A stretch of DNA of 64,000 bases from Nitrospirota bacterium (GTDB lineage Bacteria; Nitrospirota; JACRHL01). The position numbers were made by a program, and so were the translations under genes. The DNA lies in contig JACRHL010000010.1 of the NCBI GenBank assembly GCA_016212085.1, forward strand, positions 1-64,000, in the 5' to 3' direction. The notes under the pieces were generated by a model. It saw only the letters and a program-made list of their open reading frames with translations. It was not told where the DNA came from and did not search any database. Shown here in pieces: positions 1 to 64,000 of this stretch; position 1 is the first letter of the stretch; every line of letters starts with the position of its first letter.

Positions 1-555
1 CGGCATTCCCTTACGGGGGATCAACTCAAGCTCAAGTGGTACGCAGCGATGTTTCAACGCCGACCGGTCGGCATTCCCTTACGGGAGGGGTGAGCAATAC
101 CAACAACTCCGCCAATGCGTTTCAACGCCGACCGGTCGGCATTCCCTTACGGGTCTCAAGAGAAGAATGAGAAGGATCGTCTGGGTTTCAACGCCGACCG
201 GTCGGCATTCCCTTACGGGTGAGCGCCTATGCTTTAGAGCGATGCTTTACCTGTTTCAACGCCGACCGGTCGGCATTCCCTTACGGGAGAGACCTAAAGC
301 AAACGGGTCATCGAATGGTGTTTCAACGCCGACCGGTCGGCATTCCCTTACGGGTGGAGGTGGATAATTTCGGTCGCGTGGTAGGTTTCAACGCCGACCG
401 GTCGGCATTCCCTTACGGGACAGGGGTAGAAGCACTCAAGGCAATATTTTGGTTTCAACGCCGACCGGTCGGCATTCCCTTACGGGTTGGTCAACTGCAC
501 CGAGAGGTTGGGAAGGTTTAGTTTCAACGCCGACCGGTCGGCATTCCCTTACGGG
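1..555 (-). CRISPR. CRISPR array, type III-B associated, open at left edge
   Basis: Eight full identical 35-bp repeats (51-85, 119-153, 185-219, 253-287, 320-354, 385-419, 452-486, 521-555) and one partial repeat at 1-17 enclose eight unique spacers of 30-34 bp. Each repeat carries the perfect palindrome CCGACCGGTCGG. Read on the minus strand the repeat ends in GTTGAAAC, the usual 8-nt 5' handle of type III/I crRNAs, so transcription should run leftward from the leader at 556-747. The array continues outside the window. Spacers look AT-richer than the surrounding host DNA and none visibly matches another part of the window. Confidence 0.98.
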
Positions 556-747
556 AGCACCCCTTGCAACCCATTGGATGCACGGGGAAATTTTTGGCAA
601 AATTCGTAACCCCATCGCCACCGGGCCCAGGCAGGGCCGTTTTTGGCCGGGGTTACGAATGACTTATACACCATGGGCGAGCCCCTTTCAATAGCCGGCG
701 CCTCCAAGGCACTCAGCAACGTCACGCCCCGGCCTCGCCGCCGACCG
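556..747 (-). promoter_or_regulatory. CRISPR leader region
   Basis: This gene-free stretch lies between the last repeat (521-555) and the stop codon of the 748-1038 gene. It is on the upstream side of the array as judged from the repeat handle. It holds short A/T runs near 588-602 and a perfect 12-bp inverted repeat at 602-613 and 649-660. The leader assignment is inferred from position and repeat orientation. No promoter was identified with certainty. Confidence 0.6.
602..660. repeat. 12-bp perfect inverted repeat inside the CRISPR leader
   Basis: ATTCGTAACCCC at 602-613 is exactly reversed as GGGGTTACGAAT at 649-660, with a 35-nt GC-rich middle that can pair internally (GGGCCCAGGCAGGGCC). 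It could form a cruciform or a transcript hairpin. A factor-binding site for spacer acquisition or a terminator for the cas operon are both possible. Nothing in the sequence decides between them. Confidence 0.6.
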
Positions 748-1038
748 CTACTGGGAATCCAGAAAGGGCAGCGGCTCGCCCTTTTTGACGGGTCCAAGGG
801 CCTGCGGCCGGCCGGCACGCTCGTTGCGGGAGAACCACTCATAGGTGTTCTGCTCCGCGCGCCCCGGCTGGTCCGGGCGAAGCTGCTGCGACGTCGCCGG
901 CGTACGCACCGGGTACGACACCTTGCTCCGGTCCCCCAGGGTGTTCACGATGTCCAGCGTGGCCTGGTCGATCAGGCTGGGGTCGTCGTCGGGTGGTGCC
1001 GCTGAGGACACCCCATCCGTGACCGCTTTCTCCTCCAC
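748..1038 (-). CDS. Unrecognised 96-residue protein between type III-B genes and CRISPR leader
   Basis: The reading frame has a strongly G/C-biased third position throughout, like the neighbouring real genes, and no overlapping frame does better. The start is GTG at 1038, since an in-frame TAG lies eight codons upstream and no ATG is available. The product is hydrophilic and has no signal peptide or membrane helix. It has an acidic start (DDD near residue 22) and a C-terminal half rich in Arg, Pro and Lys. I recognise no family. It is the last gene of the cmr-csx16 transcription unit, 59 bp after the membrane protein gene and directly before the leader, so a role in the type III response is plausible but is inference from position only. 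Confidence 0.6.
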   Translation of the reverse strand: MEEKAVTDGVSSAAPPDDDPSLIDQATLDIVNTLGDRSKVSYPVRTPATSQQLRPDQPGRAEQNTYEWFSRNERAGRPQALGPVKKGEPLPFLDSQ

Positions 1039-1097
1039 GGGGTACAGTGTGGACCAGACCTATGGCATGTGAAACCTGGCTCCGTGGGTGGCATCGC

Positions 1098-1754
1098 CTA
1101 GATCCGGTTGGGGTCCTTTCGGAGCAGCCCGGCCGGCCAGCGGGCAGCCACATCGCCAGCACCGTCCGGATGGAATTCATCAAAGGGGTAACGCCACGTC
1201 TCGCACTGCTTACCCTCCGCAAGATCCACGTATTTACTCAATGGCGCCTTGTCCTTGGGCGTCGGGAGGTTTCGCAAAAAAAGAACAGCCCGATAACGGA
1301 TAAAATGCCCCGCAGCGTCCTTTGTCGGACGTTCGACCTGAATTTGTACCATCGGGATCTTGAAATCAAGGGAGACCCCCCCTGTCATTTGCATACCGAT
1401 CTGCTGCGCAAGCGCTCGAATATCGGTCACGCTGGCAAGGTCGGCACCCCGACATTCCATCAGGGGGGTCTCCTTGTGGATAAAAAGCACATCAAGGCGC
1501 TTTGGCAGGCCGTCGACCCACTCCCGATGCCGCTCCATGAACCAGATGACGACGGCAACACCCAGGGTGACGAAGGCGATCCACGGGTCAATGCGGTTGG
1601 GCCACGCGCTGTCAAACGCGGCGCGACCACACCAGTTGGAGGATAGGTACTGCCAAAGGCCAATACACAGTGCCGCCACGATCAACAGAAACACCCAGCT
1701 CCGGCATATCACGAAGATGATAGACGGTCGGGATCGCGCGGTGTTCGACGCCAT
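1098..1754 (-). CDS. Two-helix membrane protein, candidate type III CRISPR accessory effector
   Basis: A 218-residue protein with two hydrophobic helices near the N-terminus (roughly residues 12-37 and 59-76) and a soluble domain of about 140 residues predicted to face the cytoplasm. The domain is mixed alpha/beta in appearance (LDVLFIHKE, PMVQIQVERP, YRAVLFLRN segments). It carries no CARF, SAVED, HEPN or nuclease motif I can recognise. The start is set at ATG 1754, ten nt after GGGAGG; a TTG three codons upstream is the alternative. It follows csx16 by 32 bp on the same strand. Membrane proteins are frequent ancillary genes of type III loci, where some act as cyclic-nucleotide-gated effectors. 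That role here is inference, and its signal-binding site is unknown. Confidence 0.75.
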   Translation of the reverse strand: MASNTARSRPSIIFVICRSWVFLLIVAALCIGLWQYLSSNWCGRAAFDSAWPNRIDPWIAFVTLGVAVVIWFMERHREWVDGLPKRLDVLFIHKETPLMECRGADLASVTDIRALAQQIGMQMTGGVSLDFKIPMVQIQVERPTKDAAGHFIRYRAVLFLRNLPTPKDKAPLSKYVDLAEGKQCETWRYPFDEFHPDGAGDVAARWPAGLLRKDPNRI

Positions 1755-1786
1755 GTACCACAAACCTCCCTAGATTAACCACCAGA

Positions 1787-2125
1787 TCACTTAGAAACAC
1801 CCGTTCCGGCGTTTCCTGAGCGCCACTCCACCGCAAGCGGCCCATCGACCCGGTACTCCTCCACCCGCGCCCCCAGGCGGCGCATATCGTCCGCGGTCAA
1901 CTCCTTGCCACGCAGTTCAGGCGGCACGTCCATGCTGAGGTGCAGATAACGCCCACCCTGGCCGCAGACGCGCGCGACGAGGTTCACCGGCAGCGTTCCG
2001 ATCACCACGTCGCCACGACCAATCGCGCCAACGTCCAGGTGTTCGACAACCTGATCCACGGTCACACCCGCTTGCTCCGCCCAGGCACGGGCCCCTGCGT
2101 GCCGTGTTACAAAGTAGGTGGTCAT
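1787..2125 (-). CDS. csx16: Csx16, CRISPR-associated VVA1548-family protein
   Basis: This 112-residue protein opens with the family signature TTYFVTRHAGARAWAEQAG and has the size expected for Csx16. The family occurs beside type III CRISPR systems. Comparative work on CARF-related proteins proposed that Csx16 degrades cyclic oligoadenylate, that is, acts as a ring nuclease that switches off signalling. That role agrees with the intact GGDD cyclase motif of Cmr2 in the same operon. The gene starts 42 bp after cmr6 and precedes an unknown membrane protein gene, the likely recipient of the signal it would control. Family membership is read from the sequence; ring nuclease activity is family knowledge, not shown here. 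Confidence 0.9.
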   Translation of the reverse strand: MTTYFVTRHAGARAWAEQAGVTVDQVVEHLDVGAIGRGDVVIGTLPVNLVARVCGQGGRYLHLSMDVPPELRGKELTADDMRRLGARVEEYRVDGPLAVEWRSGNAGTGVSK

Positions 2126-2167
2126 GGGATTCTCAACGCATTCTTTGACGAAAGAAACAAGACCCGA

Positions 2168-3226
2168 TCAGACCGTACCCGGATGGACGGAGCGGATGGA
2201 GTACCGATTACCGACTCTTTCAACGAAAACGGTGATGTTCGACAGTCTTCTATCTCTAAACAAACGGTTCGTAAGACTGTCAGGCAGCTCACCCAGAACC
2301 TCGTCCTTGGCCTGGTTGTCGGGCAGCCGGCACGTCGCGCCTTCGTTTGCCGTTGTAGATAGTGTGCTATTGCCTGGATTCCAGGTTACCGTGGCGCCTT
2401 CCCACGTTGTTACCGTGGCGCCTTCCCACGTTTGCACGACGTGGGCAGGAACCGCAGGCGGCACAAACACACCGTACCCGGCATTCGTCTTGCCCCCGAT
2501 TCCCCATTCCAAAAGGGCCCTGCCAAGCAGGTCGCGGGCCAGCGCCGCCCAGTCCGGGTCGGCACACTCCACCGCGAACAGGAACTGGCCACGGGCGGCG
2601 ATCTGTCCATTCGGAATGGGGGAATCGAAATCGGTGGCATCGGTAGCACCGGCTTCCTTGTAGTACTCCGGATGGTGGACGGTCACGACCTCCGGGACAA
2701 GCGGGGTTTCCGCGGAATCGGGTATCCACCAGGCGTCGTGAAAGATGACATATCCAGATTCGAAACCGTCCGATGTCTCTCCATCACCCCCGAAGAGCGT
2801 TCTGCACGCGTCCGTAAGCCCGGCAGCCTTGGCGTAGGCACTTGCCAACCCTTTTTGCGCGGAACCTGGAATGAAAGGTACCCCATATGTGCGGGAGAGA
2901 GTAATCGCCGTCTCGATCACCGAAGCCCCACCCATTCCGATAAACAAGCGGCCGTTCAGCTCGCCAGGCCAGACAACAATGGATGACGTCGTTCCCGCCG
3001 TTTGAAACCACCGCTGGTAAGCCGCCTTGTATATGTCGGACACTTTCAGGCTTGCCACCCGTTTAATATGTTCCTGGAACAACTCTCCTTTTTTGGTCTT
3101 GTCCGCAGGCCATACGCCCACGCCGCGGGACAGCAGCAAACCGGGGTGCGCCGTCGACGCGGCATTGGACAAAGCGGATTCAAACAACGCGCCAACGTGC
3201 TTGCGGCACAAAGCGGTATCAGGCAT
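2168..3226 (-). CDS. cmr6: Type III-B RAMP protein Cmr6
   Basis: Cmr6 is the RAMP (Cas7-like) subunit that caps the Cmr effector filament and contacts target RNA. The 352-residue product shows the N-terminal LLLSRGVGVW segment, the YGVPFIPGSAQKGLASAY motif and the glycine-rich loop GIGGKTNAGYG near residue 235. The start ATG at 3226 overlaps the end of cmr5 by 8 bp. A longer open frame runs to 3562 but lies wholly inside cmr5 and has no Cmr6-like sequence. After the glycine loop there is an extension of about 100 residues that includes an exact 8-residue duplication (TWEGATVT, twice), caused by a 24-bp tandem repeat. The function of the extension is unknown. Confidence 0.93.
   Translation of the reverse strand: MPDTALCRKHVGALFESALSNAASTAHPGLLLSRGVGVWPADKTKKGELFQEHIKRVASLKVSDIYKAAYQRWFQTAGTTSSIVVWPGELNGRLFIGMGGASVIETAITLSRTYGVPFIPGSAQKGLASAYAKAAGLTDACRTLFGGDGETSDGFESGYVIFHDAWWIPDSAETPLVPEVVTVHHPEYYKEAGATDATDFDSPIPNGQIAARGQFLFAVECADPDWAALARDLLGRALLEWGIGGKTNAGYGVFVPPAVPAHVVQTWEGATVTTWEGATVTWNPGNSTLSTTANEGATCRLPDNQAKDEVLGELPDSLTNRLFRDRRLSNITVFVERVGNRYSIRSVHPGTV
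2385..2432. repeat. 24-bp exact tandem duplication inside cmr6
   Basis: The 24 bp at 2385-2408 are repeated exactly at 2409-2432. Being eight codons long, the duplication keeps the frame and doubles the peptide TWEGATVT in the C-terminal extension of Cmr6. The lack of any difference between the copies points to a recent event. Confidence 0.95.
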
Positions 3227-3626
3227 GGCTGGCCTCCACGTCCTCGTCCCCGATACCAGAGGCATCGACCTTAAGCACGGATTCCGCGAAGCGCACGAAC
3301 CATTCGGCCGCCGCCAAGGAACGCCTTGTAAGCCAGCGGTATTCCGCAAGGCTCGCATCGACGGTTTGCCGACATAGGGAACTCGGATCAGTGGCGCCCA
3401 GAACGGCCGCATAATGGCAAAGCAGGGAGTATTCAGGGCTAGTTTGGTCCGCGCCACCCTTGGCCGCCAGGAATCCAAAGGCCGCAGCCAAGCCATTCTC
3501 GCGAACAATGTGCGGAAAACGGTGGCAAAGAGCGCCGTAGCGCTTCTGTTGTGTGCGTTCAAGTGCCAACATCTGACTCACACGGTCATGAATTATCCTG
3601 GCATGCTCTTGAGACCGGGTATGCAT
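3219..3626 (-). CDS. cmr5: Type III-B small subunit Cmr5
   Basis: A 135-residue, all-helical-looking protein of the usual Cmr5 size, placed between cmr4 and cmr6 as in most type III-B operons. The N-terminal part (RVSQMLALERTQQKRYGALC) and the HFPHIVRENGLAAAFGFLAA-like segment are typical of the family: helices that lead to 'NGL...FL.AK'. Cmr5 lines the belly of the Cmr complex and stabilises the crRNA-target duplex. ATG 3626 lies 7 bp after cmr4, and its stop overlaps the cmr6 start, so the two are probably translationally coupled. No unusual residues were seen. Confidence 0.93.
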   Translation of the reverse strand: MHTRSQEHARIIHDRVSQMLALERTQQKRYGALCHRFPHIVRENGLAAAFGFLAAKGGADQTSPEYSLLCHYAAVLGATDPSSLCRQTVDASLAEYRWLTRRSLAAAEWFVRFAESVLKVDASGIGDEDVEASHA

Positions 3627-3633
3627 CGCGAAC

Positions 3634-4512
3634 TTAACCCATCATCCAGTTGACCAACCCACGCCCCACGGTCGCGTTGCCGCCAAGTTGCAGCCGCGCA
3701 CGAGCGCTAACCTTTTTGAGGAGGTCTTCAGCACCAAGAGGGGTGCCATCAGCCGCGGTGGCGCCATTGCGCGCCCGGTCAGCGCCGACTACTCCATAAA
3801 GCAGGGATTCGGCAGGCAAGCACTCCTCGTACCAAAGCGCTCCTTTTACGACGGTGCGGGTATTCGCGTCGATCCGCACGCGGGCACGCACCTCAGTCGC
3901 CGTCTCCGCCAGAAAATCAAAAACACCGTCTGGCAGGATCGCAAAGCGTTCGTTGAACATTTTCGCCCACACGGCATCGGTTTTAAACACGGCATCGGCA
4001 ATATGAGTGGCCCATGTTTCCGCGCCGCCCCGCACGTTGAGATCCAGATCTTCGAGAACAAGTTTGCCGGCATGACTGATGACTGGATTGGCGATGGTCA
4101 ATGCGGATTCATCGGGAACGGTGTCTGGCAGATCCGGCACGGCGACGCCCACTGCGAGTGCCTCCCGCCGGTATCGCGCAAGGATGAAAGGGCAAGTGGT
4201 CCAGGCAAAGGTTCCGGCCAGTGACCGGACCGGAAAGCAAAGCAGGCGGGCATCGCCAATCGCCAGTGCCCCTGCAAAGCCCGTATCGTCTGTAATCGTG
4301 CGTGGCCCGAACAGGGCCTCCCATATTTTTGAATCTTCATGCGGCTCTGGCCTCATCTCCTCCCGCAACACCCCCTTGATTCCACTGGATGGCACATATG
4401 GCAGGTGGGTGGCCTTTTCCCGCGCGATCGGCAGATCGATAATGCCAGCACCCTGACCGGTTCCCACGTGCAGTGAGGCGGTGGCGTGCAGATGGTAAAG
4501 AGTGCTTTTCAT
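3634..4512 (-). CDS. cmr4: Type III-B backbone RNase Cmr4
   Basis: Cmr4 (Cas7 family) forms the backbone of the effector and cleaves target RNA at 6-nt intervals. The 292-residue product has the family start (HVGTGQGAGIIDLPIAREK), and the aspartate falls at residue 26, the position of the catalytic Asp of characterised Cmr4 proteins. PYVPSSGIKGVLRE follows, and the C-terminal glycine loop is LQLGGNATVGRG. The ATG overlaps the end of cmr3 by 4 bp. All elements needed for RNA cleavage appear intact. Confidence 0.96.
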   Translation of the reverse strand: MKSTLYHLHATASLHVGTGQGAGIIDLPIAREKATHLPYVPSSGIKGVLREEMRPEPHEDSKIWEALFGPRTITDDTGFAGALAIGDARLLCFPVRSLAGTFAWTTCPFILARYRREALAVGVAVPDLPDTVPDESALTIANPVISHAGKLVLEDLDLNVRGGAETWATHIADAVFKTDAVWAKMFNERFAILPDGVFDFLAETATEVRARVRIDANTRTVVKGALWYEECLPAESLLYGVVGADRARNGATAADGTPLGAEDLLKKVSARARLQLGGNATVGRGLVNWMMG

Positions 4513-5648
4513 GCGGGCGTCCTATTCCAAATCCCTGGGAGAACGAGACCAAATCCATCTTTGCGGTCATGTTCGGCATCGCTGATGGGAGCAAGCCACA
4601 GGTCGTCCGCCCAGTTTGCCGCCGGTTTGACGACCTCAAACCAGTAAACGGCCCCCGCGGGCACCATCCGGCGAACCGCCTTTGGTTTGCGCGCGACCAT
4701 GTCCCATCCGGATATGGCCCGCCAACGATCAACCGCGGCAGCTTTCAGGCGCAGCACCAGCCCGGAGGTGCCCGGCACCGTGCCCGTGAGGTCGTCGCCA
4801 AGCCAGCCAGGCCTCCACCCTTTGGTAAAGAGCGCGGGCGTGGCCATTAGCATGCGAATATGCGTTGCCGTATTGAGGGCGTCTCTTAGCGAGTCGGGCA
4901 ATTGGGGCCACGCATCCCGTTGCGAGACGTGGGCAAGGCGGCCCTCACCCCCAAGACGCAGCAGTGTGGGCTCGACGGGGTTGGCAAAGCGGGCCAGCAG
5001 ACCGTAACGGCCTTTCGTCCACCCGCGCTGCGTCAAGTCCGACACCGGTTTGTTCCGGCGTGACTCGAAATCTGGTCCGGCCGACTGGAAAAGCTTTCCG
5101 GTGCTTGCCGAAAGCGTGGACGGCTCAAGGGCCACATGGCTCCGCAGATCAATCGGTGGCGCCATGGGACCAAGCGCGGCCAGGTCTGGCGTCTCTCCCG
5201 ACAGCCAGCGTTCCATGGCATCCTCTGTCCACCATGCGGGCCCATCCTTTGGCTTTGATGGGGCATCCTTATCCAGAAAGACCGGGGTCAACCCGTCAAG
5301 GTCACACCCTTCATTCCCACCATGGTCCGCAGGGGACAAACGCTTCAGAAATGTTTCACCATCAGACGATAAGTAAACAGCATCAGCCGGACGTGGAAAC
5401 AACGGATGGATGCTGTCGCCAACGATCTCTGCCGGCAATGCACCATGACTCGCCCAGCTCAGAATTTGCCCCCTGTTTTCCCGAAAATCCTGAAGCGTGG
5501 AATCCGCATGGGCGGCTCGCAATGAACCAGCGACCGTTGACGGCAAAGGGAACAAAAAGGTGTCGTCACCACCGGTTTCACCGAACGGTTTCCCGGTGCG
5601 CAGCACCAGCGGGGCAAGCGGCATGAGCAGATGGGTGTGCATGGTCAC
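4509..5648 (-). CDS. cmr3: Type III-B Cas5-like protein Cmr3
   Basis: Cmr3 binds the 5' handle of the crRNA at the foot of the Cmr complex beside Cmr2. The 379-residue protein has the expected length and the family features: an N-terminal RTGKPFGETG segment, FPLPSTVAGSLRAAHA, and a C-terminal FGLVLPGIW segment with the glycine-rich end of RAMP proteins. It overlaps cmr2 by 4 bp (start inside the cmr2 stop) and cmr4 by 4 bp, which suggests translational coupling. Nothing abnormal was seen. Confidence 0.94.
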   Translation of the reverse strand: MTMHTHLLMPLAPLVLRTGKPFGETGGDDTFLFPLPSTVAGSLRAAHADSTLQDFRENRGQILSWASHGALPAEIVGDSIHPLFPRPADAVYLSSDGETFLKRLSPADHGGNEGCDLDGLTPVFLDKDAPSKPKDGPAWWTEDAMERWLSGETPDLAALGPMAPPIDLRSHVALEPSTLSASTGKLFQSAGPDFESRRNKPVSDLTQRGWTKGRYGLLARFANPVEPTLLRLGGEGRLAHVSQRDAWPQLPDSLRDALNTATHIRMLMATPALFTKGWRPGWLGDDLTGTVPGTSGLVLRLKAAAVDRWRAISGWDMVARKPKAVRRMVPAGAVYWFEVVKPAANWADDLWLAPISDAEHDRKDGFGLVLPGIWNRTPA

Positions 5649-7390
5649 TCCTTCACCCGCTGAGACAGCCAGCGTGCCACAAGCAACTCGCCCACGATCG
5701 TGTCGACCCCATGATCCTTGATGGCATCCATTACCTTATTTTTCACATCTAAGGTCAATTCCCGCGTACCTGCCTCGGCCCGTTTTTTAGCAAGTACGCG
5801 GGTAACCTCGCTAGCGGCGACGTCGACAAAATCCGGCCGTGTCCGCGCCCAGGCAAGCGTTCGGATAGCCTCCCGCAACCCGAAGGCAGTCTTGTCCGAA
5901 AGGTGATCGGCCTGGAAATACCCCGTCCACTGGCGAAGGCGCTCGGTGATTCCCTGATTCCATTTGCCATGGACAGAAAATTCCGAGCCCGATCGAACCC
6001 CGACCACGACGGCGAGGGCATCCCGCAATCCCTTGCCGTCCGCACCCTCCTTCGCAAGTTTCTCCGCGCGGCGTCCCAGGTCCAGCAGACGTCCAAATGG
6101 GGTCATCACGTGGCCAACCCCTATGCCCACGCTAAGCGTGGGAACCTTGCTGGAATCAATGCTTTTGGAAAGGATGGTGGAGAATCCCTGGCGCAGATCC
6201 TCGGCGCAGGCGACCGCCTTATGGATAGGCAACAACGCCAGCACGTCGTCCCCACCCGCATAAACGCAGGCGCCCTGATGTCTCTCTACGATCTCCCGGG
6301 CCTTGCCGGCAAAGGATGCCAGGGCGGAAGAAAGCTCCTTGTGCTTGATATCGCTGTCTAGACCACTGATCCAAGACCCCATTTGGTCACCATCCGCGAC
6401 CAACACGCCAAAATACGGGCTTGGAACGCCGTATTTCTTCCACAACGCATTCCTGACCCCCTCACACGTCCGGAACAACGGCTTTGCCACCTCGGCTTCG
6501 GAAGGCTCCAATTGCCCTTCCTCCGCGTCAATGCGCGAGGGAAAGAGAAATGCTCCGTCGTAGGGAAGCCTGGAGTACCGCAGCGGACGAACACGGCTGA
6601 CCAGTCTCATCGCACATAATTTTTCGAGTGCCTTGTTCGCCTCGATCAAATCTTCATCCGGAACCTGCTCCAGCCAAGCCTCAAGCGCGACCCGTGTGAC
6701 CGGTGGAAATTGCTCCGGGTCTTCCGCCAGGCGCTTGACCACGCCGGGGCAATCCAACTGCTCACCCTTGGTCAGGCCCAATTTTCGCCGGACATGGGCA
6801 GTCAGCGTACCTGTGAAAACACTTTCCCGTGCCCCATCGAGGGACGACTTGCGCTTTCCAAAACCGGGCGTGGCATCAAACGCCGGCGCACCAGGCTCGA
6901 AGGTGCGGGTGTTTTTCCGGGCCGCAAGCAGGCGATCCAGGTGTTTGTATGCCCTACCATAGCCGGACTGCCTGTCTTCCAGTTTTACCCAGGCACCCTG
7001 GAATTCCAGTACGTCGTTGACCTGGAACTCCCAGGTCGCATTATCGATGGACTCCGCGGCGATCTCGCCACGCGCGCGTCGTGCCAATTCATTCCATTGC
7101 GTTCGGGCACCTTCTTTGGCGAGCTCTAACATGGCGCGAGGGTCATCGGTGGAAACAATGGCCAATATCCGGTTTCCAACGTTCAGCACCGAGTCCGGAT
7201 TCAGGTCATCGGCATTTGACGGAGCAGGGAAGACCAGCTGGGCGCCACTCTGATTGTTCCACACCTGGGCGGCCGCCTTGCTCACTTCCGAAAGCACGTA
7301 GGAACCAAACCAAAGGTCGCGGGTGCGGCGCGCGGCGGCGATGAACCCCTGAACAGGGCCGACGGAAAGGGCGATGAGGTAGTCGGCCAT
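5645..7390 (-). CDS. cmr2: Type III-B large subunit Cmr2/Cas10, HD-less, cyclase motif intact
   Basis: The signature subunit of type III-B. The 581-residue protein starts directly with the segment SVGPVQGFIAAARRTRDLW that follows the HD domain in longer homologues; no HD motif pair is present, so ssDNA cleavage by this subunit is unlikely. The ADGDQMG motif lies near residues 332-338 and the Palm motif YAGGDD ends at residue 382, as in active cyclases that turn ATP into cyclic oligoadenylate on target binding. The gene follows cmr1 by 2 bp. HD-less Cmr2 proteins are known, and such systems must rely on RNA cleavage and signalling. Effector genes are therefore expected nearby. Confidence 0.96.
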   Translation of the reverse strand: MADYLIALSVGPVQGFIAAARRTRDLWFGSYVLSEVSKAAAQVWNNQSGAQLVFPAPSNADDLNPDSVLNVGNRILAIVSTDDPRAMLELAKEGARTQWNELARRARGEIAAESIDNATWEFQVNDVLEFQGAWVKLEDRQSGYGRAYKHLDRLLAARKNTRTFEPGAPAFDATPGFGKRKSSLDGARESVFTGTLTAHVRRKLGLTKGEQLDCPGVVKRLAEDPEQFPPVTRVALEAWLEQVPDEDLIEANKALEKLCAMRLVSRVRPLRYSRLPYDGAFLFPSRIDAEEGQLEPSEAEVAKPLFRTCEGVRNALWKKYGVPSPYFGVLVADGDQMGSWISGLDSDIKHKELSSALASFAGKAREIVERHQGACVYAGGDDVLALLPIHKAVACAEDLRQGFSTILSKSIDSSKVPTLSVGIGVGHVMTPFGRLLDLGRRAEKLAKEGADGKGLRDALAVVVGVRSGSEFSVHGKWNQGITERLRQWTGYFQADHLSDKTAFGLREAIRTLAWARTRPDFVDVAASEVTRVLAKKRAEAGTRELTLDVKNKVMDAIKDHGVDTIVGELLVARWLSQRVKE

Positions 7391-7392
7391 GC

Positions 7393-8766
7393 TCAGCCCT
7401 CAAAAAACTTCATGAAATCGCTTAACACATCCCCAGTCTTGTTCTTTAGTGGATTAGGTGTTACACCATCAACCATCGTCTTCCGATGCGCATCGGGCCA
7501 CCAATGACCCGCGGGAAAATCGTTCGGCTGTTCCTGGCTGTTCGCATCGCGGCTTTCCAGATGGACCCCCATCGTGCCAACATGACCACGTGGCAGGAGT
7601 AATGCGATCGGGACAAAATTGTGTCCGGTCCACATGGGCTTGAGGATCAATGGGCTTGCCATTCGCTCGCACTTTTTTGGGTCGACGACCGGCTTTTTTT
7701 GGTCGACGAGCGGGTAAAGCGTCGCGTCAGCCGGATCCATTTTTTTACGCTGGGCTGCATCGTGATATTCCTGCGGGCCGTCCTTGAAGTGGAAGACGAT
7801 CGGCAGGCCGAACACCGCGCGCGGGAAGGACTGCCTGGACGGATGGCCTGGCGCGTGATTTTTTGGGGGGAGGGGCGGGCCCGGGTGGACCAAATGGCAC
7901 CCGGTTATCTCCCGGATCGTGTCCGGTTCCGGCCAGCGGGAACGCCCCGGAGGACGCCTGGGATCTTTGCCCGACCCCGGGTTTCGTCCCATATCGACGC
8001 CCTGCCGGAAACTCCGCAATTTCTCGATCGCCTTTTCCCACATCTCCTTTGCGTTGGTGTTGGAATGTGGCATTTGGGCAAGGCGGCACCCCAGGCCGGT
8101 GGCTTCCCGGGCGCTTACGGGCTGGACGCTATCAATCCGTACAGCCCCCATTCCACGGCGGGTGCGCGCACCAATGCCACCAAAACTGGCCCACCAGCGT
8201 AGCGCCGGCAGAACGTCGCTTTCCCAAAGTGTCTTGGGTGCCACCGATCCGCCGGGCAGGACGGAGATGGTCAGGGTAAACCGGAGCCCCGGCAATCCGA
8301 TGCGTTTGGGAGGGTCTGTGATGCCATTGATCCTGTGCGCCTTTCCCTGTCCCGGCCACTGCGCGTAACCGGGACCATGTGGAAAGTCCGGCGTGGTCTT
8401 GAACGAGCCATCGGCCTGTTCTTTGTAAGTCGCGCAGGGAGCGTCGTGAAAGGCGGACACCTTCGATACCCGCACGCGCACCCGGCTTGCCACCGGCAAG
8501 CCCTCGTGCGAAAAACCGCCGAACACGGCCGTTTCGGCGTCAAACAGATCGCAGGGGGCTGGGTAGGAGTTCCGGTGCAGCAGCCGCCACCAGAAACGCA
8601 GTTGACCTCGGATGCCGGATGCGCGGATAGGCATGCCATTGTCCGGTTCGCCAGCCTTGACGCCGCCACCGTAGAGCGGGGTGATCAACTCGACCCCGAA
8701 ATCCGTGGTGAATGCGTCCAATGCCTTGACGTGCGGTGCGGGACCATCCGGTTTTCTGAGCTTCAT
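7393..8766 (-). CDS. cmr1: Type III-B RAMP protein Cmr1, first gene of the operon
   Basis: Cmr1 (fused Cas7-like domains) sits at the head of the Cmr complex and helps select target RNA. The 457-residue protein carries the N-terminal motif DFGVELITPLYGGGV and the hallmark IRGQLRFWWRLL near residue 55, then a second RAMP half with GGIGARTRRGMGAV. It is the 5' gene of a minus-strand operon that runs through cmr2-cmr6 and csx16 toward the CRISPR array. Its ATG at 8766 follows a 549-bp gene-free region that should hold the operon promoter. The long Pro/Gly/Arg-rich insert around residues 260-300 is variable in this family. Confidence 0.95.
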   Translation of the reverse strand: MKLRKPDGPAPHVKALDAFTTDFGVELITPLYGGGVKAGEPDNGMPIRASGIRGQLRFWWRLLHRNSYPAPCDLFDAETAVFGGFSHEGLPVASRVRVRVSKVSAFHDAPCATYKEQADGSFKTTPDFPHGPGYAQWPGQGKAHRINGITDPPKRIGLPGLRFTLTISVLPGGSVAPKTLWESDVLPALRWWASFGGIGARTRRGMGAVRIDSVQPVSAREATGLGCRLAQMPHSNTNAKEMWEKAIEKLRSFRQGVDMGRNPGSGKDPRRPPGRSRWPEPDTIREITGCHLVHPGPPLPPKNHAPGHPSRQSFPRAVFGLPIVFHFKDGPQEYHDAAQRKKMDPADATLYPLVDQKKPVVDPKKCERMASPLILKPMWTGHNFVPIALLLPRGHVGTMGVHLESRDANSQEQPNDFPAGHWWPDAHRKTMVDGVTPNPLKNKTGDVLSDFMKFFEG

Positions 8767-9315
8767 GGGAACCAGTGTAGTGGGGTGGTCCGGGTTGTGC
8801 CCTGCGCCATCGGCACCCCGGTGCCAGGACTGGGGGCATGGGTTGAGAAACCGGATGAGGCCATACTGGAGTTACCTCCCGACTTTCTTCCGGAGCGGTC
8901 GAAATTCAACCAGCGTTGTGCTGGGGCGGACTTTATCATCAAAGGGTGTCTTTTCGCCAGTTTTTTACGGACTTCCGGATCCTGACCCAGCGTCAAGGGC
9001 AGGTAAAAGTAGGGCGCAGAGGCAGCCACGGAAATCTGAGCAACCGGGATGATTGGACTCCCCCATCGACTTGCTCCATGACAGCTAGCTGTGCATTCCA
9101 TGAGGGTTGTTCACTCGGGCTGACTTCTGGAGACTGGTTGGGGACCAAGTGGACTTCCCCCGGTTTCGTAGACACTTCACTTACCCTGCCGGAACCTGTT
9201 CGATTTGACGAAGGATATTACGCTAAAGAGCTGCCGCAGTTCCGGTATTCACGGACTGCATCAAACCCGATTAATGCGCAAACAAAGAAAAATGGGCCAG
9301 CGGCCAGTACCGAAA
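8767..9315. other. 549-bp gene-free region upstream of cmr1
   Basis: No convincing gene is seen. A minus-strand open frame (8763-9101) and a plus-strand frame (8916-9419) have poor codon bias and no recognisable motif. The region separates the stop of the EEP nuclease gene (9316) from the cmr1 start, so it should contain the cmr promoter. No clear -35/-10 pair stood out. The base composition is lower in GC than the flanks around 8930-8960 and 9200-9290. Confidence 0.5.
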
Positions 9316-10308
9316 TCAACTCACATCCAACTTGGTCCACACTGGCCGGTGATCGGACAAGTAATAGCGCAAGTAGGCACGAAAAACCGTTTGGCCGTGG
9401 GTGTCGTACAGATCTTTAAACACGGCCCCATCGTAGTCAAACGGCCTGGGGCGGCTGAGGCGGTTTTTCATGCCGGGCACGACGGCGAGCTGGTCGAACG
9501 GATGGTCGTCCGAGATGTTGCTGTTTTCGGGGACGTCGGCGTGTTCGGGTACCGTGGTGCCGTATTCGGGCAGGTATAAACCACGCGCGCGCAGTGCCGT
9601 ATACACGGCGTCCGTTTCGTTGCGGGAGGGGAGGTTGAAATCCCCCAGGCAGATGATGTGCTTGGTATAGGCGTTTTTGGATTTACGCCGCAGATCGGCC
9701 CAGCGTCCCACGGCGTATGCCTCCAGGGCGCGCCGCTTGACGTCTTCGTCTTTGTCACTGCCGAAGAACAGATGCACGTTCACCAGCACGAACGTGATGT
9801 TCCCGGCCCGGAAGGCGGCAAGATACGGGTTGCGGTCGAACCCGCAGAATGGAACGTCGATCCCCTCCAGCTTGATATCCTCGCGTGCCCCGACCGGCAC
9901 CGCCACCTCGCCCACCTTTTCTGCCAGTGTGATCCGACCGACACGGTAGAGAAACGCGGCGCGCTCGTTGTTGCCGCCGGTGTCCGAGCACAGCATGGCC
10001 CATCCCGGCAGGTGTTGCATGATTGCCCGAAGACCGTCCAGGTTGTCCGTCACCTCCTGCACCGCCACCAGGTCGAACCAGGAGATGATCTCGGCGATCA
10101 ACCGGTAGTCGTCCGGCCGGCGCTGCTGCACGCCCAGATTGGCGATGTTCCAGGTGGCGATCAGCCGGTTGGTGTCGGTCCTGGGGGCCAACTGGCGCCC
10201 AAGCTTGTGGTCTCGCCACGCGCGCAGGGCGGCCAGTTCAGCGGCCACGTTGTACGCGTACGTCACCGAGGGTTTGCGGAATGCGACCATGTTTGGCTCC
10301 AAGTCCAT
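9316..10308 (-). CDS. Endonuclease/exonuclease/phosphatase family protein
   Basis: A 330-residue protein with the EEP (DNase I-like) metal-dependent phosphoesterase fold. Motifs in order are WNIANLG (residues 53-59, Asn metal/phosphate contact), VQEV (Glu 85, metal ligand), GDFN near residue 226, and SDHRP close to the C-terminus (catalytic His). There is no signal peptide, so it is probably cytoplasmic. The gene lies 27 bp after a giant lipoprotein gene on the same strand and is probably co-transcribed with it. Substrates in this superfamily range from DNA to phospholipids and inositol phosphates, so the substrate cannot be read here. Lying between a type III CRISPR operon and a STAND gene, it may be part of a defence island, but that is only context. 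Confidence 0.85.
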   Translation of the reverse strand: MDLEPNMVAFRKPSVTYAYNVAAELAALRAWRDHKLGRQLAPRTDTNRLIATWNIANLGVQQRRPDDYRLIAEIISWFDLVAVQEVTDNLDGLRAIMQHLPGWAMLCSDTGGNNERAAFLYRVGRITLAEKVGEVAVPVGAREDIKLEGIDVPFCGFDRNPYLAAFRAGNITFVLVNVHLFFGSDKDEDVKRRALEAYAVGRWADLRRKSKNAYTKHIICLGDFNLPSRNETDAVYTALRARGLYLPEYGTTVPEHADVPENSNISDDHPFDQLAVVPGMKNRLSRPRPFDYDGAVFKDLYDTHGQTVFRAYLRYYLSDHRPVWTKLDVS

Positions 10309-10335
10309 GCGCGCGCCCTCGGGAGGGGAGCCCGT

Positions 10336-13300
10336 CTAGGACGCCTGCTTGATCTCCAGGATGCCCGCCACAGGCAGGATGTCGCCACCCTTCCCGGCCA
10401 GGGTTAGCTTCACGCGGAGGTTGGTGAAGCCGTTCGTCATCAGATCCCAGAGCTTCTTTTTGTCCGCCGTTGACTGAATGTCGGCTTTGCACGCGTAGGT
10501 GGTGCCGTTCAGGGTGCACTCCGCGCTCAGCGTCGCGCGGGTGGTATTGGTGGCGTCGTCGCTCAGCGTGACGGTACCCATATGTGACCCCTGGGCCGAG
10601 AAGGTTTCGCTCCATCCCTGGTAGGCGACGGCAAACGCGTCGGCGTTTCCGCCGTCGAATCCGGTCACCAGCGTTCCGGCCAGGAAGCCTGTGACCTCTT
10701 TCATGCTCTCGTCGAGCTTCGCGTCCTTGGCGAACGTCAGAGTGGCCTTGCCGCTGCTTAGGCCGTGCAGCGCCCCACCGCGTGCGGCCTCGGATGCAAA
10801 GAAAGCGAGCTTTGCCGGCTTTTCCAGCAGGGGCTTGCCCTCCGACAGAGGTTGCCAATTACCGATCCGCCGCGCCAGGTTGACCTCGACGACGCCCGTC
10901 GCCTCCTTGGAAGCGTTCAGACTGAAGTCGACCTTGTCGCCAACCACCGATGTTGGTTCCAGAAGGCCGTCGACGGTCACGCTGCCGGCGGTTCCAATAT
11001 CAGCCGTGAACCGATCGGGCCAGGATTTGCTGCCCGGAGTACGCATCATCAGGTTCAAGGGGCCCGGCGTCTTGGCCGCGCCGGGGAGCGTGAACGTCAC
11101 GACCCCCGTCTTCCCAACCACGTAGCGGGTGGCCTGGGTGGGCGCGGGCGGATTTGGTTCCTGCTTTTTGGCTGGATGGACGGTGACGGCATTGTCCTCC
11201 CGGTCCTGACCGAACGCGGTCAGGACCGTCAGCGGCAACTGGATGGCCTCTCCCGCGTTGGCCTGGGCCGGCGTGCCCGGGTATGCCAACCTCTCGAAGG
11301 TGGCCAGAACCGCCTCCATGTGCGACAACACCTTCACGTTGTTGGCCTCGACACCGCCCAGGAACACCTGCGGGCTGCGCCACAGGTTCTCGCCGGTGAT
11401 CAGGATGGATGCGGCCCCCTCACCGTTGGCCGTCACTTCGTTGTTCGCACCGGCGGTCACGTGTTCAATGCGCGGGCCGCGCCGGTCCGCAAACACGGAA
11501 TAGGCGTTGCGGGCGCCCTCCGGGGCGATCAGGGCGCGGGTGATGGCGTCCATGCCGTCCGGTGGCTTGGGCAGGTGAAGGGAGAGGTACGGTTTGACGT
11601 CACCCTCCTGCTTGCACGAATAACGGCCGTTGGCATAGTGGGGTGTTCCGCCCCAAAGGCATTTGTGCCACACGGGCTTGCCGAAGCGGTCGATCCACGT
11701 GTACACCCCCTCCACGTGCATGTAGCGCCACCAGCCGGGCACCACGATGGCCGCCGACACGTCGTGACGCGCCGCCTCGTGCAGGAATGTGGGGTGGCCC
11801 CTGCGGTCCACGCCAAAGCGTGGCCCCAGCACCCAGCCGAAGCGCTCGCGCCCCTGGCCGAAGCCCACCACCTGGGGCTTGCGGGTGAGCGCGTGCGCCC
11901 GTTCGCGGCTGCGGTTCAGGAACTCCAGGTCGGCCTTGCCGGTACGGGCTTGGCTGCTCTGGGTGGCGGTCACGTTTAGCAGCAGGTCCAGCATCTGCTC
12001 CCGCGCCGCCACGTCCGAGATGTTCTGCGCCTCCTCCCTGGGAGACACGGAGATGGCGATGGGATGCTCCTCGGCGTTCATGATGCGCCTGATGAACGTA
12101 CACAGGCCGGAATCTTTCAGGCCAATGAATACGTCCGGGTCCTCGTCCATGCCCTTCAGGTACGCGACGGTCCCCGTGGGGCAGTCCGCCTGGTCCTTTT
12201 TCAGGTGTTTATCGTCGCCAGGTTTTGCGTCATTCACGAAGAGGATTGCGGGAAAGGGTTTGACCTCCATTCCCTCCGCCCATGGGTCATTATTGTCCAA
12301 TTTGGGGGCGCTGATATCGACAATGGGCGCCAGTTCGTTGCGGTACTTGACCCACACGGCCCACCAGATGAGTCTGTCGACCAAGCCGGGAGAAAACTTG
12401 TCGATGTCCGTAGTTGGCTCCGAGTTGACATCCTCGATGAGCGCAGCCACGGCTGTATGAGCGGCGGCTATGGCCGACTGCTGAACTTCGATCTGGGAGG
12501 TGGTGTTCATCGTATCACCGGATTCCCATGTCATCCACGGCCCGTAGGTAAGTGCCCGCGAGGAGATCTCGGCCAGGTCGCGACGCGTTTTCCTGGCCTG
12601 TTCCGCCAGTGTCTTGCCGAGGTGAGCCACAACATTATCTGCGGTTGCGTCGTCGACATTGTGCGCAATTAGCAAATTTTTCAGTTTATCGGACAACGCG
12701 CTTGATGGTGGAGGCGTTATCTGTGACGACGAACTCAGTAGAACGGTCACAGTCTGGGCGATTTCCGTGATGACCGTGTTGCCCAAGGGTTTCCCAGCGA
12801 TGTCAACTTGCGAGAGATCAGGCGAAATGGCGGCCTGGACGGCCGCATTGTCCAATGCCTGGTACGTACCACCGGTAATGGCCTTGGTAAATTTATCAAT
12901 CTCACCCTTGCGGAATTCCAGTTCGTGCCTCAATGCCAGCAGGTGGTCGTTGACGAACCATGTCAGGAACTCCCGGTCCGCCTTCGATAATTCACCGGCC
13001 ATGCGGCGGCGTTGCAGACCCCGCACCTCCTCGAGCAGCGCGACCTGTAGCGCCTCCCGCCAACGGTCGAACAACGCGACCAGTTGCTCTCTCCGCTCGT
13101 CGCCGCCTTTGAGCGCATGCAGGGACAGCTCAAGCTGGGCGTAGCCGGAACTGTGGTTGCCGGGCACCACGGTCGCCCCCATGGTGAGCTCGTAGAGCTG
13201 CTGGCCCGCCAGGTCGTGGGAGTCGTCCAACTCCACCTGGCGCAGGGTGGCGTTGACCGTGTCCAGATAGGCCAACTGGTCGTGGAGCTTGTTCAAGGCC

Positions 13301-13992
13301 GTGGGTTCGGCCAGTGACTTTGTCACGCTGGTATCCGGCAACTCGGCGGTGTCGTCCCGTTTGCCGAACCGCGTGCCGGTTGGCTTATCCCCGTCCTTCT
13401 CATCCTCCTTGTCAGGGGTATTATTCTCCTTCGTGGCTGGGGGATTGGGCTTGACGGTTTCCTTGGACGTCTCCTTGCTCAGCAAGACGGGCTTGCCGTC
13501 CTTGTCGGTTGTATAGGTGTTGTGTTCCGTGTACTTCTCGGTCTCCACCGAGACCGGCGCCGTGGCAACCGGTGGGGTGGCCTGGGCGTTCCCTTCGAAA
13601 ACATCCTTGGCATCCTTGGCGGATTTTTTCGCCGCCCAGTAGTCGGCTTCCGCCTTGGCGCGGTCGGTATCGGACTGGAGCTTCTTGAGGGCCCCCGCCG
13701 CCGGATCCACCTGGGCGGTGAAATTGGCGTAGATGCCGGTGAAGGCACTCAGGTCGTGGTAGCCGGCGATCTCGGTTCCTACCTTGTCCAGTTCTTCCTT
13801 GGTGATCTTGGAGCGCAGCCACTCGGCCTCCTGGTGACGCTCCGCCACCAGCCGATCGCGGGTGTGCACCTGTGGTTGGCCGACAAGCACCGTGCCGTGG
13901 GTACAGCCAGCCAGCACCAGGACGGAACATGCCAGCGCAAAACGGGCGATGGAACCCACGGACCCGAATCGACAAATCAGACTTACGGACAT
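10336..13992 (-). CDS. Very large outer-membrane-type lipoprotein with IPT/TIG-like segment
   Basis: The 1218-residue product has a lipoprotein signal peptide with lipobox LAGC (Cys 30). The start ATG at 13992 is preceded by GGGGAGGG; an open frame 11 codons longer has no ribosome site. Residues about 60-130 are helical and charged. Around residue 160-230 there is a low-complexity Lys/Glu/Asp/Thr-rich linker. A long central part has helical stretches, and around residues 865-930 a segment (ILITGENLW, PQVFLGG) resembles an IPT/TIG immunoglobulin-like fold. I do not recognise the whole protein. It is followed after 27 bp by the EEP-family gene; the two look like one operon. A lipoprotein this size paired with a phosphoesterase is unusual. 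Confidence 0.8.
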   Translation of the reverse strand: MSVSLICRFGSVGSIARFALACSVLVLAGCTHGTVLVGQPQVHTRDRLVAERHQEAEWLRSKITKEELDKVGTEIAGYHDLSAFTGIYANFTAQVDPAAGALKKLQSDTDRAKAEADYWAAKKSAKDAKDVFEGNAQATPPVATAPVSVETEKYTEHNTYTTDKDGKPVLLSKETSKETVKPNPPATKENNTPDKEDEKDGDKPTGTRFGKRDDTAELPDTSVTKSLAEPTALNKLHDQLAYLDTVNATLRQVELDDSHDLAGQQLYELTMGATVVPGNHSSGYAQLELSLHALKGGDERREQLVALFDRWREALQVALLEEVRGLQRRRMAGELSKADREFLTWFVNDHLLALRHELEFRKGEIDKFTKAITGGTYQALDNAAVQAAISPDLSQVDIAGKPLGNTVITEIAQTVTVLLSSSSQITPPPSSALSDKLKNLLIAHNVDDATADNVVAHLGKTLAEQARKTRRDLAEISSRALTYGPWMTWESGDTMNTTSQIEVQQSAIAAAHTAVAALIEDVNSEPTTDIDKFSPGLVDRLIWWAVWVKYRNELAPIVDISAPKLDNNDPWAEGMEVKPFPAILFVNDAKPGDDKHLKKDQADCPTGTVAYLKGMDEDPDVFIGLKDSGLCTFIRRIMNAEEHPIAISVSPREEAQNISDVAAREQMLDLLLNVTATQSSQARTGKADLEFLNRSRERAHALTRKPQVVGFGQGRERFGWVLGPRFGVDRRGHPTFLHEAARHDVSAAIVVPGWWRYMHVEGVYTWIDRFGKPVWHKCLWGGTPHYANGRYSCKQEGDVKPYLSLHLPKPPDGMDAITRALIAPEGARNAYSVFADRRGPRIEHVTAGANNEVTANGEGAASILITGENLWRSPQVFLGGVEANNVKVLSHMEAVLATFERLAYPGTPAQANAGEAIQLPLTVLTAFGQDREDNAVTVHPAKKQEPNPPAPTQATRYVVGKTGVVTFTLPGAAKTPGPLNLMMRTPGSKSWPDRFTADIGTAGSVTVDGLLEPTSVVGDKVDFSLNASKEATGVVEVNLARRIGNWQPLSEGKPLLEKPAKLAFFASEAARGGALHGLSSGKATLTFAKDAKLDESMKEVTGFLAGTLVTGFDGGNADAFAVAYQGWSETFSAQGSHMGTVTLSDDATNTTRATLSAECTLNGTTYACKADIQSTADKKKLWDLMTNGFTNLRVKLTLAGKGGDILPVAGILEIKQAS

Positions 13993-14380
13993 GGCACAAC
14001 CCTCCCCAATCGGTCTGACAGCCACGGTTGGCGGTCAGGCACGCCAAGCCTTGATTTCCACGCCACACGACCCCGATTGCGCTGGGACGACACGTGCGAT
14101 AAGCCCTACGCAGGTCGTAGGGCACCCTCATGGACGTTCGACCTTGTCGCCGCCGATCATCCGCAAGCCGCACAGCCGTTCGGCGTGTCAGTCCTCTTCC
14201 GCGACGCGGCTAGCGAAGTGGGAAAGGAGACTGTCCCTGTCTTTGGCGTGACCGTAGCGCTTCGATTTCTGATTTGTCAATATGCAAAACAACGCCATGG
14301 GGCAATATCGCGCGTGGCGTTTCCAACAGCATTCGCGACCTGCCAATATGGCGATGTTGGCGTGTTGTCCAGGGGATACG
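13993..14380. promoter_or_regulatory. Divergent promoter region between lipoprotein and STAND genes
   Basis: The region separates two divergently transcribed genes and should hold both promoters. It contains a perfect hairpin, GCCCTACG at 14104-14111 and CGTAGGGC at 14117-14124 with a 5-nt loop. A few open codons run in frame upstream of the STAND start, but the ribosome site AGGGG at 14371-14375 places the real start at 14381. No certain -35/-10 pair was identified. Confidence 0.5.
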
Positions 14381-17300
14381 ATGGCGAAGATGAACGAGAT
14401 CCAGCAGGCGATCCGGCAACTGGATGGCGGCGCGTTCCAGAAGCTGGCCGACGACTACCTGCGGAGGCAGGGCTACACACAGCTTTGCTCCATCGGGTCC
14501 GTCGCGGGCAAGAACAAGACCCGCGTCGGCACGCCGGATGCCTATGTGGCCATGCCGGATGGCAGGTACGTGTTCGCCGAATACACCACGCAGGCCGAGG
14601 GATTGGCGAAGAAGCTGGCTGCCGATCTCGCCAAATGCCTGGACGAGAGCAAGACTGGCATCCCGGCGAGCGAGATCAGCGGGGTCATCCTGTGCTTTGT
14701 CGGGGAGCTGGCGGTTGGTGAGAATCAAGCCCTTTGCGCCACCGGACAGGCAGCGGGCGTGACGGTCACGCTGATCGGCCTGAGCCAGCTGGCATCCGAT
14801 CTGCGCCGGAACCATCCGGGTTTGGCGCTTGAGTACCTGGGGGTGGCGGTCGACACGGGCCAGGTGCTCTCCCCGGAAGAGTTCGTCCTCCGCCATGACG
14901 CCAAGCGCTCGGCCGCGCCCCTGGATATCGGGTTCTGCCTGCGGGAGGACCAGCGCGACCAAATAACAGCCTTGCTGGACACCAACGGCGTCGTCATCCT
15001 CAGCGGCCCGCCCGGCACCGGCAAGACCCGTCTGGCCCTGGCCGTCTGCGAACAGTTTGGCGCGGCACATCCGGGTTGTCGCGTGTACTGCCTGCTCGAT
15101 CGCGGGAGGGATTTGTACGACGACCTGGTCACGTACCTGTCGGAGCCCGGCGATTACCTGATCTTCGTGGACGATGCCAACCGGGCCAGGCATTTCGGCT
15201 ACGTGCTCGACTTTCTGGCGAGGCAGTCGGAAGGCCGCCGCTACCGCATCGTCGCCACCGTGCGCAATTACGCCCGTGACGGGGTGATCCGGCGCGCGCG
15301 CGATGTGGTCGAGCCGCACGAGGTGGTGCTGCGTGCATTTACGCACCAGGAGATGGCCGCGTTTCTCGGCCAATCGTTTCCCAAGCTCGCCCCCCACGCG
15401 GTCGACCGCACCCAGCAGATCGCCTGGGGCAACCCGCGTCTGGCGGTCATGGCCGCCCGCATCGCCCTCGAAACAAACCGTCTGGACAGTATCGCCAACG
15501 TTGGCGACCTCTATGCGGAATACTTCGACGGAATGCTCCTGGAGCAGGATGCCCTGAACCGGGCGGATCTGGGCCGGGCGGCGGCCATCGTCGCCCTGTT
15601 TCGCATGGTGGACCGCTCCGACGCCGAGCAGATGGCGTTCATCACAAGCACCTTCTCCGTGGCGGCCGACGCGTTCTGGGAGGCGGTGGAAACGCTGCAC
15701 CGCATGGAGATCGTCGACCTCCACGATGGCGAGGTGGCGAAGATGTCGGAGCAGGTCTTGGCCACATACCTGTTCTACCTCTGCGTGTTCGACCGGAAGT
15801 GGATCCGGTTCGACACCCTCATGGAGCACTTCTTCCCCGACCGCCGCAGCCAACTGGTGGACGCGGTCGCCCCCGTGCTCCGGGACATGGGGTCGGCCGC
15901 GGTGTGGGAACGCGTCGGGGCCGACGTCAAGGCGACGTGGCAGAAATACGGGACGGAGGGGCGAGATGACGCGCGTTTCCTCCTGATGGAGGCGTTCTTC
16001 CCGTTGCTGGAAACAGAGACGCTGCTGGAACTGAAACGGTGGGTGGGTGGCCTGGCGCCGGAACCGTTGCCGCCGGACCAGTGGTGTTTCGAAGCGGACA
16101 AGGGAACCGGAGACGGGCACGCGGCCATTCTGGGCCGGTTTGGCGATGCGGGCGAGGACAACCGGGCCATCGCGCTGGAGCTGCTTCTGGATTGGGTGGC
16201 CAGGCGGCACGCGGGCATCCCGCAGGCGCTCGACATCCTGATCCGGCGGGTCGGCTTTCACCGGCATTCCGGCGTGGAGCTGGCAAGGCGCCAGCGGGCG
16301 GTCGCCGATGCTGTCTGGAAACGTTCGGCCGAAGGCGCGGACGCGCTTTTCACGCAACTGTTCCTGGCGTTGGCGGCAGGCTATCTGCAAACGCACTTCG
16401 AGGGATCCGCGTCGGCGGAGCGGTTTGAAATTCAGTGGTATTACGTCAACCTGCGCGGTACAGAGGACATTGCGGAGGTCCGCGTGGATCTGTGGCAGAG
16501 GATCTTCGCGCTGTACCGATTGCCGGAGTACCAGGACGCGGTCCTGGATACCGTGCGCAGGTATTTCTCCCGGTCGCACCACGACGGTGGCAGCGTCAAG
16601 GTTCTCAAGTTGGACGCGGGACACGTTTGCGCGTTCATGGGCGAGGCCCTCGACCCCGGCCGTTATGACCATGCTCTGTTCGTGCAGGACTATCTTGAGT
16701 TTCTGCGGCGGTACGGCATCAAAAGCCGTAGGGCGCTGGCGCGGCGCTTCCGCCACCCCACCTGGCTGGTGTACCGGCAGTTGTGCCGGGACCGTGCCCG
16801 GTGGCTGAAGGACGGCCTGACATATGCGGAATTCGAGGCGAGGCGCCGGAAGGAACAGCGCGCCTTCTTTGCCAGGTACAGGTTCGGTGACTACCTGAAA
16901 CTGCTCGACCAGTGCCGGGAGATTCTGGACAACGCCCACCGCACGAACATGGATTGCGGCGTTAACGACCAGATGACCGATGTGCTGGTCCTGCTCGCGG
17001 AGCGCGACGGCGGGCTGTTCCGGCGGGTGATTACCCGGTATTTGAGACTGGGTGACCCGTTACGCCTCTGGGCGCCGTGTCTGGTGCCAGGGATGCTTGA
17101 GGTGATGGGGGTCGACGCCGCCAAAAGGCTACTAGCTGGAACGCCCCGCAAGGTCCGTACATACTGGCTGCTGGCGTTTTACGCCGCGCTGCAACCGGAG
17201 CAGATTGCCCAGTCCCACATCCGCGCCCTTTATGCCCGGCTGAGGCAGGCCGGTGAGGCGGACCTGCCGCGGAACCTGGATTTCCTGCTGCGCTACCGTG

Positions 17301-18142
17301 CACTGGACGAGCGGGTGATCCCCAAGGCCCTGACCATCCTGCTGGACCGCAGCGGGGACGGGGTGCCGTTCTGGCCAGTGAAGATGCTGTTTTCCGAAGG
17401 CAGCGAGGTCGCCAGGGGCCTTGCGGACATCTTTGCGAACGACATGACCGTGCTGGAACGGGCACACCATGCCATCATGCGCGACAGGAACTGGCCGGGC
17501 GGCTTGGCCAAGGTCTTCAACCACCTCCTGGATGCCGATCCGGAATTCGTTCTCCGGCACATCGACAGCCAATTCTCGCGGTGCAGACACACCTCGGTCC
17601 ACGACGACCACAACGACTACGGCTTCCTGTGGCGACGGGAGGACCACCACCACCTGATGGTCCGGGTGACGCGCCACATTGCCGCCAGGGAGGCGGAGGA
17701 TCAGAATCGGGTCGAGTCCTACCTGGCGGCGTACTTCCGCGTTCCGGAAGGGCGGCATGAGCCGGCCGACCTCCTGGCCCGGCAGGATGCGGTATTGGAT
17801 GAGGTCATCCGGCAGGAGAGCGCCAACGTTGACCTCCTTCGACCGATCTTCTTGATGGTCAGCGAATGGTCCGACGATCGGCGCCGGAGGCATATCGCGT
17901 CTTTCCTGCAACACAACCAGGACATAGCCGCCTTTAAGCAACTGGACATCGAGCCGAGGTCCTGGTCTGCGTCCGGGAGTTTCGTTCCGGTGTGGGAAAG
18001 GCAGAAGCAATTCCTGCAATCGCTGGTGCCGCTGTGTGCTGGCGTTGCCTTGTTGGAGCACCGAGCATCCCTGGAGCTTCGGGTCGGCGGCTATGGCCAG
18101 TGGATCGCGCAGGAAAAACGGCGCGAGTTCATGGGGTACTGA
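14381..18142 (+). CDS. STAND NTPase with N-terminal PD-(D/E)xK-like domain, Avs-like defence protein
   Basis: A 1253-residue protein with three parts. Residues 1-150 look like a restriction-endonuclease fold (GTPDAYVAMPDG near 50-61, then FAEYTT with Glu 67). The NTPase core has Walker A GPPGTGKT (209-216) and Walker B LIFVDDAN (260-267), resembling the nSTAND3 group. The remaining 800 residues are helical and repeat-like, as in STAND sensor domains. Start ATG 14381 follows AGGGG by 5 nt. Proteins of this layout (Avs and relatives) sense a phage protein, oligomerise and cut DNA. The putative active site reads E-Y-T where E-x-K is expected, so the nuclease may use another residue or be inactive. 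It lies beside a type III CRISPR locus and convergent to a Mu-like operon. Confidence 0.85.
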   Translation: MAKMNEIQQAIRQLDGGAFQKLADDYLRRQGYTQLCSIGSVAGKNKTRVGTPDAYVAMPDGRYVFAEYTTQAEGLAKKLAADLAKCLDESKTGIPASEISGVILCFVGELAVGENQALCATGQAAGVTVTLIGLSQLASDLRRNHPGLALEYLGVAVDTGQVLSPEEFVLRHDAKRSAAPLDIGFCLREDQRDQITALLDTNGVVILSGPPGTGKTRLALAVCEQFGAAHPGCRVYCLLDRGRDLYDDLVTYLSEPGDYLIFVDDANRARHFGYVLDFLARQSEGRRYRIVATVRNYARDGVIRRARDVVEPHEVVLRAFTHQEMAAFLGQSFPKLAPHAVDRTQQIAWGNPRLAVMAARIALETNRLDSIANVGDLYAEYFDGMLLEQDALNRADLGRAAAIVALFRMVDRSDAEQMAFITSTFSVAADAFWEAVETLHRMEIVDLHDGEVAKMSEQVLATYLFYLCVFDRKWIRFDTLMEHFFPDRRSQLVDAVAPVLRDMGSAAVWERVGADVKATWQKYGTEGRDDARFLLMEAFFPLLETETLLELKRWVGGLAPEPLPPDQWCFEADKGTGDGHAAILGRFGDAGEDNRAIALELLLDWVARRHAGIPQALDILIRRVGFHRHSGVELARRQRAVADAVWKRSAEGADALFTQLFLALAAGYLQTHFEGSASAERFEIQWYYVNLRGTEDIAEVRVDLWQRIFALYRLPEYQDAVLDTVRRYFSRSHHDGGSVKVLKLDAGHVCAFMGEALDPGRYDHALFVQDYLEFLRRYGIKSRRALARRFRHPTWLVYRQLCRDRARWLKDGLTYAEFEARRRKEQRAFFARYRFGDYLKLLDQCREILDNAHRTNMDCGVNDQMTDVLVLLAERDGGLFRRVITRYLRLGDPLRLWAPCLVPGMLEVMGVDAAKRLLAGTPRKVRTYWLLAFYAALQPEQIAQSHIRALYARLRQAGEADLPRNLDFLLRYRALDERVIPKALTILLDRSGDGVPFWPVKMLFSEGSEVARGLADIFANDMTVLERAHHAIMRDRNWPGGLAKVFNHLLDADPEFVLRHIDSQFSRCRHTSVHDDHNDYGFLWRREDHHHLMVRVTRHIAAREAEDQNRVESYLAAYFRVPEGRHEPADLLARQDAVLDEVIRQESANVDLLRPIFLMVSEWSDDRRRRHIASFLQHNQDIAAFKQLDIEPRSWSASGSFVPVWERQKQFLQSLVPLCAGVALLEHRASLELRVGGYGQWIAQEKRREFMGY

Positions 18143-18172
18143 TTCCGAGGGAACGGGGTACCGTGCCGGGGG

Positions 18173-18952
18173 TTACCAATACACCGGCACATCCAACACC
18201 CGTTCCACGGCCTGGAACAAAGCTGCCACGCGGCGGTCGGTGGGGAATTGGGCGGGGGCTTCCGTGTGGAGGGTGCGGCCGTTGTGGGTGATCTCGAGGC
18301 GCCAGCGGGGGATGGGGCTGTCGGTCCCGGTGTCGGGGTCGAAGCGGCGCGGCCAGTGCCACAGGCCGATGCGGTCGGCGATCTGCCAGAAGCGCGGCCA
18401 GCGCTCGAACCCGGGCACCAGCAGGGACGGGTGGACGGTCCGCAGATAGGGGTTGTGATAGGTGCAGAACAGGTGGGCGCCCTGCCACTCGATCAGGTGG
18501 TATTGGGCGTCGTCGAAGGCGGGGTCCAGGGAGAGGCGGAAGGTTTGGGGGCACTCCGGCGGCACGGGCATGCGATCGACCAGGGCGATGGTGGCCTGGG
18601 CCAGCGCGGCCACGTCGTCGCGCCATTTGGGCCCATGCCACTCGGTCGTCGGGATGTTGTCCGGGGGCAGTCCGAATATGGGCCGTTCCAGCGCCTGGGC
18701 GGCGAACACCTTTAGCGTCAGGCCGCGCAGCGGGTCGCCTTCGTCCAGGGCGTTCAGGAACGCCTGCCGCACGGTCGCCCAGCCGTTGCCGTGGGGGCCA
18801 TCCAGGCCGTGCCATTTCAGCCAGTATTCCATGGCCCAGTACGCGCCGCTGGCGATGTGGTCGCAGGCGGAATCGAACCGCCCCGCGCGCAGGTCGGAGA
18901 GGGCCGAATCCAGGTTCCTGAAGGCGGTGGTAAGGCACCAATGAGGGGTCAT
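18173..18952 (-). CDS. Unrecognised 259-residue protein, last gene of Mu-like early operon
   Basis: The soluble 259-residue product is rich in Trp, His and Pro and has no signal peptide. Its N-terminal 50 residues look helical (FDSACDHIASGAYWAMEYWL). I recognise no family or active site. The ATG overlaps the stop of the upstream winged-helix gene by 4 bp, the fourth gene in a chain joined by such overlaps (muA, muB, winged helix, this gene). It is therefore probably a component of the Mu-like element. It ends 30 bp from the convergent STAND gene with no hairpin terminator between them. Confidence 0.75.
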   Translation of the reverse strand: MTPHWCLTTAFRNLDSALSDLRAGRFDSACDHIASGAYWAMEYWLKWHGLDGPHGNGWATVRQAFLNALDEGDPLRGLTLKVFAAQALERPIFGLPPDNIPTTEWHGPKWRDDVAALAQATIALVDRMPVPPECPQTFRLSLDPAFDDAQYHLIEWQGAHLFCTYHNPYLRTVHPSLLVPGFERWPRFWQIADRIGLWHWPRRFDPDTGTDSPIPRWRLEITHNGRTLHTEAPAQFPTDRRVAALFQAVERVLDVPVYW

Positions 18953-19524
18953 GGCTTGTCCCTTGTGCGGGGGCCCGGCGGTTCGGGGCGTTCATTGCCG
19001 CGAAGGTTCGGGTCGTGCATGGTACCACCCCGGCCGATCCGGGGCGGCCGGGGGCCCGTGTGGCGCAGGGCGGGCATGCGGTAGCGGGCCGGGGCGGTGC
19101 CCAGGGAGGGGGAGATGCGCAGCACGTAACCCGCCTTGCGCAGGTGGCAGATGTAGTGGCGCGCCGAATGGACGGAGACGGGGATCCGCTCCGTGGAGGC
19201 GGCCAGGGCCAGCTCGCGGGCGGTGAACGCCCCAAGGATGGGCATGGTGCGCCACATCTGCTCCTGTTGCAGGCCGTGGGTCGGTGTCTGGCCGTAGCGC
19301 GTCACATGGGGCGGCTCGATGCCCACGTCGTGTATCAATTGATATTGGGCGAGTTGCCACCGCCCCGGCACCTTGCCGTCCATCAATTGGACCACGTAAC
19401 CGGTCCTCAACAGCCCCTCCACATAGCTCTGGACGGTCTTGGTGGATACGGTGGCGGGCACGTCGTGGAGGGTGAAGCACCCCAGCCGGCGGATGGATTG
19501 CCAGATGATCTCCCGGTTGGTCAC
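18949..19524 (-). CDS. Winged-helix protein of the Mu-like operon
   Basis: A 191-residue protein that starts with GTG inside the muB stop (4-bp overlap) and ends in a 4-bp overlap with the next gene. Two segments look like winged-helix DNA-binding domains: residues 3-55 (REIIWQSIRRLGCFTLHDV and a following recognition-helix region ending GYVVQLM) and about 95-150 (GAFTARELALAAS... HLRKAGYVLRI). The C-terminal 40 residues are Pro/Arg/Gly-rich and probably disordered. Mu-like elements often carry a small DNA-binding gene downstream of the B gene. The role here, in target choice or regulation, is inferred from its position. Confidence 0.75.
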   Translation of the reverse strand: MTNREIIWQSIRRLGCFTLHDVPATVSTKTVQSYVEGLLRTGYVVQLMDGKVPGRWQLAQYQLIHDVGIEPPHVTRYGQTPTHGLQQEQMWRTMPILGAFTARELALAASTERIPVSVHSARHYICHLRKAGYVLRISPSLGTAPARYRMPALRHTGPRPPRIGRGGTMHDPNLRGNERPEPPGPRTRDKP

Positions 19525-20243
19525 GCCAGCCGCCGCCGGGGCGCCTCGCCGGTGAACAGCTCGCGGCCGCCCCACTGCTCCAGGTCCATGGCGTCCAGCC
19601 CCAGGCGCAGCGCCTCCGCCTCGGCGCGGGCCAGGTTGACGCAGATGCGGCGCACGGAGCCGCGTGATGTTTCCACGATGCGCGCCAGCAGGTCGTCGGC
19701 GATCACCACCCGCCGGCAGTAGAGGGTGCGCAGGTGGGCGGCGTCGTGCATGCCGGCCGGTTGCGACGGCACCCAGTCGAGCATGCGGCCGTGGAAGCGC
19801 TCCCAGCGCTTGAGTTTGGCGGGCAGGTGTTCCTCGCCGATGAGCAGGACGGCGGCGCCGGACGCCTCGTAAACATCCCGCACCACCTCCACCGCGTTGC
19901 GGGTGACCAGGTGATCCATCTCGTCCACGATCAGCGGGCGGCCGGACAGGGCGAGCTGCTCCGCCGCCTGCTCCGTCATCTGGTGGATGGTCCCCGCCGG
20001 GCGGATGCCCATGGCCTTCAATACGGCCAGCAGCACCGCCTTGCGGGTCCAGCCGCTGGTGGCCTGCACGTAATAGGCGCGGGTGTGGTTGGCCACGTAC
20101 ACGGCCGCCGTGGTCTTGCCCCAGCCGGAGGGGCCGTACAGCGTGACCATGCCCGGCAGGTGGCGGGGACGGTCCATGGCCCGGCCCATGGCCGCCAAGC
20201 ACAGGCCGACGTTGGTGAGCGGGGCGGTGGTGGCGGGGGTCAT
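19521..20243 (-). CDS. MuB-like AAA+ transposition ATPase
   Basis: A 240-residue ATPase with Walker A GPSGWGKTT (37-45) and Walker B LIVDEMDHL (104-112), of the AAA_22/MuB type that binds target DNA and stimulates MuA. It is shorter than phage Mu B (312 residues) and has no separate N-terminal helix-turn-helix domain. The ATG overlaps the end of the transposase gene by 4 bp (ATGA). No inactivating change is seen, so this subunit looks functional even though the transposase frame is interrupted. The C-terminal residues (RELFTGEAPRRRLA) overlap the start of the winged-helix gene. Confidence 0.9.
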   Translation of the reverse strand: MTPATTAPLTNVGLCLAAMGRAMDRPRHLPGMVTLYGPSGWGKTTAAVYVANHTRAYYVQATSGWTRKAVLLAVLKAMGIRPAGTIHQMTEQAAEQLALSGRPLIVDEMDHLVTRNAVEVVRDVYEASGAAVLLIGEEHLPAKLKRWERFHGRMLDWVPSQPAGMHDAAHLRTLYCRRVVIADDLLARIVETSRGSVRRICVNLARAEAEALRLGLDAMDLEQWGGRELFTGEAPRRRLA

Positions 20244-21619
20244 CCCGAAGGCCTTTCCGGGGCGGGGACGGGGAGGCCGAAGGCCCGGTGCAGGTGCTCC
20301 TCGGCCTGGAACTCGGCACTGCCGGGGTGGTGTTGCCAGAAGGTGCGCTCCCGGTCGGAGAGCGTGCCGCCGGCGCGGGCGCGCCGATCCAGCGCGTGCC
20401 ACAGGTGGTAGCGGCCGCGCTGATCGGGCGGGAACTCCGGTGGGGTGGCCGGGAAGCCGTCCGATCCGTCGTGGCTGGCTGCCGGTGCCACGTGGGCGCG
20501 GGCCGCCTCGGTGGCCGCCCGGATGCCGGCGCTGTCGTGCGGCGTGGCCGGGGCGGGGGTGTTCCCGGACTGAAGGGCCTGGGCCGTCCGGTGGTCCAAT
20601 ATCTCCCGGACGATGGCCCTGGTCCCCTCCTTCCGCGCCGCCGCCCGCAGCGCGCGCCGGGCGGACTGGATGGCCTGGACCTGCTTGCGCCGCGCGGCGA
20701 TGGCGATCTCGCGCCGGGAGACGCCGGTCACCTCCGGGCACTCCGCCACGCAGATGAAGGCCATGGGATCGGTACCGAACACGACCACGCGCCCCGCGTC
20801 GTGCGGGTCGTACAGGCAGCGCACCGGGGCGCCGATGTGGAGGGCCAGCCCGGCGTGGATGTAGGCCAGCCCGTCCACGCGGATGCCCTGCTTGGTCACC
20901 GTGCGGACGCCGTCGCCGGGCGCCTCGGCCAGCAGCACGTCGAGGGCCCGTTCGTCCGTGATCCGCTGGACCGGCGCCGCCTCCGCCGCCTGGGCGGGGG
21001 TGCGCCCGTTCAGGCCATCGTGGGGCGTGTGATGGTAGATGGCGTCGGTCCAGCGGTCGCAGAAGGCCTGGAGTTCGGCGGCGGTCAGGGGCGTGTCGCG
21101 GCGTTTCCGCCCCCGCGCGCGGCCGTCGATGGCGCGGCGCTCCGCCACATCGTGGCCGGTGTAGCCGGGGAGCAGTTCGGCCAGGTCGTGGGAGAAGGTG
21201 CGGAACAGCCGCTCGATATGGGGCTTCTCCCACGGCGCGCCCGGCGTGCAGGTCCGGTGCTCGATGCCCAGCCCCGCCAGGGCCCGGCGCACGTGGCGCG
21301 ACACGTAGTCGGGCCCGTTGTCGGTCCGGACCTGCTCGGGCACGCCCCACTCCAGCAGCGCCCGGCGCAGCAGGCAGGCGATGGCGGTGGCGCGGGAGGT
21401 TTTCGACACCAGCAGCCCGGCGCGGCGGGAGTGGACGTCGATCACGCCGATGACGGTGTGGCGGCCGTCCGCCAGCATCACGGCGGCGGTGGTGCTGTCC
21501 ATCTCCCAGAGCTGGTTGACGGCCGTGACCTCCGCCGACGCGGAGCCGAACGCGGCCAGGTGGCGGCTCTTCCAGGCGGCGGGATCGGCGATGGCGGCGT
21601 GGAGCTGGCGGTGCTCCAC
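20240..21619 (-). CDS. MuA-like transposase, C-terminal part with complete DDE core
   Basis: This 459-residue frame holds the catalytic core of a MuA/rve-type transposase: WEMDST (Asp 41), RTDNGPDYVS (Asp 100) and PWEKPHIERL (Glu 136), followed by the Mu-type C-terminal domain with a basic RRKQVQAIQSARRA region and the part that would meet MuB. GTG 21619 can act as start, only 3 nt after the UAG that ends the upstream frame. The two halves are in the same frame, separated only by UAG and CGA, and together give a 716-codon MuA of normal layout (Mu A has 663 residues). Whether the halves are made by readthrough, by restart, or not at all cannot be told from the sequence. Confidence 0.85.
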   Translation of the reverse strand: MEHRQLHAAIADPAAWKSRHLAAFGSASAEVTAVNQLWEMDSTTAAVMLADGRHTVIGVIDVHSRRAGLLVSKTSRATAIACLLRRALLEWGVPEQVRTDNGPDYVSRHVRRALAGLGIEHRTCTPGAPWEKPHIERLFRTFSHDLAELLPGYTGHDVAERRAIDGRARGRKRRDTPLTAAELQAFCDRWTDAIYHHTPHDGLNGRTPAQAAEAAPVQRITDERALDVLLAEAPGDGVRTVTKQGIRVDGLAYIHAGLALHIGAPVRCLYDPHDAGRVVVFGTDPMAFICVAECPEVTGVSRREIAIAARRKQVQAIQSARRALRAAARKEGTRAIVREILDHRTAQALQSGNTPAPATPHDSAGIRAATEAARAHVAPAASHDGSDGFPATPPEFPPDQRGRYHLWHALDRRARAGGTLSDRERTFWQHHPGSAEFQAEEHLHRAFGLPVPAPERPSG

Positions 21620-21622
21620 TCG

Positions 21623-22390
21623 CTACCGGGCGAGCCAGCGCTGGATGGACCTCGGGGCGGGGAGGGTGACCGCCCCGTCCTCGCCGAACCGGGCCCGCAC
21701 GGCCGCGAGCAGGTGGCTGGCGCGGGCGTGGGGGTGGTCCGCCAGCAGCGCCGTGACGAAGGTGTGGAGCGCGGGCTGGCGATGGATCGTGGTGTCGCCC
21801 CGGCGGTTGCCGTGGCGCCCGGCGAGGGCGGCGGCGCCACGGGCGTTCAGGGCCTTCCGCCAGCGGTACAGGGTGGCCGGGGTCACGGACGGAATGGTGG
21901 CGTTGATGTCGGGCGGCAGGGCGATTTCGCCGGTGTTGAACAGGTGGCAGAACGAGGCCATCCCCGCCGTTGTTCCCATGCCCGAGAGCCGAACGAACCG
22001 GTCGGCGGCGGTGAGGACGGCCAGCCTGGCGTCCATGCGGGCCGCCGCCCTGCCCGCGAGCGGCGCCGCGCCGGCGAGGCCGGCCTGCCGGGCGTTCCGC
22101 GCCACCGTTCCCGCCACCTCGTGGGGAATGGCCATGCGCCGCGCCGCGAGCCGGCCCGCCACGGCGTGGGGGTCGCCACCTGCCACCCGCCTGGCAACTT
22201 CCCGGCGGGTGAGGTGGGCGCGGGTTTCACGGGGCAGCGAGCCGATGTGGTATTCGAACCCCCGTGCGCCGTTGCGCGGCCGCCGCTTCCAGGGCGCGGC
22301 CGTGCCGCCGCCCAAACGCCGGACGTGGCGCGCCGATCCGGGCATGCCCGGAAGGCCCGCCAGCTCGGACGGCGAGAACCACTCCCTCAC
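21623..22390 (-). CDS. MuA-like transposase, N-terminal DNA-binding part, ended by in-frame UAG
   Basis: A 255-residue frame that starts with the Mu-type end-binding domain (EWFSPSELAGLPGMPGSARH, compare the Mu A opening) and continues through the two helix-turn-helix subdomains that bind transposon ends (TLYRWRKALNARGAAAL). It ends ...SIQRWLAR followed by UAG at 21625-21623. The next codons continue the transposase without a frame change. A single nonsense mutation is the simplest explanation, but both halves keep intact domains and normal codon bias. It is the first gene of the early operon and is divergent from the repressor gene. Confidence 0.82.
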   Translation of the reverse strand: MREWFSPSELAGLPGMPGSARHVRRLGGGTAAPWKRRPRNGARGFEYHIGSLPRETRAHLTRREVARRVAGGDPHAVAGRLAARRMAIPHEVAGTVARNARQAGLAGAAPLAGRAAARMDARLAVLTAADRFVRLSGMGTTAGMASFCHLFNTGEIALPPDINATIPSVTPATLYRWRKALNARGAAALAGRHGNRRGDTTIHRQPALHTFVTALLADHPHARASHLLAAVRARFGEDGAVTLPAPRSIQRWLAR

Positions 22391-22671
22391 CGATCTTCTC
22401 CCGGCGCATTGCGATTCAACGGAGCGGGTGCGCTATGCTTGGCGCGGAATCGGGCGCGGGGGCTGTTGGCGTCCGCCGCCGGGCCTGTCCGCCGTGCCAC
22501 CGGTGACCGTCCGGCGGGTTGGGCCTGGGCAGGCCCCGTGCTTTCACGATGATGACCACGCATGCGGTCAAATGTACGCGGTCTTTTTCGGGGAGTCAAC
22601 GGCCGCTGCCGTGATTCATCGGCGGCGAGGCACTTTTTGCGGCATCACCCGTTACCTGTTCGGTTGGATGG
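22391..22671. promoter_or_regulatory. Divergent control region of the Mu-like element
   Basis: The region lies between muA (minus) and the repressor (plus), the usual place of early and repressor promoters and operators in Mu-like phages. It contains the hexamer GCGGTC twice in direct orientation (22564-22569 and 22578-22583, spacing 14 bp), a possible operator pair, and short T-runs (22583-22588, 22632-22638). No promoter elements could be assigned with confidence. Confidence 0.5.
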
Positions 22672-23190
22672 ATGAAAGACGCGGCACCGGATAAGCGCGG
22701 GACATCATGTCCGCTCCCGCCGGAGGGCATCGGACACTTCGCCGAACGGCTGCGCTTCCTGATCGGGGAGCGCAGCGTGCGGTCGTTCGAGCGCGAGTCC
22801 GGCGTGTCGGAGGGCACCCTCCGCAAATACCTGTCCGGCGAACGCACCCCGACGCTGGACCGGCTGGCGCTGCTGGCGGCGGCGGGTGGCGTGCCCCCGG
22901 AGTGGCTGGCCACCGGCCGCGCGGTGATCGGCCCGGCCGGCATTCAGCCGGGACCGGAACTCGGAACCCACGCCGACCTGCTGGCCGCCGCGATGGTGGC
23001 GGTGGAGCGGGCGGTGACCGCAACGGGGCGTGACCCTGGCTACGAGCGACAGCGCCAGGTGGGCCGGGCCATGCACGACCTGGTCACGATCCTGTCCGCC
23101 GCCAACATGGCCGCCGCCACCGCCCTCACCCCGCACGACCTCAAAGGCCTGGCGCGCCTGTTCCTGAATACGCTGGAAAGCGGGGAGTGA
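22672..23190 (+). CDS. XRE-type repressor of the Mu-like element
   Basis: A 172-residue protein with a typical N-terminal helix-turn-helix (FAERLRFLIGERSVRSFERE then SGVSEGTLRKYLSGERTP, about residues 24-65), followed by a helical C-terminal part that may dimerise. No serine-protease (LexA/cI) motif is present. It is divergent from the MuA gene, like the c repressor of transposable phages, and lies between that gene and the presumed element end. The ribosome site before ATG 22672 is weak. The name rests on fold and position. Confidence 0.8.
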   Translation: MKDAAPDKRGTSCPLPPEGIGHFAERLRFLIGERSVRSFERESGVSEGTLRKYLSGERTPTLDRLALLAAAGGVPPEWLATGRAVIGPAGIQPGPELGTHADLLAAAMVAVERAVTATGRDPGYERQRQVGRAMHDLVTILSAANMAAATALTPHDLKGLARLFLNTLESGE

Positions 23191-23577
23191 TCCTGGCGGG
23201 CACTACCCGACGAACTCCGTCGTAGGTCATCCCTTGAATTTGGCGCGCCGCACCGATCAATCCAAGTGGCGGAAAGTGCCAATCGGGGCGATTTTCATGT
23301 GGCGTGCCCGGACAGATCATTCACCGAACTTGCCACCCAAACACATTGAAAATCCAGAAATATCCCCCTATTTCCCGGGATGTCCCGGTAAATACAATCC
23401 ATGTGGCACGTTACACTAGGGCGTAGCGCCGCCACGCCTGCGGTCGCTTGCTCGCTCCGCCTGGGTCCGGCGAAAAATCCGCCGCCCATGCCGGTGAGGC
23501 GCCCGTTCGTGCCCACCGGCGCCGGGTCTGGTAAAATCACCTGAATCCGCCCTTCACACTCATTTCCGGGAATCACC
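23191..23577. other. Candidate terminal region of Mu-like element (end near 23415)
   Basis: Read on the minus strand, a sequence starting TGTAACGTGCC at 23415 has the TGT start typical of Mu-like ends. Inside it three similar sites occur on the plus strand: CAATCCATGTGGCA (23395-23408), ATTTTCATGTGGCG (23291-23304) and CAATCCAAGTGGCG (23258-23271). Such repeated sites are what MuA binds at transposon ends. The other end and a 5-bp target duplication were not found, so the boundary is a proposal. From 23416 to 23577 there is ordinary GC-rich spacer that leads to the BI-1 gene. Confidence 0.5.
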
Positions 23578-24342
23578 ATGCGTTCCGCAAACCCCGCCCT
23601 GAACAACAAGACCTTCGAGTTCGAGGTCACCCCCGAGGTCCAGGCCGCCCGCGCCGCCGGGCAGGTGATGACCTTGAACGGCACGGTCAACAAGACCGCG
23701 CTGCTGCTGTTGGTGCTGGTGATGAGCGCCACCACCGTGTGGAACCGCTTCTTCGAGTCCGGCGGCAACCCGGCGGCGGTGAAGGGGTGGATGATGGGCG
23801 GCATCCTGGTGGGGCTGGGGCTGGTGATCGCCACCATGTTCAAGAAGCACTGGGCGCCCCTGACGGCCCCCGCCTACGCGGTGGCGGAGGGGTTTGCCCT
23901 GGGCGGCATCTCGGCCATGTTCGAGGCGATGTTTCCGGGCATCGTCATGCAGGCGGTGGCGCTCACCATGATGGTGGCGTTCGCCCTGCTCATCGCCTAC
24001 CGCTCCGGGATGATCCGCGCCACCGAGAACTTCAAGCTGGGCGTGGCGGCGGCCACCGGCGGCATCTTCTTGTTCTACATGCTCAGCATGGTGCTGGGCT
24101 TCTTTGGCATCCAGATGCCCATGCTGCACAGCTCCGGCGCCCTGGGCATCGGCTTCTCCCTGTTCGTGGTGACCATCGCCGCCCTCAACCTGGTGCTCGA
24201 CTTCGACTTCATCGAGCACGGCGCCGCCACCGGCGCCCCCAAGTACATGGAATGGTTCGCCGCGCTGGGGCTGATGGTCACCCTGGTGTGGCTGTATCTC
24301 GAGATATTGAATCTCTTGGCCAAACTGAATTCTCGCGAGTAG
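23578..24342 (+). CDS. Bax inhibitor-1/YccA family membrane protein
   Basis: The 254-residue protein has about seven hydrophobic helices (first at residues 40-57) and the C-terminal signature of BI-1/YccA proteins: LNLVLDFDFIEHGAATGAPK followed by EWFAALGLMVTLVWLYLEIL. The two acidic residues DFDF belong to the conserved pH-sensing/ion-leak site of the family. It lies in the inner membrane, and bacterial relatives interact with FtsH or affect ion balance. It is a single gene downstream of the Mu-like element boundary, with its own upstream spacer. No abnormal feature is seen. Confidence 0.93.
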   Translation: MRSANPALNNKTFEFEVTPEVQAARAAGQVMTLNGTVNKTALLLLVLVMSATTVWNRFFESGGNPAAVKGWMMGGILVGLGLVIATMFKKHWAPLTAPAYAVAEGFALGGISAMFEAMFPGIVMQAVALTMMVAFALLIAYRSGMIRATENFKLGVAAATGGIFLFYMLSMVLGFFGIQMPMLHSSGALGIGFSLFVVTIAALNLVLDFDFIEHGAATGAPKYMEWFAALGLMVTLVWLYLEILNLLAKLNSRE

Positions 24343-24364
24343 ATACCGGCCACGGCTTTGGGAA

Positions 24365-24446
24365 GGGCACCGGCCACGGCTTTTCCGCCGGAGCCTGCGT
24401 TGTCGCTTCGCAAGCGATCCTCGACATGGCGCTGCCGTGCCTGCGG
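24365..24446. repeat. 82-bp dispersed repeat R2, copy A
   Basis: These 82 bp match 61576-61657 with about seven differences and no gaps. The core includes GGCCACGGCTTTTCCGCCGG. Just upstream, at 24346-24361, a partial duplicate of the first 16 bases is present. Both copies follow a gene end and are read in the same orientation. The nature of the repeat is unknown. Confidence 0.85.
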
Positions 24447-24623
24447 CCGTTTTTCATTCCGTCCCGTTTCATGGACCGTTTCCGCCGCCTTTTCGGCGGG
24501 CGAGAACGGGGTGCCGGTTTGTGGCCGCCCGGTCACACCCCTTGACAGGGGACAAAACGGGTGACATATTTCCAGACATGATTTTTTCTTCGAAATGCAT
24601 TATCAATTGTTTTTACAGTAATA

Positions 24624-25853
24624 TTGTTGGACATTTTTCAGGACAAAAAATTGTCCGAATCCTCTGACATCCTGGAACGGCTTACCGCGGATGGCGAACT
24701 GCGGATGGAAACCCATCGCTCCGGCCCCTTCACGTTCCGCATCGGCGTGGACCTGGAGGCATTGGCGCCCCTCATGGACCGGGTGGCCGATGCCCACGAG
24801 CGGCTCCGCAAGGTGCCCGTGCTTCCCGGCGTGGTCAACAGTCTGGAGCGGGAGGTGCTGGTTTCCAGCGTGTTCGGCACCAACACCATCGAGGGGGGCA
24901 CCCTGACCGAGGAGGAGACCGCCCGCGTGCTGGATGCGGACATCGATCCGGCCAGGGTGCGGGATGAAAAGGAGCGCCGGGTGGCCAACATCGACGCGGC
25001 CTACCGGGAGGCGGAGCGGCGCATGAAGGGCCGGAACCTCAAGCTGGCACCATCCCACCGCATCGCCCTCACGGAGGCGTTCTTTCTGGACCAGCACCGG
25101 CTCATCACCGAGGGGCTGACGCACCCGGACAACGTGCCCGGCCAATACCGCGACAACCCGAGGGATCGCCTGACGCGCGTGGGAGACGCCGATCACGGGG
25201 GTGTCTACACGCCGCCCAAGTGCCTGGACGACATCCGGACGCTGATGGCCGCCTTCTTGGCGTGGAGCGCCAGCCAGCCGGTGCTGGTGCTCCCCCCCGT
25301 CATCCGCGCGCCGCTGATCCACTACTACTTCGAGCGCATCCATCCGTTCTGGGACGGCAACGGCCGCGTGGGCCGGGTGGCGGAGGCTGCGGTGATGATG
25401 GGAGAGGGGTACCAACTGTCGCCGTTTGCCATGTCCAATTACTACCTGGGGCGGCTGGACGAATATTTTGCCGTGTTCCGGCAGGCGGAGCAGGCGGAAA
25501 AGAAACACGATCCGCACCCCAACACGCCGTTCGTGTCGTTCTTCCTGAACGGGCTGTTGGCCACCGTGAACCGCCTCCACGACCGCATGAACGAACTGCT
25601 GGGCGATGTGCTGCTCCAGAACATGGTCACCCAGATGCTGCACGAGCGGAAGCTCAACGCCCGGCAGTTCACCATCCTCCAAAACCTGCCTTCCGAGGGG
25701 ATGACGCAACGCGAACTGCGTGACGCGCCGTGGTACCAGTCGCTCTATCTCAGATTCACGGACAAAACCCGCGACCGGGACATGGGGCGACTCAGGGAAC
25801 TGAGCCTGGTCTCCGTCGACGACCGGGGCCGCATCGCCTGCCGCCGCCTGTAG
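24624..25853 (+). CDS. Fic family protein (AMP-transferase fold) with inhibitory helix and winged helix
   Basis: The product (up to 409 residues) has the complete Fic motif HPFWDGNGRVGR near residue 240, which transfers AMP or a related group from a nucleotide to a target hydroxyl. The self-inhibitory motif (S/T)xxxE(G/N) is present near residue 90 (TNTIEG), making this an N-terminally inhibited Fic protein. The C-terminal 70 residues resemble a winged helix (MTQRELRDAPW). The start is uncertain: TTG at 24624 or 24627, or ATG at 24704. The upstream 60 bp are AT-rich, and the palindrome GGACAAAAAATTGTCC (24641-24656) falls at the beginning of the frame. It may act as autoregulator; the target is unknown. 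Confidence 0.9.
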   Translation: MLDIFQDKKLSESSDILERLTADGELRMETHRSGPFTFRIGVDLEALAPLMDRVADAHERLRKVPVLPGVVNSLEREVLVSSVFGTNTIEGGTLTEEETARVLDADIDPARVRDEKERRVANIDAAYREAERRMKGRNLKLAPSHRIALTEAFFLDQHRLITEGLTHPDNVPGQYRDNPRDRLTRVGDADHGGVYTPPKCLDDIRTLMAAFLAWSASQPVLVLPPVIRAPLIHYYFERIHPFWDGNGRVGRVAEAAVMMGEGYQLSPFAMSNYYLGRLDEYFAVFRQAEQAEKKHDPHPNTPFVSFFLNGLLATVNRLHDRMNELLGDVLLQNMVTQMLHERKLNARQFTILQNLPSEGMTQRELRDAPWYQSLYLRFTDKTRDRDMGRLRELSLVSVDDRGRIACRRL

Positions 25854-25970
25854 GCGCGGTGTGTGCCATATACCCGCCGTCTCCGGAGCCGGGCCCCGCG
25901 GAACCCGTTCCGTGCCTGTTGCCCGATTCCCATATCCGCCCCCGCCCCGCACCTGCTACGCTAACCCCCC

Positions 25971-26453
25971 ATGGAACCCGAGGCCCTCAAGGACATCACC
26001 GCCATTTTGCAGGCGGCCATCTCGCCGGTGGCGCTGTTGTCCGGGGTGGGCCTGCTGTTGCTGTCGCTCACCAACCGCTGGGGGCGGGTGGCGGATCGGG
26101 CGCGGGCCCTGAGCGAGCAGCGTCACACGGCGGCGCCGGAGGAGATCGACAACCTGGATACCCAGACCCGCATCCTTTACCGGCGCGCCCGGATCCTGCG
26201 CGCCTCCATCAGCCTGGCTGCCGCCAGCATCCTGTTCGCAAGCCTGCTGATCGTCGCCCTGTTTCTCGCCTACCTGTTCCAGGTGTCGGTGCGGTTCTGG
26301 CTGATCGGCCTGTTCGCGGTGAGCTTCGCCGCCCTGATCCCCTCGATCCTCCTGCTGATGCAGGACGCGGGCATGTCCCTGCGCGCCCTGCGCCTGGAGC
26401 TGGACGCCCACCACGCCCGCGGCGCCCACGGGCCGCCGGACGGCAGCCCGTAG
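25971..26453 (+). CDS. DUF2721 family inner-membrane protein
   Basis: A 160-residue protein of the DUF2721 family, recognised from ITAILQAAISPVALLSGVG, the following LTNRWGRVADRARAL and two further hydrophobic helices (about residues 80-105 and 110-127). The layout is one helix, a charged cytoplasmic loop, then a hairpin of two helices. The function of the family is unknown. The stop codon TAG shares its last base with the first base of a mobile element copy (26453-26616), and the target duplication CGTA preserves the stop. It is probably a single-gene unit. Confidence 0.88.
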   Translation: MEPEALKDITAILQAAISPVALLSGVGLLLLSLTNRWGRVADRARALSEQRHTAAPEEIDNLDTQTRILYRRARILRASISLAAASILFASLLIVALFLAYLFQVSVRFWLIGLFAVSFAALIPSILLLMQDAGMSLRALRLELDAHHARGAHGPPDGSP

Positions 26454-26616
26454 GGCACCTCTATTAACCTGCTGCACGCCCCGATTGCTGCGTTGGGCGG
26501 TGCTCGAACCTTCGCCTATCACCATGATATGTCTCGGGTTCTGCGCGGCGTAACGGTGCCGCTCCGCTCGGGGCGCCTTGCACTCGGGGCGCTCGCGACG
26601 GTTAATAGAAGTGCCC
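26453..26616. mobile_element. MITE-like element R1, copy 1 (164 bp)
   Basis: The element begins GGGCACCTCTATTAACC and ends with the inverse (GGTTAATAGAAGTGCCC, one mismatch). It is flanked by the 4-bp direct repeat CGTA (26449-26452 and 26617-26620). It encodes no transposase. The interior is a long imperfect palindrome. The insertion sits exactly at the stop codon of the DUF2721 gene. Three more copies lie at 28304, 30157 and 41923. Confidence 0.92.
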
Positions 26617-26719
26617 CGTAGATTCGGGCAGAATGCAACGCCGCCCGACGCCCGGCCGCAACCTACATCCCCCTTGCCATCCCCCCCGGTTGCGCCCAGG
26701 ATAGGGCCGGGCCCGCCTG

Positions 26720-27352
26720 ATGTTCCGGCGTCCCGGACCGGGAGGGGCCGTGCAACGCGAGATCGACGTTCTGCTCAAGCGCCTGCGCGCGTTCGAGGAC
26801 CAGTGGGAGCAGCGGGCGGCGGCCCGGCAGGCGGCGTTCCGCTACCGGGTGGAGCGGGGGCGGGTGGTGTTCGAGGAGACGGTCGCCCGGCGCCACCAGC
26901 AGTTGCGCATGGGGGTGTTGCGCTTTCTGCGCACGTCGCCCCTGTCGGCCCTGGTCACGGCGCCGGTGCTGTATGCGGGCATCGTGCCGCTGGCGTTGCT
27001 GGACCTGTTCGTGACGGTCTTTCAGCGGGTGTGCTTCCCGTTCTGGGGCATCCTCCGCGTGCGGCGGGCGGCGTACATCGCCGTCGACCGCCACCACCTG
27101 CGCTACCTGAACGCCATCGAGAAGCTCAACTGCCTGTACTGCGGCTACGCCACCGGCCTGATCGCCCTGTGCCGCGAGGTGGCCGGGCGCACGGAGCAGT
27201 ATTGGTGCCCCATCAAGCACGCCCGCCGCATCCGGCCGCCCCACGGGCGCTATCGTGATTTTCTGGACTATGGCGACGGGGACGGCTACCGCGACGGCCT
27301 CGAATCGCACCGGGATGCCCTGCGCAAGGCGCCCCCGGAGGACGGGGAATAG
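26720..27352 (+). CDS. Conserved membrane-associated protein with Cys motif
   Basis: A 210-residue protein with a helical, charged N-terminal third, one or two hydrophobic segments (about residues 79-97), and a conserved-looking C-terminal part. The latter has an aromatic, charged stretch (AAYIAVDRHHLRYLNAIEKL), then NCLYCGY and YWCPIKHAR. The cysteines (CxxC plus a later Cys) could bind metal. I know this as a conserved proteobacterial family without assigned function. The start at ATG 26720 is chosen as the first in frame, and an internal GTG near 26750 is possible. It is convergent with the cupin gene across a strong hairpin. Confidence 0.75.
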   Translation: MFRRPGPGGAVQREIDVLLKRLRAFEDQWEQRAAARQAAFRYRVERGRVVFEETVARRHQQLRMGVLRFLRTSPLSALVTAPVLYAGIVPLALLDLFVTVFQRVCFPFWGILRVRRAAYIAVDRHHLRYLNAIEKLNCLYCGYATGLIALCREVAGRTEQYWCPIKHARRIRPPHGRYRDFLDYGDGDGYRDGLESHRDALRKAPPEDGE

Positions 27353-27488
27353 GGGGCCGACCGGGCCACCGCAAAATGTTGTTTTGCGACGCACCCGCGC
27401 TTCCGGCACAGGGATGTGCCGGCGGATTGCGAGCGCGTAAGCGCCCGGAATCCGGAGAAATCGGAAAACCGCGATGTTCCGGTTTCGA

Positions 27489-27520
27489 GTTGAAAAAGTC
27501 CATGGAAGGACTTTTTCAAC
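27489..27520. terminator. Bidirectional hairpin terminator
   Basis: GTTGAAAAAGTCC (27489-27501) is perfectly reversed at 27508-27520 with a 6-nt loop. It lies between two convergent genes (ends 27352 and 27527). The arm contains a run of five T on either strand, so it can serve both directions, though the T-run is inside the stem rather than after it. Confidence 0.7.
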
Positions 27521-27526
27521 ATCCAG

Positions 27527-28084
27527 CTAGACCGTCCGCGCCTGGGCGGTGATGCGTTCGATGGCCCGGTCGCGGGCCTTTTGCAGGGTGTCCAGGTCGG
27601 CCAGGGCGGGGGGGTGCCAGTTCTGGGCGGCCAGGGCGTCCCAATCCTCGGCGAACACCACCGCGTCCTCGTAGCGCAGGGTGCCGTTCTCCGTGTGGAA
27701 CACATAGCCGGGGGTGCAGGCGTGGAGCATGCGGCAGGGGCGCTGCCGGTCCGGGTTGACGAGCTGCATGAAGTCGCCGGGGGCCGTTTCCAGCGCCTGA
27801 CCGGCGAGCAGGGTGAGGCGCTGCGGCGCCGCGTCGGCCGCGCCCTTGACGATCATGGTCACGGGGCCCGACAGCACCCAGGTGATCTGCCGCACGAACG
27901 GCAGCACGTGGATGCGCGACGAGCGCCCGGCGCGCAGCTCGCCCAGGGCCACGCTCATCCGCCCGTCCGCGTCCGGCTCCGGGGCGGTGGCGCCGGACAG
28001 GGGCTCGAACGGGTTGAACACGGGGGCGACGCGGGTACCGTCGGGCATGTCGAACAGCTTGCCGGGGGTGATGACGCGGGCCAT
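27527..28084 (-). CDS. Cupin-like hypothetical protein
   Basis: A 185-residue soluble protein. The middle part (VALGELRAGRSSRIHVLPFV, then VLSGPVTMIVKG and ALETAPGDFMQL) has the spacing of a cupin barrel: a strand pair, a Gly-Pro turn and a second 'PGD' motif. Metal-binding His residues are not clearly conserved. ATG 28084 follows AGGAGTGTTGC, a good ribosome site. The gene is alone on its strand. A sugar-isomerase-like or sensor role is possible; the sequence does not decide. Confidence 0.65.
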   Translation of the reverse strand: MARVITPGKLFDMPDGTRVAPVFNPFEPLSGATAPEPDADGRMSVALGELRAGRSSRIHVLPFVRQITWVLSGPVTMIVKGAADAAPQRLTLLAGQALETAPGDFMQLVNPDRQRPCRMLHACTPGYVFHTENGTLRYEDAVVFAEDWDALAAQNWHPPALADLDTLQKARDRAIERITAQARTV

Positions 28085-28259
28085 GCAACACTCCTGTTCA
28101 GGAAAAAGTGGGACCCAGCGGCCATTCTACCCCCTTTTCCGTTCAGGGATAATTAAAGGCGGGGGGTGGCCGTTTTCCGCGCCGTGTCGTAGCATCGAAA
28201 AAAGCGGACCGCCGTGCGCCATGTGGGGTGGATGGCGGCCTTTCCTCCGGCCTTCGAGA

Positions 28260-29570
28260 ATGCGCCCTCCCGTGACACGATCGGCATCGCTCCGCTTAGC
28301 CCTGGGCACCTCCATTAACCTGCTGCGCGCCCCGATTGCTGCGTTGGGCGGTGCTCGAACCCTCGCCTATCACCATGATATGTCTCGGGTTCTGCGCTCC
28401 GTCCGCCTTGCACTCAGGGCGCTCGCGACGGTTAATAGAGGTGCCCCCCTGTGCGCCCTGGCGCTGGCCGCGTTGGTGGCGGGCTGCGCCGGCGGCCCGC
28501 CGGCACCGGAGCGGCTGGAGCGCGCCGCCCAGGAGGCGCGCGTGGCCTTTGCCACCGGCCAGAAGCTGCTCCGGGAGGGGCGGGCCGAAAAGGCCACCGT
28601 GTGGATCCGCCGCGCCGCCCTGGAGGGCAACCCGGACGCCCAGCGCTGGCTGGCCGCCGCCTATACCCAGGGCATCTACGGCCTGCCGCAGGACGGCGAC
28701 GAGGCGCTGTACTGGTTCCACCGCTTCCGCGCCCAGGTGCCGTCGGGCCCGGTGCTGGTGCTGGTGGAGCCGGGCGACCTGCCCGCGCCCCTGGAGGAGC
28801 GCGACACCCGCGCCGTGCGGCGCCTGCGCGAGCGGGTCGAGGCGGGCGATACCGAGGCCCGCTATCGGCTGGCGGAGCTGTATCACGAGGGGGTGGCGCT
28901 GCCGGTGGACGACGTGGAGGCGGCCGACCTGCTGAAGGGTGCCGCCGCCCAGGGCCACGCGGAGGCGGCGCGCCTGCTGGGGCTGCTCTACCGCGACGGC
29001 AGGGGGGTGGTGCAGGACGGCACGCTGGCGGTGCGCTGGCTCACGGTGGCCGCCGACCCGGGGCACGACGGCGCCCAGTTCGACCTGGCGGAGATGTACG
29101 ACCTGGGCCTGGCGGTGGCCCGGGACAGCTCCAGGGCCTTCGAGTGGTACACCCGGGCGGCGGCGCGCGGCCACACGGTGGCGCGCTACCGGCTGGCCCG
29201 GCGCTACCAGTATGGCGACGGCGTGGCGCGCGACGCGGAGCAGGCGGCGCGCTGGTACCAGCGTGCCGCGGAGCAGGGCCACGCCCCCTCGCAGATCCAG
29301 CTTGCCGCCATGTACCTGAAGGGCGAGGGGGTGCGGCCGGACGGCAAGGAGGCGGCCCACTGGTTGCAGCAGGCGGCCCTTTCCGGCGCCCGCGAGGCGC
29401 ACCTGCTGCTGGGCATGATGTACGCCCAGGGGCAGCTCATCCCCCAGGACTACGCGTTCGCCCGCGCCTACCTGGCCGAGGCGGCCAAGCTGGGCGACAC
29501 CCAGGCGCAGGCGGTGCTCGACTGCCTGCTCGACTGGGGCTGCCGCGAGCGCCAGTATCCGCCCAAGTAG
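28260..29570 (+). CDS. Sel1-repeat lipoprotein with mobile element inserted in its signal peptide
   Basis: The mature part has about seven Sel1 (TPR-like) repeats, for example AQFDLAEMYDLGLAVARDSS and YRLARRYQYGDGVARD, and probably binds other proteins at the outer membrane. The signal peptide is split. ATG 28260 begins MRPPVTRSASLRLAL, then 49 codons derived from a mobile element follow, then CALALAALVAGC with the lipobox cysteine. Removing the element and one 4-bp target copy (147 bp) restores a normal signal peptide in frame. The frame stays open through the element, and an ATG inside it (28380) would give a 36-residue signal peptide with an Arg-rich start. Which start is used, and whether export still works, is unknown. 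Confidence 0.85.
   Translation: MRPPVTRSASLRLALGTSINLLRAPIAALGGARTLAYHHDMSRVLRSVRLALRALATVNRGAPLCALALAALVAGCAGGPPAPERLERAAQEARVAFATGQKLLREGRAEKATVWIRRAALEGNPDAQRWLAAAYTQGIYGLPQDGDEALYWFHRFRAQVPSGPVLVLVEPGDLPAPLEERDTRAVRRLRERVEAGDTEARYRLAELYHEGVALPVDDVEAADLLKGAAAQGHAEAARLLGLLYRDGRGVVQDGTLAVRWLTVAADPGHDGAQFDLAEMYDLGLAVARDSSRAFEWYTRAAARGHTVARYRLARRYQYGDGVARDAEQAARWYQRAAEQGHAPSQIQLAAMYLKGEGVRPDGKEAAHWLQQAALSGAREAHLLLGMMYAQGQLIPQDYAFARAYLAEAAKLGDTQAQAVLDCLLDWGCRERQYPPK
28304..28446. mobile_element. MITE-like element R1, copy 2 (143 bp), in frame inside a gene
   Basis: Ends are GGGCACCTCCATTAACC and GGTTAATAGAGGTGCCC. The target duplication CCCT occurs at 28300-28303 and 28447-28450. This short form lacks 21 bp present in copies 1 and 3. 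Length plus duplication is 147 bp, that is 49 codons, and neither the inserted frame nor the junctions create a stop in the host gene. Confidence 0.94.
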
Positions 29571-29576
29571 GGGCGC

Positions 29577-29737
29577 CGCGCCACCCATCCAATGGGGCGC
29601 CCGTCCGCGCGGTGGCCCGATTGCCCTTGTCATCCGCCGGTCACCCGCCCCACGGTGCGCCGCGCGCCGCCCATCCAAGGGGGCGCCAGCCCGCGCGGTG
29701 GCCTGACTCCCCTTGTCATCCGCCGGTCATCCGCCCG
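29577..29737. repeat. Dispersed repeat R3, two tandem copies
   Basis: Two 75-bp units (29577-29651 and 29663-29737) are about 85 percent identical and share CGCGCGGTGGCC and CATCCGCCGGTCA. Related units occur at 62971-63141, and inverted cores (TCAGGCCACCGCGCG) occur near 53978 and 54363. They sit between genes. The second copy ends just before the ferredoxin gene and may overlap its promoter. Confidence 0.75.
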
Positions 29738-29748
29738 TATACTAAAAG

Positions 29749-30081
29749 ATGCCGTTTGATCCGGGAGAGATGCCGAGGGTGGCGCGCCACGTGTTCGTGT
29801 GCACGGCGCCCGCGTGTGCCGACGCGGGGGCGGAGGCCACCTACAGGGCGCTGAAGCAGCGCGCCAGGCACATCGAGGGGGTGGAGGGGGTGTGGGTGAA
29901 CCGCTCCGGCTCGGTGGGGGGGTGCGCGCACGGCCCGTTGGTGGTCATCTACCCGGAGGGCATCTGGTACCACCACGTGACCTGCGACAAGGTGGACGAG
30001 CTGATCCGCCGCCATTTTCAGAACGGCGAGATCATCAGCGAGTGGCTGTTCCACCGCACGGAGGGGTGCCCCTGCATGTAG
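29749..30081 (+). CDS. Thioredoxin-like [2Fe-2S] ferredoxin
   Basis: A 110-residue protein of the thioredoxin-fold [2Fe-2S] ferredoxin family. Cysteines at 18, 23, 59 and 79 have the spacing of the cluster ligands (HVFVCTAPAC, GGCAHGPLVVIYPEG, HHVTCDKVDEL). The C-terminus adds CPC. Proteins of this type act as small electron carriers or cluster carriers in the cytoplasm. ATG 29749 is the first start in frame; ATG 29770 is an alternative. It is a single gene between two repeat elements, R3 upstream and an R1 copy downstream. Confidence 0.88.
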   Translation: MPFDPGEMPRVARHVFVCTAPACADAGAEATYRALKQRARHIEGVEGVWVNRSGSVGGCAHGPLVVIYPEGIWYHHVTCDKVDELIRRHFQNGEIISEWLFHRTEGCPCM

Positions 30082-30156
30082 GGGGGGCCGGCCATGCCCT
30101 TGCGCGGGGTGTTTTTTCCGCCGATAAGATGGTGGTATTGCCCTGATTCAAGACAA

Positions 30157-30320
30157 GGGCACCTCTATTAACCTGCTGCGCGCTCCGATTGCTGCGCCCA
30201 GCGGTGCTCGAACCCTTGCCTATCACCAAGATATGTCTCGGGTTCTGCGCGGCGTAACGGTGCCGCTCCGCTCGGGGCGCCTTGCACTCGGACCGCTCGC
30301 GACGGTTAATAGAGGTGTCC
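30157..30320. mobile_element. MITE-like element R1, copy 3 (164 bp)
   Basis: It begins GGGCACCTCTATTAACC and ends GGTTAATAGAGGTGTCC (one mismatch in the outer arm). The target duplication ACAA lies at 30153-30156 and 30321-30324. The right-hand ACAA touches the AGGAGG ribosome site of the pentapeptide gene, so the element separates that gene from any older promoter. The open frame in the element runs in phase into the gene. Confidence 0.93.
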
Positions 30321-30334
30321 ACAAGGAGGCTCCC

Positions 30335-30736
30335 ATGGCCGACGGCTTCGCCACCAAACCGACCCACGCCACCATCCCCGACACCTGGAGTGCCGAGGGC
30401 CCCGCCTGCACCGAGGGCCCCAGCGAGCTCTCGGAGATGCTGCGCCACGGCTGCTACGACGATTTCAACGCCAACGTGGCCAAGTGCGGCTCGGCCAACC
30501 TGGTCGGCGCCAACCTGCGCATGGCCGACCTGACCCGCGCCAACCTGAAGGGGGCGGACCTTAGGAACGCCTACCTGCGCGCCTGCGACCTGCGCGGCCA
30601 GGACCTTTCGGGGTGCAACCTGGACGGGGCCAGCCTGCACGACGCCAAGGTGAGCGGCGTGCTGTTTCCCGCCAACCTGGACGCCCAGGAGATCATCATG
30701 AGCGTGGAGCTGGGCACGCGCATGCGCGTCCGCTAG
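30335..30736 (+). CDS. Small pentapeptide-repeat protein
   Basis: A 133-residue protein. ATG 30335 has an ideal AAGGAGG site six nt upstream. After a 60-residue leader part, tandem A(D/N)LxX repeats run from about residue 58 (ANLVGANLRMADLTRANLKG) to residue 100, which would fold as a right-handed four-sided helix, followed by a short C-terminal tail. No signal peptide is seen. The function is unknown; some pentapeptide proteins mimic DNA, others scaffold. A decayed copy of its 3' end lies downstream at 31273-31390. Confidence 0.85.
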   Translation: MADGFATKPTHATIPDTWSAEGPACTEGPSELSEMLRHGCYDDFNANVAKCGSANLVGANLRMADLTRANLKGADLRNAYLRACDLRGQDLSGCNLDGASLHDAKVSGVLFPANLDAQEIIMSVELGTRMRVR

Positions 30737-31002
30737 CGCGGCCCACCCGCGCGGAAAGGCCGCGCCTCGGGCGCCCGGCGTATCCGCCGAGGGGGGAGGG
30801 GAAGATGAACAGACCACGCCTCCGCACCGGCGTGCTGCGCCGCGCCTGGCGCTCGTGGGTGCGGCCGCGCCAGGCCCGTCACGTAAAGGATAGCAGATAG
30901 GCGGCGTCCTACCCTCCTGGAGTGCCTGAACAAGGGCCGGGTGGGGAAGCTGTTATGGGGAAGGTGGGGCCCTCTCTCCCCACCGCGGCGGGGTGGGCGC
31001 CC

Positions 31003-31034
31003 GGCACCGGCCGGGCCGCGGCCCGGCCGGTGCC
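31003..31034. terminator. 32-bp perfect palindrome, terminator-like
   Basis: The 32 bases starting GGCACCGGCCGGGCC read the same on both strands. A hairpin of 14 bp or more would form in RNA from either direction. There is no T-run. It lies between convergent genes. Confidence 0.55.
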
Positions 31035-31146
31035 TGCTCACCTTACCATGGCGGCGTCCGGAGTGGGCGGCGTCACCCCGGCCCGCCGCATCGCCGCCCC
31101 CTGGGCGCTCACCGGGCTTGCGCGCCCGGGGCGGAACCCGTCAGCG

Positions 31147-31216
31147 GCCGTCCGGCACCGCGAACACGGTCACCCGTTCCGGGTGCTGCCGCGCCACCTC
31201 GGCGGGAACCACCGCC
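31147..31216 (-). pseudogene. Remnant of the 3' end of the phosphate-binding-like gene
   Basis: Seventy bases are identical to 31415-31484 except at two positions. The intact gene's end lies 200 bp to the right in the same orientation. The flanks share no further similarity, so this is a fragment without a function of its own. Confidence 0.8.
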
Positions 31217-31272
31217 GGAACGGCATGCCTGATACCTGCGTGCCCGCGACCCGCGCTCCCAGGAGCCTTCCG

Positions 31273-31390
31273 GGGGACAAGCTGGACGGGGCCTGCGCGA
31301 CGCCAAGGCGGGCGGCGTGCCGCTTCCAGCCTGGATGGCCCGGCAGATCATCATGATGCGTGGAGCCGGGCACGGGTGTGCGCGTCAGCG
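31273..31390 (+). pseudogene. Remnant of the 3' end of the pentapeptide gene
   Basis: Similar to 30611-30733 with several small gaps and substitutions; GATCATCATGA and CTGGACGGGGCC are preserved. The frame is broken. Its right end runs into the stop region of the 31385-31876 gene. Confidence 0.75.
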
Positions 31391-31876
31391 CCCGGCGACC
31401 GCGGCGGACCGCTCGCCGTCCGGCACCGCGAACACGGTCACCAGTTCCGGGTGCTGCCGCGCCACCTCGGCGGGCACCACCGCCAGCGCCCCGGGGGTGG
31501 CGCTCACGTGCCGCAGCAGGTCGGCTTCGTTGTCCACGAAGATGGGGGGGGCCGCGTCGCCCCGGAACACCACGCGGATCCAGTGGGCGTTGAAGCGGCT
31601 TTCGGAGATCTTCAGCATCCGGTCGATGAAGCGGCTTTCCACCGGATCGTCGCCGTGGCGCAGCACCAGGGTGACGTGGGTCTTCCTCACCTGGGTGGTT
31701 TCACCCAGGAACAGGGCCCGCACCTGGGTGGCGTCGATGGGGACGGAAAAGGTGCCCGGCCGCGCCACCAGCACCGGTTCCCCGGCATGGGCCAGAGCCG
31801 GCGCCAACGTCAGCAGGGCAGTCAACAGCGCCCGGCGTACCAGGGGGGATGCGGGGTGGAATGGCGGGCGGTTCAC
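31385..31876 (-). CDS. PstS-like periplasmic phosphate-binding-type protein, gene 2 of pair
   Basis: A 163-residue secreted protein with a signal peptide (RRALLTALLTLAPALAHA, cleavage after residue 31). It matches the small PstS-like domain family: VRALFLGET near residue 53, RFIDRMLKIS, NAHWIRVVFRGD, and PGALAVV near the end. Such truncated binding proteins occur next to porins and respiratory genes. Its ATG overlaps the end of the preceding paralogous gene by 4 bp. Ligand residues cannot be judged; phosphate binding is family knowledge. Confidence 0.82.
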   Translation of the reverse strand: MNRPPFHPASPLVRRALLTALLTLAPALAHAGEPVLVARPGTFSVPIDATQVRALFLGETTQVRKTHVTLVLRHGDDPVESRFIDRMLKISESRFNAHWIRVVFRGDAAPPIFVDNEADLLRHVSATPGALAVVPAEVARQHPELVTVFAVPDGERSAAVAGR

Positions 31877-32316
31877 GGTGTCGGCTCCATTTCGAGGTGT
31901 TTGATTTCCGGGGGCAGCGGCGTGCCGGCGGGCACGAAGCCGATGGCGCCGGGGGTGCGGGCCACATAATCCAGCAGCATGGCCGCCGTGCCGTACAGGC
32001 GCGGCGGCGCCACGGCGTGGGTCATGGTTTCGTTGATCCAGTAGGCGGTCATCCGTTCCACGGTGCTGTTCAGGATGCGGCCGTAGAAGCCTTCGCGCAG
32101 GGCCGGGTCGCCGGTCATCTCCACCACGGCGATGGGGGTGCCGTCGGCCCAGTGGGTCTGCTTTTTCAGGAACACGCGGCGCAGCTCCGCCGCCGACAGG
32201 GCGTCCACGGGCACGGCCCGGTGGGCGACCACGGCGAAGCCGGCGGTCTGCGCCGGCACCGCGAGCGGTGCCGCCAGGAGCAGGGCGATCAACATGAGCA
32301 GGCGCGGGATGGCCAT
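31873..32316 (-). CDS. PstS-like periplasmic phosphate-binding-type protein, gene 1 of pair
   Basis: A 147-residue secreted protein with a signal peptide (LLMLIALLLAAPLAVPAQ) and the same domain as the next gene: ELRRVFLKKQTHWADG, REGFYGRILN, MTAYWINETM and PGAIGFVPAG. ATG 32316 overlaps the stop of the porin gene by one base (TGATG). The two paralogues and the porin form one minus-strand operon. They probably arose by duplication, but have diverged strongly. Confidence 0.85.
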   Translation of the reverse strand: MAIPRLLMLIALLLAAPLAVPAQTAGFAVVAHRAVPVDALSAAELRRVFLKKQTHWADGTPIAVVEMTGDPALREGFYGRILNSTVERMTAYWINETMTHAVAPPRLYGTAAMLLDYVARTPGAIGFVPAGTPLPPEIKHLEMEPTP

Positions 32317-33401
32317 CAGAAGAACGCCGCCACGGTCATGTTGAACGACTGGTAATCCTCGCCGTCCCGCGCGTCGTGGTGATCCACGGAGGTCTTGAGG
32401 GACAGGTTCGGAACGGGCCGCCAGTCCACGCCGGCGGTGTGGCGGACCACGGCGCGGGCGCCGTCGTCCAGGTAATCGTAGCGGTACACGCCGAACAGCG
32501 TGCCCGTCAGCCGCCAGGCGGGCTGTACGTAGAAACCCTCGGTGTCGGCCTCCGCGCCGGCGGCGTATTCCGCCAGCAGGCCGAGGCGCCCGGCGTCGAG
32601 CTGGGCCTCGGCGCCGTGGATGTCGTGGGCGCCGGCGGCGGTGCGCTCGCTGTAGCCGGTCAGGGCCAGGTCCAGGCGGCTGACGCCGGGCAGGGTGTCG
32701 CCCAGGTGCAGGGTCAGGTGCAGGCCCACGGCCTTGTTCTCGTTGTCGTCGGTGGCGGACGGGTTCGGGCCCTGGCCGTTGCCGGTGTAGAGGCGGTAGC
32801 CGTAGCCCACGTCGCCGGAAAAGGCGGTGCCGTGCAGCATCACGCCGGTGATATCGGCGGGGAAGACGGCGCGCACCATCAGCGGCCGCTGGGTGGTGAG
32901 CACGGTGGTGGGGTAGTGGTTGACGTTCCAGTACTGGGGCAGGAACAGCTTGCCGGCGCGCAGGTTCACGGCGCCGCCGTGGTTGTACTCGACCCACGCG
33001 TTCTCCAGCTTCACCTGGCCGTCGCCGGTCACGCCGGCGCCGCTGCCGGCGTGGTCGGCGCCGTCCTCGAACTCCACCTCGGAGAACATGCGGGCGTGGC
33101 GCCACTGGCGGGTGACGAACAGGCTCAGGTGGTGGGCGCGGAAGTGGCCGGGGCTTACGGCCTTGTTGTCGGTGACGTAGTCGAAGTCGAAATAGCCGCT
33201 GAGCAGCTGGCGTTCGAGGCGGACGTCCAGCAGGGTGTCGAGGTCGGCGCGCAACCGCGCGACCTCGTCCTTCAGGGTGTCCACGGTGGTGTTGGCCACC
33301 GGCTGGGCGTGGGCCACGGGGGCCAGCCAGAGCAGTCCGTACAGCAGCCCGGCGACCAGCCGGGCCGTATGATGTCTCGTCCGTCGCAATGTAACCCCCA
33401 T
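32316..33401 (-). CDS. Outer-membrane porin-like protein with N-terminal coiled coil
   Basis: The 361-residue product has a signal peptide (ARLVAGLLYGLLWLAPVAHA), a short coiled coil (TLKDEVARLRADLDTLLD) and a beta-barrel-like remainder with alternating aromatic strands that ends in ...NMTVAAFF, with the terminal Phe typical of outer-membrane proteins. It resembles phosphate-selective or general porins. ATG 33401 is preceded by GGGGAGC; a TTG six codons upstream is the other option. It is the first gene of a three-gene operon with two phosphate-binding-like proteins, which suggests a joint role in phosphate or oxyanion uptake. That link is inference. Confidence 0.83.
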   Translation of the reverse strand: MGVTLRRTRHHTARLVAGLLYGLLWLAPVAHAQPVANTTVDTLKDEVARLRADLDTLLDVRLERQLLSGYFDFDYVTDNKAVSPGHFRAHHLSLFVTRQWRHARMFSEVEFEDGADHAGSGAGVTGDGQVKLENAWVEYNHGGAVNLRAGKLFLPQYWNVNHYPTTVLTTQRPLMVRAVFPADITGVMLHGTAFSGDVGYGYRLYTGNGQGPNPSATDDNENKAVGLHLTLHLGDTLPGVSRLDLALTGYSERTAAGAHDIHGAEAQLDAGRLGLLAEYAAGAEADTEGFYVQPAWRLTGTLFGVYRYDYLDDGARAVVRHTAGVDWRPVPNLSLKTSVDHHDARDGEDYQSFNMTVAAFF

Positions 33402-33657
33402 GCTGAGCCCGCTCCCCAAGGGTGAGGAACGGACACTCCTTCGTTATCGGCGGCATTGAAGGTGTACTTGAACAACATCTTTGCGCGGGGCTTGCGCCGG
33501 GGGGCGGCCGGGGGGTACGTTCTCGAAATCCGCCGCAAGCCACCGGGTTCGCGCCACCCGCGCCGGCCGCCCGGTCCCCGTGACTAGAGGATGATGATGC
33601 GCCAGCTTGACCGGGTGGCCCCGCCGGCCGCCGCCACCAACCGGAAAGGCACCTGAC

Positions 33658-34488
33658 ATGGACCTGGGCTTCCTTACCGGGACCGACTGGCTGCACGCAT
33701 ATATCATCCCCTGGGGCGGCAACGTCCTGGGGGCGGCGCTCGTCCTGCTGGCGGGGCGCATCCTGGCGCGCATGGCGTGCCGCGCCGTGGGGCGGGTGGC
33801 GGCCCGCGCCGGCGTGGAACCCACCCTGGCGCGCTTCCTGGACAACGTGCTCAAGGTGGCGCTGCTGGCGGTGGTGATCGTCGCCGCCCTGGACCAGCTG
33901 GGGGTGCAGACCGCCTCGGCCCTGGCCGTGTTCGCCACCGCCGGCCTGGCGGTGGGCCTGGCCCTCAAGGATTCCCTGTCCGACCTGGCCAGCGGCGTGA
34001 TGCTGATCCTGCTCAAGCCGTTCAAGGTGGGCGACACCATCGAGGGCGCCGGCGTGCTGGGCAAGGTGGAGGCCATCCAGATGGCCGACACGGTGCTGCT
34101 CACCCCGGACAACCGGCGGGTGACCGTGCCCAACTCGGCGCTCAAGGGGGGCATCATCGTCAACTTCACCGCCATGCCCACCCGCCGCATCGACATGGTG
34201 TTTGGCATCGGCTACGGCGACGACGTGGAGCTGGCCCGGCGCCTCATCACCGAGGTGCTGGAGGGCGACCCGCGGGTGCTGGCGGAGCCGGCCCCGTTCG
34301 TCAAGGTGATGGAGCTGGGCGAGAGCAGCGTGAACATCGCCGTGCGCCCTTGGGTGCCGAGCGAACACTTCTGGGACGTCCACTGCGACCTGCACGAGAA
34401 GATCAAGGCGGCCTTCGACGCGGGCGGCGTGTCCATCCCCTTCCCGCAGCGCGACGTGCACCTGCGCGGCGGCGCCACGGCGCCCTGA
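33658..34488 (+). CDS. mscS: Small-conductance mechanosensitive channel MscS family
   Basis: A 276-residue protein with the standard MscS layout: about three membrane helices in the first 100 residues; pore helix with small residues (AVFATAGLAVGLALKDSL); the following SGVMLILLKPFKVGD; and a beta domain with VTVPNSALKGG and a C-terminal cytoplasmic part. It releases solutes on hypo-osmotic shock from the inner membrane. ATG 33658 is chosen over the longer frame from 33607, which begins in Pro/Arg-rich noncoding-like sequence. The gene is divergent from the porin operon. Confidence 0.93.
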   Translation: MDLGFLTGTDWLHAYIIPWGGNVLGAALVLLAGRILARMACRAVGRVAARAGVEPTLARFLDNVLKVALLAVVIVAALDQLGVQTASALAVFATAGLAVGLALKDSLSDLASGVMLILLKPFKVGDTIEGAGVLGKVEAIQMADTVLLTPDNRRVTVPNSALKGGIIVNFTAMPTRRIDMVFGIGYGDDVELARRLITEVLEGDPRVLAEPAPFVKVMELGESSVNIAVRPWVPSEHFWDVHCDLHEKIKAAFDAGGVSIPFPQRDVHLRGGATAP

Positions 34489-34518
34489 TGGGGGGCCCTG
34501 GCGACGCGGCCGGGTCTC

Positions 34519-34869
34519 TTACCTGATGCCGGCGCCGGCCAGTTCCTCGCTGATTGCGTCCAACGCCTTCGCGTCCGGCCCATTGGCACCGCTGCGGTTG
34601 CGGAGGGTTTGGAGTGTTTTCAGCATTGCATCCGCGAGGTGGCGGACCTGGGCGCGGGCCAACTCGTCACGCATGGCGGCGCCACCGCTCTCCATGTGTT
34701 CCCGCAGGGCCTGGTTGATGAGCGCCTGGTAGCTGCCGCCGCCCTTCACCTGGCTTTTGAACCAATCGAGGACGTCCGGGTCCAGACGGATGGAGATCGG
34801 GACCTTGTTCGGCGGCGGGGGCATGACCGCGCCGCGCTTGCCGTGGCTGAAATCGTAATGGTCCTTCAT
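34519..34869 (-). CDS. brnA: BrnA antitoxin of type II toxin-antitoxin system
   Basis: A 116-residue protein with the BrnA start (KDHYDFSHGKRGAVMPPPP) and a ribbon-helix-helix domain (KVPISIRLDPDVLDWFKSQV then GSYQALINQALREHM). It binds and neutralises BrnT and represses the operon. The C-terminal 45 residues extend beyond the usual BrnA end. The gene begins 3 bp after brnT, in the usual toxin-first order. Confidence 0.93.
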   Translation of the reverse strand: MKDHYDFSHGKRGAVMPPPPNKVPISIRLDPDVLDWFKSQVKGGGSYQALINQALREHMESGGAAMRDELARAQVRHLADAMLKTLQTLRNRSGANGPDAKALDAISEELAGAGIR

Positions 34870-34872
34870 GGT

Positions 34873-35136
34873 CTAGCCTCTGTACTTGGCCTGTTCCCGG
34901 TCGTTCGCCTTGCGCGCGGAGATGATGCGGATCCGGTCGCCGCGATGGGTGTAGACGACCACCAACGGCCGCCCCGTTGGGCCGGCGCCGATGGTCACGA
35001 AGCGCGATTCCGCATGACGGTGGTCGGGTATGGTGAGGGCGTTGGCGTCGGACAGTATGTAGTCGGCGTCGGCGAAATCCACCCCGTGCTTGGCCAGGTT
35101 GTCTGCCCGCTTGCGTTCGTCCCACTCCAGTTCCAT
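34873..35136 (-). CDS. brnT: BrnT ribonuclease toxin
   Basis: An 87-residue protein of the BrnT family: LEWDERKRADNLAKHGVDF at the start, FVTIGAGPTGRPLVVVYTHR in the middle and the C-terminal RIRIISARKANDRE with the catalytic-type Arg/Lys cluster. It is a RelE-fold RNase that arrests growth when free. A short AT-rich spacer upstream (35137-35160, with GTATATACA) probably carries the autoregulated promoter and operator. Confidence 0.94.
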   Translation of the reverse strand: MELEWDERKRADNLAKHGVDFADADYILSDANALTIPDHRHAESRFVTIGAGPTGRPLVVVYTHRGDRIRIISARKANDREQAKYRG

Positions 35137-35259
35137 GGAGCAAATGTATATACAAAACGGATGCGTGTCAATGGTTCAGACCCGCTGTATCCGCACCGGA
35201 TACGCCTTGCGCGGGGCCGGTTGTAGATACGCCATCGGCGCCGTGGGCGGCGCCTCTTG

Positions 35260-36087
35260 CTAGCGGCGGACGCGGGGTGGCGGCTTGGTGCCGCCCAGCA
35301 GGAGGGCCTCCTGGGGCAGGTGGATGCGGCCGTCGGGCAGGGCGTGGGCGCTGGCGGCGGCGCCCAGCGCGTCCACGAAGCGGGCGCGCCGGGTGGCGCT
35401 TAGGGCCTGGTAGGGTTGTTCGATGAAGCGGCCGGTGAGGTTGCGCTCCAGAAAGTGCGCCACGTCCGCGAAGGTGAAGCCCGGGTCGTAGGCCTCCTCG
35501 CTCACGGAGCGGAACCCGGCGGCCACCAGCATGCGCGCCAGCAGCGACGGCTCGGACAGGGCGAAGGTGCGCGGCCACTCCACCTGGTCGGAGAAGCGCT
35601 CCAGCACCTCGAGGGTGAGGGCCGGGCAGCGCACCCGCTTGGGCACGCTCCACACCGATAGCGCCACGCAGCCGCCGGGGCGCACCACCCGGTGCAGCTC
35701 CCGCACGCCGCGCACCGGATCGTCGAACAGCATCACGCCGAAGCGGCAGATCACCCGGTCAAAACTGTTGTCGGGAAAGGGCAGGTGCTCGCCGGAGGCC
35801 ACCACGAAGCGGATGTTGCAAAGCCCCTCGGCGCCGGCCGAGGCGCCCGCCGCCCGGGCCATGGCCGGGGCCTTGTCCGACCCCACCACCCGCACCCGCG
35901 GATGGCGCATGGCCAGGGTGAGGCCCGGCTCGCCGGTGCCGCACGCCACGTCGAGCACGCGCATGCCGTCGTCCGGCGCGCACATCTCGATGAGCCGGTC
36001 GCCGTAGGGGGCGATCAGCGGCAGCCAGCGCGCGAATTCGGCGGCCAGCCTGCTCCAGTCGCTGGTGGCGGTGTACGAGGTTGTCAT
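35260..36087 (-). CDS. SAM-dependent methyltransferase (UbiE/Methyltransf_11 type)
   Basis: A 275-residue class I methyltransferase. Motif I is VLDVACGTGEPG near residues 44-55; DKAPAMARAA follows at the acidic loop; motif II has SFDRVICRFGVMLF; then VVRPGGCVALSVW. The C-terminal half is of the kind seen in UbiE-like enzymes that act on small molecules. ATG 36087 is the first start after a gene-free gap; it is divergent from the patatin gene. The substrate cannot be deduced. Confidence 0.88.
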   Translation of the reverse strand: MTTSYTATSDWSRLAAEFARWLPLIAPYGDRLIEMCAPDDGMRVLDVACGTGEPGLTLAMRHPRVRVVGSDKAPAMARAAGASAGAEGLCNIRFVVASGEHLPFPDNSFDRVICRFGVMLFDDPVRGVRELHRVVRPGGCVALSVWSVPKRVRCPALTLEVLERFSDQVEWPRTFALSEPSLLARMLVAAGFRSVSEEAYDPGFTFADVAHFLERNLTGRFIEQPYQALSATRRARFVDALGAAASAHALPDGRIHLPQEALLLGGTKPPPRVRR

Positions 36088-36189
36088 GGTCCCTGCAAAC
36101 CTAGCACGGCGGCGCGCGTGCCACAAGCGGGGCGACGTCCTATAATGGGGGACCGGACGGGAACAACATCCATTCCTGGAGAGGGCAGC

Positions 36190-37155
36190 ATGTCCCATCC
36201 CCCTGTGTCCATCCAATCCCCCGTGGGCTTGGTGCTGGGCGGCGGCGCCGCGCGCGGCTGGGCGCACATCGGCGTGATCCGCGCCCTGGAGGAGGCGGGC
36301 GTGCGCCCCGCCTACGTGGCCGGGTGCAGCATGGGCGCGCTGGTGGGCGCCGCCTACGCCGCCGGGGCCCTGGACCGGCTCGAGGCATTCGCGCGCGGCC
36401 TCACCACCCGCAAGGTGGTGGGCTACATGGACCCGGTGCTGCCCATGCGCGGCCTGCTGGGCGGCGAGGTGATCGACACCCTGTTCGACGACCTGCTGGG
36501 CGACCGGGAACTGACCGACCTGGCGGTGCCGTTCTGCGCCGTGGCGTCGGACCTGGCCACCGGCAAGGAGGTGCGCCTGTGCGGCGGGCCGCTGGCCATG
36601 GCGGTGCGGGCCTCGTGCGCCCTGCCGGGGGTGTTCACGCCGGTGGTGCACGACGGGCGCTATCTGGTGGACGGCGGCCTGGTGAACCCGGTGCCGGTGG
36701 ACGTGGCCCGCGACATGGGGGCCAAGACGGTCATCGCCGTGGACCTGAGCCACGATGTCGTCGCCTGCGGCTGGTGCGCCGAGCTGGAACGGCAGCTCCA
36801 GGGGATCCCGGAGGGCCCGCTCAAGGCGGCGCCGGGCGCCAACGGCGGGGCCTATCCGAACGGCCAGCCGGGGCCGGGCGCCACCTGGGCGGAACGCGCC
36901 CGGCGCTGGCTGTTCAAGACCTCGCGCCCCAACGTGTTCGACGTGATCGGGGCCAGCATCAACATCGTCGAGGCGAACCTCATCCGGCTGCGGCTGGCCA
37001 ACCAGCCGGCGGACCTGCTGGTGCGCCCCGCCCTGGGCCACATGGACCTGTGGGACTTCGCCAACGCGGCCAACGCCATCGAGGCGGGCCGGGCCGCCAC
37101 CAACAAGGCCCTGGCGGGCCAGGTTCTGCTCCAGGCGCGGGTGGCGGCGGATTAG
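36190..37155 (+). CDS. Patatin-like phospholipase (RssA-type)
   Basis: A 321-residue patatin. The oxyanion loop GGGAARGWAHIGVIRAL is near residues 18-34, the nucleophile Ser is in GCSMG (residue 49), and the catalytic Asp is in VDGGLVNPVP. The whole Ser-Asp dyad is present, so the enzyme should hydrolyse acyl esters of lipids. There is no signal peptide. ATG 36190 follows GGAGAGG. It is single and faces the pentapeptide membrane protein gene end-to-end. Confidence 0.92.
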   Translation: MSHPPVSIQSPVGLVLGGGAARGWAHIGVIRALEEAGVRPAYVAGCSMGALVGAAYAAGALDRLEAFARGLTTRKVVGYMDPVLPMRGLLGGEVIDTLFDDLLGDRELTDLAVPFCAVASDLATGKEVRLCGGPLAMAVRASCALPGVFTPVVHDGRYLVDGGLVNPVPVDVARDMGAKTVIAVDLSHDVVACGWCAELERQLQGIPEGPLKAAPGANGGAYPNGQPGPGATWAERARRWLFKTSRPNVFDVIGASINIVEANLIRLRLANQPADLLVRPALGHMDLWDFANAANAIEAGRAATNKALAGQVLLQARVAAD

Positions 37156-37255
37156 CCGGGATTCCAGGCGCTTGCGCGCATGAAATCCGCCGGTACATCC
37201 CGGTGCCGGACGCGGGCGTGCCGCAACACGCCGTTACCCAACAGGCAGGCCGCCC

Positions 37256-38644
37256 TCAGCCCGTGCGGCGCAGGCGCGCCAGGCTGAACATGGACACGCC
37301 GGCGGCGGCGGCGGTGAGGAACGCCAGGGTGATGCTGCCGGCGGTGGTGGCGTGGGCGGAAAAGGCGCCCGCGTAGAGCGCCAGGGTGCCGGGCACGGCA
37401 AACAGGGCCAGCCCCCGTGCCAGCCAGCGCATGCCGGACCAGATGGGCAGGCGCTCGCCCCGGGGCCGGGGCAGGTGCCAGTCCGGCGCCAGCGGGGCGC
37501 TGCCGTCCGGCAGGCGCCGGGGCAGCCGGGCGCGGGCGCGGGCCAGGTGTTGCAGGGCGCCGTGCAGCCACAGGTGGCTGAGCAGCAGCAGCAGCGGCAG
37601 GGCCAGCGCCACCAGGATGGGGTGCACCAGGGTGCCGAACACCGGCAGGCGCACCGGCGCCCCCGGCAGCATCAGCGTGGGGGTGAGCGCCAGGGCGGCG
37701 TAGAGGCAGGCGAACAGGGTCAGCCCCAGCACCCGGTTGACCCCCGCCGCCAGGGCGTGGGCGTGGGCCACGGCGGGCCCCAGCGGGTCTCCGGGAGGCA
37801 GCGTGGCGTGGCTCAGGTCCGCCCCGGCCAGGGCGATGGCGGGCAGCGGCGCCAGGTCCGTCAGGTCGGCGCGGGCACCGTGGACGCCGCCGCTGTCGAG
37901 CCACTGCCGGTGGCGCTCCAGGCGTGCCGCCACCTGGGCAAGGCGGTCGGCGGGGCCACCGGGAACCGGCGCGGCGAGGGGACGCGCGGCGGCGGGCGTT
38001 GCGGCGGGTGCTTCGGCGGCCGGGGCAGTCGCGCCGGCCGGGCCGGGCAGCTCCTCCAGGTCCGCGTCGGGCAGTTCGGAGACCGGCGTCAGCTCCGGCG
38101 CGCCGTACACCTGGTCCGCCTCGAAGGCGGCGTCCATCCCGTCGCCGGTGAAGCGGGTGCCGGACATGTTGGCGCCGGTCATGATGGCGCTCTCCACGTT
38201 GGCGCCGGTCAGGTCGGCCCCGTCCAGCTCGGCGCCGGTGAGGTTGGCGCGCACCAGGCGCGCGCCGGTCAGCTCGGCGTCGGGCAGGATGGCGTCGGTC
38301 AGGTCGGCGTCGGTCAGGTCGGCCTCCGACAGGTTGGCCCAGGTGAGGTCGGCGCCCACCAGGGTGGCGGCGCACAACTCGGCGCCCGCCAGCGTGGCGC
38401 GGGCCAGGCTGGCGTGGTCCAGCACGGTGTGGGTGAGGTCGGCGCGGGACAGGTCGGCCCCGGTGAGCAGGGCGCGGCACAGGTTGATGCCGGACAGGTC
38501 GGCATCGGCCAGGTTGGCACCCATCAGGTCGGCGCGCCGGCCGTGCTCGCCGCCGGACGCCAGCCAGCGGGCGTGATCGTCCAGGATGCCGCGCAGGGCG
38601 TCGGGGTCGGGCTGGGGGCGGTGTGGATGGGCGACGGTGGCCAT
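37256..38644 (-). CDS. Pentapeptide-repeat membrane protein
   Basis: A 462-residue protein. Residues 38-180 are about 28 pentapeptide repeats (ADLSGINLCRALLTGADLSR and so on), followed by a Pro/Ala-rich linker, a short second repeat-like stretch (DLTDLAPLPAIALAGADLSH), and three or four hydrophobic helices in the C-terminal 180 residues. An N-terminal part (HARWLASGGEHGRRADL) recurs before the second stretch (HRQWLDSGGVHGARADL), so the protein has an internal duplication of 'xxxWLxSGGxHGxRADL'. The repeat helix probably lies in the cytoplasm. ATG 38644 has no strong ribosome site. The function is unknown. Confidence 0.85.
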   Translation of the reverse strand: MATVAHPHRPQPDPDALRGILDDHARWLASGGEHGRRADLMGANLADADLSGINLCRALLTGADLSRADLTHTVLDHASLARATLAGAELCAATLVGADLTWANLSEADLTDADLTDAILPDAELTGARLVRANLTGAELDGADLTGANVESAIMTGANMSGTRFTGDGMDAAFEADQVYGAPELTPVSELPDADLEELPGPAGATAPAAEAPAATPAAARPLAAPVPGGPADRLAQVAARLERHRQWLDSGGVHGARADLTDLAPLPAIALAGADLSHATLPPGDPLGPAVAHAHALAAGVNRVLGLTLFACLYAALALTPTLMLPGAPVRLPVFGTLVHPILVALALPLLLLLSHLWLHGALQHLARARARLPRRLPDGSAPLAPDWHLPRPRGERLPIWSGMRWLARGLALFAVPGTLALYAGAFSAHATTAGSITLAFLTAAAAGVSMFSLARLRRTG

Positions 38645-38709
38645 GGGATCGGCGGGGCCGGGGCTCCTGTTCTTCACCCGAATGATAGCACGCCGGCGGC
38701 GGGCGGCGG

Positions 38710-40257
38710 CTAGGCCGTTGCGGCGATGGCGTCGCGCACCTTGCGGGCCTCGGCCAGCGTGGCCTCCGCCTCCATCTCCCGGCCCTGGTCCGCGTGCAGC
38801 CGGGCGAAGTTCTCCAGGGTCTCGGCCAGCAGCGGGTGGGCGCCACCCAGGGCGCGTTGCAGGGTGGTCACGGCGCGGCGGAACAGGGGCGCCGCGTCGG
38901 CGTATGCCTTGCGCTGGCGCGCCATCTCGGCCAGCATGGCCAGGGCCTCGCCGGAGGTGGCGGAGCCGCCCGGCTGGGCGGCGTCGCAGATATCCAGGGC
39001 GCGGCCCAGGAAGCCCTTGGCCTCGGTGGTCTTGTTCTGGGCCAGGTAGACGCCCGCCACGCGCAGCAGGGCCTCGGCCACGTCCGGGTGGCTGTCGCCC
39101 AGGAGCTGGTCGCGCAGGGCCACCGCCTGGGTGTAGAGGGTTTCCGCCTGGGCCGGGTTGTGCAGGGCCTCGAACACGCGGCCCAGCTCGATGCGGCAGT
39201 TGGCGATGTCCGGGTGGCCGCCGCGGTGGTGGTGCTCCAGGTTGGCGATGGCCATGCGCAGCAGCGGCACCGCGTCCTCCACGCGCTTGCCGTCCTTGAG
39301 GTACAGGGCGGCCAGGCGCCTCAAGGGCTCGGCGGTCAGGTGCGAGTCGCGGCCGTGGGTGTGGGCGATGATGTCGATCTGCCGGTGCAGGTAGGGCTCG
39401 GCGCGGTACAGGATGCCGCGCTCGCTGTACAGCTCCGCCAGCAGCGCCAGGGGCTTGGTAAGCTCGATGGCGTTTTCGCCGTAGGCGCGCTCGTAGATGG
39501 AGAGGCCGTCGCGGAAGTGGTTTTCGGCGGCGCTGGTGCGGCCCATCTTCAGGTACAGGTCGCCCAGGTCGCAGAGGGCGCGGCCCACCTCGCGGTGGTG
39601 GAGCCCGTGGGCCTTCTTGAGCACGGTCACGGCGGAACTGAGGGCCGCCTCGGCCTTGCTCAGGTCGCCCGCCTCGAAGTCGCACATGCCACGGGTGTGG
39701 AGGTAGTTGGCGCGGGTGGACGCGGCCTGCTCGGGGGTGAGGGCAAGGGCCTGCTGATAGCGCTCGGAGGCGGCGCGGGGGTCGAGCAGCACGCGCTCGA
39801 TGCGGCCGTTCAAGGCCTTGAAATGGGCGGCGGCCAGGCAGCGGGTGGCGTTGCCCTGCTCGCCCACGTCGGCGCGGCCCGTGCCCACGGCGGCGATGGC
39901 TGCGTCGTCCAGGAAGTTCCGGGCCGCCTCGTAATCGCCCTCGGCAAAGGCGTCGCGGGCCTCGTTCACCAGTTCGGCGACCACGTCGTCGGGCACGGCG
40001 GCATCGGCCATGGCGATGGCCAGCTCCTTGTGGCGGCCGACCTGCTCGCGCAGGCGCGCATCCCGGTCCGCCTTGGGAACGCGGCCGCCGTTCACGGCGC
40101 GGGTCAATTCGGACACCACGCGGGGGTGCACGTCGAGCTTGCCGGCCAGATGCAGGTCGTGCTCGCTGGGCGTGTACGCCTCCGCCTCGTCCAGTTGTGC
40201 CACCGCCGCCTTTTCGGGCGCCTTGCGGCCGCCGAACAGCCCGCCAAACAGTCCCAT
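38710..40257 (-). CDS. Tetratricopeptide-repeat protein
   Basis: A 515-residue protein of about eight TPR units of the kinesin-light-chain type (about 42 residues each: GRALCDLGDLYLKMGRTSAA, LGRVFEALHNPAQAETLYTQ, and so on), preceded by a Gly-rich start (MGLFGGLFGGRK). There is no signal peptide. ATG 40257 is preceded by AGGAGAAG. It lies 65 bp upstream of the pentapeptide membrane protein on the same strand and may be co-transcribed with it. It is a protein-protein interaction scaffold; partners are unknown. Confidence 0.88.
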   Translation of the reverse strand: MGLFGGLFGGRKAPEKAAVAQLDEAEAYTPSEHDLHLAGKLDVHPRVVSELTRAVNGGRVPKADRDARLREQVGRHKELAIAMADAAVPDDVVAELVNEARDAFAEGDYEAARNFLDDAAIAAVGTGRADVGEQGNATRCLAAAHFKALNGRIERVLLDPRAASERYQQALALTPEQAASTRANYLHTRGMCDFEAGDLSKAEAALSSAVTVLKKAHGLHHREVGRALCDLGDLYLKMGRTSAAENHFRDGLSIYERAYGENAIELTKPLALLAELYSERGILYRAEPYLHRQIDIIAHTHGRDSHLTAEPLRRLAALYLKDGKRVEDAVPLLRMAIANLEHHHRGGHPDIANCRIELGRVFEALHNPAQAETLYTQAVALRDQLLGDSHPDVAEALLRVAGVYLAQNKTTEAKGFLGRALDICDAAQPGGSATSGEALAMLAEMARQRKAYADAAPLFRRAVTTLQRALGGAHPLLAETLENFARLHADQGREMEAEATLAEARKVRDAIAATA

Positions 40258-40747
40258 TGGTGCGCTTCTCCTCCCAAGTGTCCGACGGGGCCGGTGCGCC
40301 GCGCGGGCACGGGGGCCCGTTTGCGCTGGCCACGCCGGCCCGCATGGTCCCCTTTCGGCGGGGTCCGGGAAAACCTTTACACACCGCCGCCCGGGAGGGG
40401 GGAGCCGAAGCGCCGCCTCCCGCACATCCAGATCCCGCCCGCCGCCGGCGTGGGCCCGCGGCGGGCCGCCCCGACCCCGGCCCGTGACCGCGGCGGCACG
40501 GCCGTTGGCGCCATGACCCTGCCCCCTTCGACGCGCCGACCCCCGCCAGCCTGGGCTCCCCCTTCCTTGTCCGACGCCCTGGGCAAGGTGCGCGTGGCCC
40601 ACACCTCCAAGGCCCCGGCCACCCGTCGCGCCGGGGCGGTGTTCCGCCGCGAGCGGCTTGCGGACGGTGCCCTTCGACTTGACCCGGCCATCACCAATTT
40701 GCTATCACGGCGGCATTCAAGCCCTTTTTTGGCGGATGGAGGTTCGG
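40258..40747. other. 490-bp divergent intergenic region
   Basis: No gene is supported. It carries the promoters of the TPR gene (minus) and the M48 gene (plus). The sequence is very GC-rich with simple Pro/Arg-coding look in all frames. No repeat or promoter was recognised, apart from the ribosome site GGAGG at 40738-40742 of the M48 gene. Confidence 0.5.
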
Positions 40748-41773
40748 ATGCGTTTGCGGTTGGGAGCGTGGGCCGTGGCGGCGGTGATGCTGGGGGGGTG
40801 TGCGGACTACCCGCCGTTGTATCCGGACATGGACCCGAAGCGCCTCGACGAGGAAGTCCGGATACAGCAGGAGATGGCGTTCGACCGTTGGATGGCGGAC
40901 CTGGAGCACCTGCACACGTTTTATGCGCCGTTGATCGCGGCGGCGGAGCCGTTCTGCAAGACGGGGATGGGTTTCGACTATGGGTGGGCATACGGGAACA
41001 TCTTCGACTGGCCCCTGAACTGGCGCGATCTGGCCCACGAGCGTTACCAGGTCGACGAGCACCCACGCATCGAGTACGTGAAGCCCGGCGGCGCGGCCGA
41101 ACGCGCGGGCATCCAGCCGCGGGACGCGATCGCGGCCATCGGTGGCAGAAAGATCAAGCCGAATCGTTACGCCTGGGACTACCTGAGGCGGGCCATCGGG
41201 AAGACGCGCCGTGAGGACGGCGGACTCGTCGTTGATTTACGTCGTGACGAGGCCCCGTTTTCGGTAACCGTCGTGCCCGATTGGGTCTGCGACTTCCCGG
41301 TGGTCCTGCTGCGCGATGATGTCACCAACGCCTATGCGAACGGGCTGGGCACCTATATCACCTCGGGCATGATGCGTTTCCTGCGGGACGACCGCGAACT
41401 GGCGCAGGTGCTCACCCACGAGATCGCCCATAACATCCTGGGCCATTACCGATACAACCCGGGGTGGAAGTCGACCCCGGCCATCAGCCAGATGCTGGAG
41501 GTGGAGGCGGACTATGTGGGCCTGTACCTGCTGGCCCGTGCCGGGTACGACCTGGAGGGGGCGGCGGACCTGTGGCGGCGGATGGGGGCGGAACATGTGG
41601 AATCGATCAAGGCCACGTCCCGCAGCTCCCACCCCACGTCGCCCCAGCGCTATCTGGCGATCTCGGACACCACCAGGGAGATCGAGGGCAAGCGCTCGGT
41701 GAATGAGCCGCTGGTGCCTGACTTCAAGGCGCGTATCAACAAATACGGCTGGGAGTACCTGGGGATCGACTGA
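40748..41773 (+). CDS. PDZ-domain M48 metallopeptidase lipoprotein
   Basis: A 341-residue lipoprotein (lipobox LGGC, cleavage before Cys 18) with a PDZ domain around residues 108-175 (IEYVKPGGAAERAGIQPRDA) and an M48 peptidase domain. The zinc site HEIAH (residues 224-228) is followed by VEAD with the third ligand Glu 253. It probably works in the periplasm, anchored to the outer membrane, in protein quality control like BepA/LoiP. ATG 40748 follows GGAGG; a longer frame from 40658 is unlikely because it would spoil the signal peptide. A strong hairpin follows the stop. Confidence 0.88.
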   Translation: MRLRLGAWAVAAVMLGGCADYPPLYPDMDPKRLDEEVRIQQEMAFDRWMADLEHLHTFYAPLIAAAEPFCKTGMGFDYGWAYGNIFDWPLNWRDLAHERYQVDEHPRIEYVKPGGAAERAGIQPRDAIAAIGGRKIKPNRYAWDYLRRAIGKTRREDGGLVVDLRRDEAPFSVTVVPDWVCDFPVVLLRDDVTNAYANGLGTYITSGMMRFLRDDRELAQVLTHEIAHNILGHYRYNPGWKSTPAISQMLEVEADYVGLYLLARAGYDLEGAADLWRRMGAEHVESIKATSRSSHPTSPQRYLAISDTTREIEGKRSVNEPLVPDFKARINKYGWEYLGID

Positions 41774-41780
41774 CCGGGTG

Positions 41781-41818
41781 CGCGGGTGCCGGGCCTTCCA
41801 ATGGGCCCGGCACCCGCG
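41781..41818. terminator. Hairpin terminator after the M48 gene
   Basis: CGCGGGTGCCGGGCC (41781-41795) pairs perfectly with 41804-41818 across an 8-nt loop, 7 bp after the stop codon. The stem of 15 GC-rich pairs is strong. A T-run is missing, so the termination mode is uncertain. Confidence 0.65.
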
Positions 41819-41922
41819 CGGATTCCTCACCGATCGCCGAACCGGGCCCGGTTCGGCCGAGGGGGCGTCGCGCCCCGGGGCGGGGGTGAGGAATGATCCC
41901 GACGCCGTAAGCCTGACCGCTA

Positions 41923-42065
41923 GGGCACCTCTCAAAACCTGCTGCGCGGTTCGATTGCTGCGTTGGGCGGTGCTCGGCCCCTCTCCTATCCGTTGGATAT
42001 GTCTCGGGTCCTCCGCTCCGTCCGCCTTGCACTCGAACCGCTCGCGACGGTTTTGAGAGGTGCCC
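41923..42065. mobile_element. MITE-like element R1, copy 4 (143 bp, variant arms)
   Basis: Ends are GGGCACCTCTCAAAACC and GGTTTTGAGAGGTGCCC, perfectly inverted. The inner arm differs from the other copies (CAAA instead of ATTA), and the right arm carries the matching change. The flanks are GCTA (41919-41922) and GTTA (42066-42069), an imperfect 4-bp duplication. It lies directly at the 3' end of the last phage gene. Confidence 0.92.
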
Positions 42066-42066
42066 G

Positions 42067-42804
42067 TTATTTTGTCGGCCCTGCGACCTCGCGGCCGTTC
42101 AAGGCATTGGCGAAGGCGGTGCCGAACGGCCCCCACTGCCCTGGCATGACCATCCCCCCGCCCCCCGCAAGCCCCGTCGCCGTGCCGGCGACGGCGGACG
42201 AGATGCGCCCGATGCCGGCGCTCATGGCCGCATTCTGGGCGTCCGCCGTGCCCAGGTAGTTGCCCGCCAGGGCGTTGGCCAGGTTCGTGCGCAGGCCGCC
42301 CGCCTGGCCGGCGGCCTGGCGCTGCATGTCCACCAGGGCGGCCAGGTGGCCGTATTGGTTGGCCTGGTCCTGGTAGAAGCGGTTCTCGGTGCGCTGATCG
42401 TTGGCCAGGGCGCGCTGGTAGGCGTTCTGGTATTCGCCCGTGGCGAGGTTCTGGCCGAAGCGCGCCAGGTCGCGCAGGGTGGCGCCGGACAGGATCTTGC
42501 CGCCGGCGGCGGCGGCGCGATGGATGGCGCCCTCCCCCTCGTTCAGGCGGAACTGGTAGCCGGGGTCCGCCTGGAACTGGAACGTGTTCGGGTTGAACGC
42601 GCCCTGGTACGACTGGCCGAACGCCCCGCCGGGGGCCAGCCCCGTTTGCAACCGGCCGTAGGCGTCGGCGGAGCCGGCCAGATAGGGGTTCAGCAGGTCC
42701 TGGGCGGCGCCGTAGCCGGTGCGCAGCTCCTGCTGGGCGGCGCCGCCCGCCGCGCCCGCGCGCCGCTTCTGGGCGCTGCCGGTGAATTCCTGAATCCATC
42801 CCAT
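42067..42804 (-). CDS. Phage virion protein, probable DNA-ejection protein
   Basis: A 245-residue Gln/Ala/Gly-rich helical protein with the segment DPGYQFRLNEGEGAIHRAA that recurs in internal virion or ejection proteins of podoviruses, then a coiled part and a hydrophobic Gly-rich end. It is the last gene of the phage block. The stop lies 1 bp from an R1 element. Assignment is by sequence style and position after the stabilisation and tail genes. Confidence 0.65.
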   Translation of the reverse strand: MGWIQEFTGSAQKRRAGAAGGAAQQELRTGYGAAQDLLNPYLAGSADAYGRLQTGLAPGGAFGQSYQGAFNPNTFQFQADPGYQFRLNEGEGAIHRAAAAGGKILSGATLRDLARFGQNLATGEYQNAYQRALANDQRTENRFYQDQANQYGHLAALVDMQRQAAGQAGGLRTNLANALAGNYLGTADAQNAAMSAGIGRISSAVAGTATGLAGGGGMVMPGQWGPFGTAFANALNGREVAGPTK

Positions 42805-42808
42805 GGGT

Positions 42809-43213
42809 TTACCCTCCGATTCTGAAGATGATGCCGTCCAGCGACAGCCAGGCGGTGTCGGCGCCGGCGTCGTTCAAATAGACCTGGCCGTCCGCCCGCA
42901 CGTCCACCCTGGCCGTGCCGCTCGCGCAGCGTTGGTTGAAGACCGTCTGCGCCGCCGGGCGGAACCCGGCGGGCAGCATGAAAATGGCGCTGTTGACCGC
43001 GCCGCCCTTCACCACCCCCGTCAGCCGCACCTCGCCGCCTCTCACCCAGTACCCCGCCTCCTGGTAGGGCGCGCCGAAATTCACCCACGCGCCTTGGAAG
43101 GCCACCGAGCGCAGCGTCTCCAGCCCCACCACGCGGCGCACGTCCGTCAGCCAGCGGAACAACGCCGTGCCGGTGTCGCCGGGGGGCGGGGGGATCACAT
43201 CGAGCCTGCTCAT
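42809..43213 (-). CDS. Phage tail-associated protein
   Basis: The 134-residue product has the pattern of phage fibre or baseplate C-terminal domains: WVNFGAPYQEAGYWVRGGEV, then LPAGFRPAAQTVFNQ. The fold is probably all-beta. The ATG overlaps the end of the stabilisation gene by 4 bp. It probably contributes to the tail tip or fibre. The precise role is unknown. Confidence 0.6.
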   Translation of the reverse strand: MSRLDVIPPPPGDTGTALFRWLTDVRRVVGLETLRSVAFQGAWVNFGAPYQEAGYWVRGGEVRLTGVVKGGAVNSAIFMLPAGFRPAAQTVFNQRCASGTARVDVRADGQVYLNDAGADTAWLSLDGIIFRIGG

Positions 43214-44637
43214 GACGATCCGACCTCAACATCCGCCTCGGCGCCCATCAGCACCACCCGCACCGGGTCCGTGACCACCACCCGGAAATTGCGGCGCCGG
43301 GAGGTTCCCAGCCGCCACCAGGTGAGTCGTGCCCCGAAGTCGCCCGCCCCGCCCAGGCTGCCCTCCAGGTTCGGCCCGAAGGTGCGGCCGCCGTCGTCGG
43401 ACCAGTCCAGCAGCACGTTGGGCGTGGTGTCGCCCAGAGGGCCCGCGCCCGGCTGCGCGAACACCTCCAGGCGGCGGAAGAACAGGGCCTTGCCGTCCGC
43501 GTGCAGCACCGGCGCCACCCGCTCGCGGCGGATGACGGCGCCGTCGTCGGTGAAGGCGTCCTCGTCCAGCCGGTACACCTTGCCGGTGAGGTAGTCCCCC
43601 ACCAGGTGCCCGCCGTCGAAGCGGGCGTACACCTCGCCCCAGTGGCGGGTCCAGGCGGGGGCGCTCCAGCCGCCGCGCCGGTGCCACATGTTCGTGGACA
43701 CGTCGAATACCCAGGTGGCGTCCTCGCGGGGGAAGGTGAGCACGTAGAACAGGTGCCCTCCCTCCTGGTAGGCATAGGCGGTGGCGTCGGCCACGGAGTC
43801 GTACCCGGTGAACTCCCACTCCAGCGCGGGGGTGGACACGGGCTGGACGCCCTGGCCGCTGGTCATGACCACCTGCAAGCGCCCCTGCCGGTCGTCCGAC
43901 AGCCACAGCAGGGCGTCCCCGGCCTTCGCCACGGACCAGCGCGCGGCGCAGCCCCGGTCGGAGCGCGCCCCGCCGATGGGATCGAAGGGGAAGGCGGCGC
44001 CGGAGTGATACCACACCTCCGTGGTGTGCTCCCCCAACAACCACAGGTGGCCGGCGTTGGCCGCCAAGGCCACCAGGCCGTCCGGGTCCGCCTCGGCGGT
44101 GGCGTAGTCCAGGGCGTCGAACTGGTTGCCGGGATCGGTGGGATCGGTGGTGTAGAGCTTCGAGATCATGAACTCGCCGGGGTTGCCGTCCGCCTTGTCG
44201 AACACGAAGTAGCCGCCCAGGAACGCCACCTGGGACGCCCCGTTGGGGAAGCTGGCGTCGGTGATCCGCGTCAGCGCGGCGCCGTTCCACAGGTAGCCGT
44301 TCACCCCGTCCACCAGCATCACGGCGCGGCCGTTGTCGGCCATGCCCACCCGGCCCGCCGTGCTGTTCAGGGTGCCCACCCCGGTGGCGATGCCATCCGC
44401 GCCCACCCGGTACAGGGTGCGCCCCGAGACGGCCAGCAGGTAGCCGCCGAACACGTGCATTCCGCGCACCGGCGTGGTGCCGATGGTGGAGAAGCGGGTG
44501 AGCCCCGGCGTGCCGTACAGTGCCGCCACGGCACGCCCGTCCGGGCCGCCGGGGACCGGGTAGAGGTTCACGCAGGTCTGCGCGTTCAGGTCCGGCGAGC
44601 GTTCCGTGTAGGCGGGGCCGACGAGGGGGATTCGCAT
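43210..44637 (-). CDS. P22 gp10-like packaged-DNA stabilisation (tail needle-base) protein
   Basis: The 475-residue product opens MRIPLVGPAYTERSPDLNAQ and continues with CVNLYPVPGGPDGRAVAALYGTPGL in the family order, then a beta-rich region with repeated aromatic strands. This is the signature of the P22 gp10 family, which closes the head after packaging and joins the tail. ATG 44637 lies 2 bp before the tail-fibre stop. It is intact and of normal length for the family, within a block that lacks terminase. Confidence 0.82.
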   Translation of the reverse strand: MRIPLVGPAYTERSPDLNAQTCVNLYPVPGGPDGRAVAALYGTPGLTRFSTIGTTPVRGMHVFGGYLLAVSGRTLYRVGADGIATGVGTLNSTAGRVGMADNGRAVMLVDGVNGYLWNGAALTRITDASFPNGASQVAFLGGYFVFDKADGNPGEFMISKLYTTDPTDPGNQFDALDYATAEADPDGLVALAANAGHLWLLGEHTTEVWYHSGAAFPFDPIGGARSDRGCAARWSVAKAGDALLWLSDDRQGRLQVVMTSGQGVQPVSTPALEWEFTGYDSVADATAYAYQEGGHLFYVLTFPREDATWVFDVSTNMWHRRGGWSAPAWTRHWGEVYARFDGGHLVGDYLTGKVYRLDEDAFTDDGAVIRRERVAPVLHADGKALFFRRLEVFAQPGAGPLGDTTPNVLLDWSDDGGRTFGPNLEGSLGGAGDFGARLTWWRLGTSRRRNFRVVVTDPVRVVLMGAEADVEVGSS

Positions 44638-44639
44638 GG

Positions 44640-46181
44640 CTACGCCGCGAACCGGTAGGGGGTGATCCCGACCGACCAGTTGGCCGGGGTCGCGCTCACG
44701 TAGGCCCCGGTGGTCCGGTTGAGCATCGGCAGCACGTTCTCGCCGGACAGGTAGGCCGCGTACACGTTCACGGCGTCCGCCGCGATGGTCATGGAGCGCG
44801 TCCACAGGGTGTTGCCGCCGGAGGAGCCGCCCCAATCCCGCTCGGACAGGCTGACCGACAGGTCCACCACATCCCCGATGGCGTAGCCGAACTCGGCGGC
44901 AAGGCAGGTCGCCCGCACTCGATAGAAATCCGGCGCGGCCCCCAGCCCGTGCGCGCCCTGCGCGGTGACGGACGTGCTGCCGGTGGCGGGCAGGGCCAGG
45001 GCCAGGGCGGTCCCCGCCACCAGCGTGAGGCCCACCCCCAGGTTGGCGCGCGCCGCCGCCGCCGTGGTCGCCCCGGTGCCGCCCGTGGCGACGGGGATTA
45101 CGTCGGTGGATTTCACGATGGCGGCGCCGTTGATCTCCGTCAGGGAGCCGTTGTGGCGCAGGACCGTCGGCAGGTTGATGTCGCCGAGGTACATCTTGTT
45201 GTCCGGGCCGATGACGGCCATCTCCTGCACCACCCCGCCCGTGTCCTTGCCGGTCAACGCCCGTGCGTTGTTCAGCAGCGGCTCCCCCTGGAAGGTGAGC
45301 ACGACCTCCACCTGGGAGGGCACGTCGGAGCGCAGGAACTGCGCGGGCAGCAGCCCGCCCAGCTTGGCCGAATCCGCCGCGAGCACCTGCAACGCCACCG
45401 CCACCGCATCGAACCAGACGGTTCCGGCGGGGGCGGCCGCCCCGGCGATGCCGCCGTGCAGGCGCACCCGCCCGAAGCGCGCCCCGGCGGGCGCCGTCAC
45501 CGGCAGGGAATACGCCGTCCAGACGGCGGGATTGGTGGTCGTGTTGTCGTACAGGTTGGTGCTGGGCGTGGCCACGAGCTGCACCTGGGCGGCGTCGTAC
45601 CACAGCATGTCCACGGCCACGTGCAGGGTCGTCACGCTGGCCTTGAGCATGAACGCCGCGTCCAGGTCGTCACCCTCCGCCACCGGGAACGGGTCCGAAT
45701 CGGCGATGCCGCCCCCGCTGGCGGGGCCGCCGGGGGTGGTGAACTTGATGGCCGTGCCGCCGTGCGCGGGGGCGGTGGTGTCCAGGGCCACGGCACCGGA
45801 GGCGTCGGGCACCAGGGTCCAGGCGGTGGGCGCGCCGGTCTCGGCCACGCCGCCCTCGAAGGAGCCGTTCGCCAGGATGCCCTCGCCGGCCTGGGCGGCG
45901 GTGTTGATCTCCGCCACCACGTAGTCGTCCACCTCCCACTCCAGGGTTCCGGCGGAGTCGGTCACACGGATGCGGTACACCCCCACCGGCCAGTAGATGG
46001 TGGCGTTGCCGGAGGCGTCCAGCGTCAGCGGGTGCGGGTGCGGCACGGTCAGCGCCGCGTCCTGGTACACCGCCGCCATCGTGGTGGTGCCCGCCTGGAA
46101 CACGTACACGGAGCCACTCGCCAGGGGGGAGCCCAGGTCGTTCAGGGCGTTGAAAACCGGGGCCAGATTGACCGTGCTCAT
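44640..46181 (-). CDS. Phage tail fibre protein
   Basis: A 513-residue beta-rich protein. The N-terminal part (MSTVNLAPVFNALNDLGSPL, then GSVYVFQAGTTTMAAVYQD) is a common fibre attachment domain of podoviruses and siphoviruses. Around residues 375-395 VIPVATGGTGATTAAAARAN is the classical fibre repeat motif. The C-terminal 100 residues likely bind the host. ATG 46181 overlaps the stop of the small upstream gene by 4 bp. It serves host recognition. Confidence 0.85.
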   Translation of the reverse strand: MSTVNLAPVFNALNDLGSPLASGSVYVFQAGTTTMAAVYQDAALTVPHPHPLTLDASGNATIYWPVGVYRIRVTDSAGTLEWEVDDYVVAEINTAAQAGEGILANGSFEGGVAETGAPTAWTLVPDASGAVALDTTAPAHGGTAIKFTTPGGPASGGGIADSDPFPVAEGDDLDAAFMLKASVTTLHVAVDMLWYDAAQVQLVATPSTNLYDNTTTNPAVWTAYSLPVTAPAGARFGRVRLHGGIAGAAAPAGTVWFDAVAVALQVLAADSAKLGGLLPAQFLRSDVPSQVEVVLTFQGEPLLNNARALTGKDTGGVVQEMAVIGPDNKMYLGDINLPTVLRHNGSLTEINGAAIVKSTDVIPVATGGTGATTAAAARANLGVGLTLVAGTALALALPATGSTSVTAQGAHGLGAAPDFYRVRATCLAAEFGYAIGDVVDLSVSLSERDWGGSSGGNTLWTRSMTIAADAVNVYAAYLSGENVLPMLNRTTGAYVSATPANWSVGITPYRFAA

Positions 46182-46486
46182 CTCTCGGCGACCTCCACTT
46201 TGAACGAACGCTCCACCACCCGGCCCAGGCCGGTGGTGATGCGGTTGGAAACGGTATAGGCCCGGCCGGCGGAGCCGCCCTCCAGCCACACGGAGGCGCC
46301 CTGCGCCCCGCTCTCGATGGCAGGGCTGGAGGTGGTCAGGCCGTCCGTGCTCCAGCCGGACACGGTGATGGCCTCGCCGGAGTCCAACAGGGCCGACCAG
46401 TCCATGCGGTATTTCTGCCGGTCCGCCGGGTCTTTCGGGTCGGGCAGGGTGACGATCTCGGTGCGTCCCAACGTAACGGTTCTCAT
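46178..46486 (-). CDS. Small phage fibre/tail adaptor protein
   Basis: A 102-residue beta-sandwich-like protein (MRTVTLGRTEIVTLPDPKDP at the start, ERSFKVEVAE at the end). Small proteins of this kind with 'S-F-x-V-x-V' endings lie before fibre genes in podoviruses and act as Ig-like adaptors. It overlaps both neighbours by 4 bp. The role is inferred from its position. Confidence 0.6.
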   Translation of the reverse strand: MRTVTLGRTEIVTLPDPKDPADRQKYRMDWSALLDSGEAITVSGWSTDGLTTSSPAIESGAQGASVWLEGGSAGRAYTVSNRITTGLGRVVERSFKVEVAER

Positions 46487-48210
46487 CGCACGGCTACTCC
46501 AAGTCTCTCGGGTTGAACGGCCGCGGCCAGGGCATCGGGGTTCACCCGCGCGGCCAGGGCATCGGAACGGACGCGCAGCACCACGTGCGGGGCCACATCC
46601 ACGGCGGCGGCGAAGCTCCCCGCCGCCGCGCCGGTCAGCAGGGGCAGCACCCCGGCCGCCGCGCCGGTGAGGATGTCGGCCACCGAGACGATGCCGCTCC
46701 CGCCCAGGGCGGGGAGGGGGCCCCCCGCCGCGCCGGACACGGGCGGCGCGGACACGGCGGAGCCGGACCCGCCAAGCTTCGGCAGCGCCCCGTAGGCGTC
46801 GACGGGCACGGGGACCAAGCCGAGGGCGCCCGGCTGGTGGGGTTCCGGGCGCGGCCAAGCCTTCAGGTCGACGGTGGTGTCGAACCACGCCACGTCCGGC
46901 CACCCGGCCACGGCGGCGGCCACGACGGCGGCGCCGGGCTTGGAGGTGAAGCCGGTGTAGGTGGCGGGCGTCACCCGGTAGTCGCCCGTCAGCGGCGCGA
47001 CGAAGGCGACGGTGGCGCTCGCCTGCCCGTTGGCGCCGGGGGTGTACGCCCCCGTGGTGGTGTTCCAGTCCGACGTGCCGGGGTTGAACGTCCCGGAAAT
47101 CCACTCCGTGGTGTTGTGGGCGGACAGGCAGCCGGTCGCCTCGAACTCCCAGCCGCTGAAGGGGAGCAGGGATGTGCCGTTGTAGGCCAGGGTGGTCCCC
47201 GCCAGGCGCACCCGGTTGAGGGTGTAGCCGCCCGTGCCGGCCGCCACGCCCGCCGCCGTGTTGTCGGCGATGACGCAGTTGGCGAACACGGCCTGGTGCA
47301 GGGAGGCGTTGCCCTCCACCCGCACGCCGTCCGCATCGGAGCCGTAGAGCAGGCACCGCTCGAACAGGACGGTGACCGTCCCGCCGAGCGTGTCCGTCAG
47401 CAGGCGGACGCACGCCGCCGTGCTCCCGCCCACGGACCCGGCGCCGTCGATCTCGATGTCGCGCACGATCACGTGGTTGCGGCCGATGTCCAGCAGGTTC
47501 AGGCCGACGGTCGCGTTGCCGGCGGCGGACAGGCGGTAGCCGGTGGCATACGCCCCGGTGTGCCGCGCCCCGGCCGCCGCGCGGATGATGATGGGATGCT
47601 GGGCGTCGGTGGCATAGTAGGCGTTGTTCGGGAAGGTGGTGTTCAGCCCCACCGGCGCGGTGTCCGCGAAGGCGGAGGTGGCCTCGAACACCAGCACGAT
47701 GTTGTTGCCCGCCAGATCCCACATGCTCGCCACGGAGCCCGCCACGGCGGCGGCCAGGGTGGTGTACGTCTCGCCGGGGCCGAACGGCACCACCACCTCG
47801 GGCGGTGCGTCGGAGGCGTGGCCGGCCAGGGCGGGCAGCGTCCCGGCGGCGGCGCCGGACACGGCGGCCGCCACCGCGCCGGACGCCGCACCCGCCACGG
47901 GCGGGAGGGCGCCCGCCCCCGCCGCCGTCACGGGGGGCGCGACGGTGGCCGCTGCGCTGCCCGCCAACGCGGGCAGCAGCCCCGCCCCGGCCCCACCCAC
48001 CGGCTCCGTGACGGCGGCGCCGCCCACACCGGTCAACGCCGGAATCTGCCCTGCCGCCGCGCCGGCGACCGGCGGCTGGTAGGTCCCGGATGTCCCTCCG
48101 AGCAGGGCCGGCAGCGCGCCGGATGCCGCGCCCGCGATGGGCGCCGCCGTCGGGTCGGCCAGGATCAGGCCGCCGCCACCGGAGAGCGGGGTGTCGAGGA
48201 TCAGCAGCAT
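46483..48210 (-). CDS. Phage tailspike-like beta-helix protein with LPAL repeats
   Basis: A 575-residue protein. The first 125 residues are five near-23-residue units with consensus GAAxGxLPALxGxA and a PPV spacer. The middle (about 135-450) looks like a right-handed parallel beta-helix of the pectate-lyase type (ILFERCLLYGSD-like turns, VIVRDIEIDGAG). The C-terminus has about three more repeat units. The beta-helix would bind or cut surface polysaccharide. The stop overlaps the start of the 102-residue gene; the ATG shares one base with the stop of the esterase gene. Confidence 0.75.
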   Translation of the reverse strand: MLLILDTPLSGGGGLILADPTAAPIAGAASGALPALLGGTSGTYQPPVAGAAAGQIPALTGVGGAAVTEPVGGAGAGLLPALAGSAAATVAPPVTAAGAGALPPVAGAASGAVAAAVSGAAAGTLPALAGHASDAPPEVVVPFGPGETYTTLAAAVAGSVASMWDLAGNNIVLVFEATSAFADTAPVGLNTTFPNNAYYATDAQHPIIIRAAAGARHTGAYATGYRLSAAGNATVGLNLLDIGRNHVIVRDIEIDGAGSVGGSTAACVRLLTDTLGGTVTVLFERCLLYGSDADGVRVEGNASLHQAVFANCVIADNTAAGVAAGTGGYTLNRVRLAGTTLAYNGTSLLPFSGWEFEATGCLSAHNTTEWISGTFNPGTSDWNTTTGAYTPGANGQASATVAFVAPLTGDYRVTPATYTGFTSKPGAAVVAAAVAGWPDVAWFDTTVDLKAWPRPEPHQPGALGLVPVPVDAYGALPKLGGSGSAVSAPPVSGAAGGPLPALGGSGIVSVADILTGAAAGVLPLLTGAAAGSFAAAVDVAPHVVLRVRSDALAARVNPDALAAAVQPERLGVAVR

Positions 48211-50837
48211 CAGGCCAGCGTCACCAGGACGGCGGCGGTGTTCGTCCCGGCGGCGTCGGTCAGCGTCAGCCAGCCGGTGTCACCGGCCAGTTGGTGGGTG
48301 TAGGTGAGGGTGATGGACAGCGCCCCCGTGCCGCTGGTGGTGGCGGTGCCGGTGTCGGACGGTTCGCCCCCCTGGTCCGGGTGGGACTCGAAGAACGCCC
48401 AGCGCAGCCCGGTCAGGTTGGGGCGCGCGGTGCCGTTCCGGTCCACCACCGTGTAGGTGATGGTGCGCCGCGCGGGGATGGCCCCCACCGGCTCCAGGGG
48501 CAGCACCAGCGGACCCTCGTCCTTGGGCTGGTTGGCGGAGCCCCCCGTGCCCGCCGGGTTGGCCCCGTACAGGAAGCGCACCACCGGGGCGGAGACGGCG
48601 GCGCTCACGGTCAGGCGCACGGTCTGCGCATCCTGGCGCACGGCACTGGTGATGGTGCGGGCGGCGGCCCCGTCCAGCACCACGAAGCCCTCGAACGCGG
48701 CGGCCCCCTCGGGGCGCAGGCCGTTGCCGCCGTGCAGGCGGCAGTGCACGTCGAAGGTGGTGCTGTTCACCTGGGTGAAGGCCACCGGGCGCGGCCCCCG
48801 CCCGCCGCCGCTTTCTCCCAGGTAGTCCAGGATGGCGCGGGCGATGCGCTGGCCGAAGGCGGCCTCCGCGTTCACGTGCACGTGCACGGTGTCGAACATC
48901 TGCACGTCGCGGATGTGCCCGCCCATGAACACGTCGGGGAGGGTGTCCACCAGGCGGAACTGCGCCCGCAGCACGTCGTCCCAGCGGTCCGTGCCGGTGC
49001 CCGAGTAGCGCGGCAGGGTGGTCAGGAACACGGGCAGGTCGGCGCGGGTGGCGGGGCGCACATAGTCGGCCAGGAAGGCGGTGAACGCCGTGATGTAGGA
49101 ATCGTAGGTGGTGGGGGCGATGAAGGTCTGCGCCTCGCGCTCCCCCTGCACCCACACCATCGCCGTGAGGTCGCCGCCGAACTGGTTGATGTGCCCCAGG
49201 AAGCGCGACCAGTGCACGCTGGCGCCGCCGGGCGAGCCGTCCCACCACCAGCCGACGCCGCCGCTGTTCGCCTGGCTGTGCAGGGCCGCGCCGCCGTAGG
49301 CGTCCTGGAGGATGCCGACCGGGCAGCCCAGGCGGTCGCCCAGCAGGTTCGACATGGCGCACACGCCTTCCCCCGTCGGCTGGGCCCAGGCGCTGTAGGT
49401 GCCCCCGGCGGGCAGGTCACCGATCACCGACGTGAACAGCCGCACCGGCTGCGCCGTGGTGATGACCGTCGTGCCCGCCTCGGAGGTGAGGCGCTGGCCG
49501 TTGCTCTGGCCGGTGATGGCGATCAGCACCCCCACCGCCCAGCGGTTGACGCCGTTGGACACGGCGGCCACGTCGTTCTGGGCGCGCACCTGGGCCTTGT
49601 ACCAAGCGCCCTGCGGGGTGAGGATGGTGCCGGAGAACGCCCCGCCGGCGGGCGCCGCGTCGATCACCGACCAGTCCACGATCACCGCCGCCGTGGTGGC
49701 GTCCACCACCCGCGCCTCGATGGCGGTCACCGGGCCGGTATAGGTGCCGGTCAGCACCAGGTCGCCCCGGTTCCGGCCCCGGTCCCGCGTGCGGATTTCG
49801 TCGGCCATGAGGTCCGTGAGGGTGACGGTGATGACCCCGGCGGTCCCGGATGCGGCGCCGGTCAAGGCGGGCAGCGGCCCGGCCCCGGCGCCCAGGATTT
49901 CCACGCTCCCCGCCGCCATGCCGGTCGGGGTGGGCAACACGCCCGCCCCGGCGCCCAGGATTTCCACGCCCCCGGACGCGGCCCCCGCCAGGGCGGGCAG
50001 CGCGCCGGAGGCGGCGCCCCCCACCACCCCGCCAAAGTCCCCGGCCCCGGCACCGGCCAAGGCGGGCAGCGCCCCGGCGCCCGCACCCTCCACCGGCTGC
50101 GAGCCCGTGGCCGCGCCGCTCAAGGGGGGCAGCGCCCCCGCCGCCGCGCCGAGGATGTCCACCAGCCCGGAACCGGCGCCGGTCAGCGCCGGGAGGGGGC
50201 CGGAGGCATCGCCGATGAATGGCACATCGCCTACCCCGGCACCGGACATGGCCGGAAGCGTCCCCGCCGCCGGGCCGTTCGGAGCGACCGCGGGCGGGGT
50301 GTAATTCACCTCGAGTTGGTGGTTATAGGTGGTCGAGCTCTCCGGTCGGCAGTAGGCCGCCACGTATGACGCGGCGGTGCCCGACCACAACAGCATGGCC
50401 GACACGATGTCGCTGGCCGGGTAGGCATCCACCACCGCCTGCAACACGGCGGTCACGTCGTAGGTTATCGGCGTGGCTTCGGCGATCGTCCCATCCACGG
50501 CAAGCACGGTGGTGGTGCGGGCGTTGTAGGCGGCCTGACAGGTGGCAAGGGCCGCCCCCTCCAGGCTGGCCGGGTTCGGGTTGCTCTGGAACGTGATTTC
50601 CGAACGGAACAGGGCGTTCGTGTTCCCCGCCGTGTTTTGCCGGAACGTGAACGTGGCGCTGTTGATGGTGGAGCCCGCCGGGATGTTCAGCCCGGTGAAG
50701 TGCATCCAGGTCGTGACAATGGCTGACGACGAGTTATAGCCGACGTACATCGGCGTCGTGGTCTGGTCGCCGGTCAGGCCGATCTGGATCCAGCCGTTGC
50801 CGGTGTCATTGGTGCGCTTGGAGGTGACGACCGGCAT
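48210..50837 (-). CDS. Phage tail protein with LPAL repeats and SGNH/sialate-O-acetylesterase domain
   Basis: An 875-residue protein. Residues 1-180 form a beta domain resembling DNRLRE-type modules. Residues about 185-335 are seven 21-22-residue units (GAGAGALPALAGAGAG and similar). A beta linker leads to a SASA-type SGNH hydrolase: ITGQSNGQ (nucleophile Ser about 443), the block WVQGERE near 560, and DTVHVHVN near 648 with the catalytic His. The C-terminal 200 residues are Ig-like. It probably removes O-acetyl groups from host capsule or LPS during adsorption. It is intact and belongs with the beta-helix protein that follows. Confidence 0.85.
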   Translation of the reverse strand: MPVVTSKRTNDTGNGWIQIGLTGDQTTTPMYVGYNSSSAIVTTWMHFTGLNIPAGSTINSATFTFRQNTAGNTNALFRSEITFQSNPNPASLEGAALATCQAAYNARTTTVLAVDGTIAEATPITYDVTAVLQAVVDAYPASDIVSAMLLWSGTAASYVAAYCRPESSTTYNHQLEVNYTPPAVAPNGPAAGTLPAMSGAGVGDVPFIGDASGPLPALTGAGSGLVDILGAAAGALPPLSGAATGSQPVEGAGAGALPALAGAGAGDFGGVVGGAASGALPALAGAASGGVEILGAGAGVLPTPTGMAAGSVEILGAGAGPLPALTGAASGTAGVITVTLTDLMADEIRTRDRGRNRGDLVLTGTYTGPVTAIEARVVDATTAAVIVDWSVIDAAPAGGAFSGTILTPQGAWYKAQVRAQNDVAAVSNGVNRWAVGVLIAITGQSNGQRLTSEAGTTVITTAQPVRLFTSVIGDLPAGGTYSAWAQPTGEGVCAMSNLLGDRLGCPVGILQDAYGGAALHSQANSGGVGWWWDGSPGGASVHWSRFLGHINQFGGDLTAMVWVQGEREAQTFIAPTTYDSYITAFTAFLADYVRPATRADLPVFLTTLPRYSGTGTDRWDDVLRAQFRLVDTLPDVFMGGHIRDVQMFDTVHVHVNAEAAFGQRIARAILDYLGESGGGRGPRPVAFTQVNSTTFDVHCRLHGGNGLRPEGAAAFEGFVVLDGAAARTITSAVRQDAQTVRLTVSAAVSAPVVRFLYGANPAGTGGSANQPKDEGPLVLPLEPVGAIPARRTITYTVVDRNGTARPNLTGLRWAFFESHPDQGGEPSDTGTATTSGTGALSITLTYTHQLAGDTGWLTLTDAAGTNTAAVLVTLA

Positions 50838-50948
50838 TTACAGGGCTCCACGGAGGGGGGAAAGTCGGGGCCGTTTTACGCCATGCCCAGGGCGCTCCCG
50901 CCGGTTTGAGGGGGACCACCTGCGTGTCCCCCTTGGCGGGGGAACCCG

Positions 50949-51371
50949 TTACGCCGCCGGCATGGTCAGGGACAGGCTGTTCACGGTCACGGTGCCGCCG
51001 CTGGTGATGGCGGTGCTGGACAGCTCCAGGAAGCCGCCGCCGCCGGTGGCGGTGACGTTGCCGTCCAGCACATGGGTGCTGGTGGCGTCGCGCAGGCGCG
51101 CGGTGGCGGCGGTGCCGGTGGCACCGGCGGCGGCGCTGATGGCGGCGGACAGGGCGGCGGCGCCGGTGGCCGCCGCACCAAAGGCGGCGGCGGGCAGGGC
51201 GATGCTGCACAGCATGGTGCCCGTCAGGGCGCCCCCGGCGCTGGATGCCGAGTAGGCGGTGGTCCACAGCTCCAGCACGGCGGTGCCGCCGTCGAAGATG
51301 TTCCCCGTGTGGGTGTTCAGCACCCCGTCCAGCAGGGCGTTGCGCAGGGCGGTGTTGATGTTGATGGACAT
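50949..51371 (-). CDS. Hypothetical phage structural protein
   Basis: A 140-residue protein, rich in Ala, Gly, Thr and Ser. It starts MSININTALRNALLDGVLNT and has beta-strand-like parts at the end (FLELSSTAITSGGTVTVNSL). AAGGAGA precedes ATG 51371. Short proteins of this kind lie between the head-tail connector and the tail genes in podovirus-like prophages. I recognise no specific family. Confidence 0.6.
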   Translation of the reverse strand: MSININTALRNALLDGVLNTHTGNIFDGGTAVLELWTTAYSASSAGGALTGTMLCSIALPAAAFGAAATGAAALSAAISAAAGATGTAATARLRDATSTHVLDGNVTATGGGGFLELSSTAITSGGTVTVNSLSLTMPAA

Positions 51372-51380
51372 GGGTCTCCT

Positions 51381-51737
51381 TTAAAAATCCTGAAAGGTGG
51401 TGGGTTCGCCGGCGGTGGCGCTCACCTGCTGGCGCAGCAGGCGGCGTTCCGCCTCCGCCTGGGCGAGCAGCCGCTGGGCGCGCTCCTCCGCCAGGCCGAA
51501 GTCGTCCGCCAGCGTGGCGGCCAGCAGCACGATCAGGCCGTGCTGGGCCTGCTCGGGGATGGCCTGGTCGTGGAAGCGCACGCTGCCTTCCGCCGCTAGG
51601 TGGCCGACCAGGCGCGTCAGCGCCCCGTCCGCCAGGGCGTCGTCCGCCGCGCCGGCGGATTGCCCCGCGCCCAGCACGCCCAGACGGCGCAGGGCGCCCT
51701 GCTTGATGGCGGCGCGGATGGTGGCCTGATCGCTCAT
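51381..51737 (-). CDS. Probable head-tail connector (P22 gp4-like position)
   Basis: A 118-residue helical protein (TIRAAIKQGALRRLGVLGAG; LADGALTRLVGHLAAEG; LIVLLAATLADDFGLA). This pattern of a small helical protein right after the capsid gene matches tail-accessory or connector proteins that bind under the portal. AAGGAGG precedes the ATG. The portal gene itself is absent from the window. Confidence 0.65.
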   Translation of the reverse strand: MSDQATIRAAIKQGALRRLGVLGAGQSAGAADDALADGALTRLVGHLAAEGSVRFHDQAIPEQAQHGLIVLLAATLADDFGLAEERAQRLLAQAEAERRLLRQQVSATAGEPTTFQDF

Positions 51738-51867
51738 GGGGCCTCCTTGCGGACCACGACGGTCCGCCCGATGGGTTGCGGTGGGGTCATTGCGTCTGCA
51801 TCGCCGGTTCAGCCGGAGGGAGGGGGCCCGGCGCGTGGACCGGGCCCCCTCCCCCCGGTGGTCCGCG

Positions 51868-52938
51868 TCAGGCCGCGCCCGCGCAGAACAGGGTCAGCAC
51901 GCCGTGGTCCTTGGGCACGTCCGTGTCCGCCGCCCCGGTGCCGAAGCGCAGCTTCTGCACGCCGCGGATCTCCTGCACCGCCACGCCGTGGCGGAACTGG
52001 TAGTCCGTGTCCTGGGTCACCGTCCTGGTGCGCTGGGCCCAGGCCACGCCCACCGCCTGCGCGCCGCACAGGTAGGCGGGCACCACCAGGGCGCCGGCGG
52101 TGCCCACGGCGCCCACGGCGGCGATCTCGGGCACCTCCTTGATGACCACGCCGTCCCACACCAGGTCGCCGCCGGAGAACAGCGGGTTGTCCTGGCCCCG
52201 GCCCCAGGCCTCGCGGTTGGCCTGCATCATCCCGGTGGTGGCCTTCAGGTCGCGGAAGGCGTTGCCGTGGCAGAACAGCACCAGCCACTCCTCGTCGTCC
52301 TTCACGGTCACCGGGCGGATGGCGGGGCTTGCGGCCAGGGCCATGCGCTTGGCGCGCGACACCATGTCCGGCGTCAGGGTGTCGGTGGCGGCGATGGCGG
52401 CCAGCGAGGCCGCATGGTCGCCGGCGGTGTAGTGGGCCGGGGTGGCATACAGCAGCCGGTCGGCGTTGTTGGTGTTCCAGGTGTTCTTCTGGGTGGCGGT
52501 GGCGGCGCTGTAGGCCACGCCGTCGACGGAGCCCAGGGCGGCCACGATGTCGTCGCGCAGGTGCTTCATGGCCCAGGTCTTCAGGCGCGTCTTGGCGGCG
52601 TTGCGCAGGTCCATGGGGCCCGCCTGCTCCTCCAGCTCGGTGAGCACCACCGCGTGGCGCAGGGCGTCCACCGAGATGGGGTGCGAGCGCAGGCCCAGGG
52701 CCTCCTCGAAGCCCTCCAGCACGGCGCTGCCGGTGGTGGGGGCGTTGTTCAGCTCGTTGACCAGGCCGAAGACGATGGTGTCGCCCTTCTTCTTGGTCAA
52801 ATTCTGCTTGGTGTGGATGACCGCGTTCTCGCTCGGGCCCATGTACTTGTTGAAGCGGCTCGCGCGGATGTAGTCGGAAAAGAACTGGTCGTCCCACTGC
52901 TTCACGCGCAGGGCGGTGGGGATGGTGGTGGCGGTCAT
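51868..52938 (-). CDS. N4-gp56 family major capsid protein
   Basis: A 356-residue protein with the N4-gp56 family layout: the start TALRVKQWDDQFFSDYIRAS, then FNKYMGPSENAVIHTKQNL, KKGDTIVFGLVNEL, the LRHAVVLTELEEQAGPMDLR segment and a C-terminal WAQRTRTVTQDTDYQFRHGV. Length is normal and no disruption is seen. TAGGAG precedes ATG 52938. This is the clearest structural marker of the prophage block; it forms the capsid shell. Confidence 0.93.
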   Translation of the reverse strand: MTATTIPTALRVKQWDDQFFSDYIRASRFNKYMGPSENAVIHTKQNLTKKKGDTIVFGLVNELNNAPTTGSAVLEGFEEALGLRSHPISVDALRHAVVLTELEEQAGPMDLRNAAKTRLKTWAMKHLRDDIVAALGSVDGVAYSAATATQKNTWNTNNADRLLYATPAHYTAGDHAASLAAIAATDTLTPDMVSRAKRMALAASPAIRPVTVKDDEEWLVLFCHGNAFRDLKATTGMMQANREAWGRGQDNPLFSGGDLVWDGVVIKEVPEIAAVGAVGTAGALVVPAYLCGAQAVGVAWAQRTRTVTQDTDYQFRHGVAVQEIRGVQKLRFGTGAADTDVPKDHGVLTLFCAGAA

Positions 52939-52944
52939 GTGTGG

Positions 52945-53673
52945 TTACGCTCCTAAGATTTCTTCCAGGGATTTGGGGCGCCAGCCGTGCTCGTCGCCGG
53001 TGGTGGCGGCGGACTGGACGCCGGACAGGGATTCGGTCAGGTATGCCGCCCGCTGCTCCGCCAGCAGGCGGGCCCGCTCGTCGGCGCGGATGCGTGCCTC
53101 GAACAGGCGCGGGTCGGGCGGGCGCTGGGCGGGCGGTTGCGATGCGCCCAGCAGCGCCTGCCCCATCCGATAGGCGTATTCGCCCGGATCGGCGGATGCG
53201 CGCATCTCTTGGATCAGCGCCGGGCGGGCCAGGGCGGCGCGGGTGAAGGCGTCGAGCTTGTGGTCGAAGTCCGCATGGCGGGAACGGGCGGCATGCTCCG
53301 CCCCCTCCATGCGCGCGTCCTCGACGTGCGGGGGCAGTTGGGGCGGCACGGGGGGTGCCGCCGCGCCGTGCCCGGCCCACCCGGCCGGCCCCGCAAACCC
53401 GCCGGAGGCGGCGAATCCGCCCTCCCCCGGCAGGGGCGCGGCCAGCGCCGCGAGCTGCTGCTCCGCCTCCCGGCGCTTGCGCCGCTCCTCGATGAGGGCC
53501 CGCACCGGAACCAGGGGGGGCGCGCCTTCCGGCCCGTGACCTTCCCCGGCCCCGCCGTCCATGGGCGCATCGGGCGCCGGCGGCGGCCCGGTCTCCTCGC
53601 CCGTGACGTCATACCCCTCCACGCCAAACGTGGGGGGCGTTTCGTCCTGCACGATGTCGCTCATGTCCCGCAT
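52945..53673 (-). CDS. Probable phage scaffolding protein
   Basis: A 242-residue protein, acidic at its N-terminus with Pro/Gly-rich stretches, followed by helical parts (LIEERRKRREAEQQLAAL; YAYRMGQALLGAS; RADERARLLAEQRAAYLTES). Acidic, helical and located directly upstream of the capsid gene, it fits a scaffolding protein. ATG 53673 has GGAGG nine nt upstream; ATG 53664 is also possible. It is the first gene of the surviving phage block. Confidence 0.72.
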   Translation of the reverse strand: MRDMSDIVQDETPPTFGVEGYDVTGEETGPPPAPDAPMDGGAGEGHGPEGAPPLVPVRALIEERRKRREAEQQLAALAAPLPGEGGFAASGGFAGPAGWAGHGAAAPPVPPQLPPHVEDARMEGAEHAARSRHADFDHKLDAFTRAALARPALIQEMRASADPGEYAYRMGQALLGASQPPAQRPPDPRLFEARIRADERARLLAEQRAAYLTESLSGVQSAATTGDEHGWRPKSLEEILGA

Positions 53674-54034
53674 CACCGTTTGCCTCCTTGCGACCGACCG
53701 GCGTCGTCCCGTCTCGCCCGAAAGAACCCAGAACCCCGGCGGCGGGTTCCCGGCCCGGCGCCGCCAGGGGCACCGGGTGCGGATGCGCCGGGGAGGGCCG
53801 GTCTCACGGGAGGCGGCCAGTCCATTCAGCCGTTCGATCCGCCCTTCCCGGCCGGCGCCTCCCCGACGCACGGCGAATTGTGCCGCCCCCGCCAAACCGC
53901 CGGATTGCGTTTCCTGCGCCTCTTGCGGAACTTGCGTTCTTCGCACCGGGCGGACCGATCGCGGGTGGATTGGGAGGTCAGGCCACCGCGCGGAAGACGC
54001 CCATATGGATGGGGCAGGGCGCGTTGGGGATGGC

Positions 54035-54133
54035 GTAGGTTGGGCAGAATGCAATGAAGCCCAACACCCCCGTGGCCGGACCCACGGCGCTCCGCGTGGG
54101 CGTTGGGCTTCGCGTTGGTCTGCCCAACCCACG
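54035..54133. repeat. Palindromic repeat R4, unit 1
   Basis: The left arm GTAGGTTGGGCAGAATGCAA continues to GAAGCCCAAC. The right arm has GTTGGGCTTCGCGTTGG and ends in CTGCCCAACCCACG. The outer parts pair (GTAGGTTGGGCAGA against TCTGCCCAACCCAC), with a GC-rich loop between. Confidence 0.85.
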
Positions 54134-54210
54134 ACCCTGCGCGGCGGAAGCCCATCTGGATGGGGGAGGGCGGCGCGTTGGGGGACGGCGCCGGTTGGCG
54201 CCGAATGGGG

Positions 54211-54310
54211 CGTAGGTTGGGCAGAATGCAATGAAGCCCAACACCCCCGTGGCCGGACCCACGGCGCTCCGCGCGGGCGTTGGGCTTCGCGTTGCGCTTC
54301 CCAACCTACG
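54211..54310. repeat. Palindromic repeat R4, unit 2
   Basis: Almost identical to unit 1 over the left arm and loop (CCCCCGTGGCCGGACCCACG). The outer ends CGTAGGTTGG and CCAACCTACG are perfect inverted repeats. It lies 176 bp after unit 1 in the same orientation. Confidence 0.88.
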
Positions 54311-54427
54311 GACCTGCGGTCGGCGTACCCGGGCGGACCGGGCGTGGAAGGGATTGGGGAATCAGGCCACCGCGCGAAGGTAGCCCATATGGATTATGAA
54401 GAGCGGCGCGGTTGGGATCGGGGGAGG

Positions 54428-54523
54428 GTAGGTTGGGCAGAGCAGCGCGAAGCCCAACGCCCGCGCGGCCTGCCACGGCGCGGCCACCAGGGCACGTTGG
54501 GCTTCATTGCATTCCGCGCCAAC
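54428..54523. repeat. Palindromic repeat R4, unit 3, arms exchanged
   Basis: Same outer frame, but the left arm has the GCGCGAAGCCCAAC version and the right arm has GTTGGGCTTCATTGCATTC, the reverse of units 1 and 2. The unit is thus inverted relative to them. It ends 68 bp before the TIR gene. Confidence 0.85.
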
Positions 54524-54591
54524 GCCCTTGGCGCCACCGCCCCCCCCTGGCGTATCATCCCCCCCACCAGCAACCTGCTACGGAGCCCGCC

Positions 54592-55674
54592 ATGGCCAAC
54601 TCGAAACATCTCGCAATCCTGAAGCAGGGGGTGGGGACGTGGAATCAGTGGCGAGAGGCCAATCCGCGTGTTGCGCCGGACCTCAGTCAGGCGGACCTTA
54701 TCGGGGCGCGCCTCAGCGATGTGGACCTCCGTCGGACGGCCCTCAACCAGGCGCGCCTCAGCGATGTGGACCTCCGTCGGGCGGACCTCAGCTGGGCGGA
54801 CCTCCGCTGGGCGCACCTCAGCTGGGCGGACCTCCGCGAGGCAAACCTCAGCAGGGCGGACCTCCGCGGGGCGAACCTCCGCCGGGCGGACCTCCGCCGG
54901 GCGGACCTCCGCGAGGCAAACCTCAGCGGGGTGGACCTCAGCGAGGCGGACCTCAGCAGGGCGGTGGTAAACTCCTCTCGGTTTTTTCAAACCATTTTGA
55001 CGGGGACTTCGTTTGCTAATGCCCGCATGGACGAAACCGTATTCAGCGACGTAAACCTCTCTGCGGCCATCGGCCTGGAAACCTGTGACCATAGGGGTCC
55101 AAGTTCCCTCGACATCCGCACACTGACCCGCTCCAGCACCCTTCCCGAGGCCTTCCTGCGCGGCTGCGGCCTCCCGGATAGCTGGATCACCTACCTGCCG
55201 TCCCTGCGCGGCGACCCCATCCAGTTCTACTCCTGCTTCATCAGCCACGCCGCCGTGGACGAGGCCTTCGTCAAACGCCTGTACGACGCGCTGCAAGGGA
55301 AGGGGGTGCGCTGCTGGTACGCGCCGGAGGATTTCAAGACCGGCGATCGGCTGTGGGACACCATCGACCAGGCCATCAAGCGCCACGACAAGCTGCTGAT
55401 CGTGTTGTCGGAACAATCACTGCAAAGCGAGTGGGTGGAGCGGGAGGTGAACAAGGCCATGGCCGAGGAGAACCGCCGCCGCAAGGAGACCGGCGAGAAG
55501 CACGACGTGCTGTTTCCCATCCGCATCGACGATGCCGTGATGAAAAGCGATGAGGCGTGGGCCACCCATCTGCGCGACAACCGCCACATCGGCGATTTCC
55601 GCCGGTGGAAGGATCACGACGCCTTCGAAAAGGCCTTCGAGCGCCTGTTGCGCGACCTGAAGAACGCCGGATAG
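54592..55674 (+). CDS. Pentapeptide-repeat TIR-domain protein, candidate defence gene
   Basis: A 360-residue protein. Residues 30-125 are about 19 pentapeptide repeats (LSWADLRWAHLSWADLREAN). At DNA level these are near-identical 15- and 30-bp repeats (54690-54965), indicating recent expansion. A TIR domain follows from about residue 203 (FYSCFISHAAVDEAFVKRLY; VRCWYAPEDFKTGD; LLIVLSEQSLQSEWVEREV). The Glu at 285 in WVERE matches the catalytic Glu of NADase TIR domains. TIR effectors in bacteria degrade NAD or make signals on phage infection. There is no obvious partner gene. ATG 54592 has only a weak ribosome site (CGGAG). Confidence 0.88.
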   Translation: MANSKHLAILKQGVGTWNQWREANPRVAPDLSQADLIGARLSDVDLRRTALNQARLSDVDLRRADLSWADLRWAHLSWADLREANLSRADLRGANLRRADLRRADLREANLSGVDLSEADLSRAVVNSSRFFQTILTGTSFANARMDETVFSDVNLSAAIGLETCDHRGPSSLDIRTLTRSSTLPEAFLRGCGLPDSWITYLPSLRGDPIQFYSCFISHAAVDEAFVKRLYDALQGKGVRCWYAPEDFKTGDRLWDTIDQAIKRHDKLLIVLSEQSLQSEWVEREVNKAMAEENRRRKETGEKHDVLFPIRIDDAVMKSDEAWATHLRDNRHIGDFRRWKDHDAFEKAFERLLRDLKNAG

Positions 55675-56189
55675 AAACGGGCAACCCCCGTCAGGCCCTA
55701 CCCCTCCGGAAGTTGCCCGTTCAGCGGCCGGGTCAGCGCGGGTGCGCTGCGCCGGCGACCGGCTTGGCGGCGCCGTCCCCCTGGGGGAGGGCGCCTCGGT
55801 GTCATGCGTCCCTCCGTTAGACGATCCGGCCCCCGCGATGGTTCCCTGCCGCCCAAAAAACATCGGCGCGCCGCCCATGCCCCGCCACCCATGACCGGCG
55901 GCGTGGTGGCGGCGCATCGCCCTGCCGCTGGCCGCCGCCGTCAGCGGTTTGGTGGTGCCGGGCTGCGTGGATTTTTCCGGCCCCCCGTGGGTGGCGCCGC
56001 GGGGGATGGATGATACGATGGGGCACCTTGCGCGGCGCGTCCACCACGCCGCCGACCTGAGCCCGGCGCTCCCGGCCCTGCCCTGTGCGGGGTGGCGGCG
56101 GGCAGCCTGGCGGGGCGCAGGAACCTGGTGGCAAAATGGTCACGGGCCGCATGAGGGGCGGTCCCCGTCAAAAAAAGGAACCCCTTCCC
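55675..56189. other. 515-bp gene-free region, possible decayed lipoprotein start
   Basis: No intact gene is supported. Near 55920-55980 one frame reads like a lipoprotein signal (IALPLAAAVSGLVVPGC), but it has no start codon after an in-frame TGA and loses coding look downstream, so it may be a remnant. The promoter of the 56190 gene should lie in the right half. Confidence 0.4.
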
Positions 56190-56837
56190 GTGAAAGCCAT
56201 CCTCGCCAGAACGGGCGCCGCCCTGTGCGCCGTGCTGCTGGGCCTGTCACCCACCTGCTGGGCGGCGTCGCCCGCGTCCGGTCCGCCGTTCGCCCCCACG
56301 GTGGCGGATCATTCCCCCATCCCCGTGCTGCTGGCCCAGGCGGGCGATGCCCCGCCCACGGCCCCACCCACGGCCCCACCCACCGCCATCGACCAGGCCC
56401 TGGGGCACGGCGCCGCCGCCCGCCCCGATCCGGCCGGGCGCTGGCTCACCCCCAACAGGCTGCACCAATACCTGGGCGTCGCCGCCATCACCCTGGCCGC
56501 CGCCACCGCCATGAGCTTCGGCTTGGCCGAGGAGGAGGACGAGGGGCCGCTGCCCCCCGGCGCCGAGCGCGAGAAGGACGGCGGCCTGCACGGCGCGCTG
56601 GCGGTGGCCACCACCACCGCCGCCGTGGGCGCCGTGGTCACCGGCATCGCCGTGCACCACGACGACGTGGGCCTGGGCAAGCCCCTGGCCGATCCGGACA
56701 ACCTGCACATGCTGCTCACCCTGGTGGGCACCGCGGGCCTGGCCACCGCCACCGCCATGGAGGGCGACGGCGGCCACTCCGCCTTCGGCATCGGCGGCGG
56801 CCTGGCCATGCTGGCCGGCATCAAGCTCACCTGGTAG
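56190..56837 (+). CDS. Small membrane protein encoded with a diheme cytochrome c
   Basis: A 215-residue protein with a signal peptide (ILARTGAALCAVLLGLSPTC, cleavage near WAA), a Pro/Thr-rich spacer (APPTAPPTAPPTA) and four hydrophobic segments (YLGVAAITLAAATAMSFGL; HGALAVATTTAAVGAVV; LLTLVGTAGLATATA; GIGGGLAMLAGIKLTW). Several His residues near the helices (H108-type HQYLG, AVHHDD, DNLHML) could ligate heme. GTG 56190 follows AAGGAA. The diheme cytochrome gene begins 10 bp downstream, so the pair probably forms a membrane redox unit. The family is not recognised. Confidence 0.72.
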   Translation: MKAILARTGAALCAVLLGLSPTCWAASPASGPPFAPTVADHSPIPVLLAQAGDAPPTAPPTAPPTAIDQALGHGAAARPDPAGRWLTPNRLHQYLGVAAITLAAATAMSFGLAEEEDEGPLPPGAEREKDGGLHGALAVATTTAAVGAVVTGIAVHHDDVGLGKPLADPDNLHMLLTLVGTAGLATATAMEGDGGHSAFGIGGGLAMLAGIKLTW

Positions 56838-56847
56838 GGGGGAGGTC

Positions 56848-57423
56848 ATGAAACGCAGCGTTATATTCCTGTTCCTGGCCACCGTGCTGGCCGCCCCCGC
56901 CGCCTTCGCCGGGGATATTTATAATCCCTTCACGCGCCACAAGGAGATGGTGCCGGTGACCGACGACCGCTACACCAGCGAGTGCGGCGACTGTCACTTC
57001 GCCTTCCAGCCCGGCTGGCTGCCGGCCCGCTCCTGGTCCAGGCTCATGGACCCCAGGGCGCTGATCGACCATTTTGGCGACAACGCCGAGCTGGACGAGG
57101 AGGACCGCCGCCACATCGTCATGCTGCTGGAGGCGGGCGCCGCCGACCGCAGCCCCTCCAAGCGCGCGAAAAAGGTGCTGCGCTCCATCGAGGGCGACGA
57201 CGCCCCCCTGCGCATCACCGAAACCCCCTACATCCAGCGCAAGCACGCCGAGATCCCCAAAAAGCTGATCCAGGACAACCCGGACGTGAAGTCCCTGGCC
57301 AACTGCGACGCCTGCCACCGGCACGCGGATGAAGGGATCTTCGACGACGACGGGGTGGACATCCCCGGCCACGGCCCCTGGACAGGCTGGCGCCCGTTCC
57401 GCTGGAACACGGGCGGGGAGTAG
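56848..57423 (+). CDS. Diheme cytochrome c (DHC family)
   Basis: A 191-residue secreted protein with a signal peptide (MKRSVIFLFLATVLAAPAAF) and two heme c sites, CGDCH (46-50) and CDACH (153-157). NPFTRHKEMVPVTDDRYTSE precedes the first, as in DHC-family periplasmic cytochromes. It carries electrons in the periplasm, probably with the membrane protein encoded just upstream. A GC-rich palindrome follows the stop. No heme ligand is missing among the c-type motifs. Confidence 0.93.
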   Translation: MKRSVIFLFLATVLAAPAAFAGDIYNPFTRHKEMVPVTDDRYTSECGDCHFAFQPGWLPARSWSRLMDPRALIDHFGDNAELDEEDRRHIVMLLEAGAADRSPSKRAKKVLRSIEGDDAPLRITETPYIQRKHAEIPKKLIQDNPDVKSLANCDACHRHADEGIFDDDGVDIPGHGPWTGWRPFRWNTGGE

Positions 57424-57427
57424 GCCC

Positions 57428-57447
57428 GCCGGGCGGCGCCGCCCGGC
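57428..57447. terminator. 20-bp perfect palindrome after the cytochrome gene
   Basis: GCCGGGCGGC is followed at once by its reverse complement, 4 bp after the stop codon; a second similar GC block (CCCGGCGGCGCCGCG) follows. It is a likely transcription end point, though it has no T-run. Two direct copies of GATAATACGCA lie further on (57473-57483 and 57487-57497). Confidence 0.5.
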
Positions 57448-57639
57448 AAACCCGGCGGCGCCGCGCATAAGTGATAATACGCAAGGGATAATACGCACTG
57501 GCGGGGGATTGCCGCCCCCGCTCGAAGCCCCTTGCCGCCCCCTCCCCACGGCCATCCCGCCCCCATGCCCGCCCCTTGCCGGGCGCACGGCATCCCCCCC
57601 GCGCGTCCCCCCATGCCAGGATCAGGAGCAGAAGCAGGA

Positions 57640-58575
57640 TCAGGACCGGGAGCGGCGCACGCTGATGGCGGTCACCCCCACCAGCACGCAAACGCCGCCC
57701 ACGATCTGCATGGGGGTGACGGGCTCGTTCAGCAGCGCCGCCGCCATGGTGATGGTGGCCACGGGCCCCACGGTTCCCACCACGGCGCTCTTGCCCGCGC
57801 CGATACGGGCGATGCCGTAGGAGATGAGGAACGCCGGCAGCACGGTGGCCACCACCGCCATGGTCAGGCAGATGGCCAGGAACGGCAGCCAGGCGTCGTC
57901 CGCCATGGGCGGCCGGGTGGCGCCGTGCACCACGCCATAGTGCAGCAGCGCCGCCACCGACGCGGCGGCCATGGCCACGGCGGTGAAGGGGCCGGCGCCG
58001 TGGCGGCGGATCATCTCCCCGGCGCCCAGGTTGAACAGGGCGAAGCTGAACGCCGCCCCCAGCACCAGGGCGCCGCCCAGCAGGCGGCCGGCGCCGTCGC
58101 CCGCCACCTCGCCCCCCAGCGCCAGGGCCACCCCCAGGTAGGTGGCGCCCAGGGCGAACAGGGTCGATCCCTCCAGCGGCCGCCGCTCGCGCAGGGCCAC
58201 CAGCAGCACCACCAGGGTGGGGTAGACGAACAGGATCAGCCGCTCCAGCCCGGCGGAGATGGTTTCCAGCCCCTTCAGGTCCAGATAGGTGGACACGTAG
58301 TAGCCCACCAACCCCAGCGCCGCCACCGCCGGCAGGCGCCGCGCGGGCACCGGGCCGCGCCGCCCGAACCACACCCCGGCGGCCACGAACAACGGCAGCG
58401 CGAAGCCCATGCGGAAGGCCATCACCGCCGCCGTGTCGATGGCCGGGTCCAGGGCGTAGGCCAGCTTCACCAGGATCGCCTTGGTGGAGAAGCCCAGCGC
58501 CCCGGCAAGGGACAGGAGCACGCCAAGCAGCACGGCGCGGGATTGGGAATCGGTCTGGGGGTCGGTCACGGTGGC
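57640..58575 (-). CDS. EamA/DMT family transporter
   Basis: A 311-residue inner-membrane protein with ten hydrophobic helices in two EamA halves (first half GVLLSLAGALGFSTKAILVK; second half LLGGALVLGAAFSFALFNLG; the closing motif LNEPVTPMQIVGGVCVLVGV). Drug/metabolite transporters of this kind export small metabolites; the substrate is unknown. GTG 58575 is preceded by AGGAA. The frame continues to a GTG at 58650 without ribosome site. It is the only gene on its strand here. Confidence 0.88.
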   Translation of the reverse strand, partial: ATVTDPQTDSQSRAVLLGVLLSLAGALGFSTKAILVKLAYALDPAIDTAAVMAFRMGFALPLFVAAGVWFGRRGPVPARRLPAVAALGLVGYYVSTYLDLKGLETISAGLERLILFVYPTLVVLLVALRERRPLEGSTLFALGATYLGVALALGGEVAGDGAGRLLGGALVLGAAFSFALFNLGAGEMIRRHGAGPFTAVAMAAASVAALLHYGVVHGATRPPMADDAWLPFLAICLTMAVVATVLPAFLISYGIARIGAGKSAVVGTVGPVATITMAAALLNEPVTPMQIVGGVCVLVGVTAISVRRSRS

Positions 58576-58994
58576 CACGGGGTTCCTGATGGTTGGCGGC
58601 GGGCGCCGTCCGGGGCGGGCGTGGCGAACGAATACGGGCACGGCGCGCACGGACGGTCGCCGTGGGCCGCGTTGGAAACGATGTCCGGTCGGGGGGTTAA
58701 GCGGTCGGACGGGTCACGGGCGGGCACGGCGTTTGGCGGGGCTTGATTCGCCAGCAGGGGGCTACCGGGGTGGCAGCGGAGATGAAGGCCGTGGTGCGCA
58801 TCGCGCCGGCAAGCCTACCCCCGGTGCCCGGCGCCGTCAAGGGGGGCAGGTTGCAATCCAGCACACCCAATCATTAAGATGCAAGGAATTTTGGGGGGCC
58901 GCCGGGCACAGCGGCGGATTCCCGGCACACGGGGGCGCCCGCCGGCGAGGGGCTGGCGGCGGCGCCGCGCTCACGCGCGAAAGGATTCAGGACC
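58576..58994. other. 419-bp divergent intergenic region
   Basis: It holds the promoters of the EamA gene (minus) and the FN3 lipoprotein (plus). The AT-richer stretch 58853-58892 (GCAATCC..CATTAAGATGCAAGG) is the likeliest promoter for the lipoprotein. No other gene or repeat was recognised. Confidence 0.45.
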
Positions 58995-61556
58995 ATGGTG
59001 CGTTGCGGTTGGATGGGGCGCCTTGCCCTGTGCGCGGCCTTCGGGCTCCTTTCGGCCTGTAGCGGCGGCGGTTCCAGCGGTGGCGGCCAGACGTCCGACA
59101 CCACCCCGCCCGACGCCCCCACGGCCCTTGCCGCCGCCGACGTGCCGGGCGACCAGGGCGGCGCCATCGCCCTGTCGTGGACCCCCTCCGCCAGCGTCGA
59201 CGTGGTCGCGCAGCACCTGTACCGGGGCACCACCGCCGGCGTGTACGGCGCGGCTCCCGTCGCCATCATCGACAACAACAGCACCGGCAGCTTCACCGAT
59301 CCGGCCGCCATCAACGGTGCCCCCTACCACTACGTGGTGCGCGCCTTCGACGGGGTGAACGAATCGGCAGACAGCGCCGCCGCCAGCGCCGCCGCCCACG
59401 ACAACATGGCCCCCTTCCGCCCCACGGGGCTGACGGCGCAGGACAGCGCCGCCGACCAGGGCGGGCGCGTCACCCTCACCTGGACCCCCTCGTCCAGCGC
59501 CGACGTGACCGCCCAGCGCATCTACCGGGGCACCGCCCTGGGCAGCTACGGCGCGGTGCCGGTGGCCGAGATCCCCGGCAACGCCGCGGGCACCTATACC
59601 GACGGCGGGCTGACTGGCGGGGTTACGTATTATTACGTGGTGCGCGCCTTCGACGGCGAGAACCAGTCCCCCGCCAGCGGCGCCGCCACCGCCGCTCCGC
59701 TGGACAACGTGCCCCCCGCCGCCCCCACGGCCCTTGCCGCTGCCGACACGCCGGGCGACAACGGCACCGCCATCGACCTGTCCTGGACCCCCTCCGCCAG
59801 CGCCGACGTGACCGCCCAGCGCGTCTACCGGGGCACGCAGAGCGGCGTGTACGGCGCCACCCCGGTGGCCACCCTGGGCGTGGCCGACGCGGGCTTCACC
59901 GACACCGGCCTTGCGGTGGGCGTCACCTACCATTACGTGGTGCGCGCGTTCGACGGCACGTCCGTGTCGGGCCCCTCCATCGAGGCCGCCGCCACCACCG
60001 CCGACAACACGCCCCCCGCCGCCCCCACGGGCCTTGCGGCGGTGGACACGCCCGCTGACGGCGGCGGCAGCATCGACCTGACCTGGACCCCCTCCGCCAG
60101 CGCCGACGCGGTGGGTCAGCGCATCTACCGGGGCACCCAGGCCGGGGTGTACGGCGTCAACCCCATCGCGACCATCGCCAACAACGCCGCCGGTACCTAT
60201 ACGGACACGGGCCCGGTGACCGGCCAGACCTACTTCTACGTGGTGCGCGCCTTCGACGGCACCCGCGAGTCCGCCAACAGCGGCACCGCCAGCGCCCAGC
60301 CGCTGGACAACCTGGGCATCGGCGCGTGGGGCCTGAACAGGGATATGGCCAGCGCCGTCAGCGCCACCGGCACCCGCGCCGGGGCCGACGGCGGCGGCAA
60401 TCGCCACCTGCTGTGGGAGGCCTTCGACGGCACCGAGAGCGACGTGTTCGCCGCCCGCTACGACGCCGCCTCGGGCACCTGGGACGGCGCCACCCCCTTG
60501 AGCGTGGGCGCGGGCGACGCGGGTTTGGCCCAACTGACCGTGAGCGCCCCGGGCCGCGCCCTGGCCGCCTGGGTCCAGGCGGACCCGGCGGGCACCGGTC
60601 CCGACCGGGTGCTGGCCGCCGGGTTCGACCCGTCCACGGCCACCTGGGGTGCGCCCGTCACCCTGTCCACCGGCCCCGGCAACGCGGCCTCGGTGCGGGT
60701 GGCCCTGGCGCCGGGGGGGAACGGCGTGGCCGTGTGGCGCGCGCTGAACGGCAACACCTTCGCCGTGTTCGCCGCCCACCTGGATGGCCCCAGCGGCACC
60801 TGGAGCGCCCCCCTGCGCATCGACCACATGGCGCAGGACGCGGCCACCCCGCGCGTGGCGGCGGACGGGCAGGGCAACCTGGTGGCCCAGTGGTCCCAGG
60901 GCGGCATCCTCTACACCGCCCGCTACGACGCCGCCACCGCCACCTGGGCCCCGGCGGACCAGCTTTCCGGCCTGGCGGCGGGCACCGCCTCCGACCACCG
61001 CCACGGCTTCGACCAGGCGGGCAACCTCACGGCCATCTGGGTGCAGGGCAACGCCGACCTGTCCCTCTACGCCGCGCGCATGGACGTGACGGGCGCCTGG
61101 ACCGCCCCGGCGCCCATCGAGGCCCTGCCCGGCACGCCGTCCTTCCCCGAGCTGGGGGTGGACGCGGCGGGCAACGCCCTGCTCCTGTTCACCCAGCCGG
61201 GCGCCATGGGCGAGGACGTGTACGCCCTGCGCCACGACGCGGCCACCGCCACCTGGGAAGCGCCGCTGCGGCTGGACGCGGGCGCCGCCTTCCCCGGCCG
61301 CCCGGCCCTGAGCGTGGCGCCGGACGGCACCGCCTTCGGCCTGTGGCACCGGGGCACCGGCAACACCGGCCGCATCGCCGCCACCCGCTACGACGCCGCC
61401 ACCAACCTGTGGAGCGCCACCCAGGCGGTGCTCGACACGGGCAACGTGGAAGGCCCGGCGGTGGCCATCGCGCCCGACGGCCACGCCATCGCAGCCTGGA
61501 CCCGGCAGGATCCCAATACCACGTCCGTGACGGTCAAGGCATCGTTGTTCCAGTAG
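58995..61556 (+). CDS. FN3-repeat surface lipoprotein with beta-propeller-like C-terminus
   Basis: An 853-residue lipoprotein (signal peptide LALCAAFGLLSAC, lipobox Cys 22, then a Gly/Ser linker). Four fibronectin-type-III domains of about 105 residues follow (each begins PP-AP-TxL, has SWTPSASADV and ends YHYVVRAFDG). The C-terminal 420 residues have repeated strands such as ARYDAASGTWDGATPLS, as in sialidase-like or Kelch-like propellers. It is probably exposed on the outer membrane and binds polymers or proteins. The FN3 units are very alike at DNA level, so their number may vary. ATG 58995 is the first in frame. Confidence 0.85.
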   Translation: MVRCGWMGRLALCAAFGLLSACSGGGSSGGGQTSDTTPPDAPTALAAADVPGDQGGAIALSWTPSASVDVVAQHLYRGTTAGVYGAAPVAIIDNNSTGSFTDPAAINGAPYHYVVRAFDGVNESADSAAASAAAHDNMAPFRPTGLTAQDSAADQGGRVTLTWTPSSSADVTAQRIYRGTALGSYGAVPVAEIPGNAAGTYTDGGLTGGVTYYYVVRAFDGENQSPASGAATAAPLDNVPPAAPTALAAADTPGDNGTAIDLSWTPSASADVTAQRVYRGTQSGVYGATPVATLGVADAGFTDTGLAVGVTYHYVVRAFDGTSVSGPSIEAAATTADNTPPAAPTGLAAVDTPADGGGSIDLTWTPSASADAVGQRIYRGTQAGVYGVNPIATIANNAAGTYTDTGPVTGQTYFYVVRAFDGTRESANSGTASAQPLDNLGIGAWGLNRDMASAVSATGTRAGADGGGNRHLLWEAFDGTESDVFAARYDAASGTWDGATPLSVGAGDAGLAQLTVSAPGRALAAWVQADPAGTGPDRVLAAGFDPSTATWGAPVTLSTGPGNAASVRVALAPGGNGVAVWRALNGNTFAVFAAHLDGPSGTWSAPLRIDHMAQDAATPRVAADGQGNLVAQWSQGGILYTARYDAATATWAPADQLSGLAAGTASDHRHGFDQAGNLTAIWVQGNADLSLYAARMDVTGAWTAPAPIEALPGTPSFPELGVDAAGNALLLFTQPGAMGEDVYALRHDAATATWEAPLRLDAGAAFPGRPALSVAPDGTAFGLWHRGTGNTGRIAATRYDAATNLWSATQAVLDTGNVEGPAVAIAPDGHAIAAWTRQDPNTTSVTVKASLFQ

Positions 61557-61575
61557 CACGGGCGCCGTTTGGGAT

Positions 61576-61657
61576 GGGCACCGGCCACGGCTTTTCCGCC
61601 GGAGCCTGCGTTGTCGCTTCAAAACCGATCCTCGACATAGCGCTGCTATGCCTGCGG
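61576..61657. repeat. 82-bp dispersed repeat R2, copy B
   Basis: It matches 24365-24446 with about seven differences. Like copy A it lies just after a plus-strand gene (stop at 61554-61556). Its GHGFSAG-coding frame has no start codon of its own. Confidence 0.85.
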
Positions 61658-61750
61658 TGGCTTTGTCGTTCCGCCTTGGCTCGCGAAAAAATCGGAGGCC
61701 TACGTGGGTTTTGGAGGGGGAGGGCGCGTAACCCCTGGTGATCCGGCCAC

Positions 61751-61838
61751 CGTTGGCGCTGAATGCAATGAAGCCCAACACCCCGGTGGGCCGTGGCAGG
61801 CTGCGGGGGCGTTGGGCTTCGCTCCGCTCTGCCCAACG
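61751..61838. repeat. Palindromic repeat R4, unit 4
   Basis: The left arm is CGTTGGCGCTGAATGCAATG followed by AAGCCCAAC. The right arm is GTTGGGCTTCGCTCCGCTC and ends in TGCCCAACG. Same orientation as units 1 and 2. Confidence 0.82.
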
Positions 61839-61900
61839 GCCCTATATGGGGTGGATGGAGGGGCGGGGAGGGCACACAAATCCGAGTGATTCGGCCACCT

Positions 61901-62000
61901 CGTAGGTTGCGGCTGAATGCAATGAAGCCCAACTCGCCCACCGCCCAGCCACGCCCCCGGCCAGGTGGATGTTGGGCTTCGGCGCTCTGCCCAATCTATG
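61901..62000. repeat. Palindromic repeat R4, unit 5
   Basis: The left arm begins CGTAGGTTGCGGCTGAATGC and the right arm ends GCTCTGCCCAATCTATG. The last 18 bases (61984-62001) are perfectly inverted at 62797-62814, on the other side of the following gene. Confidence 0.85.
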
Positions 62001-62028
62001 GGCTCCCCTTGCTGTTTGGATTCCGGTC

Positions 62029-62802
62029 ATGAACGATCCGCATGTTGAAAAGCTGACCTACCATGTTACCCACGGTGATGGCGTCCAATACAACAACCCG
62101 CCTCTGTTGGAGTGGGAAAACGGCATCTTCTCGGTCCGTGCTGTGGATGGTGAGGTTGTTGTCACCATGAAGGTCCACTGTGTGGACGAGGGCTTGGCCA
62201 GATCAGAGGTGGAGCCGACGTTGCAGGCATGGCAAATATACGCTGGCCTGGAATTTGGGGTTGGCGCCTTCGATCTTGAGTTTCAGCATTCGAAAATCAT
62301 CGATCGTGCTCCTGCGCCAGGGCAGGTTGTCCGCGTTTCTGAGGCAAGCGTAACCGCTTGTGATGGCAAGGTCCGGATAGTCCGAGGGTTCGATCATTAC
62401 CCTGCACCACCGACCCACTTTGTGATGACACCTGAAGTCGAGGCGATGTACACGCTATATGCCCTTTTCCGTAAGGGTAAGGCGCGTCTTTCGGATGTCG
62501 CGTATTATTGCCTGACAGTGGTTGAACGGGAATTTTGCGCTGAGAAGAAGAAGTGCCGTGAGCAGGCTGCCAGGGCTTTGAACATAAGCACATCGGTTTT
62601 AACTAACATATCAAAGTTAGCTAGCAATAACAGAGGTGGACCCAAAGAGTGCCGAAAGTGGCCCGGTGGTACACCCTACACAAATGATGAAAAGCGGTGG
62701 CTCGATACGGCTGTGAAAGCCCTCATCCGCCGGGTTGGCGAGCACGCTGCCGGGGTGCCGGACCTTCCGCAAATCACGATGGATCTGCCACTCAAACCAT
62801 AG
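62029..62802 (+). CDS. AT-richer orphan gene bracketed by inverted repeats
   Basis: A 257-residue soluble protein of no recognised family. The N-terminal half looks beta-rich (YHVTHGDGVQYNNPPLLEWE; GIFSVRAVDGEVVVTMKVHC) and the C-terminal half helical (LYALFRKGKARLSDVAYYCL; Lys/Cys-rich EFCAEKKKCREQ; ALNISTSVLTNISKLASNN). Codon use is plainly different from its neighbours, with many A/T-ending codons. ATG 62029 is chosen as the first after repeat unit 5; ATG 61969 lies inside the repeat. The stop codon lies inside repeat unit 6. A gene brought in by transfer and held between repeats is the simplest reading. Confidence 0.75.
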   Translation: MNDPHVEKLTYHVTHGDGVQYNNPPLLEWENGIFSVRAVDGEVVVTMKVHCVDEGLARSEVEPTLQAWQIYAGLEFGVGAFDLEFQHSKIIDRAPAPGQVVRVSEASVTACDGKVRIVRGFDHYPAPPTHFVMTPEVEAMYTLYALFRKGKARLSDVAYYCLTVVEREFCAEKKKCREQAARALNISTSVLTNISKLASNNRGGPKECRKWPGGTPYTNDEKRWLDTAVKALIRRVGEHAAGVPDLPQITMDLPLKP

Positions 62803-62890
62803 ATTGGGCAGAGCCCCGCGACGCCCGACACCTTCCCGTCATGGGGCGCTGGCCACCAGGGTGTTGCGCTTCATTTCATTCGCCCCAACC
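62799..62890. repeat. Palindromic repeat R4, unit 6, arms exchanged
   Basis: It begins ATAGATTGGGCAGAGCCCCG, overlapping the stop codon of the orphan gene, and ends with TTGCGCTTCATTTCATTCGC and CCCAAC. The arm order is that of unit 3, inverted relative to unit 5. The arms are more worn than in other units. Confidence 0.75.
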
Positions 62891-62970
62891 CGCCATGCCG
62901 GACCCCCACCCACGCCCCCACGAACACCACCGCCGCCATGCCCGCCCGGCCACCCATCCCCGGCGCCGCC

Positions 62971-63141
62971 CCCCACAATCCAATGGTCCGCCGTCCGCGC
63001 GGTGGCCTGATCAGTTAATCCATCCGCCGATGATCCGCTGCGATCACGCCGGCCGCAGGTCCGGGTCGCGCGCCATCATCCAAATGGGCTATGTCCGCAC
63101 GGTGGCCTGATCCGGCCATCCATCCGCCGGTTGTCCGCCCG
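62971..63141. repeat. Dispersed repeat R3, two further copies
   Basis: Units at 62971-63040 and 63068-63141 share GCGCGGTGGCCTGATC (or GCACGGTGGCCTGATC) and CCATCCGCCGG with the pair at 29577-29737. The second unit ends at the stop of the 63143 gene, so the pair lies between convergent genes. Confidence 0.7.
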
Positions 63142-63142
63142 A

Positions 63143-64000
63143 TTACAGGGAGCAGGCCTTGCCCCAGGCGGTGGCCACGTCGTAGAGGCGGAGCATGTAG
63201 CCGCCGGCGCCGTGGATGGTGATCTTCTGGTTGGCACCGGAGGAGAAGGTGTAGATGTTGAAGGCCTTGTGCAACGGGTCGGTGGTGTTCACCCGCAGGT
63301 TGGCGGCGTCGAAGTTGTTGATGGTGGTCTTCACGCTGGCCTGGGCCACGCGCTCGCCCATCTTCTCGCGGGTGCCCGCGTAGGTGAGGGCGGTGCGGTC
63401 CACGCTGTAGCCGCCGTCGCTGGAGAAGGAAAGCTGGCAGGGGCCGGGCCCGGCCTGGGCGCGCTGGCGGATGTCGGCGGTCAGGCGGAACACGTAGCGC
63501 TGGCCGGGGTTGCCGTCCACCGCCTGGGCCTCGGAGTCGAAGCGGAAGTCGGCGACCAGGGCGGCGAACTCGCGCCCCAGGGCGGCCTGCCGCTCCAGCA
63601 GCACGGGATCGGGCCGGGCGGGCTCGGGGGGGGCTTGCGGCGCCTGCTCCGCCGGTTGCGCCTGGCCCTGCCGGCGCTCCGCTTCACCGGCCATGCGCTC
63701 CAGGGCGGATTGCCGGGCCTGCTCCTCCAGCGTGGCCTGACGGAAGGCGGCGTCGCGCTGGACGCGCTCGGTCTCCTGCTGGGCGCGGGCGGCGGCGGCG
63801 CGGCGCGCCTCGGCCTCGCGGCTCTGGTCGGACAGGTTGGCGGCGGCGTCCTCCGCGTCCACCAGCAGGGCCAGGGCTTCCTGGTAGTGCTTGCCCTGCC
63901 TGCCCACGGTGGAAAGGTACTGGGTGACGTAGCGCGAGGCGGTTTCGTACTCGTGCAACTGGTAGTGCACCATGGCGCGGGTGTAGTCGAAGCTCTCGTC
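63143..64000 (-). CDS. Hypothetical protein with TPR-like and coiled-coil parts, 5' end outside window
   Basis: The frame is open to the right edge, so only the C-terminal 285 residues are seen. The first 40 residues look like the end of TPR repeats (DESFDYTRAMVHYQLHEYET). A coiled coil rich in Ala, Glu, Arg and Gln follows (EARRAAAARAQQETERVQRD), then a Pro-rich linker (PAEQAPQAPPEPARP). The C-terminal 130 residues look beta-rich (GQRYVFRLTADIRQ; LSFSSDGGYSVDRT; NIYTFSSGANQKITIHGA). Cys residues near the end (AWGKACSL) might form a disulfide with the one in PGPCQLSF. I recognise no family. Confidence 0.78.
   Translation of the reverse strand, partial: DESFDYTRAMVHYQLHEYETASRYVTQYLSTVGRQGKHYQEALALLVDAEDAAANLSDQSREAEARRAAAARAQQETERVQRDAAFRQATLEEQARQSALERMAGEAERRQGQAQPAEQAPQAPPEPARPDPVLLERQAALGREFAALVADFRFDSEAQAVDGNPGQRYVFRLTADIRQRAQAGPGPCQLSFSSDGGYSVDRTALTYAGTREKMGERVAQASVKTTINNFDAANLRVNTTDPLHKAFNIYTFSSGANQKITIHGAGGYMLRLYDVATAWGKACSL

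Follow-up and report, generated by a model that had tools for sequence, protein, structure and literature searches.

A Sel1-repeat lipoprotein gene in the window (the whole 64,000-nucleotide stretch of DNA analysed) carries a short mobile element in the region encoding its signal peptide, which raises the question of what such an insertion does to the gene and why it is found there. The sequence-only reading of this DNA had placed the element in frame within the lipoprotein signal peptide, and both its coordinates and its arithmetic hold: the element plus one copy of the CCCT target duplication is 147 bp, exactly 49 codons. To read an empty site, we left out the element together with one copy of its duplication; signal peptides were assessed from hydropathy and by visual inspection. 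Treated in this way the gene reads MRPPVTRSASLRLAL joined to CALALAALVAGC, a classical lipoprotein signal peptide, as had been proposed. This empty site is a reconstruction rather than an observed sequence; searches for orthologues of the focal Sel1 protein yielded none that is close. By inspection the gene has an n-region, an h-region and a lipobox of the pattern [LVI][ASTVI][GAS]C, seen as CALALAA and then LVAGC. The frame is still open with the element present, and the element offers an in-frame ATG at 28380, which reads MSRVLRSVRLALRALATVNRGAPLCALALAALVAGC and begins an Arg-rich n-region; here too the sequence agrees with the earlier reading. The start codon of the gene is uncertain among four in-frame candidates, ATG 28221, ATG 28260, GTG 28272 and ATG 28380, the last within the element. 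No clear ribosome-binding site (Shine-Dalgarno) is obvious at any of the four, and neither a sigma-70 promoter nor a terminator was found in 28085-28480.

Table 1. Element copies and features of the focal gene in the window, and copies inside genes of the source genome (G000) and of a distant genome (G184). Locations with .. are window positions; a slash in an empty site marks the point of insertion.
Feature	Location	Strand	Details
Long MITE copy 1, 164 bp	26453..26616	+	Intergenic, abuts stop codon; duplication CGTA
Native 5' coding segment (n-region, beginning of h-region)	28260..28303	+	MRPPVTRSASLRLAL (empty-site translation)
Target-site duplication, left copy	28300..28303	+	CCCT (sequence)
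Short MITE copy in focal Sel1 lipoprotein, signal-peptide coding region	28304..28446 (C4:28304)	+	143 bp, ends GGGCACCTC...GAGGTGCCC
Element-derived alternative ATG and Arg-rich n-region	28380..28446	+	MSRVLRSVRLALRALATVNRGA; in-frame reading, candidate start
Target-site duplication, right copy	28447..28450	+	CCCT (sequence)
Rest of h-region and lipobox LVAGC	28451..28487	+	Cys codon 28485-28487 (sequence)
Mature Sel1-repeat lipoprotein	28488..29570	+	Pfam PF08238, seven stretches, E=1e-52
Long MITE copy 3, 164 bp	30157..30320	+	Upstream of pentapeptide-repeat gene; duplication ACAA
Short MITE copy 4	41923..42065	+	Intergenic; near-duplication GCTA/GTTA
Second Sel1 protein	C4:69363		Signal peptide ...RALPLLAALALGLALLASPAHA-QS; beside remnant of an older element
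TolB-like beta-propeller protein	C22:250763		Signal peptide; empty site (TTG)KRL/IPLLALLVWLVTGREAHA
Omp85 with POTRA domains	C22:263264		Signal peptide; empty site MRSPVARFMV/LAAALLLAAWVPAARA
Unnamed protein (C3 protein)	C3:78650		Signal peptide; empty site (GTG)RRLTKAAARLAAMLL/SATVLAILGPNGAEA
TPR protein	C5:335		Signal peptide
QueC	C15:350312		After codon 6; empty site MNTGQT/(RK)AVVLVSGGLDS
DnaE	C15:345640		Internal, variable loop; empty site YPLG/IRYGLGG
G184 protein	G184 C41		Empty site MK/KKAAILGLVLLCTLVTGDRVWA-QLK; duplication TGAA
G184 protein with two CxxCH haem motifs	G184 C91		Empty site MIEQKQRRFLK/PSLILMAAIWIVVVTAIALEA; duplication TAAA

The element is a non-autonomous fold-back MITE with ends GGGCACCTCTnnnAACC and 4-bp target duplications. 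It has the features of that class, being short and multicopy, lacking a transposase gene, carrying terminal inverted repeats (GGGCACCTCTnnnAACC at both ends) and being flanked by a target duplication. DNA, pattern and covariance-model searches combined gave about 124 copies in the source genome (2.70 Mb in 23 contigs), degenerate ones counted. The full-length copies are chiefly of 143 bp (n=45) and 164 bp (n=14), with smaller groups of 144 and 165-166 bp, and many are 90-97% identical to the focal copy. As the sequence-only reading had calculated, the long form with its duplication is 168 bp, also a multiple of three, and the long and short forms differ by 21 bp. The duplication is exact at 55 of the 97 full-length copies and has a one-base mismatch at 13 more, with no target consensus apparent. 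The element strand forms a foldback (-76.9 kcal/mol, z -7.0), and its three variable end bases co-vary (columns 11-13 versus 159-161, with 16, 30 and 22 two-sided changes). Given the approximately 124 copies, the 55 of 97 exact duplications and the fold z of -7, the insertion is not a chance resemblance. A search for a mobilising IS, made with transposase family PF01609 alone, gave one partial match whose ends do not match those of the element. In the 5-kb stretch compared with Rfam, no model scored high enough against the element to be useful, the exact core pattern was not found in viral contigs, and the sole plasmid match was a 70-nt partial one on the Nitrosomonas plasmid NZ_CP133084.1. 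Four contig ends of the assembly (C15:448149, C16:1, C20:1 and C22:266363) fall within near-identical copies, and hence the MITE breaks the assembly.

The window holds repeats of other kinds as well. Positions 51-564 form a CRISPR-like array with eight copies of a 35-nt repeat (GTTTCAACGCCGACCGGTCGGCATTCCCTTACGGG) at a spacing of 65-69 nt. Another palindromic family (GTAGGTTGGGC...GCCCAACCTAC) has several copies with inverted arms at 53967-54544 and 61790-61837. A third short family (CCCATCCAATGGGGCGCC...CCGCGCGGTGGCC) occurs at 29559-29730, where an 81% identical tandem pair directly follows the focal gene, and at 62949-63034. A 97-bp repeat is found at 24357-24453 and 61568-61664 (90% identical, 37 kb apart), and at 38123-38542 and 54677-54976 a 15-nt unit recurs in long runs, which may encode proteins with five-residue repeats.

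To place the copies relative to genes we used a custom gene finder trained on the codon-position G+C of the sequence fetched around element copies, which is 69% G+C and about three quarters coding. These gene calls place 86 of the 97 full-length copies between genes; another 10 are in contact with the end of a gene, and the remaining copy spans one. Many of the intergenic copies lie 50 bp or less from a gene start or stop. Codon usage scores signal peptides poorly, and every copy was then checked for frames running from the element into a gene. Several intergenic copies before genes with a native ATG just downstream (RuvX-like, IspF-like and pentapeptide genes) were not counted as in-gene, though some of their frames are open; the pentapeptide-repeat gene downstream of MITE copy 3 has its own ATG at 30335, preceded by AAGGAG. 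The copies at window 26453 and at C15:308715, C15:411570 and C23:231973 start at a stop codon: the target contributes TA and the element its initial G, which together read TAG.

Eight copies lie clearly inside genes, all of them in frame: six in signal peptides, one in QueC and one in DnaE (Table 1). The sequence-only reading had proposed a search for other in-frame copies in genes, and the seven besides the focal copy, together with two in the distant genome described below, bear it out. QueC, Omp85, TPR and Sel1 proteins were named by Pfam and DnaE by solved structures; the name TolB-like is presumed from the N-terminal sequence together with a beta-propeller domain match. A ninth copy, in a lipoprotein gene at C20:13266, is ambiguous in that a TTG 3' of the element could be the native start, giving MSRLAPVVLLLLAAC. 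In all nine the length of the element plus four is a multiple of three and the same codon phase is read. The older QueC and TPR copies lack an exact duplication, and that of the second Sel1 copy has one mismatch. This second Sel1 copy lies in a locus (C4:69300-69526, L150) where two elements are stacked, the newer copy, of 164 bp, lying beside an old and degenerate one that ends in ATGGTCAACAGACGTGT.

Six of the affected genes, those of DnaE, QueC, TolB, Omp85, TPR and the C3 protein, are uninterrupted in relatives of the source genome, and no match to the element was found in three genomes of the same family. The focal Sel1 gene, for which the sequence-only reading had suggested such a comparison, is not among the six. 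The DnaE proteins of the three same-family genomes are 69-70% identical to that of the source genome and have a short variable loop where the latter has extra residues; by alignment the insertion point falls between residues of about 820 and 831 of the E. coli alpha subunit. The source genome has one replicative-type DnaE, its other match being just 32% identical. For QueC the relatives read APMSGQS-KKAVVLLSGG versus APMNTGQT-[insert]-RKAVVLVSGG in the source genome. The orthologues of TolB, Omp85, TPR and the C3 protein have signal peptides of ordinary length, and for the C3 protein the region round the start is recognisably homologous. The TolB and Omp85 genes lie about 12 kb apart, and a similar spacing in two related genomes (G002 and G003) supports the orthology of both. 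A rival notion is that the interrupted genes are decaying pseudogenes, their open frames being a by-product of high G+C content. At 69% G+C long open frames are indeed common. However, it is unlikely that the cell could do without dnaE, tolB or an Omp85 gene, the downstream parts of the interrupted genes are intact with full domains, all clear cases use a single phase, and the same pattern recurs in G184, a genome of 53% G+C. We consider decay highly improbable.

That second genome came from a survey of the phylum (296 genomes), in which a small number of scattered families had close relatives of the element and others had matches to its core alone. The covariance model gave 71 matches in G184 and 63 in G240, and the surroundings of 114 of these matches were read; the 4-bp duplication was exact in 53 of 111. 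The distant genome G184 contains two in-frame signal-peptide insertions, both of 143 bp, with exact duplications and in the same phase. A third candidate there, on C112, was rejected, the native ATG being 3' of the element. Among the copies read in G240, where the commonest form is 142 bp (146 bp with its duplication, which is no multiple of three), there was no in-gene case. In genomes of genus g37 (G064, G080, G172, G186, G198, G201 and G278) and in plasmid NZ_CP133084.1 the conserved part is the central 60-80 nt of the element. Such central-core matches suggest an older, wider family with different ends.

Preservation of the frame is by itself modest evidence, as length plus duplication comes to a multiple of three in about two thirds of copies overall. 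All ten clear in-gene cases (eight in the source genome and two in G184) use a single codon phase. This phase 1 is free of stop codons in 55 of 55 intact copies of 143 or 164 bp, versus about 48 expected under a redistribution null (36 of 41 short and 11.7 of 14 long copies) that ignores subfamily structure and phylogeny, and we regard the deficit of stops as suggestive. It might be argued from this deficit that the coding phase of the element is itself under selection, the family having evolved to be readable as protein and so having gained access to genes. Both main forms plus duplication being multiples of three would fit such a history, as would the lack of in-gene cases in G240 with its 142-bp form. 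We think this unlikely, though, given that the null disregards subfamilies, that other open phases also lie slightly above it and that the comparison between genomes is rough.

In-gene copies are strongly depleted overall, amounting to 8-9 of the 124 (about 7%), and those that exist are concentrated at export signals. By crude estimate, an N-terminus resembling a signal peptide is present in about 25% of the called genes, and codons 1-20 of these genes account for about 1.6% of codons. By a similarly crude calculation, the occurrence of seven of nine in-gene copies in signal peptides has a P of about 1e-11, and six of the eight clear cases still gives P < 1e-8. Such a distribution could also arise if the transposase targeted promoter-proximal or signal-peptide DNA, reflecting insertion preference more than survival: most in-gene copies fall within the first 20 codons and, as noted above, many intergenic ones lie close to a gene start or stop. 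The duplications without an apparent consensus and the internal position of the DnaE copy speak against targeting, and survival alone suffices for the pattern; we judge targeting to be quite unlikely.

The explanation that we prefer, and consider very probable, is that a non-autonomous transposon whose insertion preserves the reading frame and which is stop-free in one phase is tolerated in signal peptides, being cleaved off with them. The near absence of copies from coding sequence would mean that most insertions into genes have been eliminated. Survivors would be those at positions where an in-frame insert of 49 or 56 residues is harmless, namely signal peptides, the extreme N-terminus (QueC) and a variable loop (DnaE). 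An insertion in a signal peptide would survive because it adds residues of net positive charge and spares both the hydrophobic core and the cleavage site; the mature protein would be unchanged, as the insert is cleaved off with the signal peptide. In the focal gene the element appears to split the signal peptide after the n-region, leaving a sufficient hydrophobic stretch plus the lipobox, and export of the protein should continue, with lipidation at the Cys whose codon begins at 28485.

Ribosomes may begin at the old start of the focal gene and read through the element, or they may begin within it, for instance at ATG 28380. An ACG-to-ATG change about 20 nt before the element end is present in two of the six signal-peptide copies versus none of 88 others (Fisher P=0.003). 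These two are the TolB and TPR copies, in which this single difference gives a new, better-placed candidate start that may be used. These data raise the possibility that the element is 5' untranslated DNA and that translation starts only inside or after it, the element donating start codons or n-regions. Apart from the ATG of the TolB and TPR copies, usable in-frame starts are an ATG at offset 76 and the TTG AGA GGT of the TCAAAA end variant (MRGA...), and at C20:13266 the TTG that follows the element would serve. Three points weigh on the other side. DnaE seems to need the whole element translated, the G184 C41 copy has no start codon between the element and the hydrophobic core, and in every clear case no stop interrupts the frame between the old start and the far end of the element. 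We regard untranslated DNA as a genuine possibility, though less likely than not. Translation of the whole element seems to be required in DnaE and G184 C41, and elsewhere initiation within the element is possible.

These results suggest that mobile DNA can reside in a gene without harm when it lies in an export signal. A broader proposal, which we put forward as speculative, is that signal peptides are a recurrent refuge for selfish DNA and that this family has adapted to them through its length, its stop-free phase and portable start codons that provide a replacement n-region, and can hence live in essential genes. The hosts of the insertions do include normally essential or important genes (dnaE, tolB). 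Automatic annotation may mis-set the starts of genes with such insertions, and it is now feasible to test transposon remodelling of signal peptides, start-codon donation and the reason why certain element lengths enter genes.

In the literature searched, which covered few subscription papers, we found no report of a single element family that repeatedly splits signal peptides. The element resembles Correia, BOX, RUP and similar repeats in being small, non-autonomous and mostly intergenic; the ends of those bacterial MITEs are family-specific. The nearest precedent is provided by the enterobacterial RU-1, RU-2 and RU-3 repeats (ERIC-type), which are MITE-like, carry ORFs and occur in genes. However, one RU repeat itself supplies a signal peptide, whereas the MITE described here repeatedly splits existing ones with the core kept, and uninterrupted relatives are at hand for it. 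The QMITE1 and QMITE2 elements of Coxiella burnetii are MITEs that overlap ORFs, some in frame, but are of other sizes and have duplications of 2-3 or 7-11 nt rather than 4 bp; the word "signal" is absent from the text of that paper (PMC5896051). Rickettsia palindromic elements, to which the sequence-only reading had likened the element, are palindromic repeats of about 150 bp that encode a conserved peptide and lie in frame in unrelated genes, with nearly half of the copies in R. conorii found in ORFs (PMC10969869). The likeness stands for behaviour: our element is palindromic, fits the size range of that class (about 100-150 bp) and resides in frame in unrelated protein genes. It does not extend further, as only about 7% of copies are in genes, these are mostly in signal peptides, and clear terminal repeats and 4-bp target duplications set the MITE apart; no homology is claimed. 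In-frame mobile DNA in bacterial genes had rested mainly on Rickettsia, and the MITE provides a second case from another lineage, one with uninterrupted relatives for comparison and a simple reason for survival, the removal of the inserted peptide with the signal peptide.
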